This document shows, piece by piece, positions 1 through 64,000 of a stretch of 64,000 bases of DNA (its first letter is position 1; the number at the start of each line of letters is the position of its first letter). The stretch spans positions 682,001 to 746,000 of the forward strand of contig NC_012489.1 in NCBI RefSeq assembly GCF_000010305.1, given 5' to 3'. Source of the stretch: Gemmatimonas aurantiaca T-27 (GTDB lineage Bacteria > Gemmatimonadota > Gemmatimonadetes > Gemmatimonadales > Gemmatimonadaceae). Made by a program: the position numbers and the translations under genes. Under the pieces are notes generated by a model. It saw only the letters and a program-made list of their open reading frames with translations, made no database searches and was not told where the DNA came from.

Positions 1-1167
1 GATGCGTACCTCGGTGAACTGCGATTGCGTGAGCAGACGCTCAACAGCACCATCGAACAAAGCAGCAAGGACCTCAAAGGCATTCCGTCGCGCACCATCG
101 AAGAGCAGCGGCTCAAGCGACAGGTGGAAGTGGCGGCTCGTGTCTATGAGAGCCTCAATATGAAGGCGGCTGAGGCTAAGCTTGCCGAAGCCTCTACCAT
201 CCCCGACGTCAGTATCCTCGACGCGGCCGTTCCTCCGCTGTCTCCCACGCGGAACACGGCCCCGATGATCATCCTCGGCGCGGTTGGTGCCGCGCTGGCG
301 CTCGGTCTTCTGCTCGCCATTGTGCTCGATCAGCTCGACAAGCGCTTCCGGTATCCCGAGCAGGCCACCGACGATCTTGGGTTGTTCGTGTTGGGTGTGG
401 TGCCGGTGATCGGAGGAAAGGGTCGTCGTAACGCAGATCAGGCCGCGCAGGTGGTCGAATCATTCCGCACCATTCGGATGAATGTGCGGTATGCGGCCGA
501 TCCGACCCGTCCGCTGACGATGACCATCACCAGCCCGGGGCCGAATGATGGCAAGAGTCTCATCTCATCCAACCTGGCATTGAGCTTCGCTGAGTCGGGG
601 CTGCGTACCTTGCTCATCGATGGTGATATCCGACGTGGTGAGCTGGCCAAGACCTTCAAGATTCATTCGCGGCCTGGTTTGGTGGAATATCTGGAAGGAA
701 GCGCGCTGCTGGCGGAGGTGCTGAATCCGATCGCATCGCATGCAAACCTCACCATCATGCCGGCTGGTGTGCGCCGGAAGCGCGCGCCGGAGTTGTTGGC
801 TACGCCGAGGCTGACGCAGTTGATCAGCCAGATGGCCGGCGAATACGACGTCGTGGTGGTCGACTCTCCGCCATTGGGCGCGGGATACGACGCGTTCGCT
901 TTGGCCACGGCCACCGGGAACATGGCGCTGGTGATGCGCGCTGGCGTGACCGATCGCAAGATGGCAGAGGCGAAGATGGCTACGGTGGACACACTGCCGA
1001 TTCGTGTCATGGGCGCCATTCTCAACGGAATCAAGATGACGGGTGCATACCAGTACTACTCGTACTATCAGGACTACGCGGCTGAAGATGAGCAGCCGGA
1101 GCGACTGTCCGCAGGATCGGGGAGTTCCCGTCCAGTTGCACTGTCTGGAGGGGTGAGCGATGCGTAA
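1..1167 (+). CDS. Wzc-like polysaccharide biosynthesis tyrosine autokinase, 5' end cut off
   Basis: The reading frame is open from base 1, so this is the C-terminal 388 residues of a longer protein. The visible part starts in the periplasmic coiled coil of a Wzz chain-length domain. A membrane segment follows (APMIILGAVGAALALGLLLA), then a cytoplasmic BY-kinase domain with a Walker A variant (SPGPNDGKS), Walker A' (LLIDGDIRRG) and Walker B (VVVVDSPP). The C-terminus carries a tyrosine cluster (YQYYSYYQDY), the usual autophosphorylation site. Known BY-kinases control polymerisation and export of capsule or exopolysaccharide. The next gene starts inside this one (8-bp overlap), so the two are translated together. 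Function by family is firm; the polymer is unknown. Confidence 0.93.
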   Translation, partial: DAYLGELRLREQTLNSTIEQSSKDLKGIPSRTIEEQRLKRQVEVAARVYESLNMKAAEAKLAEASTIPDVSILDAAVPPLSPTRNTAPMIILGAVGAALALGLLLAIVLDQLDKRFRYPEQATDDLGLFVLGVVPVIGGKGRRNADQAAQVVESFRTIRMNVRYAADPTRPLTMTITSPGPNDGKSLISSNLALSFAESGLRTLLIDGDIRRGELAKTFKIHSRPGLVEYLEGSALLAEVLNPIASHANLTIMPAGVRRKRAPELLATPRLTQLISQMAGEYDVVVVDSPPLGAGYDAFALATATGNMALVMRAGVTDRKMAEAKMATVDTLPIRVMGAILNGIKMTGAYQYYSYYQDYAAEDEQPERLSAGSGSSRPVALSGGVSDA

Positions 1168-1993
1168 GGGGCGCTCTGCCGTACGTATGCGTCGCCTGGT
1201 GACCACCACGGCCGCAAGCGCGGCCTTGCTGGTTGGAATTCTGCCGGCTGTCGCTGAGGCTCAATCGCCTGTGGCTGGTGTGGGAAGCCTGCAGCGCGCC
1301 ACGCGTGCCGATTTGGCCGCCCGGGTGGCGCAGCTCGAGCAGCAGGTGTCGGGCGGCTCGTTGAAGGGCAAGGATGCTGACCAGGCGAAGAGAGACATTG
1401 CTGCCATCCAGGGGCGGCTCTCCGCTGGTGACTTTCAGGTCGGTGACCGCTTCGTGATTACGGCTCGTATGGATTCGATCCGAGCGGATACGGCGTCGGT
1501 GCGGGATAGCCTGAAGGTCAGCGTGCTCAATTTGCCAGATCTGTCGATCGCGGGCGTGCTGCGCTCGGAGCTTGATGAGCGCCTCAACGCGCATGTCGCT
1601 CGCTACGTGCGCAATGTGACCATCCGAACCAATGTGCTCACGCGTGTGGCGGTCCTGGGTGCGGTGCGCACGCCCGGATTCTACTATGCCTCGCCTGATC
1701 GTCCGGTAAGCGACATGGTGATGCTGGCGGGTGGCCCGGCGCCTCAGGCGAATCTGGATCAGTTCGAGGTGTACCGCGCGCGTACGCGCCTGCTGGGCAC
1801 GAAGGAGTCCCGCAATGCCGTCCGTGGCGGTACGACACTCGAGCAACTGGATATCCGTTCTGGCGACGAGTTCCGGATCCCCCAGAAGCGGAAGATCAAC
1901 TGGCAGATGGTCCTGCAACTGTTCCTTATTCTGAGCTCCCTGTTGTTCGCGCTCGTCAACTTCCTGCGGTGGTATTACGACCGACAGGAATGA
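1160..1993 (+). CDS. Polysaccharide export / SLBB-domain protein with C-terminal membrane anchor
   Basis: A 277-residue protein with an N-terminal signal peptide ending near AEAQ. A coiled-coil-like stretch (about 40-75) precedes a Poly_export-like part (GDRFVITA...LSIAGVLRSEL) and an SLBB-like part (VAVLGAVRTPGFYYASPDRPV, GDEFRIP). A C-terminal membrane helix (MVLQLFLILSSLLFALVNFL) is followed by a short charged tail. Wza-type proteins move polysaccharide through the outer membrane. The C-terminal helix after the SLBB domain differs from the classical lipoprotein Wza, and I see no lipobox. It overlaps the upstream kinase gene, which supports a joint role in exopolysaccharide export. The exact topology is inferred. 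Confidence 0.8.
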   Translation: MRKGRSAVRMRRLVTTTAASAALLVGILPAVAEAQSPVAGVGSLQRATRADLAARVAQLEQQVSGGSLKGKDADQAKRDIAAIQGRLSAGDFQVGDRFVITARMDSIRADTASVRDSLKVSVLNLPDLSIAGVLRSELDERLNAHVARYVRNVTIRTNVLTRVAVLGAVRTPGFYYASPDRPVSDMVMLAGGPAPQANLDQFEVYRARTRLLGTKESRNAVRGGTTLEQLDIRSGDEFRIPQKRKINWQMVLQLFLILSSLLFALVNFLRWYYDRQE

Positions 1994-2014
1994 GGATGCT
2001 GAACTGAGTATCAA

Positions 2015-2056
2015 CGGAAAGGGGCACTTGCCAGAGATGGCGAGTGCCCCTTTCCG
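2015..2056 (+). terminator. Hairpin terminator after the export gene
   Basis: Two 19-base arms (2015-2033 and 2038-2056) pair with one G-T exception around a GAGA loop. It lies 21 bases after the export-gene stop. No strong T run follows, so termination by this hairpin is likely but not certain. Confidence 0.7.
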
Positions 2057-2140
2057 TTGGCTTCTGATGGCGTGTCTTTACCGAAGGTGATGAACCAAGG
2101 CCACCAGTGGTGTGGTGCCGTTGCTTCCGTTGTAGTGCCT

Positions 2141-2187
2141 ACAAATGAAGAAGGCCCCCGCAGTTCGCGGGGGCCTTCTTCATTTGT
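2141..2187 (-). terminator. Perfect 21-bp stem terminator of the thioester PEP-CTERM gene
   Basis: Arms 2141-2161 and 2167-2187 are perfectly complementary with a 5-base loop. The core is GGCCCCCGC-type with an A/T-rich outer part, which gives U-rich RNA on the 3' side in either direction. It starts 18 bases after the minus-strand stop at 2205 and also faces the plus-strand export gene, so it can insulate both. Confidence 0.85.
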
Positions 2188-2204
2188 CCGCCAACAGGCC
2201 GTTA

Positions 2205-2828
2205 TCAGACCTGGCGACGACGACGCTGCGCGACGAGGAGACCGGCGAGGCCGGCGGCCATCAGGGCGTAGGTCGACGGCTCCGGCGTCACGACCGAGCC
2301 GGGCGGAACCTGGACCAGGAACGTCTGGTTCTGGCCGTTGTACAGCACGCGATAGTTGCTGAAGTCACCACCAGGAGCAGGCGTGTTGTTGCCGCCGGCC
2401 GAGATCGCCCAAATCGTGTTCTGAATCGCGCCGTTGCTGGCGTTGGTGCCCGGGTTCGACGGACCAACCGCGTACGTCGACGACAGGAACGCGATGTGGT
2501 TCAGATTGTCCAGCGTCAGGTTGGCAGGCGCCCACGGGGTCGCCGTGCTAGCCGGGCCAGCCAGGAACTGCGCGAACGTGTACATCGTGTAGTTGTACGG
2601 CGCGGCCTGAGCCGGGTTGAACTGACGGGTCTGGTCGATGCAATAGATGATCGCATCGGCCAGGGTGTAACCGCCGCCGATATCACCGTACCACGCACCG
2701 CCGGTGTTGTTCGTGTGAACGGCCGTGCCCTGATTGAAAGCCACCGTAACCGCGGTCTGCGCCGAGGCCTGGGTGGCCATGACCCCTGCGGTTACTGCCG
2801 CAAGCATCACAGTCTTAAGGAACCGCAT
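2205..2828 (-). CDS. PEP-CTERM surface protein with thioester-domain (TED) signature
   Basis: A 207-residue secreted protein. The start at 2828 is set by a GGAG ribosome-binding site 7 bases upstream and a clean signal peptide (cleavage near ASA-Q, residue 23); an in-frame extension to 2951 lacks both. The C-terminus is a PEP-CTERM sorting tail (TPEPSTYALM, hydrophobic stretch, RRRRQV), the substrate type of exosortases. The middle holds YCI at residues 62-64 and IQNTIW at 135-140. These match the two halves of the thioester-domain signature ([YFL]-C-hydrophobic; hydrophobic-Q-x-x-hydrophobic-W), in which Cys and Gln form an internal thioester in Gram-positive adhesins. The PEP-CTERM call is firm; the thioester is an inference from the motif pair (Cys63-Gln136). 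Confidence 0.88.
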   Translation of the reverse strand: MRFLKTVMLAAVTAGVMATQASAQTAVTVAFNQGTAVHTNNTGGAWYGDIGGGYTLADAIIYCIDQTRQFNPAQAAPYNYTMYTFAQFLAGPASTATPWAPANLTLDNLNHIAFLSSTYAVGPSNPGTNASNGAIQNTIWAISAGGNNTPAPGGDFSNYRVLYNGQNQTFLVQVPPGSVVTPEPSTYALMAAGLAGLLVAQRRRRQV

Positions 2829-3057
2829 GGTCTGTCTCCGTTGTGAGGTGTGAGTGCCGGCGATCCCAGCAGCGGGCTTCCGGAACTTATTGCGCGATGG
2901 TGCTTCGCGACACACCCAACAACAGCAAAGGCCATGCCGGGATTTTCTCACAGGTTTTTGTGCCGGTTAGATCACCGTCGGCCCAATGGCCTACTTGTAA
3001 GTGTATGATCCGCAACACTATGCAATTTTTTCTCAAAGGCGGATTCCCTAAAACAGT

Positions 3058-3091
3058 CCGGGCCGGGATCCTTTGGAGGACCCCGGCCCGG
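3058..3091 (-). terminator. Terminator of the giant metalloprotease lipoprotein gene
   Basis: Arms 3058-3071 and 3078-3091 (14 bases, one mismatch) form a GC-rich hairpin. On the minus strand it is followed by ACTGTTTTA, a T-rich tail. It begins 32 bases beyond the stop at 3124. Confidence 0.82.
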
Positions 3092-3123
3092 TTCAGCGAC
3101 GCAACGGATGTGGCGTGAGCGCG

Positions 3124-6100
3124 TCAGTCGCGCTCGACTACGCTCCGTGTTCCGTCTGAAAACACGATCTCCACCGACCGTCCATCGGCCCGGAATTCGT
3201 CGCCGGAACGCCGCAGAAAGCTCAAAACTTCGCCGGTGTTGCGGTCACGCACCATGCCCATCCGGAAGGTGCTCTGATTCCAGTTCACCCGGCGGCGTCC
3301 GCTCCCGATGCTCTCCATCCGGGACAGTGTGCGGGCGTCCGAAAGCTGCTGGCCACTGGAGTCCCGAACCGCCGCCAGCGCGCTCCGGGCACTGCGCTGA
3401 GCCGCCAGCACCATCGGCGACCGGGTCGACCGCACCACGATACGTACCACCCGCTCCCGCTGGGCCTCGCTCAACGGCACCACGACGGCGAACTGCTGGT
3501 CACCTGCCGCATGGTCAATGGATTCCATCGCAAAGCTGTGGCTGGCGACCAGGCTGCCATACTCATCATAGAGATCGGCCTCATGTGTAGCGGAGGACGA
3601 TTCCGGCGTGCCACGTGCCGACACCGCAAAGGCCGGTTCGAGCGTCACGACACCGTTCTCGGAGCGGCCCCAGATGAGCATGCCTTCCGAAGTGGCCGCG
3701 CTGATCACTCGGCCTGCCGTGCCGCGCCACTGCGCCACTCGGCTCCAGGTCCAGTCGCTGACCCACTGCGAGGAGCAGTAGCCCATCACGTCGGTGACCG
3801 TCGGGGCGACCAGGGTATTGGTCTTCGCGTTCCAGCCCCAGGCCCCAATGACACCACCCGCATAGGGATAGGCCGCCGAGCCGCTCACGCCGCAGGGGGC
3901 ATGGCCCAGACCGAAGTTGTGGCCAATCTCGTGGGCAAAGATGCGCTGATACGTCGACGCTTCGTCCCAGCCTACCGCGGCCTTGCCCGGCTGGTTTCCA
4001 AAACCTGCGGAGCCGGAGGAGTAGTTGGTCTTGACCACACCGTAGTAGTGCGCAGTCATGTTGCCATCGAGCGCCCGCAATACGTTGATCTCGTTCAGGA
4101 CCGTGAGCCACGCGCCGTTGCCGTTGTTCGATTGCAGCGCCGGCGCGTTGGAGACAAATGTCGCGCGGACCGAGGCCTGCACGTCGCGCACGGGGTGGAT
4201 GAGCTTCACCATTTCCAGCCAGCTGGCCTTGTTCGACTCCGAGACGTTGCCGGTCAGGCCCGCCACGGTCACCGGCACGAACTTGACCTCGAGGACTGCC
4301 GGATTGACGGTGGTCACCGCCTTCAGCGTGCCACCGCGCGGCCAGGTGTTGTCGGTGCGATCGCTCTCGCCCAGTGCGTTGTTCGGGTCGACATCGGCCA
4401 ACACCTGCATGCCCGCGCGCACGTTGGCGGCGGGGATGACCACATTCCAGCTCGCCGACATCGTGCCTTCACTGATGGTCGTCGGGACCGCCGAAGCCGT
4501 CGCCGGAATGGTCACCGTCGACACCAGCGAGCCGTTGGCGTAGATGCGGAGTCGCACATCCGGGCGCACGGTGTTGGTGGCCGCCGCCTTCACGAACACA
4601 CGGGCCAGGGCCTCACGACCAATGACAATGGGTGCGGTGCCTTCCCAATTCTGCGTGGCCTGCGTGACGTACACGTTCTCGATCGAGAGGTTGGTGACGT
4701 TGCCACCACCACCACCGCCGCTTTCCGGCTGGTTCTCGGGACGACTGCCCTGTGCCGCGTAGGTGAAGCTGGTCGTTGCCGTGCCACCCGCCGACACGGT
4801 GGCCGCGGCGGACGTGGTCGACGGGGCGTACGTGGTGCCGTTCACCGTGACGCTTGCGGCGGTCACCGTGTAGTTGCCCGGGGCCAGCGAATCCACGGTG
4901 CGCGCGCCCGTCACCGAGCGCGATGCCGTACCGGAGAGGGTGAACACCGGCGCGGCGCCTGTCGGCAAACCACTGGCGTTGATCGTCAGGCGACCAATCT
5001 GCGCGGCGTACACCACCGAGGCGGCCTGCGCGACCGCGGAAGCGGTCACCGTGAGCGCGCGTGAGGTGGGCGTGGGATTGTACGTGATGCCACCCGATGT
5101 CACGGCCGCGGCGGTGACGGTATAGCTGCCCGGCACGAGGCTGGTGAGGGTCAGCGTGCCAAGAAGCGCGCGGGTGAAGCTGCTCGGACCCGTGACCGTC
5201 ACGTTGGCGTTCACACCGGCCGGCAGACCCGTGGCCGAGACGGCGATACCACCGCTCGAGAGCGCAAAGGCCACCGGGAACTCCAGTGTATCACCAGCCA
5301 GGACCGTCTGATCATACGACGCCGGCGAGGGACTGTAGTTGTTGCCACCGCTCGAGAGCACCGAGGCGGCGAGACGCCAGCGACCGGCCGCCGCGGCCGA
5401 AATCGTGGTGGTCGCCGTGACCGTGGTGGTGGCACCGGTCGGTGAGGTGAGCGTGATGGACGGCGTGCTGCCGCCCGGCACGCCGGTGACCGGCACGGAG
5501 ACCACGGCCGGCAATGCGGCGTAGGCGACGGTCTGTGAGCTGGTGCCGCCCGTCGTGATCGTCACCGCACGCGACAACGGCGTGGCGGCGTAGGTTCCCG
5601 CCGCAGTACGGACATTGCGCACGGTCAGCGTGTAGCTGCCGGCCGCGAGTCCGCTGATGGTGCTGGTGGCCGTGAAAGCGCGTGAGTAGCTGTTCGGTCC
5701 CGTGAGCGTCATGTCGCCCACGGCGCCGGTCGGAAGGCCGGACACGGTCAGGGCCAGAGAGCCGGACTGCGACGCGTAGGTCACGGCCGCCGCCTGGGCC
5801 ACCAGAGAGGCAGAGACGGTCACCTGACGTGTCGCCGGCGACGGCGTATAGGACGTACCGCTGACGACCACCGATGCGGCAGAGACGGTGTAGGTGCCCG
5901 GCGCGAGATTCGTGACGGTTTCGGTGGCCGAAACGCTACGCGAGTAGCTGTTGGGGCCCGTGATCGTGACGGCCGCATTGTTGCCCACGGGCAGACCACC
6001 CACCGAGACGGCAATGGCGCCCGTGCTCAGGCTGTAGGTGACGGGCATCTCGAGCGTATCACCTGCCAGGACGGTCTTGTCGTACGAAGCCGGCGAGGCG

Positions 6101-8253
6101 GCGTACCCATGGCCACCCGACTGCACCGCGTTGGCCGTCACACGCCAGCGACCGGTGGCCGCGCTGTTGTTGCTGTATGCGGTGGTGAGCTGCGACGTGA
6201 CGCCACTCGGCGAGATCAGCGCGAAGCTGGGATTCGTGCCCGCTGGCAGCCCTGCAACTGGCACCACCACGCTGGCGGGCAGGGCGGCATACGCCACCGT
6301 CTGCGATGCCGTGGCATTGGCCGTGACCGTGACCGACCGCGTAGCCTGTGCGGCGGCATACGTGCCCAGGGCCGTACGCACAGTGCCGACCGTGAGTGTA
6401 TAGGTGCCCGGCGGCACCGAGCCGATCGTACCACCCGCAGAAAGTGTTTCGGAGTAGCCGTTGGGGCCCGTCAACGTGAGGTCCGCCGCAGCGCCCGCCG
6501 GAAGCCCCGTGACCGTCAGCGCGACCGAACCACTCTGTGATGCATAGGTCACCGACGCGGCCTGCGCGACCAGTGACGCCGACACCGTGACCGTACGGCT
6601 GGCCGGTGAGGGCAGGTAGGTGAGGCCACCCGCCGACACGCTTGGCGCGGCGATGGTGTAGTTGCCTGGCGTGAGGCCAGTGAGCGTCGTGGTTGTCTGC
6701 AACTGGCGGCTGAAGCCATTCGGGCCTGTGACCGTCACGGTGCCCGTGACACCTGCCGGTAGGCCGCCGATGGTGACGGCGATGGCGCCCGTGGAGAGCG
6801 CGTAGCTGACCGGGAACTCCAGGGTGTCACCGGCCAACACGGTCTGGTCGTAGCTGGCGGGGCTGGGGGCATAGGTGAAGCCACCCACCACCACTGCCGA
6901 GGCGGTGAGACGCCAGCGGCCGGCCGCTGCGTTGCTGATGACCGTCGAGCTGGTGTGGCTCGTGGTCGCGCCCGATGGAGCGGTCAGCGATACCGAGGCA
7001 TTGGTACCGGCAGGCAATCCTGACACGGGCAGTTGAACGACGGCCGGCAGCGCCGCGTAGCTGACCGCCGCAGACGCAGACTGCGCCGACAGCACGTTGA
7101 GTACCTGCGAGGCCGGCGATCCATTGTACGTGCCGGCGGCACCACGAACCCGGGCTGCCGTCACCGTATAGGAACCCGGCGTCAGGCCGGCAATCGCGCT
7201 GGTCGCCGTGATGACGCGGCTGTAGTTGTTGGGACCGGTGATCGTCACCTGACCAGCCTGACCAGCCGGCAGTCCAGACAGATTCACGGCCAGCGATCCT
7301 GTCGGCGCTGCCGTGGCGGCGTACGAGATCGTGGCGCCCGCGGCGACCGCGGAGGTGGTGACCTGCACCGAAGTGGTGCTGGGCGTGGGCGCATACGAAA
7401 TGCCGCCCGGTGTTACCGGAGCGGCTGTGACCTGATAGGTCCCGACATCCAGATCGGTGAGCGTCGTTGTGCCGGTCAGTGACCGGGTGAAGCCATTGGG
7501 GCCGGAGACCGTCACGTTGCCGTTGGTGCCGGCCGGCAACCCCAGGACTGCCACGGCCAGACTGCCGGTGGACACCTGATACCGCACCGCGATGCGCACC
7601 GCCTCACGCGCACGCACACTGCGCATCTGCGTGGCAGGTGTGGGCAGGTACATCTTGCCGCCCACCACCACGGGCTCCGCGTTCACGAACCAGTCACCGA
7701 GTTCGGCGTTGTTCAGCGAATCGGTGCGCACAATGGCAAAGCTATTGTTGCCAGGGCCGACCGCGTTGACGTTGGCGTTTGCGCCAGCGGGGAGACCGGC
7801 GACATCGATGATCAGCAGCGCGCGGCGCAACAACAGATCGAACACAATGATGATCGATTGCGGTCGTCCGGTGTTCTCGATGGCGATCGTCTGATCGGAC
7901 ACCGCAGGCTGCCAGGTGCCCTCGGCGCCTGTCACTGACGCCGCAGAAACAGAGTATTGTCCGGGTGTCAGCCCACGCAGGGTATCACCCACCTCCACGC
8001 TGCGAACAAAACCATTGGGCCCTCGAACGACAGCACCACCGGTACTTCCGGCGGGGAGGCCACGTGCATCCACGATAAGTTGTCCGGATGCGCCTGGGGT
8101 CGTGGGCTCCGCAGTGTCCCGGTCATGACCGGGACCAGCGGGATTCTCGGTGCATGCGCCTAGTAGGAGAGCAGCAGCGACCGTCAGGGTACGGACGGCG
8201 GCCAGAGCAGCATCGCTACGGGCGCGCGAACGGAGAAAAGAGAGCGTTGTCAT
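3124..8253 (-). CDS. Giant lipoprotein: 13 Ig-like repeats, CARDB-like domain and metzincin protease
   Basis: About 1,709 residues. A lipoprotein signal peptide ends in LLLGAC (Cys about 34), so it is probably membrane-anchored and exposed. Thirteen tandem repeats of about 85 residues follow (core GLPAGxxxxVTVTGPNGY...LTPGxYTVTA), encoded by about 4750-8090. After a Gly run comes a CARDB-like domain (LSIENVYVTQATQ...). The zinc-protease domain has HEIGHNFGLGH at 1441-1451 and a Met-turn VMGYC (Met 1490), the metzincin signature. Repeats 3-13 follow an A-B-C order of three subtypes. The start is uncertain: ATG 8253 and ATG 8292 are both possible and neither has a clear ribosome-binding site; a TTG at 8388 is unlikely. 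Substrate unknown; a role in matrix or surface-protein processing is inferred from the neighbours. Confidence 0.9.
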   Translation of the reverse strand: MTTLSFLRSRARSDAALAAVRTLTVAAALLLGACTENPAGPGHDRDTAEPTTPGASGQLIVDARGLPAGSTGGAVVRGPNGFVRSVEVGDTLRGLTPGQYSVSAASVTGAEGTWQPAVSDQTIAIENTGRPQSIIIVFDLLLRRALLIIDVAGLPAGANANVNAVGPGNNSFAIVRTDSLNNAELGDWFVNAEPVVVGGKMYLPTPATQMRSVRAREAVRIAVRYQVSTGSLAVAVLGLPAGTNGNVTVSGPNGFTRSLTGTTTLTDLDVGTYQVTAAPVTPGGISYAPTPSTTSVQVTTSAVAAGATISYAATAAPTGSLAVNLSGLPAGQAGQVTITGPNNYSRVITATSAIAGLTPGSYTVTAARVRGAAGTYNGSPASQVLNVLSAQSASAAVSYAALPAVVQLPVSGLPAGTNASVSLTAPSGATTSHTSSTVISNAAAGRWRLTASAVVVGGFTYAPSPASYDQTVLAGDTLEFPVSYALSTGAIAVTIGGLPAGVTGTVTVTGPNGFSRQLQTTTTLTGLTPGNYTIAAPSVSAGGLTYLPSPASRTVTVSASLVAQAASVTYASQSGSVALTVTGLPAGAAADLTLTGPNGYSETLSAGGTIGSVPPGTYTLTVGTVRTALGTYAAAQATRSVTVTANATASQTVAYAALPASVVVPVAGLPAGTNPSFALISPSGVTSQLTTAYSNNSAATGRWRVTANAVQSGGHGYAASPASYDKTVLAGDTLEMPVTYSLSTGAIAVSVGGLPVGNNAAVTITGPNSYSRSVSATETVTNLAPGTYTVSAASVVVSGTSYTPSPATRQVTVSASLVAQAAAVTYASQSGSLALTVSGLPTGAVGDMTLTGPNSYSRAFTATSTISGLAAGSYTLTVRNVRTAAGTYAATPLSRAVTITTGGTSSQTVAYAALPAVVSVPVTGVPGGSTPSITLTSPTGATTTVTATTTISAAAAGRWRLAASVLSSGGNNYSPSPASYDQTVLAGDTLEFPVAFALSSGGIAVSATGLPAGVNANVTVTGPSSFTRALLGTLTLTSLVPGSYTVTAAAVTSGGITYNPTPTSRALTVTASAVAQAASVVYAAQIGRLTINASGLPTGAAPVFTLSGTASRSVTGARTVDSLAPGNYTVTAASVTVNGTTYAPSTTSAAATVSAGGTATTSFTYAAQGSRPENQPESGGGGGGNVTNLSIENVYVTQATQNWEGTAPIVIGREALARVFVKAAATNTVRPDVRLRIYANGSLVSTVTIPATASAVPTTISEGTMSASWNVVIPAANVRAGMQVLADVDPNNALGESDRTDNTWPRGGTLKAVTTVNPAVLEVKFVPVTVAGLTGNVSESNKASWLEMVKLIHPVRDVQASVRATFVSNAPALQSNNGNGAWLTVLNEINVLRALDGNMTAHYYGVVKTNYSSGSAGFGNQPGKAAVGWDEASTYQRIFAHEIGHNFGLGHAPCGVSGSAAYPYAGGVIGAWGWNAKTNTLVAPTVTDVMGYCSSQWVSDWTWSRVAQWRGTAGRVISAATSEGMLIWGRSENGVVTLEPAFAVSARGTPESSSATHEADLYDEYGSLVASHSFAMESIDHAAGDQQFAVVVPLSEAQRERVVRIVVRSTRSPMVLAAQRSARSALAAVRDSSGQQLSDARTLSRMESIGSGRRRVNWNQSTFRMGMVRDRNTGEVLSFLRRSGDEFRADGRSVEIVFSDGTRSVVERD
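4752..8090 (-). repeat. Thirteen coding repeats with a three-repeat higher-order period
   Basis: Units are about 255 bp each. Subtype C units (5, 8, 11) share GRWR and SPASYDQTVLAGDTLE. Subtype B units (4, 7, 10) share VRTALGTYA-like segments and end in AYAALP. Subtype A units (6, 9, 12) end in LVAQAASVTYASQ-like segments. The block therefore grew by copying three-domain units of about 760 bp. Units 1 and 2 are diverged. Confidence 0.85.
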
Positions 8254-8346
8254 GCCTGGCAGACGACTCACCACGGTCGAGGTTTTATTCATGTGCCGGC
8301 AATGTGACAGCCTTTGCCTTGGCTGGCTCGACCATATGTTAGACAC

Positions 8347-8384
8347 GTCACAGTGGGAGTTTGAAAAAGTTCCACCACTGTGAC
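8347..8384. promoter_or_regulatory. Inverted repeat in the divergent promoter region
   Basis: GTCACAGTGG (8347-8356) and CCACTGTGAC (8375-8384) are perfect 10-bp arms around an 18-base spacer. Further GTGACAG copies lie at about 8304 and 8418. It sits between the giant lipoprotein gene (minus) and the sugar dehydrogenase gene (plus), where a regulator of both could bind. It could also be an RNA hairpin. No regulator is identified. Confidence 0.5.
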
Positions 8385-8487
8385 GCAACGCACCAAATCG
8401 CGTGAAAACACCGCCGTGTGACAGTGCATTCCAGTATTCGTCACTTGGTTACGTTTGCCCGAACGCCTCACACTCATCCCATTCCTG

Positions 8488-9864
8488 ATGCCGGATACAT
8501 CGTCCAATCACCGCTCTGCCCTGCTCGCCCGTATCGAGGATCGGTCCGCCGTGATTGGCGTGATTGGCCTGGGCTACGTCGGCCTGCCGCTCGCCATGGA
8601 GTTCGTGCACGCGGGCTTCCGGGTCATCGGGTATGACGTGAGTGCACGGGTCGTGGATCTGCTGATGGGTGGACAGTCACACATTCAGGATGTGCCAGGC
8701 GCGCAGGTGCAGGCGGCGGTGGCCAGCGGCAGCTTTGTCGCCACCACGCTGGAAGACCGGCTCGGCGAGTGTGATGCCATTTCGATCGCGGTGCCCACGC
8801 CATTGTCCAAGACGCGTGACCCGGACATGGCGTATGTGTTGAGCGCCGCCGATGCGATCGCGCGTCAGGCGCATCCGGGGCTCTGCGTCGTGCTGGAGAG
8901 CACCACGTATCCGGGTACGACGCGGGAACTGTTGCAGCCGCGACTCGAAGCCAAAGGCCTGACCGTGGGCCAGGACATCTTCGTGGCGTTCAGCCCCGAG
9001 CGCGTGGACCCGGGCAACGCGGTGTATCACACGAAGAACACACCCAAGGTCGTTGGTGGTATCACGCCCGCCTGTGTGGAGGTGGCCTCGGCGTTGTATG
9101 CGAGCTGCATCGACACCGTGGTGCCGGTGTCATCGCCGGAGGCGGCGGAGCTCGTGAAGCTGCTCGAGAACACGTTCCGGGCGGTGAACATCGGCCTGGT
9201 GAACGAAATCGCGATCATGTGTGACAAGCTGGGTGTGAACGTCTGGGAAGTCATCGATGCGGCGGCCACCAAGCCGTTTGGGTTCATGAAGTTCACCCCG
9301 GGCCCTGGCATCGGGGGACACTGCATTCCGCTCGATCCGCACTACCTCGCCTGGAAGATGCGCACGCTGAACTACAAGACGCGCTTCATCGACCTCGCCA
9401 GCGAGATCAATTCGCACATGCCCGAGTGGGTGGTGGCACGCGCCGCCTCGTCACTCAATGATGTGAGCAAGGCCGTGCGTGGCAGTCGGGTGTTGGTACT
9501 CGGTGTGGCCTACAAGCGGGACATCGATGATGTGCGTGAGAGCCCGGCACTGGATGTGATCCGTCTCCTCGAAGGACGTGGAGCCGAGGTGCAGTACCAT
9601 GATCCATTTGTGCACGAGTTCCGCGAGGACGGGCATGTGTACCGCTCGGTGCCACTCACTGCTGACCTGCTGGCGACGGTGGACGCTGTGGTCATCATCA
9701 CCGACCACAAGAGCATGGACTATCAGTTGGTGGTCGACCACGCGTCACTGATTCTCGATACCCGCAACATTACCGCCGGCCTCAAGCCGGGGCGGGCACG
9801 CATCCGAAGCCTGGCTGATGTGGATGACGGGCGCTATGAACGGCGTCGCACACCGCGCAACTGA
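8488..9864 (+). CDS. wbpA: UDP-N-acetylglucosamine 6-dehydrogenase-like nucleotide-sugar dehydrogenase
   Basis: 458 residues. An N-terminal NAD-binding Rossmann fold (GVIGLGYVGLPLA) is followed by the central helical domain (NTFRAVNIGLVNEIA). The catalytic Cys lies in GPGIGGHCIPLDPHYLAWK, and the C-terminal UDP-binding domain starts near VLVLGVAYKRDIDDVRESPA. The FGFMKFTPGPGIGGHCIPLDP context resembles WbpA-type enzymes, which oxidise UDP-GlcNAc to the uronic acid. With the WecB-like epimerase encoded next door, UDP-ManNAc is an alternative substrate. ATG 8488 is chosen over a TTG at 8455 because homologues start close to the Rossmann fold; no clear ribosome-binding site is visible. Likely role: uronic-acid precursor for the exopolysaccharide. 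Confidence 0.9.
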   Translation: MPDTSSNHRSALLARIEDRSAVIGVIGLGYVGLPLAMEFVHAGFRVIGYDVSARVVDLLMGGQSHIQDVPGAQVQAAVASGSFVATTLEDRLGECDAISIAVPTPLSKTRDPDMAYVLSAADAIARQAHPGLCVVLESTTYPGTTRELLQPRLEAKGLTVGQDIFVAFSPERVDPGNAVYHTKNTPKVVGGITPACVEVASALYASCIDTVVPVSSPEAAELVKLLENTFRAVNIGLVNEIAIMCDKLGVNVWEVIDAAATKPFGFMKFTPGPGIGGHCIPLDPHYLAWKMRTLNYKTRFIDLASEINSHMPEWVVARAASSLNDVSKAVRGSRVLVLGVAYKRDIDDVRESPALDVIRLLEGRGAEVQYHDPFVHEFREDGHVYRSVPLTADLLATVDAVVIITDHKSMDYQLVVDHASLILDTRNITAGLKPGRARIRSLADVDDGRYERRRTPRN

Positions 9865-9886
9865 CCGCTCGTCTTGACTGCTTTCT

Positions 9887-9936
9887 GCAAACGCGCCGCA
9901 CCGGACTCTGAATCGGATGCGGCGCGTTTGCGTTTT
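9887..9936. terminator. Bidirectional terminator between wbpA-like and wecB genes
   Basis: Arms GCAAACGCGCCGCA (9887-9900) and its complement (9918-9931) are perfect over 14 bp. The plus strand continues GTTTT. It separates two convergent stops (9864 and 9936). Confidence 0.85.
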
Positions 9937-10997
9937 CAGGGACGTGCCGCGAGAGCGGCTGCGACACGCTCTCCTGCTTTGCCATCCCACCCCGCAGGAC
10001 GTCGCGGCGGATCTGCACGCTGGGCACCACGCACGAGTGCGGCGAGCGTCGACAGATCGTGCACCAGTTGGTTGGTGCCCTCCACAACGGTGATTGGGCG
10101 CTCAGTGTTGGGGCGCAGCGTGAAACACGGAATGCCCAGCGCCGTGGTTTCCTCCTGCAGGCCACCGGAATCGGTGACCACGGCATGGGCATGCCGTACG
10201 AGATCGAGCATTTCGAAGTACGCGATCGGATCGCCGAGCTGGATGCGCCCGAGATCGATTCCGAGCTGCTTCAACTGTTGCTGGGTGCGTGGGTGGGCAG
10301 GGAAGAACACCTGGCGTTCTTCCGCCAGCAGCGCGAGTTCGGCGCACACCGTGCGCAGCCGCTCCGGATCATCGACATTGGATGGCCGGTGCAACGTGAC
10401 GACAATGTGAGAGCCGTCGGCACCCTGGCGATGCGCGTAGTTGGTTTCGGCTGCACGATCGAGTGAGGCAAACAGCGTGTCGATCATGACATTGCCCACA
10501 AACACGATCTCGCTGGCCGGTTCACCTTCGTTCAACAGCGTCGCTTCTGCGTCGACCGATGGAGTGAGCAGCAGATTGGCGAGACGGTCGGTCACCAGGC
10601 GATTGATCTCTTCCGGCATGCCACGATCGTTGCTGCGAAGCCCGGCTTCGACGTGGGCGATGCGCACGCCGAGTTTGGCCGCGACAATGGCGGTGGCCAT
10701 GGTCGAATTGACGTCGCCATACACCACCAGCCAGTCCGGATTGTGCTCCAGCAGCACCGGTTCAAAGCGTTCGATGATCCGCGCTGTTTGCGCCGCATGG
10801 CTTCCCGAGCCGACCTCCAGATTGACATCTGGCTCCGGAATCCCGAGATCCCGGAAGAAGCTGGCCGACATGGCTTCGTCGTAGTGCTGGCCGGTGTGCA
10901 CGATAATCTGGTCCAGCCCGATGGCGCGGGCGGCGCGATGCACGGGGGCGAGCTTGGGGAAATTCGGCCTGGCGCCGACGATGTGAAGCAGCTTCAA
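9936..10997 (-). CDS. wecB: UDP-N-acetylglucosamine 2-epimerase (non-hydrolysing)
   Basis: 353 residues, the full family length. Family motifs: GARPNFPKLAP at the N-terminus, VYGDVNSTMA, HVEAGLRSNDRGMPEEINR, TLHRPSNVDD, and VTDSGGLQEE with TLRPNTERP near the C-terminus. The enzyme interconverts UDP-GlcNAc and UDP-ManNAc in the cytoplasm, feeding surface-polysaccharide synthesis. The start is a TTG at 10997 placed at the conserved N-terminus; there is no clear ribosome-binding site. It is convergent with the dehydrogenase gene, so the two share a locus but not an operon. Confidence 0.95.
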   Translation of the reverse strand: MKLLHIVGARPNFPKLAPVHRAARAIGLDQIIVHTGQHYDEAMSASFFRDLGIPEPDVNLEVGSGSHAAQTARIIERFEPVLLEHNPDWLVVYGDVNSTMATAIVAAKLGVRIAHVEAGLRSNDRGMPEEINRLVTDRLANLLLTPSVDAEATLLNEGEPASEIVFVGNVMIDTLFASLDRAAETNYAHRQGADGSHIVVTLHRPSNVDDPERLRTVCAELALLAEERQVFFPAHPRTQQQLKQLGIDLGRIQLGDPIAYFEMLDLVRHAHAVVTDSGGLQEETTALGIPCFTLRPNTERPITVVEGTNQLVHDLSTLAALVRGAQRADPPRRPAGWDGKAGERVAAALAARP

Positions 10998-11364
10998 GGG
11001 GCACTCGCTGGAAAGAGTCAGTCGAGGTTGATACTAACGAAGGAACGTTTGCCGTGGCTCCACGGCAGCACCTTAGGCCGTGGACGCGCGGTTGTCGCGA
11101 TCGTAAGAAAGATCACAAAACTTGTCTTTATGCGGGGCGTCGAGGCGACGGGCATTGTGGCGCACGCGCATCATGCGGCCGGGAGGCACACGCCGGTGGA
11201 GCGCTGAGCCTGTGACATCCCGGCGTGGGGTGGCGTCCTATGCCTTGCAGAGGCCGGCGAAGTGGAAATCTGCTTGTGGCCGGCTTCTTGCGAAGGGAAT
11301 GGTCAGTCAGAGACCTTCAATGCTTGCCGAAGCCGGCAACATACATCGAGCGACGTAAGACCCT
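10998..11364. other. 367-bp gene-free region between wecB and the sugar-transferase gene
   Basis: No convincing ORF. Two short hairpins are visible: arms GCCGTGG/CCACGGC at 11051-11066, and TTGCCG/CGGCAA at 11324-11339 just upstream of the next start. It must hold the divergent promoters of both flanking genes; I could not pin their boxes. Confidence 0.6.
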
Positions 11365-12147
11365 ATGGCAACCTCCACTGCCTACACAGATCTGGTAACG
11401 GATATCCGCACGGCTCGGCGTGTCGCTGAGCCCGGAAGCCGCACCCCTGCTCGTGCTGCGACCACTGCTGACAATGGACTGGGTGATGGGTTCGAGCCGC
11501 GCTCCCGGAGCGAGCTGATCTCCCGTGCGTTCAATGTGGCGTTGGCGCTGATTCTGCTGGTGCTTTCGGCGCCGGTCATGCTCGTGGCGGCGCTGCTGGT
11601 GCGGCTGACGTCACGCGGCCCGGTACTGTATACGCAGGTCCGCGTGGGAATTGATCGTCGCTGGACACGCAGTCGCGCACTGAACGAACGCCGCCGCGAA
11701 GACCTTGGTGGCGCGCCTTTCACGATCTACAAGTTCCGCTCCATGCGGGTGGACGCGGAAGTGAATGGTCAGGCCGTGTGGGCCAAGAAAGACGACGATC
11801 GGGTCACGTCGATGGGCCGTTTCATGCGCAAGACGCGTATCGACGAACTGCCGCAGTTGTTCAATGTGCTGAAGGGCGACATGAACATCGTTGGGCCGCG
11901 TCCGGAGCGTCCGAGCATCTTTGTTCGTCTGCGCGAGCAGATCGATGAGTATCCGGTACGGCAGCGTGTGAAGCCGGGCATTACCGGCCTGGCGCAGATC
12001 TCCAATCCGTACGATCAGTGCCTCGACGATGTGCGCCGCAAGGTGGCGTTCGACATCGAGTACATGCGCACCCAGTCGCTCGGTGAAGACCTGCGCATCA
12101 TGCTGAAGACGTTCCCCGTGATGCTGATGCGCATCGGCGGCTGGTAA
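11365..12147 (+). CDS. Phosphoglycosyl (sugar) transferase for polysaccharide priming
   Basis: 260 residues. A hydrophilic N-terminal 50 residues are followed by one membrane segment (VALALILLVLSAPVMLVAAL) and the bacterial sugar-transferase domain: YKFRSM (about 123), DELPQLFNVLKGDMNIVGPRPERP and the KPGITGLAQI region. This is the monotopic phosphoglycosyl transferase fold (PglC/WbaP C-terminal type), which transfers a sugar-1-phosphate to undecaprenyl phosphate at the inner membrane and starts repeat-unit assembly. It lacks the extra helices of WbaP/WcaJ. The surrounding wecB and dehydrogenase genes make it the likely initiating enzyme of this exopolysaccharide. Its stop directly abuts the convergent VWA gene. 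Confidence 0.93.
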   Translation: MATSTAYTDLVTDIRTARRVAEPGSRTPARAATTADNGLGDGFEPRSRSELISRAFNVALALILLVLSAPVMLVAALLVRLTSRGPVLYTQVRVGIDRRWTRSRALNERRREDLGGAPFTIYKFRSMRVDAEVNGQAVWAKKDDDRVTSMGRFMRKTRIDELPQLFNVLKGDMNIVGPRPERPSIFVRLREQIDEYPVRQRVKPGITGLAQISNPYDQCLDDVRRKVAFDIEYMRTQSLGEDLRIMLKTFPVMLMRIGGW

Positions 12148-13422
12148 TCAGCGCACCCGGCTCGTCTTTTTCTTCAGGAAGTCCATCAGCACGAACTGGC
12201 CGAGGCTCATCGTGTTGGTGAAGTAGGCCTTGCCGCGACTGATCTCGCTGACCCGCTTCACGAATTCCACCAGCGCACGATCGCGGGCCAGCATGAACGT
12301 ATTGATCATGATGCCGCTCTTGCGACACGCGGCCACCTCGCGCAGGGTCTCGCCGATCACATGGCCGTCGAGACCCATCGAGTTTTTGTAGACCTGCCCG
12401 TCAGGCATGGTCAACGCCGAGGGTTTGCCGTCGGTGATCATGATGATCTGGCGCATGTCTTTCTTCTGCGCCAGCAGTAAACGCCGGGCCAGTTTGAGCC
12501 CTTCGGCCGTGTTGGTGTGATACGGCCCGACTTGCGCCATGGCCAGCGTTTCGATCGGGATCTCCTCGGCGCTGTCATGAAACAGCACCACACGGATCGT
12601 ATCGCCAGGGAACTGCGTGCGAATGAGATGTGTGAGGGCGAGCGCCACCTTCTTGGCGGGTGTAAAGCGGTCCTCGCCGTACAGAATCATGGAGTGCGAA
12701 GTGTCGAGCATCAGTACCGTTGCGCAGCTCGAACGATATTCACTCTGTCGCACCATCAGATCTCCGTAGTCGAGATCGATGGGCACGTCGAGTGAACCGG
12801 TACGGGCCAGTGCATTCGCCAACGTGGCTGGTACATCGAGATTGAGCGAATCGCCGAATTCGTACGGCTTGCTCCACGCATCACTCTCCACACCGGTGGC
12901 CAATTGCGGTGTGTCGTGATTGCCGATGCTGGATTTGCCCAATGAGCCGAGCAGGTGGCGCAACGTCTTGAAGCCCAGGAAGTCGATGCCCTTGCCTGTG
13001 AGATTGAACTGCACGTCGCGGGCGGCGGCCTGAGACAGTGAGCCTTTGCCGGTCACCGGTTGATGGCCGGTAGGAACCTGTCCTGTGCTTTCCATCGAAA
13101 GGAACCCGTCTTCGACCAGGCGTTGCACCAGTCCATCGAGCAACTGCGCGAGCTTCTCTTCGGAGACTTCGTCGCCTTCGCCCCGGAGGGCTTTGAGAAT
13201 ATCCGGGGTGAGCTGGCCGCTCTCGATCAGTGCCTGGAGAATGGCTTCCTGGAGCCCGCCCACGGAGCGGTCGGGCTCATCACCCGGATCTCCCCAATAG
13301 CCCTCGCTGCCGCCGGCAAAACCGGATTGCAGCAGGAAGTCCGCCAGTTGGTCGAGCAGCGCTTGCAGGTCGACCGCGTCCGCGAGCTGCGGATTGAACT
13401 TCGTGTAGGTGTGGAAGCGCAT
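12148..13422 (-). CDS. VWA-domain protein, probable partner of a ChlI/MoxR-type ATPase
   Basis: 424 residues, no signal peptide. The N-terminal half is acidic and helical with no recognised domain. The C-terminal von Willebrand A domain carries the MIDAS motif DTSHSM (about 240) and later the metal-site threonine and ITDGKP aspartate. Cytosolic VWA proteins of this type act with MoxR or magnesium-chelatase I-like AAA+ ATPases to remodel a target or insert a metal. The matching ATPase is encoded at 20987-22435 on the same strand, separated by PEP-CTERM, MFS and receptor genes. The target is unknown. The gene ends flush against the convergent sugar-transferase gene. Confidence 0.85.
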
Positions 13423-13693
13423 AGGAGCCCCGAGAGGGAGGATTGAACTATGGGGAGGGGCGCGAAGGCTTCACAAGCGACAGGGCGAACTTCGGTGCTG
13501 GTGTTGCGTCGACGCTGCAGTGTCTGTTGCGACGACGATCAATATTTCACTATCGGTAAATGCGATTTTATGATGTTGTTGTAGTTAAACGACTTAGCCG
13601 TTGTGATGTTTGTCTTTTTTCGCGGCCCGGAATGTGCTGTAATCGGACGCAAGTCTTACATCCTTGGTACCACCTTTCTCCAGGCACGCGTCA
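13423..13693. other. A/T-rich leader region before a PEP-CTERM gene
   Basis: About 270 bp without an ORF. From about 13540 to 13640 it is much richer in A/T than the surroundings (runs such as TATTTCACTATC and CTTTTTTCG). Promoter elements for the plus-strand gene at 13694 and the minus-strand VWA gene are expected here. I found no riboswitch pattern. Confidence 0.5.
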
Positions 13694-14467
13694 ATGTTGA
13701 GTTTCCGTTCAAAGAGTCTTGTGGCTGCGTTCGGCGCGTTGGCGTTGGGTGCGACGGATGTGCAGGCGCAGTTCTACCGCAGCGGTGAGCAGACGACTGG
13801 TGTGTGCGCGGGTGGATACACGGTCTGTGATCTGAACTGGACGGTGCAGTGGTTCGGACTGTCCGGCGGCTTCACCAACGGTGGCGCGCACGAAGCGGCC
13901 ATCATCACCAACCCGCCAAGCGGCGGCGGTGCGGCTGGCCCGTGGGCGCCGAACATTCCCGGTGTGCAGCAGTGGATCGGCGCGGCCAATGGTGCCACGC
14001 TTCCGGTGAACACGGGCAATGGCGTCAGCAACTACCGCTACTTCTTCCAGACCACGTTCGAGCAGCTCGTCTCGGGTGTGGTGGACTTCGGGATCGGCTG
14101 GGACAACCAGCTCGTGGGTGCGTGGGTCGGCGGTGCGATCCAGGGTGATGGCACGTTCTCGGGCGGCACGTCGTTGCTGCCGGGCGTTGGCATCGGCTCC
14201 CCGTACCAGAGCGGCAAGAGCGGTTTCTGCCGCGCTGATGGTGTCTTCCCGGAAGCGCAGCACCCGAACTGTGTTCTGAACCTCTCGTTGTTCGTCAACG
14301 CCGGTGAAAACGCAGTGCTCACCTTTGCCATCGAAGGCGACGGGACCACCGATGGTTTGCTGGTCGGCAGCTCGTACTCGACGGTGCCGGAGCCCAGCAC
14401 CTACGCCCTGATGATCGCCGGTCTGGCGGCCATGGGTGTGGTCGCTCGCCGTCGTCGTCGCGCCTGA
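13694..14467 (+). CDS. PEP-CTERM sorting-domain protein, unknown function
   Basis: 257 residues. The start at 13694 gives a standard signal peptide (LVAAFGALALGATDVQAQ); the frame is open to 13664 without a better start. The mature part is rich in Gly, Asn, Trp and aromatic residues (WTVQWFGLSGGF, YFFQTTFEQL), which suggests a beta-sandwich. Four Cys residues could form two disulfides. The tail is VPEPSTYALMIAGLAAM followed by RRRRRA, the exosortase sorting signal. The protein should be exported, processed and released or anchored at the surface within the exopolysaccharide matrix. No enzymatic motif is seen, and the thioester motif of the protein at 2205-2828 is absent. Confidence 0.88.
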   Translation: MLSFRSKSLVAAFGALALGATDVQAQFYRSGEQTTGVCAGGYTVCDLNWTVQWFGLSGGFTNGGAHEAAIITNPPSGGGAAGPWAPNIPGVQQWIGAANGATLPVNTGNGVSNYRYFFQTTFEQLVSGVVDFGIGWDNQLVGAWVGGAIQGDGTFSGGTSLLPGVGIGSPYQSGKSGFCRADGVFPEAQHPNCVLNLSLFVNAGENAVLTFAIEGDGTTDGLLVGSSYSTVPEPSTYALMIAGLAAMGVVARRRRRA

Positions 14468-14491
14468 TTCCTTCGGGCAGTCCGATGACCA

Positions 14492-14521
14492 CGAGGGGTC
14501 CGCAGATATGCGGACCCCTCG
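14492..14521 (+). terminator. Terminator after PEP-CTERM gene at 13694
   Basis: Arms 14492-14504 and 14509-14521 (CGAGGGGTCCGCA and its complement) with loop GATA form a perfect 13-bp stem. It starts 24 bases after the stop. Confidence 0.8.
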
Positions 14522-14608
14522 TTGCGTATACGCCAGCGGTAGCCGGCGGGCGTCGGTCACCGTTGGCGTGGTACCCACCGCATCGTCGCAACCGGCTACA
14601 CTCCTAGT

Positions 14609-15874
14609 GTGAGTCACGCCATCGATCCTGCTGCCAGTCGCCCGTCCAGCAACCCGTTTCGTGTGCTACGTGAGCACCGGAACTTCCGGTTGTTCTGGAC
14701 TGGGCAGACGCTGTCGTTGATTGGTACCTGGATGCAAACGATGGCGATTGGTTGGTTGGCACTCCAACTCTCCAACAGCGCCTTTGTGGTTGGGCTGGTG
14801 GCCTCCGTGAGTGCCATTCCGGTGGTCTTTCTGAGCATGCACGGCGGCGCGCTGGTGGATCATGGCAACCGTTTGCGCATCGTGCGGATCACTCAAGCCG
14901 TCTTCCTGGCGCAGGCTACGACGCTCTGGCTGATCACCCTCACCGGGCACATCTCCATTCCCTGGCTGCTCGGGCTCGCGTTCGTGCAGGGCTGCTGCAG
15001 CGCCATCGAGATCCCGGCCCGTCAGAGCCTCTTTATCCGGCTCGTGGGGCGCGACGATCTGCAGCCCGCCATTGCGCTCAATGCCAGTGGTTTCAACCTG
15101 GCAAAGATCATCGGACCGTCTATCGGTGGCCTGGTGATCAACAAGCTGGGGATCGGGTGGTGTTTCGGGCTGAACGCGATGAGCTACAGTGCGGTGCTGT
15201 GGGGGTTGGCCCGCATTCGTCTCCCCCACGAGCAGCACGTTGTGCACTCTTCGCTTCGTGAAGCGCTCGCCCAAAGTACGGGCCATGCCGTTGATGGCAT
15301 TCGCTATCTGCTGCAACCGGGATCCGTGCGGGAATTGCTCATCCTCGTCACGGCGAGTGCCATTCTCGGCGGACCGTTCCTGACGCTTGTGCCGGTGGTG
15401 GCACGTGATCAGTTGCATCTTGGCCCCGGCGGATACGGCTCGCTGCTCACCGCGGTGGGCATAGGGGGCTTGCTCGGCGCGCTGATCATCGCGGGACCAC
15501 TCACGCGCTGGAGCAGAAAGGGACGCATCATGCGTGTGGCCGCGTTCACCTTTCCGGCGGCCCTCATCGGTTTGGCGGCAGCGCAGTCGTTGCCGGTGGC
15601 CTGGTTCTGGTTGTTCGTCACCGGCATCTCGGCCATCATCTTCACCGCACTCTCCAATGGTGCGTTGCAGCTTCTGGTGGAAGATCGCTATCGCGGTCGC
15701 CTGATGGCTTTTTATGGGTTGGTGTTCATCGGGTTGTCACAGATGGTGGGCTCGCTGGCCTTGGGTGCACTCGCGCGCGCGATGACTGCGCCGCTGGCGA
15801 TTGGTGTGGCCTCATCGATCCTGTTGCTCGTCACGGGCGCCATGCGTGGGGCAGAGTTCTGGAGGCGGGTGTGA
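14609..15874 (+). CDS. MFS transporter, MFS_3 / EntS-like exporter family
   Basis: 421 residues with about 12 membrane segments. The N-terminus FRVLREHRNFRLFWTGQTLSLIGTWMQ is typical of the MFS_3 (enterobactin exporter-like) group. The GTG start at 14609 lies next to the conserved N-terminus. MFS_3 proteins export siderophores or small drugs by proton antiport; the substrate here is unknown. The stop overlaps the start of the RmlB-like gene (GTGA), so the two form an operon. A link to the TonB receptor encoded further on is possible but only by proximity. Confidence 0.88.
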   Translation: MSHAIDPAASRPSSNPFRVLREHRNFRLFWTGQTLSLIGTWMQTMAIGWLALQLSNSAFVVGLVASVSAIPVVFLSMHGGALVDHGNRLRIVRITQAVFLAQATTLWLITLTGHISIPWLLGLAFVQGCCSAIEIPARQSLFIRLVGRDDLQPAIALNASGFNLAKIIGPSIGGLVINKLGIGWCFGLNAMSYSAVLWGLARIRLPHEQHVVHSSLREALAQSTGHAVDGIRYLLQPGSVRELLILVTASAILGGPFLTLVPVVARDQLHLGPGGYGSLLTAVGIGGLLGALIIAGPLTRWSRKGRIMRVAAFTFPAALIGLAAAQSLPVAWFWLFVTGISAIIFTALSNGALQLLVEDRYRGRLMAFYGLVFIGLSQMVGSLALGALARAMTAPLAIGVASSILLLVTGAMRGAEFWRRV

Positions 15875-16941
15875 GCGACACCGTGAGTAAGGCCGTCAGA
15901 CGACGGATGCTGGTGACAGGCGGCGCCGGGTTTCTGGGGGCGAACTTCGTGCGCTATTGGTCTGGCCAGCACGCCGATGATCATCTCGTGGTGTTGGATG
16001 CGCTCACCTATGCGGGCGACCGAACCCGGCTCGCGGACCTCGAAACGCGCGGCGCGATGGAGTTCGTGGTGGGGGACATCTGCGACGAGGTGTTGGTACG
16101 CGATTTGTTGGTGCAGCATCGTATCGACACCATCGTACATTTTGCCGCAGAGAGTCACGTCGATCGCAGCATCGTCGATGGTGGCCGGTTCGTGCGCACC
16201 AACGTGCTGGGCACACAGGCGTTGCTCGATGCCGCGCGGTCAGTATGGCAGGAGCGTGGAACATGGCGCAGCGGCGTGCGCTTTCATCACGTGTCCACCG
16301 ACGAAGTGTATGGGCCCCTCGCGGAGGGCGCGTCGTCATTCAACGAACGCTCTCCCTACAACCCAAGCTCGCCCTATTCGGCGAGCAAGGCCGCATCGGA
16401 TCATCTCGTGCGGGCCGCTGGCGTCACCCATGGCCTGCCGTACAGCATTTCGCACTGTGCCAACAACTATGGGCCGTTTCAGCATGCGGAGAAGCTGATT
16501 CCGTTCATGCTCAGGCAGGCTCTGCACGGATTGCCGCTGACCATCTACGGCGATGGTTTGCAGCGCCGCGAATGGCTTGCGGTGCATGATCACTGTGTGG
16601 CGCTCGACGCGATCTTGGGTGCGGATGTGGCAGGCGAGACATTCTGCATTGGTGGTGGCACGGAGCTCACCAATCTCGAGTTGGTGCATCGTCTGTGTGG
16701 CATGCTCGATGCCCGGTTCGCTGCCAATCCCGCACTGGCTGATCGGTTTCCGCTGTGTCCTGCAGCGCTTGGGGCTTCCTCTCGCACCCTGATCATACAT
16801 GTCACCGATCGGCTTGGTCACGATCGTCGGTATGCGCTGGATTCGTCAAAGCTGAGCGTGTTGACCGGCGCGACGCCTGGTGTGGTGTTTGATGAGGCGT
16901 TGGAGCGCGTGGTGGCTGCTGTGTTGAGCGATATGGCGTGA
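15871..16941 (+). CDS. rfbB: dTDP-glucose 4,6-dehydratase-like SDR enzyme
   Basis: 356 residues, extended short-chain dehydrogenase. NAD-binding GGAGFLGANFVR is near the N-terminus and HFAAESHVDRSI is characteristic of the RmlB family. The active-site motif is STDEVYG and the catalytic YSASK follows. REWLAVHDHC corresponds to the RmlB RDWLYVEDH region. RmlB converts dTDP-glucose to the 4-keto-6-deoxy sugar on the way to dTDP-rhamnose and related sugars. rmlA, rmlC and rmlD are not in the window, so a UDP-sugar substrate cannot be excluded. It is co-transcribed with the MFS gene (4-bp overlap). The symbol reflects family resemblance. Confidence 0.85.
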   Translation: MSDTVSKAVRRRMLVTGGAGFLGANFVRYWSGQHADDHLVVLDALTYAGDRTRLADLETRGAMEFVVGDICDEVLVRDLLVQHRIDTIVHFAAESHVDRSIVDGGRFVRTNVLGTQALLDAARSVWQERGTWRSGVRFHHVSTDEVYGPLAEGASSFNERSPYNPSSPYSASKAASDHLVRAAGVTHGLPYSISHCANNYGPFQHAEKLIPFMLRQALHGLPLTIYGDGLQRREWLAVHDHCVALDAILGADVAGETFCIGGGTELTNLELVHRLCGMLDARFAANPALADRFPLCPAALGASSRTLIIHVTDRLGHDRRYALDSSKLSVLTGATPGVVFDEALERVVAAVLSDMA

Positions 16942-17013
16942 GTTCCTCCATTCCCGAAGGTGAATCTGTCTCATTGTGACTGTGAGCACATTGTCCCGTG
17001 CGAGGATGTATTA

Positions 17014-17030
17014 GGGTGGGAATTCCCTGT
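17014..17030 (+). promoter_or_regulatory. Upstream motif shared with the paralogous gene at 20197
   Basis: GGGTGGGAATTCCCTGT here and GGGTGGGGATTTCCTGT at 20096-20112 differ at two of 17 positions. Both lie upstream of paralogous PEP-CTERM genes, ending 49 and 84 bases before the start codons. It may be a regulator site or a remnant of the duplication. Confidence 0.45.
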
Positions 17031-17079
17031 TGCATCGCCCACGGCGGAGCACGATGTCTCTTCAGTCTGGAGTGGGAAC

Positions 17080-17832
17080 ATGATGCGTCGGACGTACGCC
17101 GTCCTTCTTGGTTCGATCCTGTTTGCTGCACCGGCGGCAGCGCAGACCGTCCTGTTTGAGGACGATTTCAATGGTCTGTCAGAAGGTGTTCCGTACACCT
17201 CGAATTTCGTCAACTGGAATGTTGTCGGAAAAGGCGTGGACGTTGTCGCGGATGGTTATGCATCGCTCGTGAGCTGCTATGGCAGCACCGGACTCTGCGT
17301 GGATCTCGACGGCAACGCGGGTGGTGGTTCGGCCGTGGGTCCACGAGGTCTCGAAAGCAAACTGATGTACTCATTTGCGGCGGGCGATATCGCGCGCTTC
17401 GAATTCGTGGTCAGTGGCAATCAGCGCGGCTCGGCATTTCCGAACTCCATCCTGGATGACCTGCTGGTGGGATTCCGATTCTCGAATGCCGTGACTCTCT
17501 CGGATGTCGCGCTCGAGATCGTTGACTACGGAATCGAAGATCCGCAGTCGGGCGGTACGTATGGTGTGTCGGATCCGTTCGTGCTGACACTGCAGGACAT
17601 TCCGTACAACGCACTCTGGACGACATTGGCTGTTCGTTTCCAGGTGCTCGGCGCGACCGATATTGGTGTCTCGCTCACGACCCCTAGTGCCGACGACATC
17701 GGACCGCTGATCGACAACGCGGTATTCACGCGGACCTCCACTACCACCGTGCCCGAGCCGAGCACGTATGTGCTGATGGCCGCAGGATTGGCGGCGATGG
17801 CAATTGTGGCGAAGCGTCGCCGCGGGACCTGA
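17080..17832 (+). CDS. PEP-CTERM protein, paralogue of the gene at 20197
   Basis: 250 residues. ATG 17080 is preceded by a GGAG site; an ATG at 17083 is also possible. The signal peptide ends APAAA-Q. The mature N-terminus (VLFEDDFNGLSEGVPYTS) and the segment CYGSTGLCVDLDG match the protein at 20197-20898. The two Cys residues have the same six-residue spacing in both, so a conserved disulfide is likely. The tail is VPEPSTYVLMAAGLAAM followed by KRRRGT. The overall pattern suggests a jelly-roll or beta-sandwich surface domain. No catalytic motif is recognised. The two paralogues flank a TonB-dependent receptor gene. Confidence 0.88.
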   Translation: MMRRTYAVLLGSILFAAPAAAQTVLFEDDFNGLSEGVPYTSNFVNWNVVGKGVDVVADGYASLVSCYGSTGLCVDLDGNAGGGSAVGPRGLESKLMYSFAAGDIARFEFVVSGNQRGSAFPNSILDDLLVGFRFSNAVTLSDVALEIVDYGIEDPQSGGTYGVSDPFVLTLQDIPYNALWTTLAVRFQVLGATDIGVSLTTPSADDIGPLIDNAVFTRTSTTTVPEPSTYVLMAAGLAAMAIVAKRRRGT

Positions 17833-17856
17833 TTCACTCGCACAGATCATCAAAAG

Positions 17857-17888
17857 AAACGGGCCCATCATCATGATGGGCCCGTTTT
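17857..17888. terminator. Bidirectional terminator between PEP-CTERM and TonB receptor genes
   Basis: AAACGGGCCCATCAT (17857-17871) pairs with 17873-17887 and is followed by TGTTC on the plus strand and by a T-rich end on the minus strand. Both flanking genes stop towards it (17832 and 17926). Confidence 0.85.
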
Positions 17889-17925
17889 GTTCATGGTCTG
17901 CCTTTGGTCAGAACCCGTGGTCGCC

Positions 17926-20007
17926 TCAGTTCAGCGTCAATCCGAATCGGATTGTGCGTCCAGGCTGCGGCAAGCCGCACTGATCGTACACGGTCTTGTT
18001 GCCGAGATTGTCCATCGCCACGAGCGCGGTGAGCCGCTGCAGCAGGCCACTGCTGCGTACACCGAAGGTGCGCGACACGGCGGCATCAGCCACGGTCTGC
18101 GACGCCAGTTCCACTTGGCGACCGAGATCCGGATGCTGGCAATACTGTGTACCGGTGTAACGTCCCATCACGCTTGCCCGGAAACCGGCCAGCGTCGGCG
18201 ACGTCACGGCCAGTGAGCCGCGCTGTTCGGGGTTGTGTTCCGGGCGACGTTCATTGTCCGTGGTGATGGTCTGGTCGTACACACGGATCTTCTGGATCGT
18301 CGCGTCGGCCGTGATCGTGGCGCCTTTGAGCGCCACCGGTGCCCAGGATGTCAGTACTTCGGCGCCCGCACTGCGGATCTCGTCGCGATTGATGCGACGG
18401 AACAGGCGGTTGGGCAACGTGATGCGAATGACCGCGTCGTCCAGCACGTGACGGAAACCGACGACCTGCATCATGAACCCCTGCTCGGCAAACTTGCCGC
18501 CATCGAGGGTAACGCCGCCTTCGAATCCGAGCAGATTTTCAGGACGGAGATTCGGATTCGGATCGAAGCGATTGAGCGCGCCGCTGTACAACTCGCGCAG
18601 GGCGGGGAAGCGCGCCCGTTCACTCACCGAGGCGTGGAAGCGCACGCCCTCGTCCACCATGAGTGTGGAACCAAGGCGCCAGCCCGTCTTCTGCAGTGTG
18701 CCGAGCGAGGTGCGTCCGCCCGTTTCGGGTGTGCTGGCTTCATCCCGCACTACACCACCGGTCACCAACAACCGCGACGCGACTGGGACCTCGAGTTCCG
18801 CACCATAGCTGTTCAACTTCTGCTCGAATCGCGTGGCCGTGGAGGCTGCGAGATGGGCGTTCAGCGTTTCGTCGTACGCCACTGTGCTCATGGTGCCGGC
18901 CAGCTTGAGCTGCGCCGAGAACGGGAGTGAGTGGGTGGCTTCGAGACGCGCGATGTTCGTGCGTTCGCGCCCCTTTTCGGTCGAGGACACGGAGGCGTAG
19001 GTGCGATTGGCGTAGGTCTCGATTTCGAGATCCTGCGTGGTGACACCCGCGCTGGCGTTGACCGAGCCAAAGCCCAGCGGTGTCTTTTGCACGCCCGTGC
19101 CGGCTGAGATGATGCCCAGTGAGCGGGACTGCGACGGGTAGCGCCAGAAACGCGGTGCGGTGATGTGCTGCTCGGGTGCCACGCCCCGTTCGGCCGTGTA
19201 GGCGGTGCCGGTCAGCCCGACATAAGCCCCAGAACGGTGGTCGTAGCGCAACGCGCCAAAGCCATCGGTCTGATCGAGGTCGGTGTTGGTGCGCAGCTTG
19301 TCATTGCCTACATCACCGGGGTCCGCAGCGCCGCCCGTGAGGCCATCCCCTGGACTGCCTCCAGGAAGCGCAAAACCATCGCGATGCCGATTGGTGATGC
19401 CGCCGCGAATACGAAACGTGCCGTTGCCCAGCGTGATGGGGGCCGCGGCGGTTGCTGAAAGCACGCGGCTCGAGAACTGATCGAACCCGGTGCCAATGCG
19501 GAGGGAGGGGGCATTCGTCACGCCGGCGCGCAGTGGCGTGTTGAGATCCATGCGGATCACACCGCCAAGAGTGTTGGCTCCATACAACAGTGAGGATAGG
19601 CCGCGCACCACAGTGACCTGATCCATGCCCGTGGTCGGGGTGATGGATGGGTCCATGCGGGAATCCCAACCCACGGAAAGCGGAAGACCGTCGAGCATGA
19701 CCGACGCTTGCCGGGAATCGGAGCCTCGTACGCCGATCTCCATTTCACCACGGGAATTCTGCCGTATGGTGACAAAGGCGGTCTGGCGCAGGATGTCGGC
19801 GAGGGCTGGCGCCGGTTGGAGTGGAATTGGGAGGGAATCCGGGCGTACGACGACAGCGGTGGCCCCACCCGTGACGGAGGGAGCTCGGCTCCCCCGTACG
19901 GAGAGGGGTTCGATTTTCTGCGCGCTGGAATCGCGAACGGGGGCTTGGGCGCTGGCGGACTGAGCCGAGAGCGCGACGACGAGAGCGGGGAGGGAGTAGC
20001 GAAGCAT
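17926..20007 (-). CDS. TonB-dependent outer-membrane receptor
   Basis: 693 residues. ATG 20007 is chosen because it gives a clean signal peptide (LRYSLPALVVALSAQSASAQ); the frame is open to 20061. The plug domain lies at about 50-190 (LADILRQTAFVTIRQNSRGEMEIGVRGSDSRQASVMLDG; VRGLSSLLYGANTLGGVI). The beta-barrel follows, with the typical RPENLLGFEGG near 480 and a C-terminal strand RTIRFGLTLN. Such receptors import siderophores, cobalamin, sugars or peptides using TonB energy. The substrate is not evident and there is no riboswitch-like leader. It is convergent with one PEP-CTERM gene and divergent from its paralogue. Confidence 0.93.
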   Translation of the reverse strand: MLRYSLPALVVALSAQSASAQAPVRDSSAQKIEPLSVRGSRAPSVTGGATAVVVRPDSLPIPLQPAPALADILRQTAFVTIRQNSRGEMEIGVRGSDSRQASVMLDGLPLSVGWDSRMDPSITPTTGMDQVTVVRGLSSLLYGANTLGGVIRMDLNTPLRAGVTNAPSLRIGTGFDQFSSRVLSATAAAPITLGNGTFRIRGGITNRHRDGFALPGGSPGDGLTGGAADPGDVGNDKLRTNTDLDQTDGFGALRYDHRSGAYVGLTGTAYTAERGVAPEQHITAPRFWRYPSQSRSLGIISAGTGVQKTPLGFGSVNASAGVTTQDLEIETYANRTYASVSSTEKGRERTNIARLEATHSLPFSAQLKLAGTMSTVAYDETLNAHLAASTATRFEQKLNSYGAELEVPVASRLLVTGGVVRDEASTPETGGRTSLGTLQKTGWRLGSTLMVDEGVRFHASVSERARFPALRELYSGALNRFDPNPNLRPENLLGFEGGVTLDGGKFAEQGFMMQVVGFRHVLDDAVIRITLPNRLFRRINRDEIRSAGAEVLTSWAPVALKGATITADATIQKIRVYDQTITTDNERRPEHNPEQRGSLAVTSPTLAGFRASVMGRYTGTQYCQHPDLGRQVELASQTVADAAVSRTFGVRSSGLLQRLTALVAMDNLGNKTVYDQCGLPQPGRTIRFGLTLN

Positions 20008-20095
20008 GCCCCCAATCTGGGAGGGACAACCTTTCATATTCATTAATTGTATAGGTTTCAATCCAACAGAATGATTCCGTTTGCTGTCAGTCTCT

Positions 20096-20112
20096 GGGTG
20101 GGGATTTCCTGT
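20096..20112 (+). promoter_or_regulatory. Second copy of the shared upstream motif
   Basis: GGGTGGGGATTTCCTGT, two mismatches from 17014-17030. It lies in the 189-bp divergent region between the TonB receptor gene and the PEP-CTERM gene at 20197. Confidence 0.45.
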
Positions 20113-20196
20113 CTCCCTGGCGCAAAAATTGCTGCAAGGTGGCCTAGGTCACGTCTCGGTTGGCGTGCGCATTTTTCATACAGATGGAGTTTCATC

Positions 20197-20898
20197 ATGA
20201 TTCGTCGGATGTTCGCAGCCCTCGCCGGGTCCGCGTTGCTTGCCCTCCCGGCCTCGGCGCAGACGACGGTTCTGCTGCAGGATGATTTCAATTCGCTCTC
20301 CCAGGGTATTCCCTACACGTCGCCGTTGGCCAACTTCACGGTGATGGGCACGTCGATCGACGTGGTGCAGAACGGCAATTACAGCATCACCTGCGTGGGG
20401 AACACCGGTGCCTGTGTGGACCTCGACGGGACCCCGGGACCTGGCGGGTTGGCCAGCAAGATTTCCTATGCGTTCGCGGCCGGCGATGTGGTGCGTCTCC
20501 AATTCTCGGTGAGCGGAAATCAGCGTACGGCCGTGGAAGACGATCTCGAGATCGGCTTTACCTTCGACGACTACATCGAAGTGTTGGGTCTTGAGGTCTT
20601 CCTCAATGGCGGCAGCATCCTCGGTCCGGCCGACGTCGGTGTGACCGATTTCCTGACACTGCCGACCGCCGTCGCTGCCGATCAGCCGTGGTCCACACTC
20701 GTCTTCCAGTTCACAGTTGGGAGTGCTGCCAACATCGGCTTCTCGCTGTCGTCGAACAGCGCCGACAACGTGGGTCCGGTGATCGACGATGTGTTGTTCA
20801 CGCGCACGTCCACCACGGTGCCGGAACCCAGCACGTATGCGCTGATGGCCGCCGGGCTGATGGCGATGGCTGCGGTCGCGCGTCGTCGTCGCGCCTGA
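20197..20898 (+). CDS. PEP-CTERM protein, paralogue of the gene at 17080
   Basis: 233 residues. ATG 20197 has a GGAG site 10 bases upstream and a signal peptide ending LPASA-Q; the long in-frame extension to 20047 has neither. The mature part begins TTVLLQDDFNSLSQGIPYTS and has CVGNTGACVDLDG, both shared with the protein at 17080-17832. FAAGDVVRLQFSVSGNQR and SADNVGPVIDDVLFTRTSTT are also shared. The tail is VPEPSTYALMAAGLMAM followed by RRRRA. Function unknown. The duplication must predate the present sequence difference, which is large in the loops. Confidence 0.88.
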   Translation: MIRRMFAALAGSALLALPASAQTTVLLQDDFNSLSQGIPYTSPLANFTVMGTSIDVVQNGNYSITCVGNTGACVDLDGTPGPGGLASKISYAFAAGDVVRLQFSVSGNQRTAVEDDLEIGFTFDDYIEVLGLEVFLNGGSILGPADVGVTDFLTLPTAVAADQPWSTLVFQFTVGSAANIGFSLSSNSADNVGPVIDDVLFTRTSTTVPEPSTYALMAAGLMAMAAVARRRRA

Positions 20899-20918
20899 TT
20901 GCTTCGCAGTTCGGGAAC

Positions 20919-20950
20919 ACGAAGGGCCCGCCAATCGGCGGGCCCTTCGT
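20919..20950. terminator. Bidirectional terminator, PEP-CTERM gene / AAA+ gene
   Basis: Arms ACGAAGGGCCCGCC (20919-20932) and its complement (20937-20950), loop AATC, followed by ATTTTG on the plus strand. It lies between convergent stops at 20898 and 20987. Confidence 0.88.
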
Positions 20951-20986
20951 ATTTTGTCTCGGCTTCCTGAGCGGTGTTGCCGAGGC

Positions 20987-22435
20987 TCAGTAGTCCCCGC
21001 TGGGCCGGCGTCGACTCTCTCGTTCCGCACGTCGGTAGGAACCGGTGTCCGAACGCGAGATCTTTCGACGGGCCACGAGCGCTTCGAGCACCAATTCGCA
21101 CGCCACAACCACTGTGGCCGAGTCGTTCCTCTGCGCCATGCCAAGGGCCACGACCGTGTCGACCAGCCCGGGCACCAGGTCGAAACCCTGCCGCACCAAC
21201 GAGAGTCCAATCTCGTCCGAGACCTGCAACGCGCTCCCCTGATCGAACCAGATCACGATCTCGTCGGTGTCGAGATCTCCGGCGCGTGCTTGCAGAGTGG
21301 CATCACAGGCTCGCCGAATCAGTTCGCGGGCGATCGCCGCGCCACCCACGAGCTCACCCTCGTACTCCAGCTCCATCTTGCCCGTGATGGCCGGCAGCGC
21401 CGCGTAGACATCGGCAATGCGCGGCACCGCTTCGCTGTCACCGTTGCGCAGGGCGCGTTGTTCCGCGTTGGAGACGACATTTTCCATCGTGCTGATGGGC
21501 ATGCGCTGTGATACGCCGGAACGTCGGTCTATGCGCTTGTCGTCACGGGCTTCGAAGGCCACACGCTCCACGACTTCTTCGATCAGGTCGGGTACGCGAA
21601 TGGACACACCATCTTCACGGCGGGTCCACGCTTCCTGCTTCGTGATGGACATGCCGAGTTCCACCGACTCGGGGTAGTGCGTGATGATCTCACTGCCGAT
21701 GCGGTCTTTGAGCGGTGTGATGATCTTGCCACGCGCCGTGTAGTCTTCGGGGTTGGCGGTGAAACAGAGCAGCACGTCGAGCGGCAGGCGCACGGGATAG
21801 CCTTTGATCTGGACGTCGCCTTCCTGCATGATGTTGAACAGGCCGACCTGCACCTTGCCCGCGAGATCCGGCAGTTCATTGAGCGCAAAGATGCCGCGAT
21901 TGGCGCGCGGCAACATGCCGTACAGGATCGTGAGTTCGTCGCTCAGCAGATGCCCCCCGCGTGCCGCCTTGATCGGGTCGACGTCGCCGATGATATCGGC
22001 CACGGTGACGTCGGGGGTGGCGAGTTTTTCGACGTAGCGCTGGTCGCGCGTGACCCAACTGATCGGCGTGTCTTCGCCGTGCTGGTCGATCAGTTGGCGG
22101 CCGTACTTGCTGATGGGGCGGAAGGGATCGTCGTTGACCTCGCTGCCGGCGATCACGGGCATGACTTCGTCCAGCAGCGTGGTGAGTGCGCGGAGGATGC
22201 GGGACTTGGCCTGTCCGCGTAGTCCCAGCAGGATGAAGTTGTGTCGTGCCAGCAGGGCATTCACGATCTGCGGCATGACGGTGTCTTCGTAGCCGAGCAC
22301 ACCGCGGAAGAGCGGAGCGCCATCCTGCAGGCGTGCCACCAGGTTACGGCGGATTTCGTCCTTGACGCTGGCCGGGCGATTGGTGGCGTATCCGGAGCGC
22401 TTGAGCGCACCGAGTGTTTCAGGAAGTCGGGACAT
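20987..22435 (-). CDS. ChlI/MoxR-type AAA+ ATPase
   Basis: 482 residues. ATG 22435 is preferred because homologues begin near [13 protein letters not shown]; the frame is open to 22480. Walker A is a variant with intact Lys-Ser (GLRGQAKSR, about 75-83). Walker B and the helix-2 insert lie around [19 protein letters not shown] and [13 protein letters not shown]. Sensor 1 is FTANPEDYT. This matches the magnesium-chelatase I-like/MoxR branch, which works with VWA-domain partners. The only VWA gene in the window (12148-13422) is the likely partner. Substrate unknown; no chelatase H subunit or tetrapyrrole gene is nearby, so metal insertion into a porphyrin is not supported. Confidence 0.88.
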
Positions 22436-22504
22436 GGAAGGCGCTTGCAAGGGACTTGTGCATATCCTCAAGAACCTCACAGAGGTTCCGGTCTTTCGTC
22501 GCTG

Positions 22505-23701
22505 CTAGTTGTGCGGCCGCCAGATATCCCAATCGGAGCGCAGGGCGCGCCCTATCGCACTCAAGGGCATCAGGAGCAGACGTTGTGCAAAGAGGATGGT
22601 GGCTGACGGCCGTGCGATAGGCGGAGGGGCAACGCGGGACATCAACCACGGCAGCAAGGATAGGACTGCGCCCAGTAGAAGCAGAATCAGACCAGCGCGC
22701 AGGTCATACAGTGCCACGGCTGCAAGAACGCAGATCGCTGCCAAGGCGAGAAGAATCGGTGTCGCCGGTCGGATCAGCTTGTGCAGTGTGAAGTGCCAGA
22801 ACATGGGGTTCTTCGCGGGGCGTAGCACTGCTGGAAACCAACGGATGAACTGTAGCATTCCGGTGGTTGTTCGCAGGCGCCTGGAGAACTCCTGCTCTCG
22901 CGTGAATCGACGCGGGTCGACTACCTGAGCTTCGGGCACCAGCGCTACACGTGCTCCACCAACGACCACCGAGTACGTACTCCAGAGGTCGTCGCATATG
23001 AGTCCAGCAGGCATCGGCGACCAAAAGCGACGTTGCATCAGATACGCACACCCAGTGACACAGATGACGCTGTGGTCCTGCATCTGGCCGAGTCGGATAT
23101 TCAGCTCTCGCTGCCAGTAGCGATCCATCAAGGGGTCGCCACTGTTCGGAGCGAGCGTTGCGGTGGCCGCCCCCCACACCGGGTTCGATAGCCGCCGCAC
23201 CAACTTGCCAATCACGTCGGGAGCGAACGTCTGAGCGGTGTCGACAAAGAGCAGCAGGTCGAAGCGTGCAGCTTCAACACCAGTGTTGAGTGCCGCCGCC
23301 TTACCTGGCGTGGAGGGGGTGCGCACGTGCGCAGTCTCTCCGAGAGTCTGCTGCAATTCCTCGAGTCGATCTCCATGTGCTCCGTCGAGTACGACAATTA
23401 TTTCCAGGCGATCTTTCGGGTAGTCCGAAGCCAGGAGGTCAGCAAGCCGCGCGAGGATCTTGGGGGTCGGCTCACGGGTGGCGAGCACGACACTCACGCT
23501 GGGCAGTGTCGGGCCCGGTGTTGCCGCATTGTCATCGGATTTCGCAGGCGCCGGGGAGCGCCCGGAATGTCCACGCCGGGCCATGCGAGACGGGTACCAA
23601 ACCCAGCCCAATACCAAGAGGCCGACAGCCGCGAGCGCAACGAACAGTAGGGTCGATATCACATGCGAACGGTACGCAGGGTGGGGCCGTTCAGCCAGCA
23701 C
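22505..23701 (-). CDS. Family 2 glycosyltransferase, membrane-bound
   Basis: 398 residues. An N-terminal membrane helix (TLLFVALAAVGLLVLGWVW) is followed by a GT-A domain: SVSVVLATREPT, EIIVVLDGAHGD, GKAAALNTG and LLLFVDTAQTF (DxD-like). The QxxRW-type motif QFIRW lies near residue 287, and three or four C-terminal membrane helices follow. The family includes processive synthases of cellulose, chitin and hyaluronan type and single-sugar transferases. The QxxRW motif hints at processivity, but this is inference. The start is uncertain: GTG 23701, or GTG 23662 directly before the helix. It lies 69 bases downstream in the genome from the AAA+ gene start and probably precedes it in transcription. 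Confidence 0.85.
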   Translation of the reverse strand: MLAERPHPAYRSHVISTLLFVALAAVGLLVLGWVWYPSRMARRGHSGRSPAPAKSDDNAATPGPTLPSVSVVLATREPTPKILARLADLLASDYPKDRLEIIVVLDGAHGDRLEELQQTLGETAHVRTPSTPGKAAALNTGVEAARFDLLLFVDTAQTFAPDVIGKLVRRLSNPVWGAATATLAPNSGDPLMDRYWQRELNIRLGQMQDHSVICVTGCAYLMQRRFWSPMPAGLICDDLWSTYSVVVGGARVALVPEAQVVDPRRFTREQEFSRRLRTTTGMLQFIRWFPAVLRPAKNPMFWHFTLHKLIRPATPILLALAAICVLAAVALYDLRAGLILLLLGAVLSLLPWLMSRVAPPPIARPSATILFAQRLLLMPLSAIGRALRSDWDIWRPHN

Positions 23702-23820
23702 TTTCGGTGGCCGTTGGCGGAATGGGACTGAGACGGTCGTGAGGATTCGGGACGGGCAAACTCATTGGTGCACAAGCGCTTCCTTGTTCAGGAAGCGTGA
23801 TCCGCACCGCCTTGTCACTC

Positions 23821-23848
23821 TTGACACTCCCGCCTGGTATCGTAGATT
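23821..23848 (+). promoter_or_regulatory. Sigma-70-like promoter of the small lipoprotein gene
   Basis: TTGACA (23821-23826), a 16-base spacer and TAGATT (23843-23848). It would give a leader of about 110 bases with two stem-loops (about 23882-23909 and 23908-23934) before the start at 23965. Confidence 0.45.
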
Positions 23849-23964
23849 GCCTTCGCTCGTTATCCCGTCGTCGGTATTCGAGCCCCCGTCGGTACCGCGC
23901 CGAGGGGGCCGTGCGCTTTTTTAGGACGCACGGCGCAAACACCGCACCGTCTGGAGTCCTCCAC

Positions 23965-24165
23965 ATGAAGCGCATCGCCCTCGTCGCCGCTGCAATCGTG
24001 CTCGCCGCCTGCTCCGCCAAGGAAGAGGCCCCCGCTGTTGATTCGGCCGCCGCTGCTCCGGCCGCCGCTGCGCCGGCTCCGGTCGCGGATTCGGTGGTGC
24101 CGGATTCGGCCGCTGCGGCTGCCGCCGCTGCTGCCGCCCCGGCCGCCGACTCGACCAAGCACTAA
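23965..24165 (+). CDS. Small Ala-rich lipoprotein
   Basis: 66 residues. ATG 23965 has a GGAG site at the right distance. The signal peptide MKRIALVAAAIVLAAC ends in a lipobox (LAAC), so the mature protein is an acylated peptide of about 51 residues. It is mostly Ala and Pro with evenly spaced Asp-Ser (EEAPAVDSAAAAPAAAA, VADSVVPDSAAA). No known domain. Comparable small lipoproteins act as structural or lysine-anchored envelope proteins, but there is no C-terminal pattern to support a Lpp function. A strong terminator follows, which together with the promoter suggests an abundant single-gene transcript. Confidence 0.8.
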   Translation: MKRIALVAAAIVLAACSAKEEAPAVDSAAAAPAAAAPAPVADSVVPDSAAAAAAAAAAPAADSTKH

Positions 24166-24195
24166 GTCGAATCGACCGCTGCACCTGCAGCTTGC

Positions 24196-24229
24196 AAACG
24201 GGGGCGCTCCAATCGGAGCGCCCCCGTTT
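24196..24229. terminator. Bidirectional terminator, lipoprotein gene / ygfZ-like gene
   Basis: AAACGGGGGCGCTCC (24196-24210) and its complement (24215-24229), loop AATC, flanked by A and T runs on the two sides. Confidence 0.9.
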
Positions 24230-24235
24230 TGCATG

Positions 24236-25309
24236 TCAGTCCGGAAAAGGCAGCGTGTTCACCGTTGCCGGTATCAGGACGGCGTCAGCCGATGCGCCCG
24301 TGTCCTTAGGAGGGAGTGCGCGAGCATGGATGGTCGTGCCGGGACCAATCTCCCGTCGCACCAAGGCAATCGCGATTGGGCCGAGTCGGGGAGAAATCGC
24401 GCTGCTGCGTACTTCGCCCACCACCTTGCCGGCGTCGTCCACCAGCGACGTGCCGCGCGTAAGCGGTACGGGAGACGACACCGCGCGCAGGTGCCGATTC
24501 ACATGCCCCCGGAAGTGTACGCGGGCCACGGTTTCCTGGCCTGTGTAACACCCCTTGGTGAAGGAAATGGCGTCCAACGTGTCGAGATTGGCTTCCTGTG
24601 GAATCGTGTTTTCGTCCATGTCCATGAACATGGACGGACGCCCGCCCTCGATGCGCGCCAATTCCGCCACCGCCGCGCCAGACTCTGGCCCACAGATGGC
24701 CACGATCCGCTCACGCACATGTTCGGCGTGGTCGGTTGGCACGATCAGCCATACGCCGCTCATGCCCGCCAATGTGGGACCGGGCACGACGCGAATATCT
24801 GCGTCACCGATACGCGCCGCACCGTTCTCACCGATGCCCAGTGACTGCAATGCGGTGGCGATATTGCGACCATAAATGGCCCAGGTGTTCCACAACGCGC
24901 TTTCGTCGGTGGTACGGGCGAGACGCGGATTGATGTACTTGCGCGCGAGACCCAGCCAGCCTTCCACGGCACCGGCATCCACACCAACGAGGAATGTGTC
25001 TTCGTCGGCGCGCACGATGGTCATGTCGGCCACCATTTTTCCCTTTGGCGTGAGCGCGGCGGCATACTGACTCGCGTTCACGGCGAGCAGGGTCACATCA
25101 TTGGTGACCAGCCCGTTGAGCGCATCGGCGGCCTTGGGGCCCTGAATACGCGTCCATCGCCATGGCCATGCAAACCAGGTGACGCCCTGGCGCAGCGCCT
25201 CGTAGCCGTGATGCTCTTCGGCCGTGAGTGGTACCGGAGGCAGGGCCGGAGCTTCCGTCACACCGTCGGTGGTTGCCGACGGCGACGGCTGATCATGAGT
25301 CGTCGACAT
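24236..25309 (-). CDS. ygfZ: YgfZ/GcvT-like folate-binding protein
   Basis: 357 residues. The C-terminal KGCYTGQE motif (about 260-267) is the signature of YgfZ/Iba57 proteins. They are folate-binding relatives of GcvT that help assemble or repair certain Fe-S enzymes. The N-terminal domain resembles GcvT (RIQGPKAADALNGLVTNDV). It is the last gene of the glcDEF operon and overlaps the upstream HAD-like gene by 17 bp. The operon product GlcF carries two 4Fe-4S clusters, so a dedicated Fe-S maintenance factor fits the context; that link is inference. ATG 25309 is used; the frame is open to 25336. Confidence 0.88.
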   Translation of the reverse strand: MSTTHDQPSPSATTDGVTEAPALPPVPLTAEEHHGYEALRQGVTWFAWPWRWTRIQGPKAADALNGLVTNDVTLLAVNASQYAAALTPKGKMVADMTIVRADEDTFLVGVDAGAVEGWLGLARKYINPRLARTTDESALWNTWAIYGRNIATALQSLGIGENGAARIGDADIRVVPGPTLAGMSGVWLIVPTDHAEHVRERIVAICGPESGAAVAELARIEGGRPSMFMDMDENTIPQEANLDTLDAISFTKGCYTGQETVARVHFRGHVNRHLRAVSSPVPLTRGTSLVDDAGKVVGEVRSSAISPRLGPIAIALVRREIGPGTTIHARALPPKDTGASADAVLIPATVNTLPFPD

Positions 25310-25913
25310 GTACGAATGCTGACGCGAGGACCGCATTTTGTGAACTGCTCTCGATGGCCCGCCGCTGCTCCGGCGGTATCTGCATGGCCGTCAAGCGGGC
25401 ATCGATGGTGCGCCAGCTTCTGAGAAAACTCGAGTCCGGGTGAGTTACAGACACCGGTGGCGCCACGCGATCGTCGGCGCAGCGGAGCAACGTGATGAGG
25501 AACTCGAGATCGGACAGCATGATGAGCGGCTCCACATCACGACGCAGTGAATCGGCGCGAATCACGATGCGATGTCCGGCCCGACTGCGATCGAGGATCT
25601 GCTGTTGTATGGTGGCGTTGAGTGCGACACCCTGAACCAATCGTGCGGCGTAGTGGCGCTGCGCGCGCAAAGACACCAGATCGATCGTGGTGTCATCCGC
25701 TGCGGGATCGGTGCCCGTTTTGGGGAGTGCGCCGCGCCGCTCGCGGAGCAGATGCACCACCGCTTCGTCGAGTGACCGACCTGCCACTACAGGCCGGATG
25801 TTGTCTACATCCACCGTGAGATGCTCTTCGAGGCATGCGGCACCAATGGCCTCCGCACGGAGTCCCAACGTGTCGGCCAGCACGCCGTCGAATGCGACGA
25901 TCAGTGCCGGCAT
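25293..25913 (-). CDS. Degenerate HAD-like protein lacking the nucleophile Asp
   Basis: 206 residues. The N-terminus ALIVAFDGVLADT aligns with the HAD motif I of phosphoglycolate phosphatases (FDxDGVLxDT), but the nucleophile position is Ala7; the general acid Asp9 is kept. A motif II-like RIVIRADS (about 130) and a helical cap are present. A clear GDxxxD motif IV is not seen. Active Gph enzymes make glycolate for GlcDEF, so a Gph-like gene is expected in this operon; this one seems catalytically dead by the phosphoaspartate route. It sits 4 bases after glcF and overlaps the ygfZ-like start. A regulatory or binding role is possible. Confidence 0.75.
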   Translation of the reverse strand: MPALIVAFDGVLADTLGLRAEAIGAACLEEHLTVDVDNIRPVVAGRSLDEAVVHLLRERRGALPKTGTDPAADDTTIDLVSLRAQRHYAARLVQGVALNATIQQQILDRSRAGHRIVIRADSLRRDVEPLIMLSDLEFLITLLRCADDRVAPPVSVTHPDSSFLRSWRTIDARLTAMQIPPEQRRAIESSSQNAVLASAFVHVDDS

Positions 25914-25917
25914 GAAC

Positions 25918-27288
25918 TCAGGAGGGCGTGGTGCGCGATGTGGATGCGGACGTCGCGGCGTATGACGCAGCGAGCAGCTCCACCGGATGCACAACGGTTG
26001 TCTCACTGCCGCTCAGCAACAGGCCTGCTCCCATCTGCATCATGCAACCGGGGTTGCCTGATGCCAGCACGGTCGCACGAGTTTCCGCAATGCGCGCCAG
26101 CTTGGGCGCCAGTACGGCGTCCGATGTGCCGGGTTCCACCAGGTTGTAGATGCCGGCCGAGCCGCAGCACTGGTCGGCGTCCTCGAGCGGCACCACGTCG
26201 AGTCCGTCAATGACACTGAGCACCGTGAGCGGTTGGTTGACCACACGCTGCGCGTGCATCTGATGGCACGGCGGGTCGTGCGTGACGCGCAGGCCTCCAG
26301 TCAGCGCACCGCGTGCCGGTCCTACCGCCGCCAGTGCCTCACTGACATCGCGTGTGCGTTCGCTGATGCGCTGCGCACGCGCAGCCCACTCCGGCTCGTC
26401 GTGCAGCAGGTGCGCGTATTGCTTGAGCATCGCGCCACACCCCGCCGCGTTGACCACGATGGTGTCGGCGCCGGAGGCTTCGAACGCCGCGACATTCAGC
26501 CGGGCCAGTGCCTTGGCGCCGTCCATGTCACCGGCGTGCGCATGCAGTGCGCCACAGCAGCGTTGTCCCGGCGCTTCGCAGAGGGCGTATCCGTTGTGGG
26601 ACAGTGCATCCGCCGTGGCCTGATTCACGTGCGAGAACAGGCCCGACATCACGCAGCCTTCCAGCATCGTGGTGCGTCCGCTCACGGGCGACGGAGTGGC
26701 CTGTGGGGCAGGGAGTGTCGGCGAGGCGCCACCATCATGGCGCGCTCGCTGCACCACCGATGACGGCGCGGTGGACGCGAGCATGGCCATGGGAAACGCG
26801 AGGCGGGGCGGCAGCACCTTGGCCAACAGACGTGGCAATCCCGTGGCACGAAACACCCTGGCACCGATCAACGCGGCACGCAGCAGCAGGTGGTGCCGGA
26901 ATACAAAAAGAATGGGTCTTGCGATGAACGGAATGCCACGTGTTGGGGCCATGGTGGCGCGCGTGGCTTCCAGCAACTCGCCGTACGGTACACCCGACGG
27001 GCAGGCCGTTTCGCAGGCACGACAGCCGAGACAGCGATCGATGTGACGCGCGGCCGGATCATCGAGAGCGATGTCTCCTTCCAGCATGCGCCGCATGAGT
27101 ACGATGCGTCCGCGTGGCGAGTCGTTTTCGTCTTCGAGATTGACGTATGTCGGGCAGGCCTGCAGACAGAATCCGCAGTGCACACACGCATCGAGACCTG
27201 CTGCAGCCTGTGCCAGCGGGGTGCCGGGCAATGCGCAGGGCGTCGTTGCAGCGTGGGCGAGATCGCGAGAGCTGGTCGTAGCGCTCAT
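25918..27288 (-). CDS. glcF: Glycolate oxidase iron-sulfur subunit
   Basis: 456 residues. Two 4Fe-4S binding motifs are near the N-terminus: CVHCGFCLQACPTY (about 35-48) and CLGCRACETACPSGVPYG. CCG-domain cysteines follow (CCGALHAHAG, CGAMLKQYAHLL, PPCHQMHAQR, CCGSAGIYN, GNPGCMMQM), as in GlcF and LutA/GlpC relatives. GlcF passes electrons from the flavin of GlcD to the quinone pool. ATG 27288 is chosen; the frame runs on to 27369. It is the third gene of glcD-glcE-glcF, in the standard order. Confidence 0.95.
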   Translation of the reverse strand: MSATTSSRDLAHAATTPCALPGTPLAQAAAGLDACVHCGFCLQACPTYVNLEDENDSPRGRIVLMRRMLEGDIALDDPAARHIDRCLGCRACETACPSGVPYGELLEATRATMAPTRGIPFIARPILFVFRHHLLLRAALIGARVFRATGLPRLLAKVLPPRLAFPMAMLASTAPSSVVQRARHDGGASPTLPAPQATPSPVSGRTTMLEGCVMSGLFSHVNQATADALSHNGYALCEAPGQRCCGALHAHAGDMDGAKALARLNVAAFEASGADTIVVNAAGCGAMLKQYAHLLHDEPEWAARAQRISERTRDVSEALAAVGPARGALTGGLRVTHDPPCHQMHAQRVVNQPLTVLSVIDGLDVVPLEDADQCCGSAGIYNLVEPGTSDAVLAPKLARIAETRATVLASGNPGCMMQMGAGLLLSGSETTVVHPVELLAASYAATSASTSRTTPS

Positions 27289-27331
27289 CACGTCGGGATG
27301 GACAGGTGAAACGTCAGGGGCATGGCCATCA

Positions 27332-28546
27332 TCACACCGGCAATGGTGCGGGTGCGGGGGCCACGGCATCGAGGCGATTGCAGATATCGGTTGGGTCGAG
27401 CGCGCGCTTGATGCCTACTTCGAGCGGCGTACGGGTCGGGTGCTGTCGACGTCCCTGATCGATGGCGATGGCAATGGGATGCGACGCACCAAACGTCGTG
27501 GCCAGGCGCGCGACGGTGCCGAGCGCACGAGTCACCGTGCCCATGACCGCATCGGATTGGTCGGCTGCCTCCGTGAGGTCGACGTCGAATGCCTGTTGCG
27601 CATCCCATCGCGGCAGCACCACCCGCAGCGAACCGCGCAACGGTGAGTAGACGAGTGTGGCCGTGGGGAACGCATCGCGCACGGCGCGCACAAACGGCAC
27701 GGCATCCGACAGTGCGGTGCGCAACCGCAACACCATGGCGTCAGGGGCGGTGACGCGTAGCGCGTCGACTTGTGTGCCGGAGAGCTCCACCAGATCCCGT
27801 GCACCCAGGCGCATCAGACGCTCCCGCAGCGAATCCACGCGGGCGCTATTGCCGCTCACGCGAGCCAGCAGTTGCGGCGCTTCACCCGGCACCAGCATCA
27901 CCTGCATGGGAATCGGCGCGCGGTTGGCGACGAGTGGCGGGATGGCATCACCCAGTTCCGCCGACAAGCGACCACCGATCACCAGATCCCGATGTGGGAT
28001 GGCATGCAGGCGCAGACTGACTTCGGCGATGGCGCCCAGCGTGCCCCAGGCGCCGGTGTGCAGGCGCACCAGGTCGAAGCCCGCCACGTTTTTCACCACG
28101 CGTCCGCCCGCGCGCGTGATGGCCCCCGTGCCTGTGACTACGGTGAGTCCAAGCACCAGGTCACGTACCTGGAGGTCGTCGAGTGCCAGCGGCGCAGGCG
28201 CCGCTGTGGCAATCATTGCACCGATGGTGGACTCGGGTGATCCATACGGCGCCGAGGCCAGCATTTGCCCGTGTTCGGCGGTGATGGCCGCCAATTCATG
28301 CACAGTGGTGCCGGCGCGCACCGTGATCACCAGATCACCCGGTGTGTACTCCACCACACCGGACAGGGCATGAAGCGACAAGGGCGTGGCGTCGACAAAG
28401 GGTCCGCCACCTTGCAACCAGGTCCCGTTGCCCACCAGTCGCACCGGACGATGCGCGTCGTGGTGTTCGCGTATGACGGTGGCCAGTGCGTCCACCGACG
28501 TGGGCGCACGGTCCGCGCTTGCGGCTTCGTTCACGCGCGCCGTCAT
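27332..28546 (-). CDS. glcE: Glycolate oxidase FAD-binding subunit
   Basis: 404 residues, FAD_binding_4 (PCMH) fold: PVRLVGNGTWLQGGGP, GDLVITVRAGTTVHELAA, ASAPYGSPESTIGAMIAT and GGRVVKNVAGFDLVRLHTGAWGTLG. GlcE is a shortened GlcD relative needed for activity of the glycolate dehydrogenase complex. ATG 28546 overlaps the glcD stop (ATGA), so translation is coupled; the in-frame extension to 28651 would run inside glcD. The intergenic distance to glcF is 43 bases. Confidence 0.93.
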   Translation of the reverse strand: MTARVNEAASADRAPTSVDALATVIREHHDAHRPVRLVGNGTWLQGGGPFVDATPLSLHALSGVVEYTPGDLVITVRAGTTVHELAAITAEHGQMLASAPYGSPESTIGAMIATAAPAPLALDDLQVRDLVLGLTVVTGTGAITRAGGRVVKNVAGFDLVRLHTGAWGTLGAIAEVSLRLHAIPHRDLVIGGRLSAELGDAIPPLVANRAPIPMQVMLVPGEAPQLLARVSGNSARVDSLRERLMRLGARDLVELSGTQVDALRVTAPDAMVLRLRTALSDAVPFVRAVRDAFPTATLVYSPLRGSLRVVLPRWDAQQAFDVDLTEAADQSDAVMGTVTRALGTVARLATTFGASHPIAIAIDQGRRQHPTRTPLEVGIKRALDPTDICNRLDAVAPAPAPLPV

Positions 28547-29955
28547 CGACGTACCGCCGGGGTGGCGTGCCATTCGCGACAGGCGTGGACCGGAACGACT
28601 TTGCCGGGATTGGCTCGGCGGTCGGGGTCGAACACCGAGCGCACCCGACACATGGCATCGAGCGAATCAGCGTCGAAGAGCGTCTCCATGTACGGCAGCT
28701 TGTCGAGGCCGACGCCATGTTCGCCGGTAATGGTGCCCCCCACATCGATGCAGGTCTGCATGATGGCCGACATCGCCGCGTGCACCCGCGCGCTCTCGTC
28801 GGCGTCGGCGGCGTTGTACGGAATGTTCGGGTGCAGGTTTCCGTCGCCCGCATGAAAGACATTGCACACCCGTACGTTGTGCCGCGTGCCGATGTCGTTG
28901 ATACGCGCGAGGACTTCGGGAAGTCGTGTGCGTGGCACCACGGCATCCTGCACCACCAGCGCTGGCGCGATGCGGCCCATGGCGCCAAAGGCTTTCTTGC
29001 GACCCTGCCACAACCGCATGCGATCGGCGGGTGCGGTGGCAACGAGCACCCCGCGCGCGCCACACTCGAGGCATGCATCGCGGATGATCGCCACATCTTC
29101 ATCCAATCCGTCGGGGATACCGTCCACTTCACACAGCAGGATCGCGGCGGCATCGGTGGGATAGCCCGCAGCGTACACACTGGCTTCCACCGCCTGGATG
29201 GTGGCGTTGTCCATCATCTCGAGTGCGGCCGGCACGATGCCAGTGGCCACAATGCGCGACACGGCACGTGCCGCTGCATCAACGGAGGGGAAGTCCGCCA
29301 GGAGCGTGTGTACGGCGTCGGGCAGCGGCACGAGGCGTACGGTGATCTCGGTGGCCACACCAAAACATCCTTCGCTGCCGATGAAGGTGCCGAGCAGGTC
29401 GTAACCATCGGGTTCGCCGAAGGCGCTGCCGAGTCGGGTGACAGAGCCATCGGGCAGCACCACCTCACACTCGACGATGTGATTGAGTGTGACGCCGTAC
29501 TTGAGGCAGTGTGGGCCACCAGCATTTTCGGCGACGTTGCCGCCGATGGTGCACACGGTCTGACTCGAGGGATCTGGCGCGTAGTGCAAACCGTAACGCG
29601 CGGCGGCGCGGGACAGCTTGGCGTTCACGACACCGGGTTCCACGCGAGCGATGCGATTGACCGGATCGACTTCGATGATCCGGGTGAGACGGTTGAGGCC
29701 GACGAGCACCACGTTGTCGGCCAGTGCGCCTCCCGAGAGACCGGTGCCGGCACCACGTGGGACAAAGGGGGTGGCCGTGCGGGCCAACTCACCGACGACG
29801 GCAATCAGTTCGTCTTTTGTGCCGGGCAGGACAGCCAGCGATGGCGTGGCGCGGTAGCCAGGCAAGCCATCAGCATCAAAGACCGCCAACTCCTGGCGGC
29901 GTTCCTTCACCCACTGTGGGCCGACGATCGCGGCGAGTGCATCGCGCATCCCCAC
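28543..29955 (-). CDS. glcD: Glycolate oxidase catalytic subunit
   Basis: 470 residues. FAD-binding PCMH motifs PFVPRGAGTGLSGGA and GLHYAPDPSSQTVCTIGGNVAENAGGPHCLKYG. The C-terminal FAD-oxidase domain contains VFHAGDGNLHPNIPY and GTITGEHGVGLDKL, with the conserved His residues. It oxidises glycolate (or D-lactate-type 2-hydroxy acids) to the keto acid. The glcD-glcE-glcF arrangement makes glycolate the best guess. The start is GTG 29955; ATG 29949 six bases on is equally plausible. It is the first gene of the five-gene operon. Confidence 0.95.
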   Translation of the reverse strand: MGMRDALAAIVGPQWVKERRQELAVFDADGLPGYRATPSLAVLPGTKDELIAVVGELARTATPFVPRGAGTGLSGGALADNVVLVGLNRLTRIIEVDPVNRIARVEPGVVNAKLSRAAARYGLHYAPDPSSQTVCTIGGNVAENAGGPHCLKYGVTLNHIVECEVVLPDGSVTRLGSAFGEPDGYDLLGTFIGSEGCFGVATEITVRLVPLPDAVHTLLADFPSVDAAARAVSRIVATGIVPAALEMMDNATIQAVEASVYAAGYPTDAAAILLCEVDGIPDGLDEDVAIIRDACLECGARGVLVATAPADRMRLWQGRKKAFGAMGRIAPALVVQDAVVPRTRLPEVLARINDIGTRHNVRVCNVFHAGDGNLHPNIPYNAADADESARVHAAMSAIMQTCIDVGGTITGEHGVGLDKLPYMETLFDADSLDAMCRVRSVFDPDRRANPGKVVPVHACREWHATPAVRR

Positions 29956-30009
29956 AATCTATCGAGCGTACTCCCCTGAATGGGACCGGTCAGCCCGCGT
30001 CACCACTGG

Positions 30010-30396
30010 TCAATTGATTGGATGGATCAGGTGGACCACTTCGCGCAGGGTGCCCAGATCGAACGGTTTCTGAAGCACGTGTTTGTGCTGCGCCAGCACA
30101 CTGCCTGGTGTCGCATCGTGCACCGCATCGCCCGTGGTCAGGATCACGCGGGCGGCGAGTTCGGGACGGGTCTCTCCGATTTCCCGGACAATTTCATCGC
30201 CGGCCATCTGCGGGAGGTGCAGGTCGCATACGACGACATCGAGGCGGGACTCCCCTTCATCATTGCTCGCGCGCAGCAATTCGAGCGCCTGGGCACCGTC
30301 GGCCGCTTCTTCGACCGTCCAATGTTGGCGTTCAAACCATCGCTTCAGGGCGAACCGGATTCCTGGTTCGTCGTCAACGATCAACACGCGCGGCAC
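30010..30396 (-). CDS. Stand-alone response-regulator receiver protein
   Basis: 128 residues consisting of one receiver domain only. Acidic pair DDE at 8-10, phospho-acceptor Asp in VVVCDLHLP (about 56), Thr in LTTGD and Lys in LQKPF. The GTG start at 30396 has a strong GGGAGG ribosome-binding site. With no output domain, it probably acts by protein-protein contact, as CheY- or Spo0F-type relays do. No kinase gene is adjacent. The hybrid kinase encoded at 44368 ends in its own receiver. It lies 54 bases upstream of glcD and may be transcribed with it. Confidence 0.9.
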   Translation of the reverse strand: MPRVLIVDDEPGIRFALKRWFERQHWTVEEAADGAQALELLRASNDEGESRLDVVVCDLHLPQMAGDEIVREIGETRPELAARVILTTGDAVHDATPGSVLAQHKHVLQKPFDLGTLREVVHLIHPIN

Positions 30397-30416
30397 TGTG
30401 TACCTCCCAAGAACGA

Positions 30417-30455
30417 GAAACGGCGGACCTCCGTCAACGGATGCCCGCCGTTTTC
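30417..30455 (-). terminator. Hairpin after the sigma-factor gene
   Basis: GAAACGGCGG pairs with CCGCCGTTTTC, with an inner TCCGT/ACGGA stem. The minus strand continues TCTCGTTCTT. It lies about 95 bases after the sigma-factor stop and about 20 bases before the receiver gene start, so it probably ends the sigma transcript. Confidence 0.65.
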
Positions 30456-30549
30456 AACATAACCTTCGTTGATTGGCCCAGACAACGTCATCAGCAACTG
30501 CGCGCAAGCTACTCAATGCTGAGCGCGCATGTTGCTGTGGGGCCACTGA

Positions 30550-31458
30550 TCAGGCTGCGCCCCAGAATCCCGAGAGTGCCCGACCATCCGGCGATTCGCG
30601 CAGCTTTTCGAAGGCCCGCTCGCGAATCTGGCGGATGCGCTCACGCGTGACGCCCATGAGTGCCCCGATGCGCTCGAGGGTCATGGCTTCCGCCCCTTCA
30701 TCGAGGCCGTAGTAGAGATAGAGGATCTTGCGTTCACGCGGCGTGAGGTACTTCCGGAACACGCGGTCGATGAACTCACGCATGAGGCGGAAGTCGGTGC
30801 CGTCCTCGATATCGGCATGGGTTTCGCCGGCAAACCGTTCGCCAAGTGTGGAGGCTTCGCGATCCTGTCGATCGATGGGGGCATCGAGCGAAACTTCGGT
30901 GCTGGAGATCTGCCGTGCGTTACGGACCTGTTCGACCGGCTCTTCGAGCAGCTTCGACAACTCGGCGTCCGTGGGCTCACGATTGAGCACTTGCGAGAGG
31001 ATCATCTCGCCGCGGGCCATGCGAATGAGCTGCGAATTCTGATTGAGCGGGATTCGGACGCTGCGGGTCTGTTCGGCCAGCGCCTTGAGTACGGCCTGCC
31101 GGACCCACCACACGGCATAGGAGATGAACTTGACACCCTGATCCGGATCGAATTTCCGGACCGCCTTGAGCAGCCCTTCGTTGCCGATCGCGACCAGTTC
31201 CGACAGGTCGAGTCCATGACCCTGATACTTCTTCACATACGAGATGACGAAGCGCAGGTTCGCCGTCACCAAACGTTCCGCCGCGGCCTCATCGCCTTTC
31301 TGGGCCAGACGGGCCAGTCGACGCTCTTCCGCGGCGTCAGTGATGAGCGGCAGCTTCTGGATGTCGTGCAGGTATTGGTCGAAGGCCGTGGAAGGAGCGG
31401 AACGGAAGAAGCCTTTGGAACGAGCTTCAGAAGTCCTGGTGGCGGCAGCTGCCTGCAT
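30550..31458 (-). CDS. RpoD/RpoS-family sigma-70 factor
   Basis: 302 residues. Region 1.2 (FDQYLHDIQKLPLIT), region 2 (NLRFVISYVKKYQGHGLDLSELVAIGNEGLLKAVRKFDP and FISYAVWWVRQAV), region 3 and region 4.2 (TLERIGALMGVTRERIRQIRERAFEKLR) are all present. The long region 1.1 and the non-conserved insert of E. coli RpoD are missing, as in many group 1 and group 2 sigma factors. It could be the primary sigma factor or a group 2 paralogue; the window cannot decide. It is a single-gene unit with its own terminator. Confidence 0.92.
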   Translation of the reverse strand: MQAAAATRTSEARSKGFFRSAPSTAFDQYLHDIQKLPLITDAAEERRLARLAQKGDEAAAERLVTANLRFVISYVKKYQGHGLDLSELVAIGNEGLLKAVRKFDPDQGVKFISYAVWWVRQAVLKALAEQTRSVRIPLNQNSQLIRMARGEMILSQVLNREPTDAELSKLLEEPVEQVRNARQISSTEVSLDAPIDRQDREASTLGERFAGETHADIEDGTDFRLMREFIDRVFRKYLTPRERKILYLYYGLDEGAEAMTLERIGALMGVTRERIRQIRERAFEKLRESPDGRALSGFWGAA

Positions 31459-31633
31459 ACGCCCTCGCCGTACGTGAACTCGAGATCGGAACCCGAAAGC
31501 CCCGATTGGGTGGGAGCGCCACGATAATGTTCCGGGATGGACCGGTCAACAAGAATTTTCAGAGCATGACATTTCTACGCACTGAACAAACACTTTCGTG
31601 ACAGTAACAGCTCAGCAATTGTGAAAATAGCCG

Positions 31634-31654
31634 AGTAATGTAGTTCGCATTACT
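31634..31654 (-). terminator. Possible aroB terminator
   Basis: AGTAATG (31634-31640) and CATTACT (31648-31654) form a 7-bp stem. The minus strand then reads CGGCTATTTTCAC, a short T run. It lies 55 bases after the aroB stop. The surrounding 31459-31708 region has no gene and must also contain the sigma-factor promoter. Confidence 0.45.
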
Positions 31655-31708
31655 GAGGGACAGGGCGAACTGGAGTGTACGAGTCGGTTGAAGCCCGGTA
31701 GGGTGGCT

Positions 31709-32839
31709 TCAGGTGGTGAGCGCGGCCAGCACGTCCGCCACGAGCGCGTCTTCGACCGGTAGGGCCCATCGACCACCCGCCGGCTCCATCTGCCCGATGG
31801 CCCGCGGGAGGGCGTACCGGGCGGCACCGGCCCGAGCCTTTTTGTCGCCGTGTGTCTCTGCCACCACGGATGCGACGCTGACCCCTGATGGAAGGCGCGC
31901 CGGAAGACCGGCCCGCAGCACACCGTCCTCCACGGCATCGGACAACCCGGGCGATGCCAGCCCCAGTTGCTCGGCCAGACGGGCTTCGGCCACCATGCCC
32001 ATCGCCACCGCATCGCCATGCAGCATGTCGTAGTTCAGCAGCTTTTCGACGGCATGGGCGATGGTGTGCCCAAAATTGAGCACCTGGCGAAGTCCCCCTT
32101 CGCGCACATCTTCGGCGACCACGCGGGCCTTGATGCGCACGCTGTCGGCGATCAGGGCCGTGATCTGCGCGCCGAACTCCGGCGCTGCCGCACCATGGGT
32201 GCGCAACGCGGGAAGTGCCTGCAGCATGCGTTCGTAATAGGCGGCATCGGCAATCACGCCGTGCTTCAGCATTTCCGCGAGACCGGACCGCAGGATGGCC
32301 GGAGGCAGAGAGTGCAGCACACCCGGGTCGATCACCACCGCCGCCGGATTGTGAAAGGCGCCAACCAGATTCTTGCCGTCGGGTGTGTCCACGGCTGTTT
32401 TGCCACCTACCGACGCATCCACCATGGCGAGCAGGGTGGTGGGCACCTGCACCACCGGCAGGCCCCGCATGTAGGTGGCTGCGACAAAGCCGGCGAGGTC
32501 GCACACCACGCCGCCGCCCAGGGCAACGATGGTGGTGTCACGTCCGGCGCCCCAGGCCACGAGGGCATCCGTGAGAGACGCCCAACGGGCACGCGTCTTT
32601 TCCTGTTCGCCGGGGGGAATGGTGAACAACGCACTGCGATCGGCGTCGAACTGCGCGCGTACGGCGGCCGCGTGCGCACCGGCCACCGTGTCATCGGAAA
32701 TGATGGCCACTCGATGAGCCGGCGCGACCTGACGCACGATGCCCGACAGCTCCAGCCGCACACCGGTCTCGCAAAAAACCGGATAGTCGAGTGGCAGATC
32801 GAGAGGCGTACTGCGCACGGTGTTCGACGCCAAAGCCAT
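31709..32839 (-). CDS. aroB: 3-dehydroquinate synthase
   Basis: 376 residues, close to family length. NAD-binding GGGVVCDLAGFVAATYMRG, PTTLLAMVDASVGGKTAVD and KNLVGAFHNP are diagnostic. Metal ligands include the Glu in LRSGLAEMLKHG and the His in LNFGHTIAHAVE. It makes 3-dehydroquinate from DAHP in the shikimate pathway. The start lies 2 bases after the cobalamin adenosyltransferase stop, so both genes form an operon although their pathways differ. Confidence 0.97.
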   Translation of the reverse strand: MALASNTVRSTPLDLPLDYPVFCETGVRLELSGIVRQVAPAHRVAIISDDTVAGAHAAAVRAQFDADRSALFTIPPGEQEKTRARWASLTDALVAWGAGRDTTIVALGGGVVCDLAGFVAATYMRGLPVVQVPTTLLAMVDASVGGKTAVDTPDGKNLVGAFHNPAAVVIDPGVLHSLPPAILRSGLAEMLKHGVIADAAYYERMLQALPALRTHGAAAPEFGAQITALIADSVRIKARVVAEDVREGGLRQVLNFGHTIAHAVEKLLNYDMLHGDAVAMGMVAEARLAEQLGLASPGLSDAVEDGVLRAGLPARLPSGVSVASVVAETHGDKKARAGAARYALPRAIGQMEPAGGRWALPVEDALVADVLAALTT

Positions 32840-32841
32840 GA

Positions 32842-33387
32842 CTACCAGGTCACCTCACCCGCACCGGCACGCAGATTGGCCACTCGGGCCAGCGTGAAGA
32901 GCAGATCGGACAGGCGATTGAGGTAGGTGATCACCAACGCCGGCAACTCAATCTCCTGCGCGAGATGCACCACGCGGCGTTCGGCGCGGCGGCACACCGT
33001 GCGAGCGACATGCAGCGCGGCCGCCTTGGGGGTGCCACCGGGAATGATGAAGCTGCGCAGGGGCTCGAGCTCCTGATCGCACTGGTCGATCGCCCGCTCG
33101 AGTTCCGCGATGCGCTCCTCGTCGATCCGGGCCTTCGCGAGGTGGTCGCGCATCTTGTCGTGATCGGGTGTGGCCAGTAGTGCACCGATCGCGAAGAGGT
33201 CGCGCTGGATGGGAACCAGCACCTCGTCGATTCGAGGCATCACTTCGATACAACGGGCCATCCCCAGCGAGGCATTCAGCTCGTCGACATCGCCATAGGC
33301 TTCGACGCGCGGATGGTCTTTCCCGACCCGTCCTCCGCCGAACAACGCGGTGCCGCCCGTGTCTCCGGTGCGCGTGTAGATCTTCAT
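32842..33387 (-). CDS. Cob(I)alamin adenosyltransferase, PduO type
   Basis: 181 residues. N-terminal MKIYTRTGDTGGTALFGGGRVGKDHPRVEAYGDVDELNA is the ATP-binding signature of the PduO family. The C-terminal VCRRAERRVV...YLNRLSDLLFTLAR carries the conserved Arg and Asn residues. It attaches the adenosyl group to cob(I)alamin to form coenzyme B12. No B12-dependent enzyme or B12 riboswitch is in the window. It is the first gene of a two-gene unit with aroB and starts only 32 bases from the divergent reductase gene. Confidence 0.95.
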   Translation of the reverse strand: MKIYTRTGDTGGTALFGGGRVGKDHPRVEAYGDVDELNASLGMARCIEVMPRIDEVLVPIQRDLFAIGALLATPDHDKMRDHLAKARIDEERIAELERAIDQCDQELEPLRSFIIPGGTPKAAALHVARTVCRRAERRVVHLAQEIELPALVITYLNRLSDLLFTLARVANLRAGAGEVTW

Positions 33388-33388
33388 G

Positions 33389-33401
33389 CCGAATACTAAT
33401 G
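33389..33401. promoter_or_regulatory. Near-palindromic -10-like element between divergent genes
   Basis: The sequence ATACTAAT at 33392-33399 reads ATTAGTAT on the other strand, so each strand offers a -10-like hexamer (TACTAA or TAGTAT). The two start codons (33387 minus, 33420 plus) leave no room for separate promoters. A shared two-way promoter with a very short or absent leader on the cobalamin side is inferred. Confidence 0.35.
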
Positions 33402-33419
33402 GCGACTACCTTTATCACC

Positions 33420-34454
33420 ATGCCAACCCATCCCCTTCGCGACCTGACCATCATCGGCGGTGGCCCCACCGGCCTCTTCGCCCAATTCTACGCCGGCATG
33501 CGTGGTGCTTCCGCGCAGATCGTCGATGCACTGCCTGAACTGGGCGGCCAACTGACGGCCCTCTATCCGGAGAAGTACATCTTCGACGTGGCCGGATACC
33601 CGAAGGTGCTGGCCAAGGACCTGGTCAAAGCCCTGACCGAGCAAGCCTCACAGTTCCATCAGGACACGGGACTGCCGGCGCACCTCGGCAAGCGCATTGT
33701 GGGTCTCGAAGAGGAAGATGGGCATTTTGTGCTCGAGACGGAGACCGATCGGTTTCCCACGAAGGCCGTGGTGATCGCGGCGGGCATTGGCGCATTCAGT
33801 CCACGGCGACTGCCGCAGGCGTTTGCTGGTGAATGGTATGGGCGTGGTGTGCATGCGCTGGTGTCCAACCCCGATGCGTTCCGCGACCGAGATGTGCTGA
33901 TCATCGGCGGCGGCGATTCCGCTTTCGATTGGTGTGCGCAGCTTCGCGAGCGCGCCAAGTCGGTGACACTCATTCACCGCAGCGATCGTTTCCGCGCACA
34001 TGCCGCTACCGTGCAGGAAGTGCATGCGGCCGCTGCGGTGGGCGATGGTCGCGTGAATGTGTTCACGTTCCACGAGCTCGACGCCATTCATGGTGGAGAA
34101 CACATCACCGGGGTCACCCTCAAGGATGTGAAGACCAAGGCCACTCGCGCGATGCCGTGCGACGTGATCCTGCCCATGCTGGGCTATGTCTCCGATCTGG
34201 GCACGCTGCTCGACTGGGGACTGAACATCGAGAAAGACGAGATTCTCGTCACGACCCAGATGGAGACCGGGCGACCGGGCATCTATGCCGCCGGCGATAT
34301 CACGACCTATCCGGGCAAGCTCAAGCTCATTGCGGCCGGCTTCAGTGAGGCGGCGATCGCGGTGAATCAGGCCGTGCACCACATCTACCCGGAGAAGAAG
34401 GTGGCTCCGGGGCATTCGTCCAACCTGGCCATCTTCGGGCAGAAGGACGACTGA
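33420..34454 (+). CDS. Ferredoxin/flavodoxin-NADP+ reductase, YumC type
   Basis: 344 residues, thioredoxin-reductase-like fold. FAD-binding IIGGGPTGLFAQFYAGMRG, then LGGQLTALYPEKYIFDVAGYPK. The NADP-binding LIIGGGDSAFDW is followed by HRSDRFRAH and GIYAAGDITTYPGKLKLIAAGFSEAA. The redox CxxC of true thioredoxin reductases is absent, which places it with the YumC-type reductases that supply reduced ferredoxin or flavodoxin. ATG 33420 is preferred because the upstream ATG 33399 overlaps the probable -10 element; the 33399 form would add 7 residues. Confidence 0.92.
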   Translation: MPTHPLRDLTIIGGGPTGLFAQFYAGMRGASAQIVDALPELGGQLTALYPEKYIFDVAGYPKVLAKDLVKALTEQASQFHQDTGLPAHLGKRIVGLEEEDGHFVLETETDRFPTKAVVIAAGIGAFSPRRLPQAFAGEWYGRGVHALVSNPDAFRDRDVLIIGGGDSAFDWCAQLRERAKSVTLIHRSDRFRAHAATVQEVHAAAAVGDGRVNVFTFHELDAIHGGEHITGVTLKDVKTKATRAMPCDVILPMLGYVSDLGTLLDWGLNIEKDEILVTTQMETGRPGIYAAGDITTYPGKLKLIAAGFSEAAIAVNQAVHHIYPEKKVAPGHSSNLAIFGQKDD

Positions 34455-34842
34455 GGTTCTTCGGAACTGGGGGTGGGTATCCGGCTGGTCGACAGGGGGC
34501 CGCCTGCGGCGGCGATACCGGCAGGATCAACTGCCGGATGTGCGAGCCGGTTGCGCGGCCGATTTCATTGCGGTTCGACCGCACACATCGCCGTGATTGT
34601 TGTTGTTGGCCTCGCGTTGCCTGGAGCAGCGTGAGGCCGTTGTGTTTGAGCCCCGGGATTCGCCAGTCCCGTGTCTCACCGCAGTCCAACATCAGAATGA
34701 CATTGCCCATCGTGCACGGATGCCTGTCGCGCTCACGGCTCGCTGATCCGGCGGTTGATCCTGTCGGTATCGCCGCCGCAGGCGGCCACTCGCTACTCGC
34801 CCCCGCTCCCCAAGCCCGTCGCAATGCGGGGCAAGGCGCCGC
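34455..34842. other. 388-bp gene-free region between convergent genes
   Basis: No credible ORF. Almost all of it is taken up by the inverted-repeat element at 34498-34787. No T-tailed terminator was identified, so the element's arms may end transcription from both sides. Confidence 0.7.
34498..34787. repeat. REPIN- or MITE-like element with 52-bp inverted arms
   Basis: Left arm 34498-34549 and right arm 34736-34787 are inverted copies with four differences. In RNA, two of these would be G-U pairs. Each arm contains a hairpin of its own, GCCGCC-3 nt-GGCGGC (34499-34513 and 34772-34786). The 186-bp centre has a further small hairpin TGCGGT-TCG-ACCGCA at 34569-34583. Two inverted palindromic units around a spacer is the REPIN design; MITEs and structured RNAs are alternatives. 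No target duplication or second copy was noticed in the window. Confidence 0.7.
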
Positions 34843-35763
34843 TCACGCCCGCCGTGCGCGCGGGTCGATGCGTCCGTAGGCCAGATCGGTGAGCAGGTTC
34901 ACCAGCACGAACACCACCGACAGGAACAGCACCGTACCCTGCACTGCCGGCAGGTCGCGGCGCGAAATGGCCATGACCACGTAGCGGCCAATGCCGGGCC
35001 ACGAAAAAATGGTCTCGGTAAGAATGCTGCCCGTGAGGTACGCGCCGAAGTCGAGGCCGATCACCGTCACCACCGGCATGAGTGCATTGCGCAGGGCGTG
35101 ACGCACCACCACGGTGCGTTCGGCGAGTCCTTTGGCGCGTGCCGTGCGCACAAAGTCGGCGCCCAGTACTTCAAGCATCGACGACCGGGTCACGCGAGCG
35201 AGGTACGCGATCGAGCGTGAGCCCAACGCCAGAGCCGGGAGCACGAGAAATTCCAGGCGCCCGTAACCCGAGGCGGGGAACCATCGCAACGTGACTGCGA
35301 AGAACAGGATCAGCAGCAACCCGATCCAGTACACCGGAAAGGAAATCCCGAGATAGGTGGTGGCGAGCGCCACCCGGTCGAACCATCCGTGCGGACGCAC
35401 CGCGGCCAGTGCGCCAATGCTGACTCCCAAGAGAGTCGCCAACAGCATCGCCGCGCCCGCGAGTTGCAAGGTGCGCGGAAACCGTTCGGCGATATCGGTG
35501 ACGATCGGCCGGTTGGTGATGTACGAACGTCCGAGATCGCCGGTGAGAATGCCGGAGGCGTAGTGGGCAAACTGCGACGGCAACGGATCGTCGAGGCGCA
35601 GCTCGGCGCGCAGACGCTCGATGGTGGCCGCGTCTGCCCGTTCGCCCACCATGGCCTGCACCGGGTCGCCCGGCGCGACGTAGAGCAAGAGGAACACCAC
35701 GACGAGCACGCCGAAGAGCGTCGGAATCGACAGCAGTGCCCGTCGCAGCAGGAAAAACGTCAT
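34843..35763 (-). CDS. Peptide/nickel ABC transporter permease, DppB/OppB family
   Basis: 306 residues with six membrane segments. N-terminal FLLRRALLSIPTLFGVLVVVFLLLYVAPGDP is the DppB/OppB hallmark. The EAA loop that contacts the ATPase is at about 215 (DFVRTARAKGL). It starts 19 bases after the binding-protein gene stop, so both are one unit. DppC-type second permease and the two ATPase genes are not adjacent: the next genes are the inverted-repeat element and the convergent reductase. The transporter is therefore either split over the genome or incomplete. Confidence 0.93.
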   Translation of the reverse strand: MTFFLLRRALLSIPTLFGVLVVVFLLLYVAPGDPVQAMVGERADAATIERLRAELRLDDPLPSQFAHYASGILTGDLGRSYITNRPIVTDIAERFPRTLQLAGAAMLLATLLGVSIGALAAVRPHGWFDRVALATTYLGISFPVYWIGLLLILFFAVTLRWFPASGYGRLEFLVLPALALGSRSIAYLARVTRSSMLEVLGADFVRTARAKGLAERTVVVRHALRNALMPVVTVIGLDFGAYLTGSILTETIFSWPGIGRYVVMAISRRDLPAVQGTVLFLSVVFVLVNLLTDLAYGRIDPRARRA

Positions 35764-35782
35764 GCGTCGGCCCGGGTGGTCA

Positions 35783-37372
35783 CTACTGACCGAGCGAAAC
35801 CTTGGTCCATCGCTGCCCGTTGAAGATCACCGGGACTTCAAACCCCTTCACCCACGGCTGCACGGCATACATCTCGTTATAGAAGAACAGCGGGACAAGC
35901 CCCACCTGCTGATACGCCAGAGAGTCGGCGCTGCGATACAGGGTGGCGCGGCGCTGTCCGTCGGCCTCACGGCGCGCTTCGTCCACCAGGCGATCGAAGG
36001 TGGCGTTGCTGAAGAACGACACATTGCCACCCGCGCCCTTGTTGGCGGTGTGCAGCAACGGGTACAGGAAGTTCTCGGCGTCCGGGTAGTCGGCGTACCA
36101 ATCCTTCACGACGAGGTCCGTCTGGCCTGCGCGTGCCGCCGCGCGCATGGCGCTCGCATCACGCTGCACCAGCTTGAGCCGAATGTTGGCGGCGCCCAGG
36201 TAGGCCTGGAGTGTTTGCGCGAGGCGGGGCCACGGCGACGTCTGCGAACTCCACAGCTCGAGATCAATGCCATTGGGGTAGCCGGCTTCGGTGAGCAGTC
36301 GACGGGCAGCCAGCGTGTCGTAGGCAAATGGCTTCCGGGCCGCATCGAAGCCATCGAGGGTGGGTGGCACGACACCCGCGGCAACCGTGCCTCGTCCGGC
36401 GAGCAACTGCGCGAGCAAGGTGGGCGCATCGATGGCGTGCGCGAGCGCCTGACGGACCCGGACATCCTTGAGCGGACCGCGGGTGCTGTTCACACCGATG
36501 TACCAGAGGCGCAGCGCCGGCGCACTCACGAGATTCGCGCGTCGCTCGTCGGTGTTTTCCCAGGAGCGTGTCTGCTCTTCGGGGATGTACAGGATGTCCA
36601 CGGTGCCCGCCTCGAACTCGGCCACGGCCGTGGAGGGCTCCGGAATGATGCGCGCCAGCAGCGTATCGAATGCTGGTGCACCGCCGTAGTAGTTGGTGTT
36701 GCGCGCGAACTTGAGGAAGTCGTCATGCTTCCATTGCACGAGCTTCCACGGACCCGTGCCTACCGGCTTCTCGCTGAAATCCACGCCAACGTGGTCGGGC
36801 AGGATCGCCGCCGCCGGCATGGCCAGCAGCTTGGGGAAGATCGCCAGCGGTTCGGCGAGGGTGATGACTACTGTGGTGTCATCAGGGGTTTCGAGACCGA
36901 GTGGCACATCCTTGCCTGCCGCAGTGGCCCGTGCTCCCGCAATCGGAAATAGCGGCCACACCGTGCCGGACTGGGTTTCCGGTCGGAGCAGGCGCTGGAA
37001 CGACTGGCTGACATGACGCGCCCGGAAGAGCGAGCCGTCATGGAAGGTCACGCTGTCGCGCAGGTGAAACGTGTACCGCAGCCCATCGGGGGACACATCC
37101 CAACTGCGCGCGAGTGCCGGTTCCACTTCCCCAGAGGGCGTGAACCGCGTCAGGCCATCGAACAGATACGCCACTGCCCGTCCGCTCGGCACATCGGTCG
37201 CCTTGGCGGGATCGAGGGAGCGCGGATCATACCAGTCGCGCGAATCCACCAGGGTGTGTCGCACGGAGCTGCCGTCGTCTGCGCGACGACATCCGGGAGC
37301 GACGAGTGTGATCGCGATGATGGCCGCGCAGATGGACCGCATACGTGTGGCGGAGTACGAAGCCGGTGTCAT
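35783..37372 (-). CDS. Peptide-type ABC transporter substrate-binding lipoprotein
   Basis: 529 residues, SBP_bac_5 family. The signal peptide ends in a lipobox-like APGC. Family motifs include DPAKATDVPSGRAVAYLFDGLTR, PALARSWDVSPDGLRYTFHLRDSVTFHDG and VGTGPWKLVQW. Members bind oligopeptides, nickel, murein peptides or haem. The start is uncertain: ATG 37372, or ATG 37342, which gives the more typical short signal peptide. It is divergent from the tamA-like gene, with start codons about 50 bases apart. Confidence 0.92.
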   Translation of the reverse strand: MTPASYSATRMRSICAAIIAITLVAPGCRRADDGSSVRHTLVDSRDWYDPRSLDPAKATDVPSGRAVAYLFDGLTRFTPSGEVEPALARSWDVSPDGLRYTFHLRDSVTFHDGSLFRARHVSQSFQRLLRPETQSGTVWPLFPIAGARATAAGKDVPLGLETPDDTTVVITLAEPLAIFPKLLAMPAAAILPDHVGVDFSEKPVGTGPWKLVQWKHDDFLKFARNTNYYGGAPAFDTLLARIIPEPSTAVAEFEAGTVDILYIPEEQTRSWENTDERRANLVSAPALRLWYIGVNSTRGPLKDVRVRQALAHAIDAPTLLAQLLAGRGTVAAGVVPPTLDGFDAARKPFAYDTLAARRLLTEAGYPNGIDLELWSSQTSPWPRLAQTLQAYLGAANIRLKLVQRDASAMRAAARAGQTDLVVKDWYADYPDAENFLYPLLHTANKGAGGNVSFFSNATFDRLVDEARREADGQRRATLYRSADSLAYQQVGLVPLFFYNEMYAVQPWVKGFEVPVIFNGQRWTKVSLGQ

Positions 37373-37413
37373 GCCAGGTTGACGGGGTGAGTGTGCCGGT
37401 TGAGCTTGTAGGC

Positions 37414-37419
37414 TATAGA
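37414..37419 (+). promoter_or_regulatory. -10-like box before the tamA-like gene
   Basis: TATAGA lies 2 bases before GTG 37422. If real, transcription would start at or after that GTG, favouring a leaderless mRNA or the in-frame GTG at 37467. No good -35 is visible. Confidence 0.3.
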
Positions 37420-37421
37420 AC

Positions 37422-39728
37422 GTGCGTCTATCCGTCCATGACCTGACCTCTTCCATTCGCGCGATTGTGGCCCGTCGCGCAGTGGTGCTTCCGGCTGTCC
37501 TCTCGATCCTGTCGATGATCGGGTGGGCGGCTCGTCCGCTCGCCGCCCAGGATCTGTCCTGCGAGCGAGGGGACCGGGAAGTCCGCGCCCTGCGCTTTGC
37601 GGGCAACCGGGAATTTCCGGCCTCGGTGCTGGCGGCGACGGTGGCCACGATCCCGTCGTCGTTCGCCGGTCTACCGCTGGTCGGCGAGCGGCGCTGCCTG
37701 GATCCGGTGGAGTTTTCACGCGATGTGCAGCGGTTGGAGACGCTCTATCGTCGTCGCGGGTTCCCCGATGTGGCAGTGGATACGGTGGTGCGCACGGTGC
37801 GGACTGGCGTGATCGATATCACGTTCACCGTGAAAGAAGGTGAGCCGATGCGCGTGTCGGCGTTTGCGTTGCGCGGCGTGGATAGTGATCCCGAGATCGG
37901 CGTGGCCGCTCGCGACTTCCCCATGCGGGTGGGCGGTCTGTTCGATCGTGGCGCGCTGGAGGCTGGGCGTGACACGCTCGTACGCCGGTTGCGCAATCGG
38001 GGATGGCCGCAGGCGGAGGCGCTGCTGGCCTACACCACCAATACTGCACAGCGCACGGCCGATATCGAAGTGACCGTGGTGCCCGGGGCGCGGGCGCGCA
38101 TCGGACGCATCGCGCTGGACGTGGACACCAGCAATGGCCCACGTCGGGTCACCGATGCCACGGTGCATCGTGCATTGGCCCTTCGCACCGGCGACTGGTA
38201 TTCGGCGCGGGCCATCATCGATGCGCAGCGCAATCTCTACCAGACCGACGTCTTCCAGCGGGTGGATCTGCAGCCGGACAGCATTCAGCCGCCGGGTGAT
38301 ACGATCGTCAACTTGACGGCGCGTCTGGTGGAAGGTGATCGCTGGGCTGCACGCGGGGGGTTGGGGTGGGCCACGCTCGATTGTTTCCGCGCGCAGGGTA
38401 CGCTGACCGATCGCGACTTCCTCCCCATGGCGCAGCGTCTCGAATTGTCGGCGCGCCTCAGCAAGATCGGTATCGGGGATCCGCTCGATGGCGCGCCCGA
38501 TCTCTGCCAGGGGCAGGCACGATCGGATCCGTACAGCCGAACGCTCAACTACAACACTTCGATGACATTGCGGCAGCCGGTGCGGGCCAATCAGGCGCGC
38601 GTGCTGTCGCTGACGGTGTTCAGCTCGACGTTGTCCGAATACCGGGCATATCTACGCCGAACGCCCATCGGCGGAGTGATGTCGATCAGTGATCCGTTTG
38701 CGCGGAAATCCGCACCGCGCACGCCGAGCACGTTGTCATATCAGTTGGAGCTGGGGCGAACGGAGGCCGAGCCCGCGTTCTTCTGTGCCGTGTTCAATGC
38801 GTGCGACAGCGAGTTGCGCAACTTTCTGCAGCGCAACAATCGGCTGGCGGCGCTCGAGTACGCGATTACCCGCGAGCGCATGAACGATCCGCTTCGGCCC
38901 ACGCAGGGCACGCTGATGCGTGTGACCCTGCGTCATGCGAGCACATTGATCGGGTCGGATCGCACGCAGCAGTTCAATCGGGCGATTGGCGACGTCTCCT
39001 GGTACCGCATGTTGGGCAGCGCCACGATCACGGCGCATTTCAAGGCCGGTGTGGTGCAGGGCAGTGGCAGTGGTGCTGGCGTGGGCAGCTTCATTCCGCC
39101 GCAGGAACGCCTGTATGCGGGCGGACCGACGACGGTGCGCGGGTTTCGTCAGAACGAGCTTGGCCCTGCCGTCTACATCGTCAGCGCGTATGAAGAGGTG
39201 ACCGAGAACGGGCAGACGTACTATCGGGTCGGAGAAGCCACGCAAACGGAGCGCGTGGTGCCCACGGGCGGCAATACGCTGCTGGTGGGCAATCTCGAAG
39301 CGCAGTGGCCCAGTCCCATTGCGCCGCGACTGCTGCAACTGGCGGCGTTTGCGGATGCGGGTCGTCTGTGGAATCGGGGCGGCTCGGTGCGTGGGGTGTC
39401 GCTGGCGTCCGAAGGGCCGATCGTGAAAATCACGCCCGGTGCTGGTGTGCGCATCTCCTCGCCGTTTGGGGCCATTCGCATCGACTTCGGCTACAACCCG
39501 TATGACCTGCCGGCCGGTGCGGCGTACTTCAATGCACGGCCGCAGAAAGGTGTTGCGCCATTGTATTGCGTCAGCCCCGGCAATCGTCTTCGGGTCAGCG
39601 CCTCGTCGGTGCCTGAGGCGCCGGCGATTCAGGAATCGGGCGCCTGTCCGGCCGCGTTCCAGCCGGTACGACGCTCCGGCCTGCTCGGACGCCTGAATCC
39701 GAGCATCTGGATCGGGCAGGCCTTCTGA
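37422..39728 (+). CDS. Omp85-family outer-membrane assembly protein (TamA/BamA type)
   Basis: 768 residues. Signal peptide (VVLPAVLSILSMIGWAARPLAAQ), then three or more POTRA domains (VRALRFAGNREFPASVL; MRVSAFALRGVDSD; RIGRIALDVD). A 16-strand-type barrel follows with the conserved RLYAGGPTTVRGFRQNELGP segment. Omp85 proteins insert beta-barrel or autotransporter proteins into the outer membrane. The next gene is TamB-like and overlaps by one base (TGATG), so the TamA role is preferred over BamA. The start is GTG 37422; GTG 37467 gives an equally good signal peptide. Confidence 0.92.
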   Translation: MRLSVHDLTSSIRAIVARRAVVLPAVLSILSMIGWAARPLAAQDLSCERGDREVRALRFAGNREFPASVLAATVATIPSSFAGLPLVGERRCLDPVEFSRDVQRLETLYRRRGFPDVAVDTVVRTVRTGVIDITFTVKEGEPMRVSAFALRGVDSDPEIGVAARDFPMRVGGLFDRGALEAGRDTLVRRLRNRGWPQAEALLAYTTNTAQRTADIEVTVVPGARARIGRIALDVDTSNGPRRVTDATVHRALALRTGDWYSARAIIDAQRNLYQTDVFQRVDLQPDSIQPPGDTIVNLTARLVEGDRWAARGGLGWATLDCFRAQGTLTDRDFLPMAQRLELSARLSKIGIGDPLDGAPDLCQGQARSDPYSRTLNYNTSMTLRQPVRANQARVLSLTVFSSTLSEYRAYLRRTPIGGVMSISDPFARKSAPRTPSTLSYQLELGRTEAEPAFFCAVFNACDSELRNFLQRNNRLAALEYAITRERMNDPLRPTQGTLMRVTLRHASTLIGSDRTQQFNRAIGDVSWYRMLGSATITAHFKAGVVQGSGSGAGVGSFIPPQERLYAGGPTTVRGFRQNELGPAVYIVSAYEEVTENGQTYYRVGEATQTERVVPTGGNTLLVGNLEAQWPSPIAPRLLQLAAFADAGRLWNRGGSVRGVSLASEGPIVKITPGAGVRISSPFGAIRIDFGYNPYDLPAGAAYFNARPQKGVAPLYCVSPGNRLRVSASSVPEAPAIQESGACPAAFQPVRRSGLLGRLNPSIWIGQAF

Positions 39729-42700
39729 TGGCCCCGAGGCGGCGCACCATCGTACTGGGCACGGCCACCGTGCTCCTGACGCTCTTGGTGGCCGTCATCG
39801 GTGGCATCGTGGCGCTCACGCAGACGGATCGTGGACGGGCCATCATTTTGCGCGCGGTGTTGCCGGCGGCGCGTGCGGCGATTCCGGGGCGTTTGTATGT
39901 GGGCAAGATCGGCGGCACGCTGTTCACCGATATCACGATCGATTCGATCGACCTGCGCACACCCGACGGCACACCGTTTTTGAGCACGGGTCGCGTGCGG
40001 GTGACGTACGACCCGCGCGACCTGCTCGATTTCCGCGTGATCGTGCGATCGCTCGAGGTGGACCGTCCCCAGGTCACCCTCGTCGACTATGGCGACGACG
40101 ACTGGAACTGGAAGCGGGCGCTCCGCAAACGCGCGCCACGTCCGTCGATGAATCCGGGACGGCTCGGGCGCTACATCGTGGTGGACACCGCCACACTCAA
40201 CGAACTCACGTTTGTGGCCAAGCTGCCGTGGGCGCTCTCCGACACGTTGCGGGGCGCGCAGCGTGACAGCGCGCTGACCTACAATCTCACGCGCCTCGAT
40301 ATGGATGTGCTGCGTGAGGATGATCGCTACGTGAAGGTGTACCGCTTCCTGCGTGGCAACGTAGCGCTGGGCCGTTCCCGCATCGCCGATCCCGACAGTG
40401 CCGGATTGCGATTCGATGTGAAGCGTCTCGATGTGATGTGGGACTATCCTCCGATCTGGTTCAAGGATCTGAGCGGTGATGTGCGGAAGGTGGGCGACAC
40501 GCTCTGGGTGGATAGCGCAAAATTTGCCTTGCCGGGTTCTGTGGCCCGTGGTGGGGCAAAGGTGGTGTGGGGCAGCGACCTGCCGGTGCGCTACGATGTC
40601 GGGTTGCAGCTCGACACGGTGTCGATGACCGATATCGCGTGGTTGGACGAGACCATCCCGCACAGCGGTGGCGGGCGGGCCCATCTCACCATCCGCAATG
40701 ATCCGCGCAATCTGGCCATCATCGAATACATCATCCGCAACATGGATGCGAACGCCCTGCAATCACGCATTCGCGGCGATATGACCTGGGGCGTGGGCGG
40801 GCCGGTGGTGCGCCTCACGGGCGTCAATCTCGATATGCAGCCCGCGCACACGGACTTGCTGCAGTGGATGAACGGGGAACCGTTCCCCTATGACTGGAAG
40901 GGCAAGATCACCGGGAAGCTGGTCGCCAGTGGTGGCTACGTGACGGATTGGGCGGTGGAGTCGGCGACATTTGCGTTCGCCGATGAACATGTGCCCGGTG
41001 CCGTGTCTCGTGGGCGTGCGACGGGCAAGCTCAATCTCTACACGCCCGCCGAAGCCATTCTCAAAGGCGTCGAGCTCACGCTGGACACACTCGATTTCCG
41101 TACGCCCCGTTTCGTGAACCCCATGTTTGCGGAGCTGAACGGGTTTGCCCGTGGGCGGGTGCGCCTGGATTCGTTGTGGTACGACGCCTCGTTCACCGAT
41201 GCCGATATCGAGCTGGTGGACGGACCCGGGCAATCTTCGCGCTTCACCGGCAGTGGTCACTACACGCTGGTTCCGGAAGGCACATGGTTCGATGTGGACC
41301 TGCAGGCGCTGCCGTTGTCGTACACGACCTTGTCGCGCTCCTATCCCAACCTGCCACTGCGCGGTGCGGCTGTGGGGCGCATCACGGCCCGTGGCATGGC
41401 CGACAAGTTCGAGGTGCAGACGACGTTGGCCGGTGAGGGCGGCGAGTTGGCCTTCACCGGCCTGGCCGACGCCCTCGATCCCACGATCGGGGCGTTTGGC
41501 TCCTGGCGCTTGCGCGGAGCCAATCTGCAGTCGCTGTTCGGCGACAATCGGTATCCGGTCACCACCCTGTCCATGGCGGGTACGGTGCACATGGAGGGTG
41601 AGGTGCTTTCCACGATGCGCGGACCACTCAGTGCGACCGTCGATCAGTTCTCCCGCATCGCCGACGCCCGTGTCTTCGGCGGGACGGCGGCGTTCCGATT
41701 CGATTCAGGGCATGTGTTCATCGACACGCTGGCCGTGGAGAGCTCTGCGCTCCGGCTCACCGCGCGCGGCGGCCTTGGGCTCGATCAGTCCCGCCGGGAC
41801 TCGGTGCATTTCACGGTGCAGATCGATTCCCTGGGCGGACTGCGTCCCTGGTTGTCGGCCACGGGTACGGACAGTGCCCGTGCCCTCGTCCTGCCGTCTG
41901 ATACGCTGCGAGGCACGGCGGAACTCATGGGCAGTCTGTTCGGCTCCATCGACACGCTGGACACCCGTGGACTCGATGTGGATCTGCGTGCGGATATCAG
42001 TGGACTGGTGGTGGCGACCTCGCGTGCGCAGCGCGCCAATGTCGATGCACGTGTCGAAGATGTGCTGCGCGCGGCGAATGGGACCGTCATGTTCACCGCC
42101 GATTCCGCCTACGTGGCCGGTATCGATGTGTCGGCCGCGACAGCACGTTCCACGCTGCGTGGAGGGCTCGCGGATCGATTCACGGTCGCCATGCGGACGC
42201 CGTCGGAATCGCGTGTGGTGATCGGTGGCGGTGTCTCGCGGCGGGGCGATTCCACCGAAGTGCGCCTGGACACGCTCACCATTCGCGTGGACAGCGGCTT
42301 TGCCCGTCCCCGTGGTTTTTCACTGGTCACGCCGGCGACGCTGCGCTTGATGCCGGGTTCACTGGGGGCACTGGATTCGCTCGTGCTACAGCACACCGAC
42401 ACCGGACGCATTGCGCTGCACGGTGCGGTCGCCGCGGGCGGTGTGGTGGAGGGGACAGTGAACGCGGATCGTGTGCCACTGGGCGACTTTGGCCGTCTGC
42501 TGCGCACCAATGCCATCACGCGCGGCACGGCCGATCTGCAACTGGCCGTGAGCGGCACCAAAGAACGTCCACGACTCGACGGTACCGTGGGGCTGCGCGA
42601 TGCGGTTGTCGGGCGGGTGCGATTTGGCGATCTCAGCGCACGTGCGCACTACGATTCGCTGCGCCTGATGTTGGCCGGCGCGCTGCGGGTGGACGGGGCA

Positions 42701-44290
42701 CCCACCCTGCAGGCCACCGCCTCGCTGCCACTCGACCTGGCGCTCGTCTCCAGTCGTCAGCGTCGCCTCGATGAGCCCCTGTCCGGGCGCATCGTCAGCG
42801 AACGCACCAATCTCGCCTTGCTGGAATCGCTGTTTCCCGATGTCACACATGCCGCGGGCACACTCGAGACGGATGTGCAACTCACCGGCACCTGGGACCG
42901 TCCACGCCTGCGCGGCCAACTCCGGGTGGACAGTGCGGCGCTCACGCTTGCCAACCTCGGCATCCGTCTCGAACAGGCCTATGCTGATGTCGGCCTGGCT
43001 GGAGACAGCGTGCTCATTCGTCGTTTTGGGGCACGCAGCGGTACGGCCAACGACTCGCTGGGCGTCTCGGGACTCATCGGCATCACCGAGATCGCGCGTC
43101 CGTCGTTCGAACTCCGATTGGCAGCCAACAATTTCCTGGCCATCGACAAACCTCGCACGGCGTCGCTCACCATCTCCACGCCCATTCCGATCTCGCTGTC
43201 GGGCAACACCGATGCGCCCCTCGTGCGTGGTGCGGTGCGTATCGATCGTGGACGCGTCTACATCAGTCAGCTCGCTCAACGGCGCGCGCTGGATCTCAAT
43301 GACAATTTCGATGTCATCGACACCACGCGATTTGGCGTGAATGGGCTGCTGCCCTCGGCGCCCAACGCGCTGATGCAGAATCTGCAACTCGAGGACGTGC
43401 GCATTGGGATCGGTGACGATGTCTGGCTGCGCTCACCTGAAGCCAATCTCAAGTTGGGCGGCCAGTTGCGAGTGACCCGGTCGGTGTCGCGGGAAGGGCG
43501 TGGGACACGTTTGGCGCTGGCCGACTCACTCACTGTCGATCGTGGTACCTATCAGCTCAATCTCGGCATCGCGCGTCCCGGGTTCGAGGTGGAACGTGGT
43601 CTGGTGCGGTTTTTTGGCGATCCTGATCTGGAACCCTCGCTCGATATCACGGCGCTGCACACCGTGCGCGAGACACGCGCCAATTCCAATCGACAGGATG
43701 TGCGCATCCGCGTGAACATCGGCGGCACGATCAACCGGCCCACGTTGGCGCTCGTCAGCGCGGACAATCCGCCGCTCCCCGAGAGCGACATGCTGAGTTA
43801 TCTGGTGACCGGCGAGCCGGCGTATGCGCTGCTCGGAACGCCGTATGCGGAACAGGGCGCCACGTTGGCCCTGCGCCTGGCCGGGTCCTATCTGTCGAGT
43901 CGTCTGGCGGGCGGGCGCTTCGATGTGGTGCAGGTGGAGCCGACGGCGCTCAGCCCGGGTGATGCACAAAACCTGCGCGCGAATGGTCTCGGCATCCTCG
44001 CCTCCACCCGCGTGGGTGTGGGCGGGCAGGTCGCGCGAAACACCTATCTCACATTCAGCACCGGTCTGTGCGGGCTGGCACCGCAGACCGGTAGCGGCGA
44101 CGCGCTGTCGTTGTTTGCCGAAGGGCTGGGTGTGAAAGTGGAACGCCGCTTCGATCGAGGCATGAGCGTGGCGCTGGGTCTGGAACCCGCGTCCAGTGCG
44201 CAAGCCTGTGGACGACTGGGCATCAGTCGTACCTTTCAGCAGACTCCTCCCCAGATCGGTATCGACTTCTTCCGATACTGGACGTTCTGA
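39728..44290 (+). CDS. tamB: TamB-like translocation and assembly protein
   Basis: 1520 residues. A single N-terminal membrane anchor (TIVLGTATVLLTLLVAVIGGIVAL) is followed by a very long region of beta-rich repeats of the AsmA/TamB superfamily. The C-terminal DUF490 domain begins near 1130 with LTISTPIPISLSGNTDAP, followed by RGRVYISQL and LPESDMLSYLVTG. TamB spans the periplasm from the inner membrane to TamA and is linked to outer-membrane protein insertion and phospholipid transport. It is translationally coupled to the upstream Omp85 gene. Confidence 0.93.
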   Translation: MAPRRRTIVLGTATVLLTLLVAVIGGIVALTQTDRGRAIILRAVLPAARAAIPGRLYVGKIGGTLFTDITIDSIDLRTPDGTPFLSTGRVRVTYDPRDLLDFRVIVRSLEVDRPQVTLVDYGDDDWNWKRALRKRAPRPSMNPGRLGRYIVVDTATLNELTFVAKLPWALSDTLRGAQRDSALTYNLTRLDMDVLREDDRYVKVYRFLRGNVALGRSRIADPDSAGLRFDVKRLDVMWDYPPIWFKDLSGDVRKVGDTLWVDSAKFALPGSVARGGAKVVWGSDLPVRYDVGLQLDTVSMTDIAWLDETIPHSGGGRAHLTIRNDPRNLAIIEYIIRNMDANALQSRIRGDMTWGVGGPVVRLTGVNLDMQPAHTDLLQWMNGEPFPYDWKGKITGKLVASGGYVTDWAVESATFAFADEHVPGAVSRGRATGKLNLYTPAEAILKGVELTLDTLDFRTPRFVNPMFAELNGFARGRVRLDSLWYDASFTDADIELVDGPGQSSRFTGSGHYTLVPEGTWFDVDLQALPLSYTTLSRSYPNLPLRGAAVGRITARGMADKFEVQTTLAGEGGELAFTGLADALDPTIGAFGSWRLRGANLQSLFGDNRYPVTTLSMAGTVHMEGEVLSTMRGPLSATVDQFSRIADARVFGGTAAFRFDSGHVFIDTLAVESSALRLTARGGLGLDQSRRDSVHFTVQIDSLGGLRPWLSATGTDSARALVLPSDTLRGTAELMGSLFGSIDTLDTRGLDVDLRADISGLVVATSRAQRANVDARVEDVLRAANGTVMFTADSAYVAGIDVSAATARSTLRGGLADRFTVAMRTPSESRVVIGGGVSRRGDSTEVRLDTLTIRVDSGFARPRGFSLVTPATLRLMPGSLGALDSLVLQHTDTGRIALHGAVAAGGVVEGTVNADRVPLGDFGRLLRTNAITRGTADLQLAVSGTKERPRLDGTVGLRDAVVGRVRFGDLSARAHYDSLRLMLAGALRVDGAPTLQATASLPLDLALVSSRQRRLDEPLSGRIVSERTNLALLESLFPDVTHAAGTLETDVQLTGTWDRPRLRGQLRVDSAALTLANLGIRLEQAYADVGLAGDSVLIRRFGARSGTANDSLGVSGLIGITEIARPSFELRLAANNFLAIDKPRTASLTISTPIPISLSGNTDAPLVRGAVRIDRGRVYISQLAQRRALDLNDNFDVIDTTRFGVNGLLPSAPNALMQNLQLEDVRIGIGDDVWLRSPEANLKLGGQLRVTRSVSREGRGTRLALADSLTVDRGTYQLNLGIARPGFEVERGLVRFFGDPDLEPSLDITALHTVRETRANSNRQDVRIRVNIGGTINRPTLALVSADNPPLPESDMLSYLVTGEPAYALLGTPYAEQGATLALRLAGSYLSSRLAGGRFDVVQVEPTALSPGDAQNLRANGLGILASTRVGVGGQVARNTYLTFSTGLCGLAPQTGSGDALSLFAEGLGVKVERRFDRGMSVALGLEPASSAQACGRLGISRTFQQTPPQIGIDFFRYWTF

Positions 44291-44367
44291 CGGTTCCGAC
44301 TCACGGCGGTGTGCCGTGGGGGCTACGTTGTATCCCCCGCGTGTCGTCGCTCGTCATCCCATATCCC

Positions 44368-47300
44368 ATGCACTCCTCCGCTGCCGCTGCCCGGTCGACG
44401 ACGCTGTCGACTACCGAGGTCCTCGTCGCCATCGATGGCGCCGAGAGCACCGACGCACGGCTTCAGGTGGCGGCCGATGCTTTGCACGGGCAGTTCGGCT
44501 TCGATCGTGTCATCATCTCGCTGCGCGACGCATCACTGAATCCGATCAGCGGCGGCGTGGCGGGCGGTCCCGAAAGTGCTACGGGGATCTCACTGCCGCA
44601 GACTCCGTTGCCTGGCGCTGTCTGGCGACGCCGATTGCCGCACCTCGATCGATTTCGGGTGGGTGATCTGTATTTCCTCGATGGCAGCGATGGCTGGGTG
44701 TCCCGCGAGTTTTTTGGTTCGGAGCCCACAGCAGATCGTCAGGACGCCCAATGGTTGGCCACTGATCTGATCGTCGGGGTGCTGCGGGGGGCGCGGCAGG
44801 AGATTCTGGGGTTCGTCAAGCTGGCCGGTGCGCGGGATGGTCAGCGGCCGGATGCGGCACGCCTGCGTGAGATCGAAACGGTGGTGCGCCACCTGTCGGC
44901 GCGCGTGGCCTTCGATGCGCTACAGGCCCTCGCCGAGCAACGTCACGAGCGTTTGCAACTGCTGCAGGAGGCGGGCACGTCGCTCACGCGATCGCTCGAC
45001 GAGCAGGAGATCATGCGCGAGCTGGCGCGCCAGGCACAACGTGCCGTGCGGTGCGATGGTGTGGTGGTACTGGTGCCCGATCTCCACAACGACATCCTCA
45101 CCACGAGCCTGCGTATCGTGCGCGGTGCCGAACGTCCACGCGGTGTGATGCGGTTGGGAGAGGGACTGGTGGCCGAAGTGGCGCGCACCGGCCGACCGGT
45201 TCGGGTGGGTGATCGAGACGCGGATCGGGCACGTGAGAAAGCCGGTCTGGTGCCCCCGCTGTCGCTGCACGATGTCATCGGCGAATCGGATGCGGCCACG
45301 TCGGTGGTAGCGGTGCCGATGCGTGTGGGGATCCGGCTGATCGGTGTGTTGGCGGTGCATTCCACCAATGCCGATCTGTACACCGCGGAAGACGAAGAAG
45401 TCCTGGCCACGATGGCGTCGCAGGCCGCTACGGCATTGGCGAATGCGCGACGGTATGCGGAGAGTGAACGTGAGCGGCGCACCACGGAAGCGCTGGCCGA
45501 CGTGGCCCGTGCGGTTGGTGAATCGCTGCGACTGGGTGAGGTGTTGCGTCTCATCCTCCGGCACTCGGTGTCGTTGCTTGGTGTGGAAGGGGCCTGCATC
45601 GCGCTGCGCACCGGTGACTACCTGCACATCGTCGCGGCAGCCGGCACCGCGGATGTGCTCAGTGGGGTGCACCTGCCGATCAGCTCGAGTTTGTTGGGCC
45701 GCTGCGTGCAGGGCAACGAGCTCGTCGTGCTCAATGAAATGAGCAACGAGACCCCGATTACGCGCACGGTGCAGCAATTGGCTCGCATCCAGCGCGTTGT
45801 CATGGCCCCTCTGGGCACGGGCCGGGGGACCATTGGCGCCATCACCGTCATGAACCGCGAACGGCCCTTCGACCAGGACGATGCGAAGGTCTTGCAGCGG
45901 CTTGCCGATCAGGTGGCCGTGGCGATCGACAATGCGCGGCTGTTCGAAGAGGTGGAGAAGGCCACGCGTGAGTGGAAGTTGGCGTTCGACAGCACAGCCA
46001 GTGGTATCGTGGTGCTCGAAGAATCCCTCACCGTGAGCCGTTGTAACTCGCGCGCTGCGGAGTTGTGTGGCACCACCATCCCCGGATTGCTGGGACGGCG
46101 CTTTCGTGATGTGCTGTTGTCCTCGACGGACGGGCCGGAAGCCACCACGATCGATGCATCGATCGCCCGCGCGATGCGCGATGGTGCCGCCGTGCGCGAG
46201 ACGATTCGGGATCATGCGCGCGGGCGTCTGCTGTCGGTGCTCATCAGCGCCCATCCCAGCGGTGGTTGTGTCATCACATTCGACGATGTCACCGATACGG
46301 CGCGACTGGCCGAACAGCACCGCAATGTGCTCGAGACGGTGTCCGACGCCATTGTCATCACCGACCTGAATGGTCAGGTCACGTTCGCCAACCCCGCCGC
46401 CAAGACGCTGTTTCAGCGCCGGGATCTGAGCGCCGTGCCCGCGAGCGATATGATCGCACCAGATTGGCTGGCGACGGTCACCGCCAATGAGGTCGCGGTG
46501 CGTCAGGGCGAGCGGGTCCGGTACGAGTGCGAAGTGTTGCGCGCCGATGGCTCGCGGCGCGTGGTGCAGGTGAGCTCGACACCGCTGGTGGAGCTCGGTG
46601 TCATCCGTGGTACGGTGGCCTGTTTGCGGGACATCACCGAACAACGCGCCGATGCACTCGCCCGCGAGCACTCCGAAGTGCTGTACTCCCGGCTCGTGGA
46701 CAGCGCGAGCGACGCGATCTTCACGGTTGATCTCGAAGGGCGTTTCACATCGGTGAATCAGTGCCTGCTCGACGAAGCCGGGCTGCGTCGAGATCAGGTG
46801 ATCGGCACACATTTCAGCACGATGGTCGATGCGGTCGATCATCCGCAGGCGATGCAGGCGATGCGGGCCACTCTGAGCGGGCAGCGTCTTCGTCTGCATA
46901 TTCGCTGCCTCAGCTTCACGGGGCCACGCATGACGATGGTCACCTCGGCACCGATTCACGCGTCGGGGCAGGTGGTGGGCGCGCTCGCGATTGTTCGTGA
47001 TGTCACCAATGACGAGATCCAGCGCGAAGCCCAGTTGCAGCAGGCACGTCTGGCGGCCGTGGGCCAGTCGCTCGGCCGGGTGGCCAACGAGTTGAACAAT
47101 CCCCTGGCCAGTCTGCTGGCAGTGGCCGAACTGCACGTCACGTCCACCCAACTGGTCGAGGACGATCGTCGCGCGATGCAGCAGATGGTGGAGGAAGCGC
47201 GCCGTGCTTCCCGCATCGTGAATCAGTTGCTCGACACCACCGGTGAAGCACCGCAGATCGGTGGACGGCGTTCGGCACTCGATCTGACCACGGTGTTGCG

Positions 47301-48255
47301 CCGTGCCCTCGATCTGTTCAGTCACAGCTTCAAGGCGCAGCACATCGGCGTGTCTACCATGCTCGAAGCCGATTTGCCGGCGGTGCACGGCGATCCGCTG
47401 CAACTCCAGCAGGTCGTGTCGAATCTGCTCACGAACGCGGAGCAGGCCCTGTCGGAAAACAGTGGCGACCGGGTACTGGAACTCGAAGCCCGTGCGGATG
47501 GTGAGACGGTGTTGCTCACGGTTCGGGACAACGGCCCCGGTATCCTGCCCCAGCATCTGCGTCGTGTGGTGGAGCCCATGTTCACCACCCGTTCCGCACG
47601 GGGGCAGCGAGGACTGGGCCTGACGATCGCCCATGCCATCGTGCGCGATCATGGTGGTCAGCTCGATATCGTCTCGCGATTCGGTGAAGGGGTCACGGCG
47701 GTGGTACGCCTCCCCGTGGCCGGCGCGCCCGCATTGGCCGATCGCCGTCTGACCCCTCGCAGCTCGGAGGCGGTCAGTGCGATCACGGAGGCATTGGCCA
47801 CGCCGCGAATGTCGCACTCCACGCCCATCACCATGCCGCCGCCGGCCCCGCTGGCGCCGGCTATCGCGACGGAGACGGGTGTCTCATACACGATCTTGCT
47901 GCTCGAGGATGAGGCCACGTTGCGGTCGGCCATCAGTCGCTTCCTGCGCACGTTGGGATATGAGGTAGATGTCGCGGAAGACGGTCGTACAGCACTCGAT
48001 GCCCTGCACGCCCGCAGCTACGACCTCATCCTGCTCGACTTGCGAATGCAGGGCATCACCGGTGAGGACGTGTACGAGACCATGATCGATGCCTATCCTG
48101 ATCAGGCGGCGCGCGTGGTGTTCATGACCGGCGACATGCACAGCGATCATGCTGCGCGTTTTGTGCGTCAGACCGGACGGCCCGTGCTGGCGAAGCCCTT
48201 CACGCTGACGGAGCTCGATGCCCGCCTCCGGCAGATTCTCGGGGACGCGCCGTAG
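44368..48255 (+). CDS. Hybrid sensor kinase (GAF/PAS-HATPase-REC) with Asn in place of the phospho-His
   Basis: About 1295 residues, no membrane segment. Order: three GAF-like domains (about 10-190, 200-385, 395-530), three PAS domains (about 540-980 in total), a HisKA-like dimerisation part, HATPase and a C-terminal receiver. The H-box reads VANELNNPLASLL: Asn907 (AAC at 47086-47088) replaces the phospho-accepting His of VAHELNNPL. The ATPase boxes look intact (LLTNAEQAL, DNGPGI, MFTTRSA, RGLGLTIA). The receiver keeps Asp1224 (LILLDLRM), TGD and AKPF. ATG 44368 is used; an in-frame GTG at 44311 is possible. Soluble, probably senses redox or a small ligand; kinase activity is doubtful. Confidence 0.9.
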   Translation: MHSSAAAARSTTLSTTEVLVAIDGAESTDARLQVAADALHGQFGFDRVIISLRDASLNPISGGVAGGPESATGISLPQTPLPGAVWRRRLPHLDRFRVGDLYFLDGSDGWVSREFFGSEPTADRQDAQWLATDLIVGVLRGARQEILGFVKLAGARDGQRPDAARLREIETVVRHLSARVAFDALQALAEQRHERLQLLQEAGTSLTRSLDEQEIMRELARQAQRAVRCDGVVVLVPDLHNDILTTSLRIVRGAERPRGVMRLGEGLVAEVARTGRPVRVGDRDADRAREKAGLVPPLSLHDVIGESDAATSVVAVPMRVGIRLIGVLAVHSTNADLYTAEDEEVLATMASQAATALANARRYAESERERRTTEALADVARAVGESLRLGEVLRLILRHSVSLLGVEGACIALRTGDYLHIVAAAGTADVLSGVHLPISSSLLGRCVQGNELVVLNEMSNETPITRTVQQLARIQRVVMAPLGTGRGTIGAITVMNRERPFDQDDAKVLQRLADQVAVAIDNARLFEEVEKATREWKLAFDSTASGIVVLEESLTVSRCNSRAAELCGTTIPGLLGRRFRDVLLSSTDGPEATTIDASIARAMRDGAAVRETIRDHARGRLLSVLISAHPSGGCVITFDDVTDTARLAEQHRNVLETVSDAIVITDLNGQVTFANPAAKTLFQRRDLSAVPASDMIAPDWLATVTANEVAVRQGERVRYECEVLRADGSRRVVQVSSTPLVELGVIRGTVACLRDITEQRADALAREHSEVLYSRLVDSASDAIFTVDLEGRFTSVNQCLLDEAGLRRDQVIGTHFSTMVDAVDHPQAMQAMRATLSGQRLRLHIRCLSFTGPRMTMVTSAPIHASGQVVGALAIVRDVTNDEIQREAQLQQARLAAVGQSLGRVANELNNPLASLLAVAELHVTSTQLVEDDRRAMQQMVEEARRASRIVNQLLDTTGEAPQIGGRRSALDLTTVLRRALDLFSHSFKAQHIGVSTMLEADLPAVHGDPLQLQQVVSNLLTNAEQALSENSGDRVLELEARADGETVLLTVRDNGPGILPQHLRRVVEPMFTTRSARGQRGLGLTIAHAIVRDHGGQLDIVSRFGEGVTAVVRLPVAGAPALADRRLTPRSSEAVSAITEALATPRMSHSTPITMPPPAPLAPAIATETGVSYTILLLEDEATLRSAISRFLRTLGYEVDVAEDGRTALDALHARSYDLILLDLRMQGITGEDVYETMIDAYPDQAARVVFMTGDMHSDHAARFVRQTGRPVLAKPFTLTELDARLRQILGDAP

Positions 48256-48306
48256 CTCCTGGTGTCACCGTTGTCACCGCTTCTGTCGCCGCCTTTCTGA
48301 TTCGCC

Positions 48307-49083
48307 ATGAACACATCGAGCCAACCTGCAACCGATCGGCGCACCGTGCGTGCGGCCATTGCCCCGCTGCTTGGCGAGCCACGCATTTCCACGGCGCTGA
48401 CATCGCAGTTGTTGGCCGGCGAGGTCGTGGAGGTGATCGATGGGCGCGGCGATTGGGTGCAGGTGCGCGGTATCGATGGCTACGAAGGATGGACACATGT
48501 CGGCTATCTCACGCCCAGCCAGGGCGGTGAAGCGGACTGGCGGTGGTCACTCGGATGTGTGGTTCGCGAGGCTCAAGGGGTGGTGCATGCGTTGCCACTG
48601 GGCGCACGTCTCGCGCCGTCCACCGATGTGCTGGAGGGGTTGGCGATACCGGCCGATGCCCGTGCGCCACATTTCCTGATGAATGGTGCGGCCATTGCTG
48701 CCAGCGCCGCTGCCTTGTTCAGTGGAGCCAGCTACCTGTGGGGTGGCGTGACGCCTTGGGGCGTGGACTGCTCGGGGCTGATGCAACGCATTGCCCTGTT
48801 GCACGGTGTCACGTTGCCGCGCGATGCGTGGCAACAGGCCCTGGCCACGGATGCCGTGACCGAGGATGCCGCTGCAGCCCATGCCCCGTCAGATCTGTTG
48901 TTCTTCTCGGATCGTGACGACCGGCGCGTCACCCATGTGGGGATGGCCTTGGGTGACGGTCGTATGGTGCACAGTGCCCTGACACGGGGCGGTGTAACCA
49001 TCGAACGCCTCGACGCGGACGATCCATATGTGGCGCGGCTCCGTACGCAGTGCACGGGTGTGCATCGCCTTCGTATCCCCTGA
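48307..49083 (+). CDS. NlpC/P60 endopeptidase with SH3 domains, YkfC-like
   Basis: 258 residues, no signal peptide. The N-terminal SH3-like domains (about 15-75 and 80-115) contain GDWVQVRGIDGYEGWTHVGYL. The NlpC/P60 domain has YLWGGVTPWGVDCSG with the catalytic Cys (about 157) and the catalytic His in RRVTHVGMALGDGRMVHS. This domain order and the cytoplasmic location match YkfC-type gamma-D-glutamyl-L-diamino-acid peptidases, which recycle cell-wall peptides. No dipeptide epimerase gene is nearby. It lies 51 bases after the kinase gene; operon membership is uncertain. Confidence 0.88.
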   Translation: MNTSSQPATDRRTVRAAIAPLLGEPRISTALTSQLLAGEVVEVIDGRGDWVQVRGIDGYEGWTHVGYLTPSQGGEADWRWSLGCVVREAQGVVHALPLGARLAPSTDVLEGLAIPADARAPHFLMNGAAIAASAAALFSGASYLWGGVTPWGVDCSGLMQRIALLHGVTLPRDAWQQALATDAVTEDAAAAHAPSDLLFFSDRDDRRVTHVGMALGDGRMVHSALTRGGVTIERLDADDPYVARLRTQCTGVHRLRIP

Positions 49084-49091
49084 TGCGCGAA

Positions 49092-49118
49092 GCGTCGGCG
49101 TAGGCTGCCCGCCGACGC
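49092..49118. terminator. Hairpin between convergent genes
   Basis: GCGTCGGCG (49092-49100) and CGCCGACGC (49110-49118), perfect 9-bp stem with a 9-base loop, between stops at 49083 and 49123. There is no T run. Confidence 0.6.
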
Positions 49119-49122
49119 GGAA

Positions 49123-49554
49123 TCAGCTCATCAACTGACCGTTGGCTGGTGGTACGATCGGCGCTGCTCCGCCACGCACGTGCAGCACGGCAATGGTCTG
49201 CGGTCGCTCATCGATGGTGACTGTCATGCGATAGTCGCCCACGATATCCAATGGCAGGTCGAGCTGCACGATCACCGGCATGTCGACATCGGCGGCATTG
49301 GGTGGCGGTGGTCCGATCTCCAGTTCTGCCTGCGATGTCCACAACTCGACGCCGCGTGGATTGATCCACCGGAGCGCCAACTGGTGGATGCCCTGATCGG
49401 AAGGCGAGGCCTTGATGCGCAGCACCAGCGTACCGCGCGGATGCAGACTGGGGAACTGGCCCACATGGACCGAGTCGAAAATGCCCAGGATGTTGAGCTT
49501 TCCTTCCTGGGAGATGTTCGCCGCGTCGGCGAAGAGCGCAAAGGAGACGTTCAT
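49123..49554 (-). CDS. Conserved-looking protein of unknown function
   Basis: 143 residues. ATG 49554 begins MNVSFALFADAANISQEGKL, followed by NILGIFDSVHVGQFPS and a beta-strand-rich body (TLVLRIKASPSDQGIHQLALRWINP; VIVQLDLPLDIVGDYRMTVTIDE). No signal peptide, membrane segment or catalytic motif. The ADAANISQEGKLNILGIFD segment recalls small bacterial DUF families of beta-sandwich type, but I cannot assign one with certainty. The frame extends to 49647, beyond the natural start and into the divergent transporter gene. It is divergent from that gene with about 53 bases between starts. Confidence 0.75.
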   Translation of the reverse strand: MNVSFALFADAANISQEGKLNILGIFDSVHVGQFPSLHPRGTLVLRIKASPSDQGIHQLALRWINPRGVELWTSQAELEIGPPPPNAADVDMPVIVQLDLPLDIVGDYRMTVTIDERPQTIAVLHVRGGAAPIVPPANGQLMS

Positions 49555-49607
49555 GCCCCAAGCTAACGGCGCTACCAGCGGTCGGCACGCTCCCCCTAGA
49601 TTTGAGC

Positions 49608-50570
49608 ATGCCCTCTGACCCCGCTCCCGCCGCCGCGTCCCCCGCACGCCACGGCTTTGGGGCCACGGACGCCTGGTTGGTGTTCATGGCAGTGATCTGG
49701 GGGGTGAACTACAGTGTGGTGAAGGCTGGCCTGGCCTATCTGTCGCCACTGGTCTTCAACGGCACGCGTGTCGTACTCGCGACCGTGGTGCTGTTCACCC
49801 TGGCCGCCTTGGTGCGTGACGTTCCCTGGCCGTCGGGACGCCAGCGTATCCAGTTGCTGCTCATCGGATTGCTCGGCAACGGCCTCTATCAACTGTTGTT
49901 CATTTTCGGGTTGTCACGCACACGCGCTGGTGTGGCGGCATTGATCGTCGCTGCCACGCCGGCCTGGATCGCCATCATCTCGCAGATCATCGGGCGGGAA
50001 CGTGTCACTGGCGTATCGCTGGTTGGCATCGGTCTGCAGTTGCTGGGCGTGGCCTGCGTGGTGGGCAGCACGCACGCTTTCGACGGCGAGGGTGGCGTGA
50101 TGCTGGGCGCTGCGCTCATGGCCGGTGGCAGTGTTTGCTGGGCGTTGTTCACCGTGTTGCTGCAGCCTCATACACAGAATGCCCACCCGCTGCATCTCTC
50201 GGCCGTGACCATGTCGAGCGGAGCCCTGGTGATCGTGTCGGTGGCGCTGCCTGAGATGTTGCGTCTCGAGTGGAGTGCCGTGCCGCTGGCGGCATGGGGC
50301 TCGGTGGCGTACGCGGGAATTGGCGCGCTCGTGGTGGCCTATCTGCTGTACTACCACGGTGTGCGGGTGCTCGGGCCGACCCGTACCTCCATGTACAGCA
50401 ACCTGCAGCCGGTGATCGCGTTGGGGGTGGCGTGGCTGATGCTGCATGAACAGCCCAGCGGATGGCAGTTGCTGGGGGCGGCCTTCATTCTGGGCGGTCT
50501 GTTGCTCACGCGGGTATCACGGAAGGCGATGGCTCCCGCAGAAACTCCTGAAGCATTGAGGCGCGCATGA
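49608..50570 (+). CDS. EamA-family (DMT superfamily) transporter
   Basis: 320 residues with ten predicted membrane segments arranged as two EamA repeats (about 18-155 and 165-305). Typical segments are WLVFMAVIWGVNYSVVKAGL and TRTSMYSNLQPVIALGVAWLMLHEQPSGWQLLGAAFILGGLLL. Family members mostly export amino acids or metabolites; the substrate is unknown. ATG 49608 is preferred to TTG 49602. The stop overlaps the HAD gene start (ATGA), and that gene overlaps the next, so three genes form an operon. Confidence 0.92.
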   Translation: MPSDPAPAAASPARHGFGATDAWLVFMAVIWGVNYSVVKAGLAYLSPLVFNGTRVVLATVVLFTLAALVRDVPWPSGRQRIQLLLIGLLGNGLYQLLFIFGLSRTRAGVAALIVAATPAWIAIISQIIGRERVTGVSLVGIGLQLLGVACVVGSTHAFDGEGGVMLGAALMAGGSVCWALFTVLLQPHTQNAHPLHLSAVTMSSGALVIVSVALPEMLRLEWSAVPLAAWGSVAYAGIGALVVAYLLYYHGVRVLGPTRTSMYSNLQPVIALGVAWLMLHEQPSGWQLLGAAFILGGLLLTRVSRKAMAPAETPEALRRA

Positions 50571-51256
50571 AGGTGGTGTTGTTCGATATCGATGGCACGT
50601 TGCTGCGTACCGACGGCGCCGGTCGCCGTGCGATGGAGCGCGCCATGCAGGCGCTGCACGGTGCGGTTGGCGATACCGAGTACCGCTATGACGGCAAGAC
50701 CGATCGACAGATCATCCGCGAACAGATGCGTGAAGCGGGCATTGCCGAGGATGCGATTCTGGCGCAGATGGATGTCCTGATCGCGCGCTACCTGGAGAAC
50801 CTGGCGGACGAATTGCGTGATCGCCCCGATCAGGCGGTACTCTGCGCCGGCGTGTTGCCCTTGCTTGATCGGTTGCGCGGACGGGACGATGTGACCCTCG
50901 GCCTGCTCACAGGCAATGTGCAGCAGGGCGCTCGGCAAAAACTCGCCGCTGTCGGCGTGGCGTTCGATCAGTTTGTCGTGAACGCGTTTGGATGCGACCA
51001 TGAGCATCGTCCCGAGCTTCCCTCCATTGCCCGCGGTCGCGCTGAGTCCTATCTGGGACGCGCGATTGCCGGTGATCAGTTGGTGATCATTGGCGATACA
51101 CCCGCCGACATTCACTGCGGACGTTCGATCGGTGTGCGCGCGATTGGCGTGGCCACCGGACGCTATTCGGTGGAGGCGCTGGCTGAGCATGATCCTGCGG
51201 CGGTCTTCGTTTCCCTCGAGGACACGGACGCGGTGGTGGAGGCGATGCTGTCGTGA
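50567..51256 (+). CDS. HAD-family phosphatase, Gph-like
   Basis: 229 residues. The complete HAD motif I VVLFDIDGTLLRTDG, helical cap, motif II LLTGN and motif IV VIIGDTPADIHCG are present. This fits phosphoglycolate phosphatase-like and related small-molecule phosphatases. In contrast to the HAD-like protein in the glcDEF operon, every catalytic residue is present. Substrate unknown; 2-phosphoglycolate is possible because glcDEF is in the same window, but the distance (about 20 kb) makes this weak. It overlaps both neighbours by 4 bases. Confidence 0.92.
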   Translation: MKVVLFDIDGTLLRTDGAGRRAMERAMQALHGAVGDTEYRYDGKTDRQIIREQMREAGIAEDAILAQMDVLIARYLENLADELRDRPDQAVLCAGVLPLLDRLRGRDDVTLGLLTGNVQQGARQKLAAVGVAFDQFVVNAFGCDHEHRPELPSIARGRAESYLGRAIAGDQLVIIGDTPADIHCGRSIGVRAIGVATGRYSVEALAEHDPAAVFVSLEDTDAVVEAMLS

Positions 51257-51978
51257 GTCTTGTCGGGCCGATCGCGACGCGAGTAGTAGGCATGGTGCGT
51301 GGACGCGAAGTCGATGCACTGGGCACGGCCACACTCGAAACCGATGGCTTGGTGATCGCCTGGCCACCTGCTGCTGCGTGGCGCCTCGATCTCGAAGGTA
51401 TTGACGGGGTGGCGCTGGCCAACGCCTCGCTCACGGTGTACCTGCGTGAGCACGATGTGCTCGAGCTGTCGGGTGATGGTTCATTGCGGACGCTTGGCCT
51501 GGCATTGGTGGAGCTGGCATGTCGGGTGCCGGAAATGATGCGGGGCGGACGGGCGAGTGGCCTCACACTGTCGGCGGCGCATGATGTGACACTGCAGGGA
51601 GCGCATGATCGCTGGCTCGCACCTCTGTTGGCCGTGCGCCGCGCCATTCAGGGCGTGACTGATCCCGAACGACAGGTGGCTCTGCTCGATGGCGCGCGTC
51701 TGGCCGAGGAGATGCTGCGTGCGCTTTCGGAGATTGCCGCGATCCGATACCCCGAGGATGTCGCGCAACAGCGTGCGCTCGAGGCCGCGATGGAGGACGA
51801 GGCCGAACCCATGTTCGATGCCCTCGAACGTGTCGCCATGGCGGCGGCCGATCTGCGCGGCGGTGAGATGGACACGCGCATCGCGGATTGGCGACGCTGG
51901 ATTGTGGCGGTGCAGGAGACGTTCTCGGCGTCAGACGAAGCTTGGAACGAGATTCGCTCACTGCTCGAAGAAGGGTAG
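51253..51978 (+). CDS. Protein of unknown function, beta-rich N-terminus and helical C-terminus
   Basis: 241 residues, GTG start overlapping the HAD gene stop (GTGA). No signal peptide or membrane segment. The first 90 residues alternate short strands (GTATLETDGLVIAWPP; DLEGIDGVALANASLTVYL; HDVLELSGD), reminiscent of a PH-like fold. Residues 110-240 are acidic and helical and may form a coiled coil. No motif was recognised. It is the third gene of an EamA-HAD-unknown operon. The next gene is convergent, 10 bases away. Confidence 0.75.
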   Translation: MSLVGPIATRVVGMVRGREVDALGTATLETDGLVIAWPPAAAWRLDLEGIDGVALANASLTVYLREHDVLELSGDGSLRTLGLALVELACRVPEMMRGGRASGLTLSAAHDVTLQGAHDRWLAPLLAVRRAIQGVTDPERQVALLDGARLAEEMLRALSEIAAIRYPEDVAQQRALEAAMEDEAEPMFDALERVAMAAADLRGGEMDTRIADWRRWIVAVQETFSASDEAWNEIRSLLEEG

Positions 51979-51988
51979 GGCTGGGTCG

Positions 51989-52120
51989 TCAGTGCCCGCA
52001 GCCACAGTCGCTACCGCACCCGCTCTTGGGTTTGCGGGCGGCCGCGAACGCCTTCCACAACTGCGCGCCGGCATACCACACGGCGCCCGACACGATCAGC
52101 ACCACGATCACCGTCGACAT
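51989..52120 (-). CDS. FeoB-associated Cys-rich membrane peptide
   Basis: A 43-residue protein. ATG 52120 has an AGAGG site 6 bases upstream. One membrane helix (TVIVVLIVSGAVWYAGAQLW) is followed by a basic stretch (RKPKSG) and the tail CGSDCGCGH. The Cys-rich C-terminus after a single helix is the pattern of FeoB-associated small proteins, which are encoded next to feoB in many bacteria. It lies 21 bases after the feoB stop, on the same strand, as third gene of feoA-feoB-this. Cys and His may bind Fe(II) or a cluster at the cytoplasmic mouth of FeoB; this is inference. Confidence 0.8.
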   Translation of the reverse strand: MSTVIVVLIVSGAVWYAGAQLWKAFAAARKPKSGCGSDCGCGH

Positions 52121-52141
52121 CACTGCCTCTCGGTTTGTCGT

Positions 52142-54283
52142 TCAACCAAAGCCCAGGGCGCGACCACCTGCGTACACCACCCAGGCCGCGCCGTAGGCCA
52201 GCCCCAGCATGTACACAAACTGGACGCCGGCCCACTTCCATCCGATCGCGCCACCACCTGCTTCGCGCACCGTGATCGCCGACGTGCTCATGCACATCAG
52301 GGCGAAGACGTAAAACACCATCAGTCCAACGGCGACGAGCGGTGAATACACCGGTCGACCGGTGGCATCCTTTTCTGCCCGCAGTCGCTCGGTGAGCGCA
52401 GCTTCGTCCTCACTGCCCACGCCGTAGATGGTGCCCATCGTGGAGACGAACACTTCGCGTGCCGCAAAGCTGGCGGCGATCGATACGCCGATCTTCCAGT
52501 CATACCCCAAGGGGCGTACCGCGGGTTCAATCGCGTGACCCACCCGACCGAGCACCGAGTGCTCGAGCTGCTGCTCCTGCTGCATTTCCGGTGAGAGCGC
52601 CGGATCCGGCGCCGTCTTCGGATACGTGGCCATCGCCCACAGGACGATGGACAGCGACAGGATCACCGTACCGGCGCGCTGCACAAACAACTGGCAGCGC
52701 TGGTACACGGAAATGACCAACGTCTGGAGACTGGGCCAACGATACGGCGGCAGCTCGAGAATCATGGGCCGCACCGGTCCCTTCAGCATCGTGCGCTTGA
52801 AGATCGCGGCAGCAATCAGCGCAGCCACCGTGCCGAGCAGGTACATGCCCAACATGGTCGCACCCTGCAGTGTGAGTCCGGGCAGCAGTGCCGTTGCCGG
52901 GACGAACGCACCAATGAGCAGCGTGTACACCGGCAAGCGCGCCGAGCAACTCATGAGCGGCACCACCATGATGGTGGCGAGGCGGTCCTTCGGGTCTTCG
53001 ATGGTACGGGTGGCCATGATGCCTGGTACCGCGCAGGCATATCCGGACAACATCGGGATGAAGCTCTTGCCGTGCAGTCCCACTGATCGCATGACGCGGT
53101 CCATGAGGAACGCCGCACGCGCCATGTAACCGGAGTGCTCGAGCACGCCGATGAACGTGAACAGAATGGCGATTTGCGGCAGGAACACGAGCACAGAGCC
53201 TACGCCACCAAACACCCCGTCCACGATGAGCGACCGCAGGTCGCCTTCGGGAAGCAGCGTACCCACGGCGCTGCCGGCACTGGCAATCAGCGCCTCGATG
53301 CCATCCATCAGGGGAGCCGCCCACGTGAATACGGACTGGAACACCACAGCCATCAGCAACAGGAAGAGCAGTGGGCCACCGACACGATGCAGCGCTATTC
53401 GGTCGATACGATCGGACAGGGAGCTCGCGTGGGTTTCCTTGGTGCGCGTGACCGTGCGACCGACGACTTCGGCAATCCATGCGTAGCGCACTTCAGATTC
53501 GAGCCGCGATGGCCGGAATCCAGCGGCTTGCAGTGTGCCGGTCGCCTGTCGCACCGCATCGGCCAAGCCGGCAACCTCTGCAAGATGTGCGTCGGTGCGT
53601 TCCACACCGAGCACACGCAGCGCTTCCATGGCCGCTGCACCCGGCAAGAAGCCGTCGTCGATGAGGCGCATTTCGACAGGCGCCAGTGCCGTGCGAACGG
53701 TCTCCGGCAAAACAAAGCGACGCGTGGGCGCCGGCAACACCGCGGCGGTCAGCAGCGCCTGTTTGAGCGGCTCGATGCCTTCACCATTTTTGGCGACCGT
53801 GGGAACGATCGGCACGCCCATCTCGTGGATGAGCTCTGGGATATCGATGGTGATGCCTTCGGCCTGCGCCACATCGAACTGATTGAGCGCGAGGACCACC
53901 GGCACGCCCAGTTCGAGCACTTGGCTGGCGAGGAACAGATTCCGTTCGAGGTGCACGGCGTCGACCACAACCAGCACGACATCGGGACGCCACCGATCGG
54001 TGTCGCGGCGCTGCAGTACGTCCAGTGCGATCTGCTCGTCGGGCGAGCCGGCAGAGAGCGAGTAGCTCCCCGGCAAATCGAGGACGAGAATACGACGACC
54101 GTCGGGGCCTTTGAGACTGCCTTCGACACGTTCGACCGTGACGCCGGCAAAATTGCCGACGCGCTGGCGCAGGCCCGTGAGGGCGTTGAAGAGAGTCGTC
54201 TTGCCGGTGTTCGGATTGCCGATGATCGCCACGCGCAATGCGTCAGTGGCGACTGGCGACGGGGACGTGCTGGGCATGCTCAT
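52142..54283 (-). CDS. feoB: Ferrous iron transporter B
   Basis: 713 residues. The N-terminal G-protein domain has G1 GNPNTGKTTLFNALTG, G3 DLPGSYSL and G4 NQFD. The membrane part has the two Gate domains (AAFLMDRVMRSVGLHGKSFIPMLSGYACAVPGIMATRTI). The C-terminus (AITVREAGGGAIGWKWAGVQF) is complete. FeoB imports Fe(II) across the inner membrane with GTP hydrolysis. ATG 54283 is used; ATG 54277 is an alternative. It lies 83 bases after feoA and 21 bases before the small Cys-rich peptide gene. Confidence 0.97.
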   Translation of the reverse strand: MSMPSTSPSPVATDALRVAIIGNPNTGKTTLFNALTGLRQRVGNFAGVTVERVEGSLKGPDGRRILVLDLPGSYSLSAGSPDEQIALDVLQRRDTDRWRPDVVLVVVDAVHLERNLFLASQVLELGVPVVLALNQFDVAQAEGITIDIPELIHEMGVPIVPTVAKNGEGIEPLKQALLTAAVLPAPTRRFVLPETVRTALAPVEMRLIDDGFLPGAAAMEALRVLGVERTDAHLAEVAGLADAVRQATGTLQAAGFRPSRLESEVRYAWIAEVVGRTVTRTKETHASSLSDRIDRIALHRVGGPLLFLLLMAVVFQSVFTWAAPLMDGIEALIASAGSAVGTLLPEGDLRSLIVDGVFGGVGSVLVFLPQIAILFTFIGVLEHSGYMARAAFLMDRVMRSVGLHGKSFIPMLSGYACAVPGIMATRTIEDPKDRLATIMVVPLMSCSARLPVYTLLIGAFVPATALLPGLTLQGATMLGMYLLGTVAALIAAAIFKRTMLKGPVRPMILELPPYRWPSLQTLVISVYQRCQLFVQRAGTVILSLSIVLWAMATYPKTAPDPALSPEMQQEQQLEHSVLGRVGHAIEPAVRPLGYDWKIGVSIAASFAAREVFVSTMGTIYGVGSEDEAALTERLRAEKDATGRPVYSPLVAVGLMVFYVFALMCMSTSAITVREAGGGAIGWKWAGVQFVYMLGLAYGAAWVVYAGGRALGFG

Positions 54284-54366
54284 GATGCGCCTACCGGATG
54301 ATCACGGGCACAGCCGGGAACGTCGCTACCCGCGGCCACGTCAGGGTACAAAGGGGCGCGCGCCGC

Positions 54367-54663
54367 TCAGGCGCGGGCCACGAGCTGAACGGTGATGCCC
54401 GCCGTCAGGGCGGCGCCAAGCGCCAGCCGTGTTCCCCGGACTTCCAGGAGCATCGCGTCACGAGCGTCGATCACATTCACGGCCGTGCCTTCGCACAACC
54501 CCAACGCCCGCAATCGACAGGCTTCGTCACCCGCACAATCGATGTCGACCACCGTGACCCGGGTTCCTGCTCCGCACGAATTGAGCGCACGCGTTACTCG
54601 TGGTGCGCTCGAGGCGGTGGTCGTGTCAGCGACCTGCAAAGTAGGGAGGGACAGTGTGGCCAC
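54367..54663 (-). CDS. feoA: Ferrous iron transport protein A
   Basis: 98 residues, SH3-like FeoA fold: GTRVTVVDIDCAGDEACRLRALGLCEGTAVNVI and LLEVRGTRLALGAALTAGI. FeoA is a small cytoplasmic partner that regulates FeoB. The start is GTG 54663; the N-terminal 20 residues are longer than in many FeoA proteins, so a start further in cannot be excluded. The palindromic operator lies 9 bases upstream of this codon. Confidence 0.92.
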   Translation of the reverse strand: MATLSLPTLQVADTTTASSAPRVTRALNSCGAGTRVTVVDIDCAGDEACRLRALGLCEGTAVNVIDARDAMLLEVRGTRLALGAALTAGITVQLVARA

Positions 54664-54671
54664 CGTATCGG

Positions 54672-54688
54672 TTGAGAATGGTTCTCAA
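54672..54688. promoter_or_regulatory. Palindromic operator before feoA, Fur/DtxR-like
   Basis: TTGAGAA-TGG-TTCTCAA is a perfect 7-bp palindrome. Iron-dependent repressors (Fur, DtxR/MntR) bind palindromes of this size upstream of feo operons. The site ends 8 bases from the annotated GTG, so it overlaps the ribosome-binding region or the promoter. Which regulator binds is not known. Confidence 0.6.
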
Positions 54689-54763
54689 GGTAACGGCTTG
54701 AAGATACCCGAGTGGCTCAACCGCATGCAATGGTGATACGACTTATCGGCTTCCCGGGTGCGA

Positions 54764-55570
54764 TCAGGCCGGCTTGCGGCGCGATGCCATCAGGCCGACG
54801 CCGATCAGGATGATCGTCAGGCCGATCACCTGTGCCACCGTCAATCCTGCCACAAACCGATCGTCCTTGGCGCGGAAGAACTCCACGATGAAGCGCTCCA
54901 CACCGGCCACCACGCAATACAAGCCAAAGAGCCAACCGGCTTTGTGGGTGTGCTTCCGGAATGCCCACAGGATCGCAAACATGCCGAAGCCCATCACCGT
55001 CTCGTACAACTGCGTCGGGTGGACGGCAATTACCTCTGACGGGCTCGTTCCTGGCGGGAAAATGACGCCAAACTGTTGCGACATGACGGCCGCGGTGCTC
55101 GGCGGAGCGCCTTCCGGAAACTGCGTGGCCAGGAAGCCGTCCCAAGGGCGCCCGTAGTCGTCGCCCACCGCCCAGCAGCCGGTACGTCCCACGGCATACC
55201 CGGCGGCGATCGCGATACCGGCCACGTCGGCGATCCGCAGGAAATCGAGCTTCTTGTATCGGATGAAGGCGAAGCACAGCGCGACGGCCCCCATGAAGCC
55301 GCCCCAAAACACAAAACCACCGCGGCTGAAAAACGCCGATGGATCGCCCGTGAGCACCACGTAGTACGATTTGGCGCCGATGAGCGTGCCGATGAGCGCG
55401 GCCATCACGATGTCGGGGATCGCCGCCGCTTCCTTGTCTTGGCCTCGGCGCCACAGCTCGCGCTGACAAATGATCTGCGCGATGGCGAAGCCGGCCAACA
55501 CCGCCAGACCGAAGCCGGTGATCTCCAGCGGGCCAAGCGAAAGAGTGGTCGGATGATGAACGATGGGCAC
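54764..55570 (-). CDS. lgt: Prolipoprotein diacylglyceryl transferase
   Basis: 268 residues, seven membrane segments. The family signature appears as GRTGCWAVGDDYGRP, with the catalytic HPTQLYE motif near 190. It moves diacylglycerol to the lipobox Cys of prolipoproteins, such as the three lipoproteins encoded in this window. The signature has Cys-Trp where many Lgt proteins have Asn-Phe, a variation seen across phyla. GTG start at 55570. It is the last gene of the queA-to-lgt string. Confidence 0.93.
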   Translation of the reverse strand: MPIVHHPTTLSLGPLEITGFGLAVLAGFAIAQIICQRELWRRGQDKEAAAIPDIVMAALIGTLIGAKSYYVVLTGDPSAFFSRGGFVFWGGFMGAVALCFAFIRYKKLDFLRIADVAGIAIAAGYAVGRTGCWAVGDDYGRPWDGFLATQFPEGAPPSTAAVMSQQFGVIFPPGTSPSEVIAVHPTQLYETVMGFGMFAILWAFRKHTHKAGWLFGLYCVVAGVERFIVEFFRAKDDRFVAGLTVAQVIGLTIILIGVGLMASRRKPA

Positions 55571-55661
55571 GCGTCAGGGGGTGAGGCGGAATCGAAATCG
55601 GCGCAACGAGAGAAACCCGTACCGCGGTGGGTACCACGAGACGAAAAGTACCGCGGCGATG

Positions 55662-56735
55662 CTATCGCGCGCTGCTCAAGACAATCATACCCGGAATAGG
55701 CAGGGATGCGGTCGCGGTCATGTCGGGCGCGGCGAATTCCCCCCGCTGCAGGCGAAAGATGCCGGCGGCGGCGATCATCGCGGCGTTGTCGGTTGCCAGG
55801 CGCGGGGACGGCGCAAAAACGTGGCCTTTCCGCTGCTCCATGGCGTTACGCATGGCCGCCTGCAGTGCCTGGTTACAGGCTACGCCGCCACCAAGCACCA
55901 CACGACTGCGGCGGTGCTGCCGCGCGGCACGTACCACTTTTTCGACTAGGGTATCGATGACGGCATCCTGGAATCCCCGCGCGATGCTGGCTCGCGCGTC
56001 GTCGAGGGTGCCCGTGCGCTCGGCGTCTCGCACCGCGTACAGCACGGCCGTCTTGAGACCGCTGAACGAACAGTCATAGTAGTCTTCGTCGGCTGGCGTC
56101 GATGACTTTCGCAGCATCGGTCGTGCGAACCGGTGTGGGTGCTTGTGCACCGGCGCTTCGGCCGTCGCTGCGAGTTGTTCGATGGGACGGCCACCCGGAT
56201 AGGGAAGACCGAGCAGCTTGGCCACTTTGTCGAAGGCTTCACCGACGGCATCGTCGCGCGTCTGTCCCAACAGTCGGTATTCGCCCCACGCTGGCACATC
56301 CAGCAGCAGCGTATGGCCGCCGCTCACCAGCAACGCGGTAAACGGTGGTGCGGCGTCGGGATGCTCCAGCAGCGTGGCGAAGAGATGCCCCTCCAGATGA
56401 TGCACGGGCACCAATGGCTTGTCATATGACAGGGCCAGTGACTTCGCGAAGCTCGTACCCACCAACAGCGCGCCCACCAACCCCGGCGCGTGGGTCACTG
56501 CCACGGCGTCGATGTCGGACAGCGAAACCTGCGCCTCCTGCAGCGCCGCGGCGACGGCCGGCACGATGCCGATGAGGTGCTGTCGACTCGCGATTTCGGG
56601 TACCACCCCACCAAACAGGCGATGCACATCCTGCGACAGGATCACACAGGACTCCAGCGTCATCGCTTCCGGTGTGCCTGACACCACGGCGGCCGACGTT
56701 TCATCGCAGGATGTCTCGATGCCGAGGACCCGCAT
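55662..56735 (-). CDS. tsaD: tRNA N6-adenosine threonylcarbamoyltransferase
   Basis: 357 residues. The start at 56735 begins MRVLGIETSCDETS, the standard N-terminus; ATG 56750 would add five residues. Metal-binding HHLEGHLFA and the ASKHA motifs LVSGGHTLLLD, DCSFSGLKTAVLY and VVLGGGVACNQAL are present. With TsaB and TsaE it makes t6A37 of ANN-decoding tRNAs. A 12-bp tandem repeat (56751-56798) lies directly upstream. A frame extension to 56834 would run through that repeat and is rejected. Confidence 0.95.
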   Translation of the reverse strand: MRVLGIETSCDETSAAVVSGTPEAMTLESCVILSQDVHRLFGGVVPEIASRQHLIGIVPAVAAALQEAQVSLSDIDAVAVTHAPGLVGALLVGTSFAKSLALSYDKPLVPVHHLEGHLFATLLEHPDAAPPFTALLVSGGHTLLLDVPAWGEYRLLGQTRDDAVGEAFDKVAKLLGLPYPGGRPIEQLAATAEAPVHKHPHRFARPMLRKSSTPADEDYYDCSFSGLKTAVLYAVRDAERTGTLDDARASIARGFQDAVIDTLVEKVVRAARQHRRSRVVLGGGVACNQALQAAMRNAMEQRKGHVFAPSPRLATDNAAMIAAAGIFRLQRGEFAAPDMTATASLPIPGMIVLSSAR

Positions 56736-56750
56736 AGGGCGTGAGCGCAT

Positions 56751-56798
56751 GGCCTCGTTCATCTCCGCGTTCACCTGCGTATTCACATGCGAATTCAC
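56751..56798 (-). repeat. Four 12-bp tandem units before tsaD
   Basis: On the minus strand the units are GTGAATTCGCAT, GTGAATACGCAG, GTGAACGCGGAG and ATGAACGAGGCC. They fill most of the spacer between the 29-residue ORF and tsaD and contain its only purine-rich ribosome-binding candidates (GGAG, GAGG). Unit number could change by slippage. Confidence 0.7.
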
Positions 56799-56806
56799 GT
56801 GCACGC

Positions 56807-56896
56807 TCAGGCGCTGGCCCGCAAGAACAGCCACAGCGCGATCGATAGCGCCAGAGCCGCCACCGCCCGTGCGAGTTGCTTGGGAGTGAGGCGCAT
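56807..56896 (-). CDS. Possible 29-residue membrane peptide
   Basis: ATG 56896 to TGA 56807. The sequence is a basic start (MRLTPKQLAR) followed by one hydrophobic helix (AVAALALSIALWLFLRASA). It starts 9 bases after the tlpA stop on the same strand, with GCCGGG just before the ATG, a poor ribosome-binding site. The compositional pattern of a short positively charged end and one helix is typical of real small membrane proteins. Short ORFs also arise by chance, so this is only a candidate. Confidence 0.4.
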   Translation of the reverse strand: MRLTPKQLARAVAALALSIALWLFLRASA

Positions 56897-56904
56897 CCCG
56901 GCGA

Positions 56905-57456
56905 TCAGGACTTCGGCTGGGCGAGCAGTTGCTCGAGCAGCTTGCGGTTGCCTGCAGACGACCAGTCGTCTTCGCCGATCCACTTCTTCCGGATCACGCC
57001 GTCCCGATCGATGACCATCGTCTCCGGGACGCCAGTCGTCCGGTAGATGCCCTGGATCGTGCCTGCGCCATCGTGCAAGATCTCGAAGGTGAGCCCGTAT
57101 TCCGCGACAAACTCGCGGATCTTCTGCCCGGCGCCGGCATCATCGACACTCACTGCGACGATCTTCAGCCCCTTGGGGCCAAGTTCCTTGTACAGCGCCT
57201 CCATGCTCGGCATTTCCTTGCGGCATGGGATGCACCAGGTGGCCCAGATATTCAGCACCACCACGTCACCACGATAGTTGGTGAGCGACTTGGTCTGAGC
57301 GGGTGTGTCGAGCGTCTGCGCGATGAATCCCGGCGCGTCGGAGCCCACGGTCACGCTGGTGAGTTCGTCTTTCAGGAAATGCGACGCCGTGAACGCCCCA
57401 CCGCCGAGCAGCGCGATAATGCCAACAACCACGAGCCACTGTTGCTTGACGGTCAT
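56905..57456 (-). CDS. TlpA/ResA-type thiol-disulfide oxidoreductase
   Basis: 183 residues. An N-terminal membrane anchor (WLVVVGIIALLGGGAFTASHF) is followed by a thioredoxin-fold domain facing the periplasm. The active site is WATWCIPCRKEMPSM and the cis-Pro region is TTGVPETMVIDRDG. Such proteins reduce apocytochrome c or other exported disulfides. ATG 57456 overlaps the rpe stop (ATGA). No cytochrome biogenesis genes are adjacent. Confidence 0.93.
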   Translation of the reverse strand: MTVKQQWLVVVGIIALLGGGAFTASHFLKDELTSVTVGSDAPGFIAQTLDTPAQTKSLTNYRGDVVVLNIWATWCIPCRKEMPSMEALYKELGPKGLKIVAVSVDDAGAGQKIREFVAEYGLTFEILHDGAGTIQGIYRTTGVPETMVIDRDGVIRKKWIGEDDWSSAGNRKLLEQLLAQPKS

Positions 57457-58118
57457 GCCGACTCCACGCAGAGGTTGCGCAGGACCGCGATTTCGGCGCG
57501 CGGATCTGCCGCCCCGAAGATCGCATTGCCCGCAACGAAGGTATCAGCACCGGCACTCCAGCAACGCTGGATGGTGTCGCGCGAAATGCCGCCGTCCACT
57601 TCCAGGACGGCATTGCTCTCCGCCTGGTCCAGGAGGAAACGCATGCGTTCGATCTTGTCCACCGAATAGTCGATGAACTTCTGGCCGCCATAACCCGGGT
57701 TCACGCTCATGATGAGCACGAGGTCGAGCATGTGCACCACTTCTTCGATGGCCGCCAGCGGCGTACCGGGATTGAGGGCGACACCGGCCTTCACGCCGAG
57801 TTCCTTGATGCGCGCGAGCTGTCGATCGAGATGTGGTGCGGCTTCCACGTGGATCGTGAGCACATCGGCGCCCGCCTTCACGTAGTCGTCGAAATACTTC
57901 TCAGGTTCCTGCACCATGAGGTGCACGTCGACCACCTTCTTCGTGCACTTCCGCACGGCTTCGATGACCTTCACACCGAACGACAGATTCGGCACGAAAC
58001 GTCCATCCATCACGTCCACGTGAATCCAGTCGGCGCCGCCGGCTTCACACATCGCAATCTCGTCACCGAGGATGCGGAAGTCGGCACTCAACACGGAGGG
58101 GGCAATACGAACGGTCAT
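57453..58118 (-). CDS. rpe: Ribulose-phosphate 3-epimerase
   Basis: 221 residues, a TIM barrel. IAPSVLSADF at the N-terminus, WIHVDVMDGRFVPNLSFG, VDVHLMVQEPEKY, MSVNPGYGGQKFI and EVDGGISRDTI are all standard, with the metal-binding His and Asp residues present. It interconverts ribulose-5-phosphate and xylulose-5-phosphate in the pentose phosphate pathway. It overlaps tlpA by 4 bases. Confidence 0.97.
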   Translation of the reverse strand: MTVRIAPSVLSADFRILGDEIAMCEAGGADWIHVDVMDGRFVPNLSFGVKVIEAVRKCTKKVVDVHLMVQEPEKYFDDYVKAGADVLTIHVEAAPHLDRQLARIKELGVKAGVALNPGTPLAAIEEVVHMLDLVLIMSVNPGYGGQKFIDYSVDKIERMRFLLDQAESNAVLEVDGGISRDTIQRCWSAGADTFVAGNAIFGAADPRAEIAVLRNLCVESA

Positions 58119-58147
58119 CTGCGGGTGCGTCGGGAGTCGGCGGAAAA

Positions 58148-58672
58148 TCAGCGCAGCGAGTGCTGCTGCAGTGTGTCGGCAGGATCGCGACCATCGCTCA
58201 GCACGAGGCTGATCGCGCTCTTCGTGGGCACGCGGGCGCCGGACACCGGGAAGGTGCCGAGCACAATACCGGCGGGCTTGATGGAGGGGCGGAACTGTAC
58301 TTCCCCGACCTGCAGCCCGGCATCGAGGATGGCATTGCGTGCATCCCCTTCCTCGAGATCGGTCACGGCTGGCACCGACACGAGCTCTGGTTCGAGGGAG
58401 GCACTATCGGGTGCGGCGGGCGCAGCGTCTGCCGTTGGTGTGCCGGCCGGCTTCGCGTCGGGGATGCGCCCCTTGGAGATGGAGTCGAGCATGACGGCCA
58501 GCGAATCCACGCTATCGGTGCGGCCCGGTTCGAGCTTGTTCACCGTCATCACGCCAGCGCCGGCACCGATGGCCACACCGATCGCGGCGGCAATGAGCGC
58601 GCGCAGGCCCCACAGGCGGGCCAACCCGGAGGACGTCCGTCGGCGTGGAGAGGTCTTGGTGTTCGTGGCCAT
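58148..58672 (-). CDS. Membrane-anchored PASTA-domain protein
   Basis: 174 residues. A basic cytoplasmic end (TKTSPRRRTSSG) is followed by one membrane helix (LIAAAIGVAIGAGAGVMTV), a Pro/Ala-rich linker and a single PASTA domain (VSVPAVTDLEEGDARNAILDAGLQVGEVQF...PAGIVLGTFPVSGARVPTKSAISLVLSDG). PASTA domains bind peptidoglycan or act as spacers in penicillin-binding proteins and kinases; here no kinase or transpeptidase domain is attached. It sits between rsmB and rpe in the operon. Role unknown. Confidence 0.88.
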   Translation of the reverse strand: MATNTKTSPRRRTSSGLARLWGLRALIAAAIGVAIGAGAGVMTVNKLEPGRTDSVDSLAVMLDSISKGRIPDAKPAGTPTADAAPAAPDSASLEPELVSVPAVTDLEEGDARNAILDAGLQVGEVQFRPSIKPAGIVLGTFPVSGARVPTKSAISLVLSDGRDPADTLQQHSLR

Positions 58673-58681
58673 GATCAGAAA

Positions 58682-60055
58682 TCAGGCAGAGCCGGAGGTC
58701 CGTCGCATGCGAACGGCGAATGCGCCGTCGAATCCATGCTGTTGCGGCAACACGCGCAGTCGGCCGCGGTCGATCACCGCATCCGATACCACACCAGCAG
58801 GCGGGGGTTCCACGACAAAATCGGGGTGTGACGCCAGGAATGCGTCCACCACCTCGTCGTTTTCCTCGGCTTCCAGCGAACAGGTGCTGTAGATCAGCAG
58901 GCCATTGGGACGCACCACGGCGGCCGCGGCGGTGAGAATCTGCCGCTGGAGGGCGCCGAGTACGGCAAAGTCGGATGCCTGCAGCCGCCAGCGCGCATCA
59001 GGATGACGGCGGAAGGTGCCCGTCCCTGTGCACGGCACATCCACCAGCACTGCGTCCACCGGATCGATGGAGGGCTGCGTCGCATCGGCGACCAGTGTGA
59101 CCATGGCGCGATTCGATGACGTGGTATCGATGCCCAGGCGATCAAAGCCGCTGCGCATGCGATCCACGCGCGATTCACTCCGATCCGCGGCAATCACCAG
59201 GCGTGCCCGTCGTGCCATTTCGAGCGCCTTGCTGCCAGGCGCTGCGCACAGATCGGCGACCACACTGCCTTCCGGCACGTGTGCGTACTGCGCGACCAAC
59301 GTGGCGGCCGGGTCCTGCACGTAGAACTGTCCGCGACGAAACGCATCCACTTCCGTGAGTGCGACCGGCCCGGTGATCTCGAGAGACTCCGGTACCAGCG
59401 GCACGCGGCGCGTGGACACGTCGGACTGCGTGAGGCTCTCGGCAAGCGCATCCGCCTGCACGCCATGCGGGCGTACGACCACGGGGGCCGGCGTGTTGTT
59501 GAGCGCAAGTAACTGTGCGGTTTCGGCGATACCGAACTGCGAAACCCAGCGCCCCACGACCCAGGACGGATGGGAGTGCTGAAGGGCCAGCGCGTCGACG
59601 GGATCAGCGGGCAGCGCAGGCTCGATGGTGGCGCGCTCCCGATCGATGCGACGCAACACGGCGTTCACGAGTTTCCCCGCGCCGATGCCATGCTTGCGTT
59701 TCACGGCTTCCACCGACTGTCCGATGGCGGCGTACGGGGGCACGCTATCCATCGACAACAGTTGGTAGGTGCCGAGACGCAGGATGTCGAGTACCCCGTC
59801 ATCGAGCACCGACAGGCCACCGCGGATGCGCGTGGCCAGAATGGCATCGAGGCGTTCCCGATGACGCAGTACGCCCCAGACCAGTTCCTGTACCCAACGG
59901 CGATCGCGTGCGTCGAGTGTTGGGGTGCGTCGCTCGAAACTCTGATCGAGCATGTGGCCGGCGCGCACGTCGCCCAGGATACCGGCCGCGGCGCTGCGCG
60001 ACGGCGTGATGGCCGTGCCCGGAGAGCGTGAGGGACGTTGCACTACTGCACTCAC
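58682..60055 (-). CDS. rsmB: 16S rRNA (cytosine-967-C5) methyltransferase
   Basis: 457 residues. The N-terminal NusB-like RNA-binding domain includes LDARDRRWVQELVWGVLRHRERLD. The methyltransferase domain has SAM-binding VADLCAAPGSKALEM, ADRSESRV, VDVPCTGTGTFRRHPDARW (catalytic PC motif) and YSTCSLEAEENDEVV (second Cys). The start is GTG 60055, overlapping the fmt stop (GTGA). The fmt-rsmB order is common in bacteria. Confidence 0.95.
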   Translation of the reverse strand: MSAVVQRPSRSPGTAITPSRSAAAGILGDVRAGHMLDQSFERRTPTLDARDRRWVQELVWGVLRHRERLDAILATRIRGGLSVLDDGVLDILRLGTYQLLSMDSVPPYAAIGQSVEAVKRKHGIGAGKLVNAVLRRIDRERATIEPALPADPVDALALQHSHPSWVVGRWVSQFGIAETAQLLALNNTPAPVVVRPHGVQADALAESLTQSDVSTRRVPLVPESLEITGPVALTEVDAFRRGQFYVQDPAATLVAQYAHVPEGSVVADLCAAPGSKALEMARRARLVIAADRSESRVDRMRSGFDRLGIDTTSSNRAMVTLVADATQPSIDPVDAVLVDVPCTGTGTFRRHPDARWRLQASDFAVLGALQRQILTAAAAVVRPNGLLIYSTCSLEAEENDEVVDAFLASHPDFVVEPPPAGVVSDAVIDRGRLRVLPQQHGFDGAFAVRMRRTSGSA

Positions 60056-61026
60056 GACAGACCCGCAGCGGTGAACTGGTCTCCCACCGCCACACCACGT
60101 CCACGCGACCAGGCCAGCACCGGCATGCGTGGCTTACCACTTGGCTGCACATCGAGCACCCGCACGGCGCCTACGCCACAGCGCACGATCATGCCATCGG
60201 CATCGACACTGCGCACGGTGCCCGGCGGACTCGATCGAGTGGGTTCGTCGAGCGCATCGTCACTGCCATCGCCTACGAGACGCGCGCTGAAGCACTTCAC
60301 GTCACCACCACGCAGCGTGCCCCAGGCTCCGGGCCGTGGATCGAAGGCCCGAACGACGCGCTGCACCTGAGTTGCTGGCGCCGCAAAATCGAGCTGCGCC
60401 GTACTGCGATCGATCTTTGCCGCGTAGGTCGCGAGGGTGTCGTCCTGCGGGACGGCGTGTGAAACGCCTGCGTCGATGAGCGTGAGCGCCTGCACGATGG
60501 CCAGGGCACCGACTTCGGCCAGCGTGTCGTGCAGTTCGCCGTAGGTGGTGTCGATGTCGATAGGCACCCGCACGACATGCAGCATGTCGCCTGCATCGAG
60601 TGCCGGCACCATCTGCATGATCGTCACGCCGGTTTCCGGCATGCCCTCCAACAGGGCGGCCTGAATGGGGGCCGCGCCACGCAGTGCCGGCAACAACGAT
60701 GCATGGATGTTGAGTGTGCCGCGCGCGGGCAGGTCGATCACGGCCTTGGGCAGGATGTGCCCATAGGCGACCACCACCGAAATGTCCGGTGCCAGTGCGC
60801 GCATGTGTTCGAGAAATTCTTCGCCGCGGGGTTTGGCGGGCTGCAGTACGGGCAGTCCTTCTTCGAGCGCAACCTGTTTGACGGGCGACGGATCGAGTTG
60901 GGAGCGCGAACGACCGCGTGGGCGGTCGGGCTGCGTGACCACACCGATGACATCATGTCCCTCACCCAGGAGGGCCCGCAGCGGCGGCACGGCGAAGTCG
61001 GGCGTGCCCCAGAAAAGAATACGCAT
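60052..61026 (-). CDS. fmt: Methionyl-tRNA formyltransferase
   Basis: 324 residues. MRILFWGTPDFAVPPLRAL at the N-terminus. The catalytic region AYGHILPKAVIDLP...NIHASLLPALRGAAPIQAALLEG carries the Asn, His and SLLP loop, and GDMLH contributes the Asp. It formylates initiator Met-tRNA; Def removes the formyl group later. def lies immediately upstream in the operon (14 bases). Confidence 0.97.
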   Translation of the reverse strand: MRILFWGTPDFAVPPLRALLGEGHDVIGVVTQPDRPRGRSRSQLDPSPVKQVALEEGLPVLQPAKPRGEEFLEHMRALAPDISVVVAYGHILPKAVIDLPARGTLNIHASLLPALRGAAPIQAALLEGMPETGVTIMQMVPALDAGDMLHVVRVPIDIDTTYGELHDTLAEVGALAIVQALTLIDAGVSHAVPQDDTLATYAAKIDRSTAQLDFAAPATQVQRVVRAFDPRPGAWGTLRGGDVKCFSARLVGDGSDDALDEPTRSSPPGTVRSVDADGMIVRCGVGAVRVLDVQPSGKPRMPVLAWSRGRGVAVGDQFTAAGLS

Positions 61027-61040
61027 GGGGCGGCGCCCGC

Positions 61041-61631
61041 TCAGCGATCGGAGAGGGCGGAGCCGCTCCCGGAACTACTCCCGGAATTTGCCTCACGTTC
61101 GGGCGGCAGATCACCCACCGGCAGCACACGCAGCAGTTTCGGATACTTGCCCTTCTCGTGGTCCCAGTCCTTCATGGCCGATCGCTTCTTGAGTAGGCTG
61201 AGGCGATCGGTGAAGAGTTTGCCGAACAGGTGGTCGATTTCGTGCTGCAGGCAACGGCCGAGCAGGTTGGCGGCGTCGACTTCGTACCAATTGAGATCGA
61301 TGTCCTGCGCGCGCACGATCACCCGCGCCGGCCGATCCACATCGGCATAGACCTCGGGAATGGAGAGGCACCCTTCCTCACCACGCTCGAGGCCTTCGCG
61401 GAGAATGATCTCCGGATTGATGACGACCAGACGCACATCGTCAGCGTCCACCACGGCAAGCCGCTCGAGGCGGCCCACCTGTGGCGCGGCCAGGCCAACA
61501 CCCTTCGCCGCTTCCATCGTGTCGAACATGTTGTCGACCAGACGGCGCAATTCGGGCGTGACCGATTCCACCCGCTGCGTCTCCTGACGCAGCACGGGGG
61601 ATCCCAGCACGTGAATATCGAGCAGTGACAC
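61041..61631 (-). CDS. def: Peptide deformylase
   Basis: 196 residues. The three motifs are GVGLAAPQVG, EEGCLSIPE (Cys metal ligand) and QHEIDHLFGKLF (HExxH). It removes the N-formyl group from nascent proteins. A Ser/Gly-rich tail (SGSSSGSGSALSDR) extends beyond the usual length. The start is GTG 61631, with GGAG about 6 bases upstream. Confidence 0.96.
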   Translation of the reverse strand: MSLLDIHVLGSPVLRQETQRVESVTPELRRLVDNMFDTMEAAKGVGLAAPQVGRLERLAVVDADDVRLVVINPEIILREGLERGEEGCLSIPEVYADVDRPARVIVRAQDIDLNWYEVDAANLLGRCLQHEIDHLFGKLFTDRLSLLKKRSAMKDWDHEKGKYPKLLRVLPVGDLPPEREANSGSSSGSGSALSDR

Positions 61632-61647
61632 GGTGTCTCCGACGGCC

Positions 61648-62001
61648 TCAGGCCGCGGGCGTGGTGGCGGAACCCACGCGGGCGATACGACCGCGTTCGA
61701 TGATCAGGCGGGATTCGCCCGACTTGATCGTGATGCGGTCTTCCATCGTGGCGGCGCCATCCTTGCCCTGCGAGGCAATGTGCAGCACTTCGCCCACGAT
61801 GCCGCCCGCCGTCACGATCTCATCGCCCTTCTTGAGGGTGCGGACCGTTTCGTCGTGCTTCTTGCGCTGACGCTGCTGCGGCCGGATCAGCACGAAGTAG
61901 AAGATCGCGAAGATCGCGCCGTACATGAAAATCATCTGCGGGATCGCGGTGGTCGGCGACGCCTGCAGAAGGGCAAAGCTGGCAATGACGGAAACGGTCA
62001 T
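61648..62001 (-). CDS. yajC: Preprotein translocase subunit YajC
   Basis: 117 residues. One N-terminal helix (QMIFMYGAIFAIFYFVLIRPQQRQRKKHDE) is followed by the conserved LKKGDEIVTAGGIVGEV. YajC associates with SecDF at the inner membrane; secDF is expected downstream in many genomes but is not here, where def follows. ATG 62001 overlaps the tgt stop (ATGA). Confidence 0.96.
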   Translation of the reverse strand: MTVSVIASFALLQASPTTAIPQMIFMYGAIFAIFYFVLIRPQQRQRKKHDETVRTLKKGDEIVTAGGIVGEVLHIASQGKDGAATMEDRITIKSGESRLIIERGRIARVGSATTPAA

Positions 62002-63152
62002 GAGACAGTCGAGCGGGAGTGATATCGGGCGAGCCAGTCACGACTCCAGCCCGCAAAGGTTCCGGCCAGGACGGCGTCCCGGGCCTCGCGCATCAGCGCC
62101 ACGAGGAAATGTACATTGTGGAGGCTCAGGAGGCGCAGTCCGAGAATTTCTTCCGCCACGAACAGGTGGCGGATGTACCCCTTGGAAAACCGGGCACAGG
62201 CCGCACAGGTGCAGGTGGGGTCGAGCGGGCTCTGGTCGAGCCGCCAGGCGGCGTTTTTGATGCTGCGTCGCCCCGTCGGTGTGAAGAACGCCCCCGTGCG
62301 GCCCATGCGGGTGGGCGCCACACAATCGAACAGGTCGACGCCCCGGGCCACGCCTTCCACGAGATCCTCGGGAAACCCCACCCCCATCAGGTAGCGGGGG
62401 CGGTCCTTGGGCAGGACCTCGTTCACCACATCGAGCATCGCATACATGTCGGGCTTGGTTTCTCCCACCGACAATCCGCCGATGCCCACACCCACCCAGT
62501 CTGCGACACCCTGGATGGCCGACGCCGAGGCCCGACGCAGATCGGCATGAATGCCACCCTGCACAATCGGGAACAGGGCCTGTTCCGGCGTGGGGGCCAG
62601 GGTGTCTTCGCGCTGTAGCTGGTCGAAGGCGACGCGGCACCGTTCGAGCCACCGGACGCTCCGCTCCATGGCTTCGCGGGCCAGATCATGCGGCGACTGG
62701 CCCGGCACCACATGATCGAACTGCATGATCACGTCGGCACCCAGGTTGCGTTCGATGCGCATCACCGACTCCGGTGTGAACTGCTGCAGCGACCCGTCGA
62801 GGTGACTGCGGAATTCCACCCCGTCTTCCTGAATGGTGCGCAACCCTTCGAGCGAGAACACCTGAAAACCGCCCGAGTCGGTCAGCATCGGGCCTTCCCA
62901 CTGCATGAAGCGGTGCAGACCACCGAAGGCGCGCACGGTTTCATCGCCCGGGCGCAGGCGCAGGTGATAGGCGTTCGACAGCACCATCGTGGCCCCCAGA
63001 CGCTGCAGGTCTTCGGGGTCGAGTGCCTTCACTGAGGCCAGTGTGCCGACCGGCATGAACTGCGGTGTCTGCACAGGACCATGCGGTGTGTGGAACACGC
63101 CCGCACGGGCCTCACCATCGGTGCCTTCCACCGCAAACGAAAACGCGCTCAC
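61998..63152 (-). CDS. tgt: Queuine tRNA-ribosyltransferase
   Basis: 384 residues, TIM barrel. PVQTPQFMPVGT, the nucleophile region DSGGFQVFSL, VGIGGLSVGE and YLMGVGFPEDLVEGV are conserved. The zinc site is CTCAACARFSKGYIRHLF. It exchanges guanine for preQ1 at position 34 of GUN tRNAs. The queA-tgt-yajC order is classic. Confidence 0.97.
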   Translation of the reverse strand: MSAFSFAVEGTDGEARAGVFHTPHGPVQTPQFMPVGTLASVKALDPEDLQRLGATMVLSNAYHLRLRPGDETVRAFGGLHRFMQWEGPMLTDSGGFQVFSLEGLRTIQEDGVEFRSHLDGSLQQFTPESVMRIERNLGADVIMQFDHVVPGQSPHDLAREAMERSVRWLERCRVAFDQLQREDTLAPTPEQALFPIVQGGIHADLRRASASAIQGVADWVGVGIGGLSVGETKPDMYAMLDVVNEVLPKDRPRYLMGVGFPEDLVEGVARGVDLFDCVAPTRMGRTGAFFTPTGRRSIKNAAWRLDQSPLDPTCTCAACARFSKGYIRHLFVAEEILGLRLLSLHNVHFLVALMREARDAVLAGTFAGWSRDWLARYHSRSTVS

Positions 63153-63162
63153 GACCTAGTAC

Positions 63163-64000
63163 TCACAGCAGAACCATCGCGTCGCCATAACTGTAGAATC
63201 GGTACTGCTCGGCCACCGCCGTGCGATACGCCTGCATGGTCAGGTCATACCCCGCGAACGCCGCCACGAGCATGATCAGCGTGGAGCGCGGCAAGTGGAA
63301 GTTCGTGATCAAATGATCCACGCCACGAAACTGGTAGGGTGGACGCAGGAAGATGTTCGTTTCGCCGATGTAGGGGTGGATGACCCCATCCGGTGTGGCC
63401 GCCGTCTCGATGGTGCGCACGCTGGTCGTGCCCACCGCCCAGATCTTGCCCCCCCGTGCGCGCACCGCGTTCAGACGGGCGGCGGCATCGGGCGTGACCT
63501 CGCACCATTCCTCATGCATGACATGCTGCGACGGATCGTCGTCGCTCACCGGGCGGAACGTCCCCGCGCCAACATGCAGCAGCACATTCACCCGCTCCAC
63601 GCCACGTGCGTCGAGCGTGGCGAGCAGGTCGTCGGTGAAGTGCAGCCCGGCCGTGGGCGCCGCCACCGAACCCGCCTGCGCGGCATAGATGGTCTGGTAG
63701 CGCGCGGCGTCGGCGTCGGTGTCGGAGCGTTCGATGTATGGCGGCAGCGGGATGTGTCCGTGCTGCTCGATGGCGCTCTGCACCGAAGAGAATTCCGGCG
63801 CATGCAACTTCACGATGCGGGTGCGTCGTGGCGTCGTGTCCACGATTTCCACCGTGAAGCCGGGAGCGATGGTCACCGTGCGACCGGGACGCAGCTTCCC
63901 CCCGGGATGGATCATCGCTTCGTAGTGTGCATCGCGCAGATGACGCAGCAGCAGAATCTCGGCCGGTCCACCACTCTCGCGATGCCCCAGCAACCGGGCC
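63163..64000 (-). CDS. queA: S-adenosylmethionine:tRNA ribosyltransferase-isomerase, 5' end cut off
   Basis: The frame is open to the end of the window, so the N-terminal part of the gene is missing; the codons before the first internal start (ARLLGHRESGG) match the conserved ARLxGxR region of QueA. The visible 279 residues include YQTIYAAQAGSVAAPTAGLHFT, HVGAGTFRPV, HEEWCEV, VGTTSVRTIE, GETNIFLRPPYQFRGVDHLITNFHLPRSTLIMLVAAFAG and YRFYSYGDAM. QueA makes epoxyqueuosine on tRNA, after Tgt. It is the first visible gene of the operon. Confidence 0.96.
   Translation of the reverse strand, partial: ARLLGHRESGGPAEILLLRHLRDAHYEAMIHPGGKLRPGRTVTIAPGFTVEIVDTTPRRTRIVKLHAPEFSSVQSAIEQHGHIPLPPYIERSDTDADAARYQTIYAAQAGSVAAPTAGLHFTDDLLATLDARGVERVNVLLHVGAGTFRPVSDDDPSQHVMHEEWCEVTPDAAARLNAVRARGGKIWAVGTTSVRTIETAATPDGVIHPYIGETNIFLRPPYQFRGVDHLITNFHLPRSTLIMLVAAFAGYDLTMQAYRTAVAEQYRFYSYGDAMVLL

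Follow-up and report, generated by a model that had tools for sequence, protein, structure and literature searches.

What can a histidine kinase module still do when the residue expected to accept the phosphoryl group is not a histidine? This question is raised by a gene at positions 44368-48255 of the window, that is, the whole stretch of 64,000 nucleotides from Gemmatimonas aurantiaca T-27 that was analysed here, in a genome consisting of a single contig of 4,636,964 bp. The gene encodes a hybrid pseudo-histidine kinase with Asn at the phospho-acceptor position. We have mainly asked whether the Asn is shared by relatives, whether the kinase module is still under selection, and what function is compatible with both. 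Coordinates are those of the window, and all features lie on its forward strand.

Domain layout and gene neighbourhood

Translation and Pfam search give a soluble protein of 1295 amino acids, in which no transmembrane-like stretch was found, with the domain order GAF-GAF-GAF-PAS-PAS-PAS-DHp-CA-REC. Residues are numbered from the ATG at 44368; an alternative in-frame GTG start is possible upstream, at 44311. Two GAF stretches, GAF2 (44995-45438; PF13185/PF01590) and GAF3 (45520-45957, approximate limits), and three PAS stretches, PAS1 (45988-46305; PF12860), PAS2 (46312-46635; PF00989/PF13188) and PAS3 (46696-47010; PF08448/PF13426), were assigned by Pfam. GAF1 (44425-44922; residues about 20-185) escaped this search. 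Because its AlphaFold model (pLDDT 90) matches GAF and phytochrome-GAF structures in Foldseek, the three GAF and three PAS domains counted in a preliminary description of this DNA hold.

The C-terminal half is composed of the DHp (HisKA) domain (47020-47253; PF00512, 31.4 bits against a cut-off of 26.9), modelled as two long helices, the CA (HATPase_c) domain (47389-47721), an interdomain linker (47722-47886) and the receiver, REC (Response_reg; 47893-48228); all three domains exceed their Pfam cut-offs. The predicted DHp-CA-REC structure is an ordinary histidine kinase fold (mean pLDDT 83), the top PDB neighbours of which are ShkA, ZraS and HK853, and DivL is found among the sequence matches, with 4q20 as the profile match in PDB. 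By Pfam and structure model, therefore, the two-helix DHp and the CA of an active HisKA kinase are present, and what is missing is the acceptor His. The H-box in the translation, ...LAAVGQSLGRVANELNNPLASLL..., reads VANELNNPL, and the AAC codon at 47086-47088 is residue 907, exactly as had been described. The adjoining E908 and N911 of the E-x-x-N phosphatase motif are kept. The statement that the ATPase boxes are intact is correct for the N box (N1023), G1 (D1054-x-G-x-G) and the GLGL of G2 (1082-1085) and has to be modified for the first Gly of G2, residue 1080, which is altered. The receiver Asp is intact as claimed, and D1181, D1224, T1254 and K1276 are invariant in 24 of 24 Gemmatimonas orthologs, as befits a hybrid histidine kinase.

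Upstream of the gene lie an Omp85/POTRA protein, TamA-like (37422-39728), which overlaps the tamB start, and TamB (39728-44290). The gene next downstream, in Gemmatimonas as in its sister genera, encodes an SH3-NlpC/P60 hydrolase (48307-49083). The association with TamB is kept across the family, since most matches in its other genera also have a TamB-like sequence just upstream. The gene order tamA-tamB-sensor-NlpC/P60 (37422-49083) suggests a tie between the GAF-PAS sensor and the cell envelope. No cognate response regulator adjoins the gene.

Conservation of the asparagine and selection on the kinase module

The gene is present in 28 of the 30 genomes of the genus, the window's own included. 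When the alignment of relatives proposed in the preliminary description was run, Asn was found at the acceptor site in all 24 Gemmatimonas orthologs with an alignable DHp (identity 52-68%). The refuting result named in that description, His in close relatives, did not turn up; His was seen only outside the genus, in 13 of 13 examined orthologs from other genera of the family. Both Asn codons are used (AAC in 16 orthologs and AAT in eight), and therefore silent changes have happened while Asn was retained. Within the window's genome, His occupies the site in 44 of 45 alignable HisKA domains, a count from which six weak, non-alignable HisKA matches were left out, and the sole exception is the Asn907 protein. 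In a survey of bacterial HisKA domains, 0.9% were without the acceptor His (PMC12632262).

In 395 genomes of the phylum, scanned by pattern, the Asn H-box turned up in this genus (g1) alone. The pattern [V/A]ANExNNP, which is blind to other H-box types, was searched in about 85,000 species genomes, and its histidine kinase-like contexts were only Gemmatimonas-type genes and one unrelated small Campylobacterota protein. The small soluble DHp-CA proteins of Sulfuricurvum, Sulfurimonas and relatives represent an unrelated natural His-to-Asn change (SRFLSLVANELNNPMTALLG), and the G1 box of these proteins (L072 3707, L083, L093, L114 2082, L126) is degraded too. One record titled Candidatus Kuenenia stuttgartiensis (L146) carries a Gemmatimonas-type Asn gene, whose ORF length (1309 aa) and H-box match those of G029; this is a misnamed or contaminated assembly.

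The ratio dN/dS, calculated by the Nei-Gojobori method and summed over six independent pairs sharing no sequence, was 0.12 for DHp, 0.24 for CA and 0.18 for REC, compared with 0.10-0.13 for GAF and 0.09-0.15 for PAS. The linker, which served as an internal control, gave a near-neutral 0.83, and the method therefore picks up near-neutral drift. DHp, CA and REC are thus under purifying selection, with values near those of the sensor domains and far below that of the linker. E908, N911 and the N, D and G residues and GLGL glycines of CA are invariant in 24 of 24 Asn orthologs, and no other conserved His was found in DHp across the Asn clade. With the acceptor missing, no substitute His, the change fixed genus-wide, and both fold and selection retained, the protein is best read as a pseudo-histidine kinase, and the pseudokinase reading offered earlier is supported.

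Of the 24 Asn orthologs, 21 have H, N, Q or R at the first Gly position of G2, and 11 of the 13 His orthologs keep the Gly. For comparable GAF identity, CA has diverged more among the Asn orthologs than among those with His; this comparison is limited because the His set is deeply divergent. Faster CA divergence and the replaced Gly point to partial relaxation of the kinase module.

Loss of the module in relatives

In the sister genus (g10; bootstrap/SH-aLRT 100/100), the four orthologs recovered all retain GAF1-3, followed by between one and three PAS domains, and end there. Since an NlpC/P60 gene starts 16 and 28 bp after the shortened gene in two of these genomes, the gene end is not a contig break. 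In one g10 genome, an ORF resembling P1-family peptidases by eye (L033 4478-5545) lies between the shortened sensor and the NlpC gene. The GAF domains of the g10 orthologs have a dN/dS of about 0.18-0.27. Retention of the GAF-PAS sensor in a sister genus that has lost DHp-CA-REC at the same locus is new and provides the strongest clue, one that was out of reach of the preliminary description. The possibility that the kinase half had moved elsewhere in genomes with the shortened gene was rejected, because the best matches show 30-38% identity, the level of general paralogs.

Losses are also seen within Gemmatimonas: the gene stops after PAS1 in G010 and after PAS2 in G028; in G024 DHp is gone, the frame breaks and the receiver Asp is changed; and in G006 stops are found in the gene, with CA and REC absent. 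Because these four assemblies are fragmented and probably metagenomic, single cases may be errors; the tree requires at least four changes to explain the losses. The output has thus been silenced and repeatedly discarded, in the sister genus and four Gemmatimonas lineages, while most species keep the module. On the next branch after g10 (L043, L044) His is present. Since g10 is without DHp, loss of the His may predate or postdate the g10 split.

Decay takes other forms in His-bearing orthologs. In L043 (G072), His is kept, CA is degraded with the F box and G2 lost, and the receiver is not clear; in L036, L038 and L046, the receiver has lost key residues. As judged from these sequences, the two ends of the phosphorelay decay independently from genus to genus.

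Possible roles and comparison with known systems

We regard the protein as a pseudo-histidine kinase, DivL-like in principle, and consider the chances about even that it works as a sensor-controlled dimer acting on receivers without phosphate donation. A ligand or redox state sensed by the three GAF and three PAS domains would shift the conformation of the DHp dimer, which would no longer autophosphorylate because Asn takes the place of the acceptor His. The DHp-CA core would probably bind ATP and probably still dock a receiver, its own REC included. Signalling through the receiver or an ATP-bound conformation, as proposed earlier, would fit the retained ATP and receiver residues. Binding of ATP may be weak, since CA shows the weakest constraint of the catalytic domains and 21 of 24 orthologs no longer have the first Gly of G2. 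Since the receiver is intact, its phosphoryl group would have to come from elsewhere, either from another kinase or from a small phosphodonor. The core might act on receivers by lowering their phosphorylation, a phosphatase role that the kept E-x-x-N motif permits, or by phospho-dependent binding or sequestration. In HisKA phosphatase activity, His contributes and is not strictly required (PMC12632262; PMC5727384). The phosphatase step is a guess, because H260A diminishes the phosphatase activity of HK853 (PMC5727384) and DivL regulates without kinase or phosphatase activity (PMC4211667). The module has been lost from the sister genus and from several Gemmatimonas and so has no essential role; in lineages where the sensor persists alone, its output is dispensable.

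The main rival explanation assigns the retained job, e.g., binding of a partner or ligand, to the GAF-PAS array, with DHp-CA-REC mainly a fading dimerisation leftover. The genes of four g10 species that end after PAS under low GAF dN/dS, the truncated (G010, G028) or decaying (G006, G024) modules with no relocated copy found, and the faster divergence of CA relative to GAF in the Asn clade all speak for it. It accounts for the module losses but not for CA and REC catalytic residues that are invariant in 24 species, and a vestigial DHp would drift like the linker instead of having a dN/dS as low as the sensor; we therefore think it rather doubtful. A heterodimer with a normal kinase, also proposed earlier, in which CA would phosphorylate the DHp His of the other kinase in trans or the protein would block that kinase in the manner of RetS and GacS, is distinctly less probable and found no specific support. 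The locus has no linked partner, the best paralogs are just about 34% identical, and pairing between DHp domains usually requires that they be closely alike. In its favour, the CA residues are intact and the genome has His-bearing kinases with similar H-boxes, such as a GAF-PAS-HK-REC paralog (G000:C1:239631-241871; 34% identity). For the laboratory NRII H139N protein, complementation in trans is said to be possible. A described precedent for blocking is RetS, which blocks GacS autophosphorylation (PMC4866733).

A true kinase retained through autophosphorylation on another residue is very improbable: unusual acceptors occur in principle among other kinases, but the DHp of the Asn clade contains no conserved His. 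Asn itself is no stable phosphoryl carrier. Sequencing error or recent mutation as the source of Asn907 is ruled out by its presence in 24 independent orthologs. An error or pseudogene in this strain only has practically no likelihood; no support for it was found, though stops or frameshifts occur in a few orthologs from MAGs, and the same residue in 24 independent genomes, an open frame of 1386 codons and low dN/dS stand against it.

Returning to the DivL-like pseudokinase, we tentatively arrange the orthologs as a stepwise loss of output at one locus, from an active hybrid kinase in the outgroup genera, through a silenced but selected module in Gemmatimonas, to a deleted module with a selected sensor in the sister genus; the middle stage might be a sensor-gated receiver phosphatase or a reader of phosphorylated receivers. 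Pseudo-histidine kinases are already known, and what is new is that His-bearing, silenced and kinase-less orthologs form such a graded series at a single locus. Few HisKA proteins without the acceptor His have been studied. Since the series shares one locus in related, partly cultivable bacteria, the role of a dead kinase module, and that of a sensor without it, become directly addressable.

By sequence and fold, the nearest DHp-CA domains are those of ZraS/AtoS-type HisKA sensor kinases, which, unlike the Asn907 protein, have His and are active. The identical His-to-Asn change in NRII/NtrB, H139N, is engineered whereas Asn907 is natural, and it reportedly turns a kinase/phosphatase into a phosphatase; our literature search, restricted in extent, found no paper on H139N. 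In plant phytochromes (the histidine kinase-related domain, HKRD) and subfamily II ethylene receptors, GAF/PAS sensors feed a degenerate histidine kinase module; these are eukaryotic, with several boxes degenerate, and serve as leads only for the shared layout. CCNA_03265 of Caulobacter is a hybrid histidine kinase without the conserved His and with the receiver Asp kept, for which the authors leave a nearby His open (PMC11481889); it is likened to the Asn907 protein, with its dead DHp and intact receiver Asp, by architecture. DivL of Caulobacter, whose partner is DivK, also combines a PAS array with DHp-CA, has a conserved non-His acceptor residue and keeps the other boxes. It differs in having Tyr at the acceptor site (Tyr or Ala among DivL proteins, against Asn907) and in lacking both GAF and the C-terminal receiver, and DivL is kept across Alphaproteobacteria, whereas the module at the Gemmatimonas locus has been lost repeatedly.
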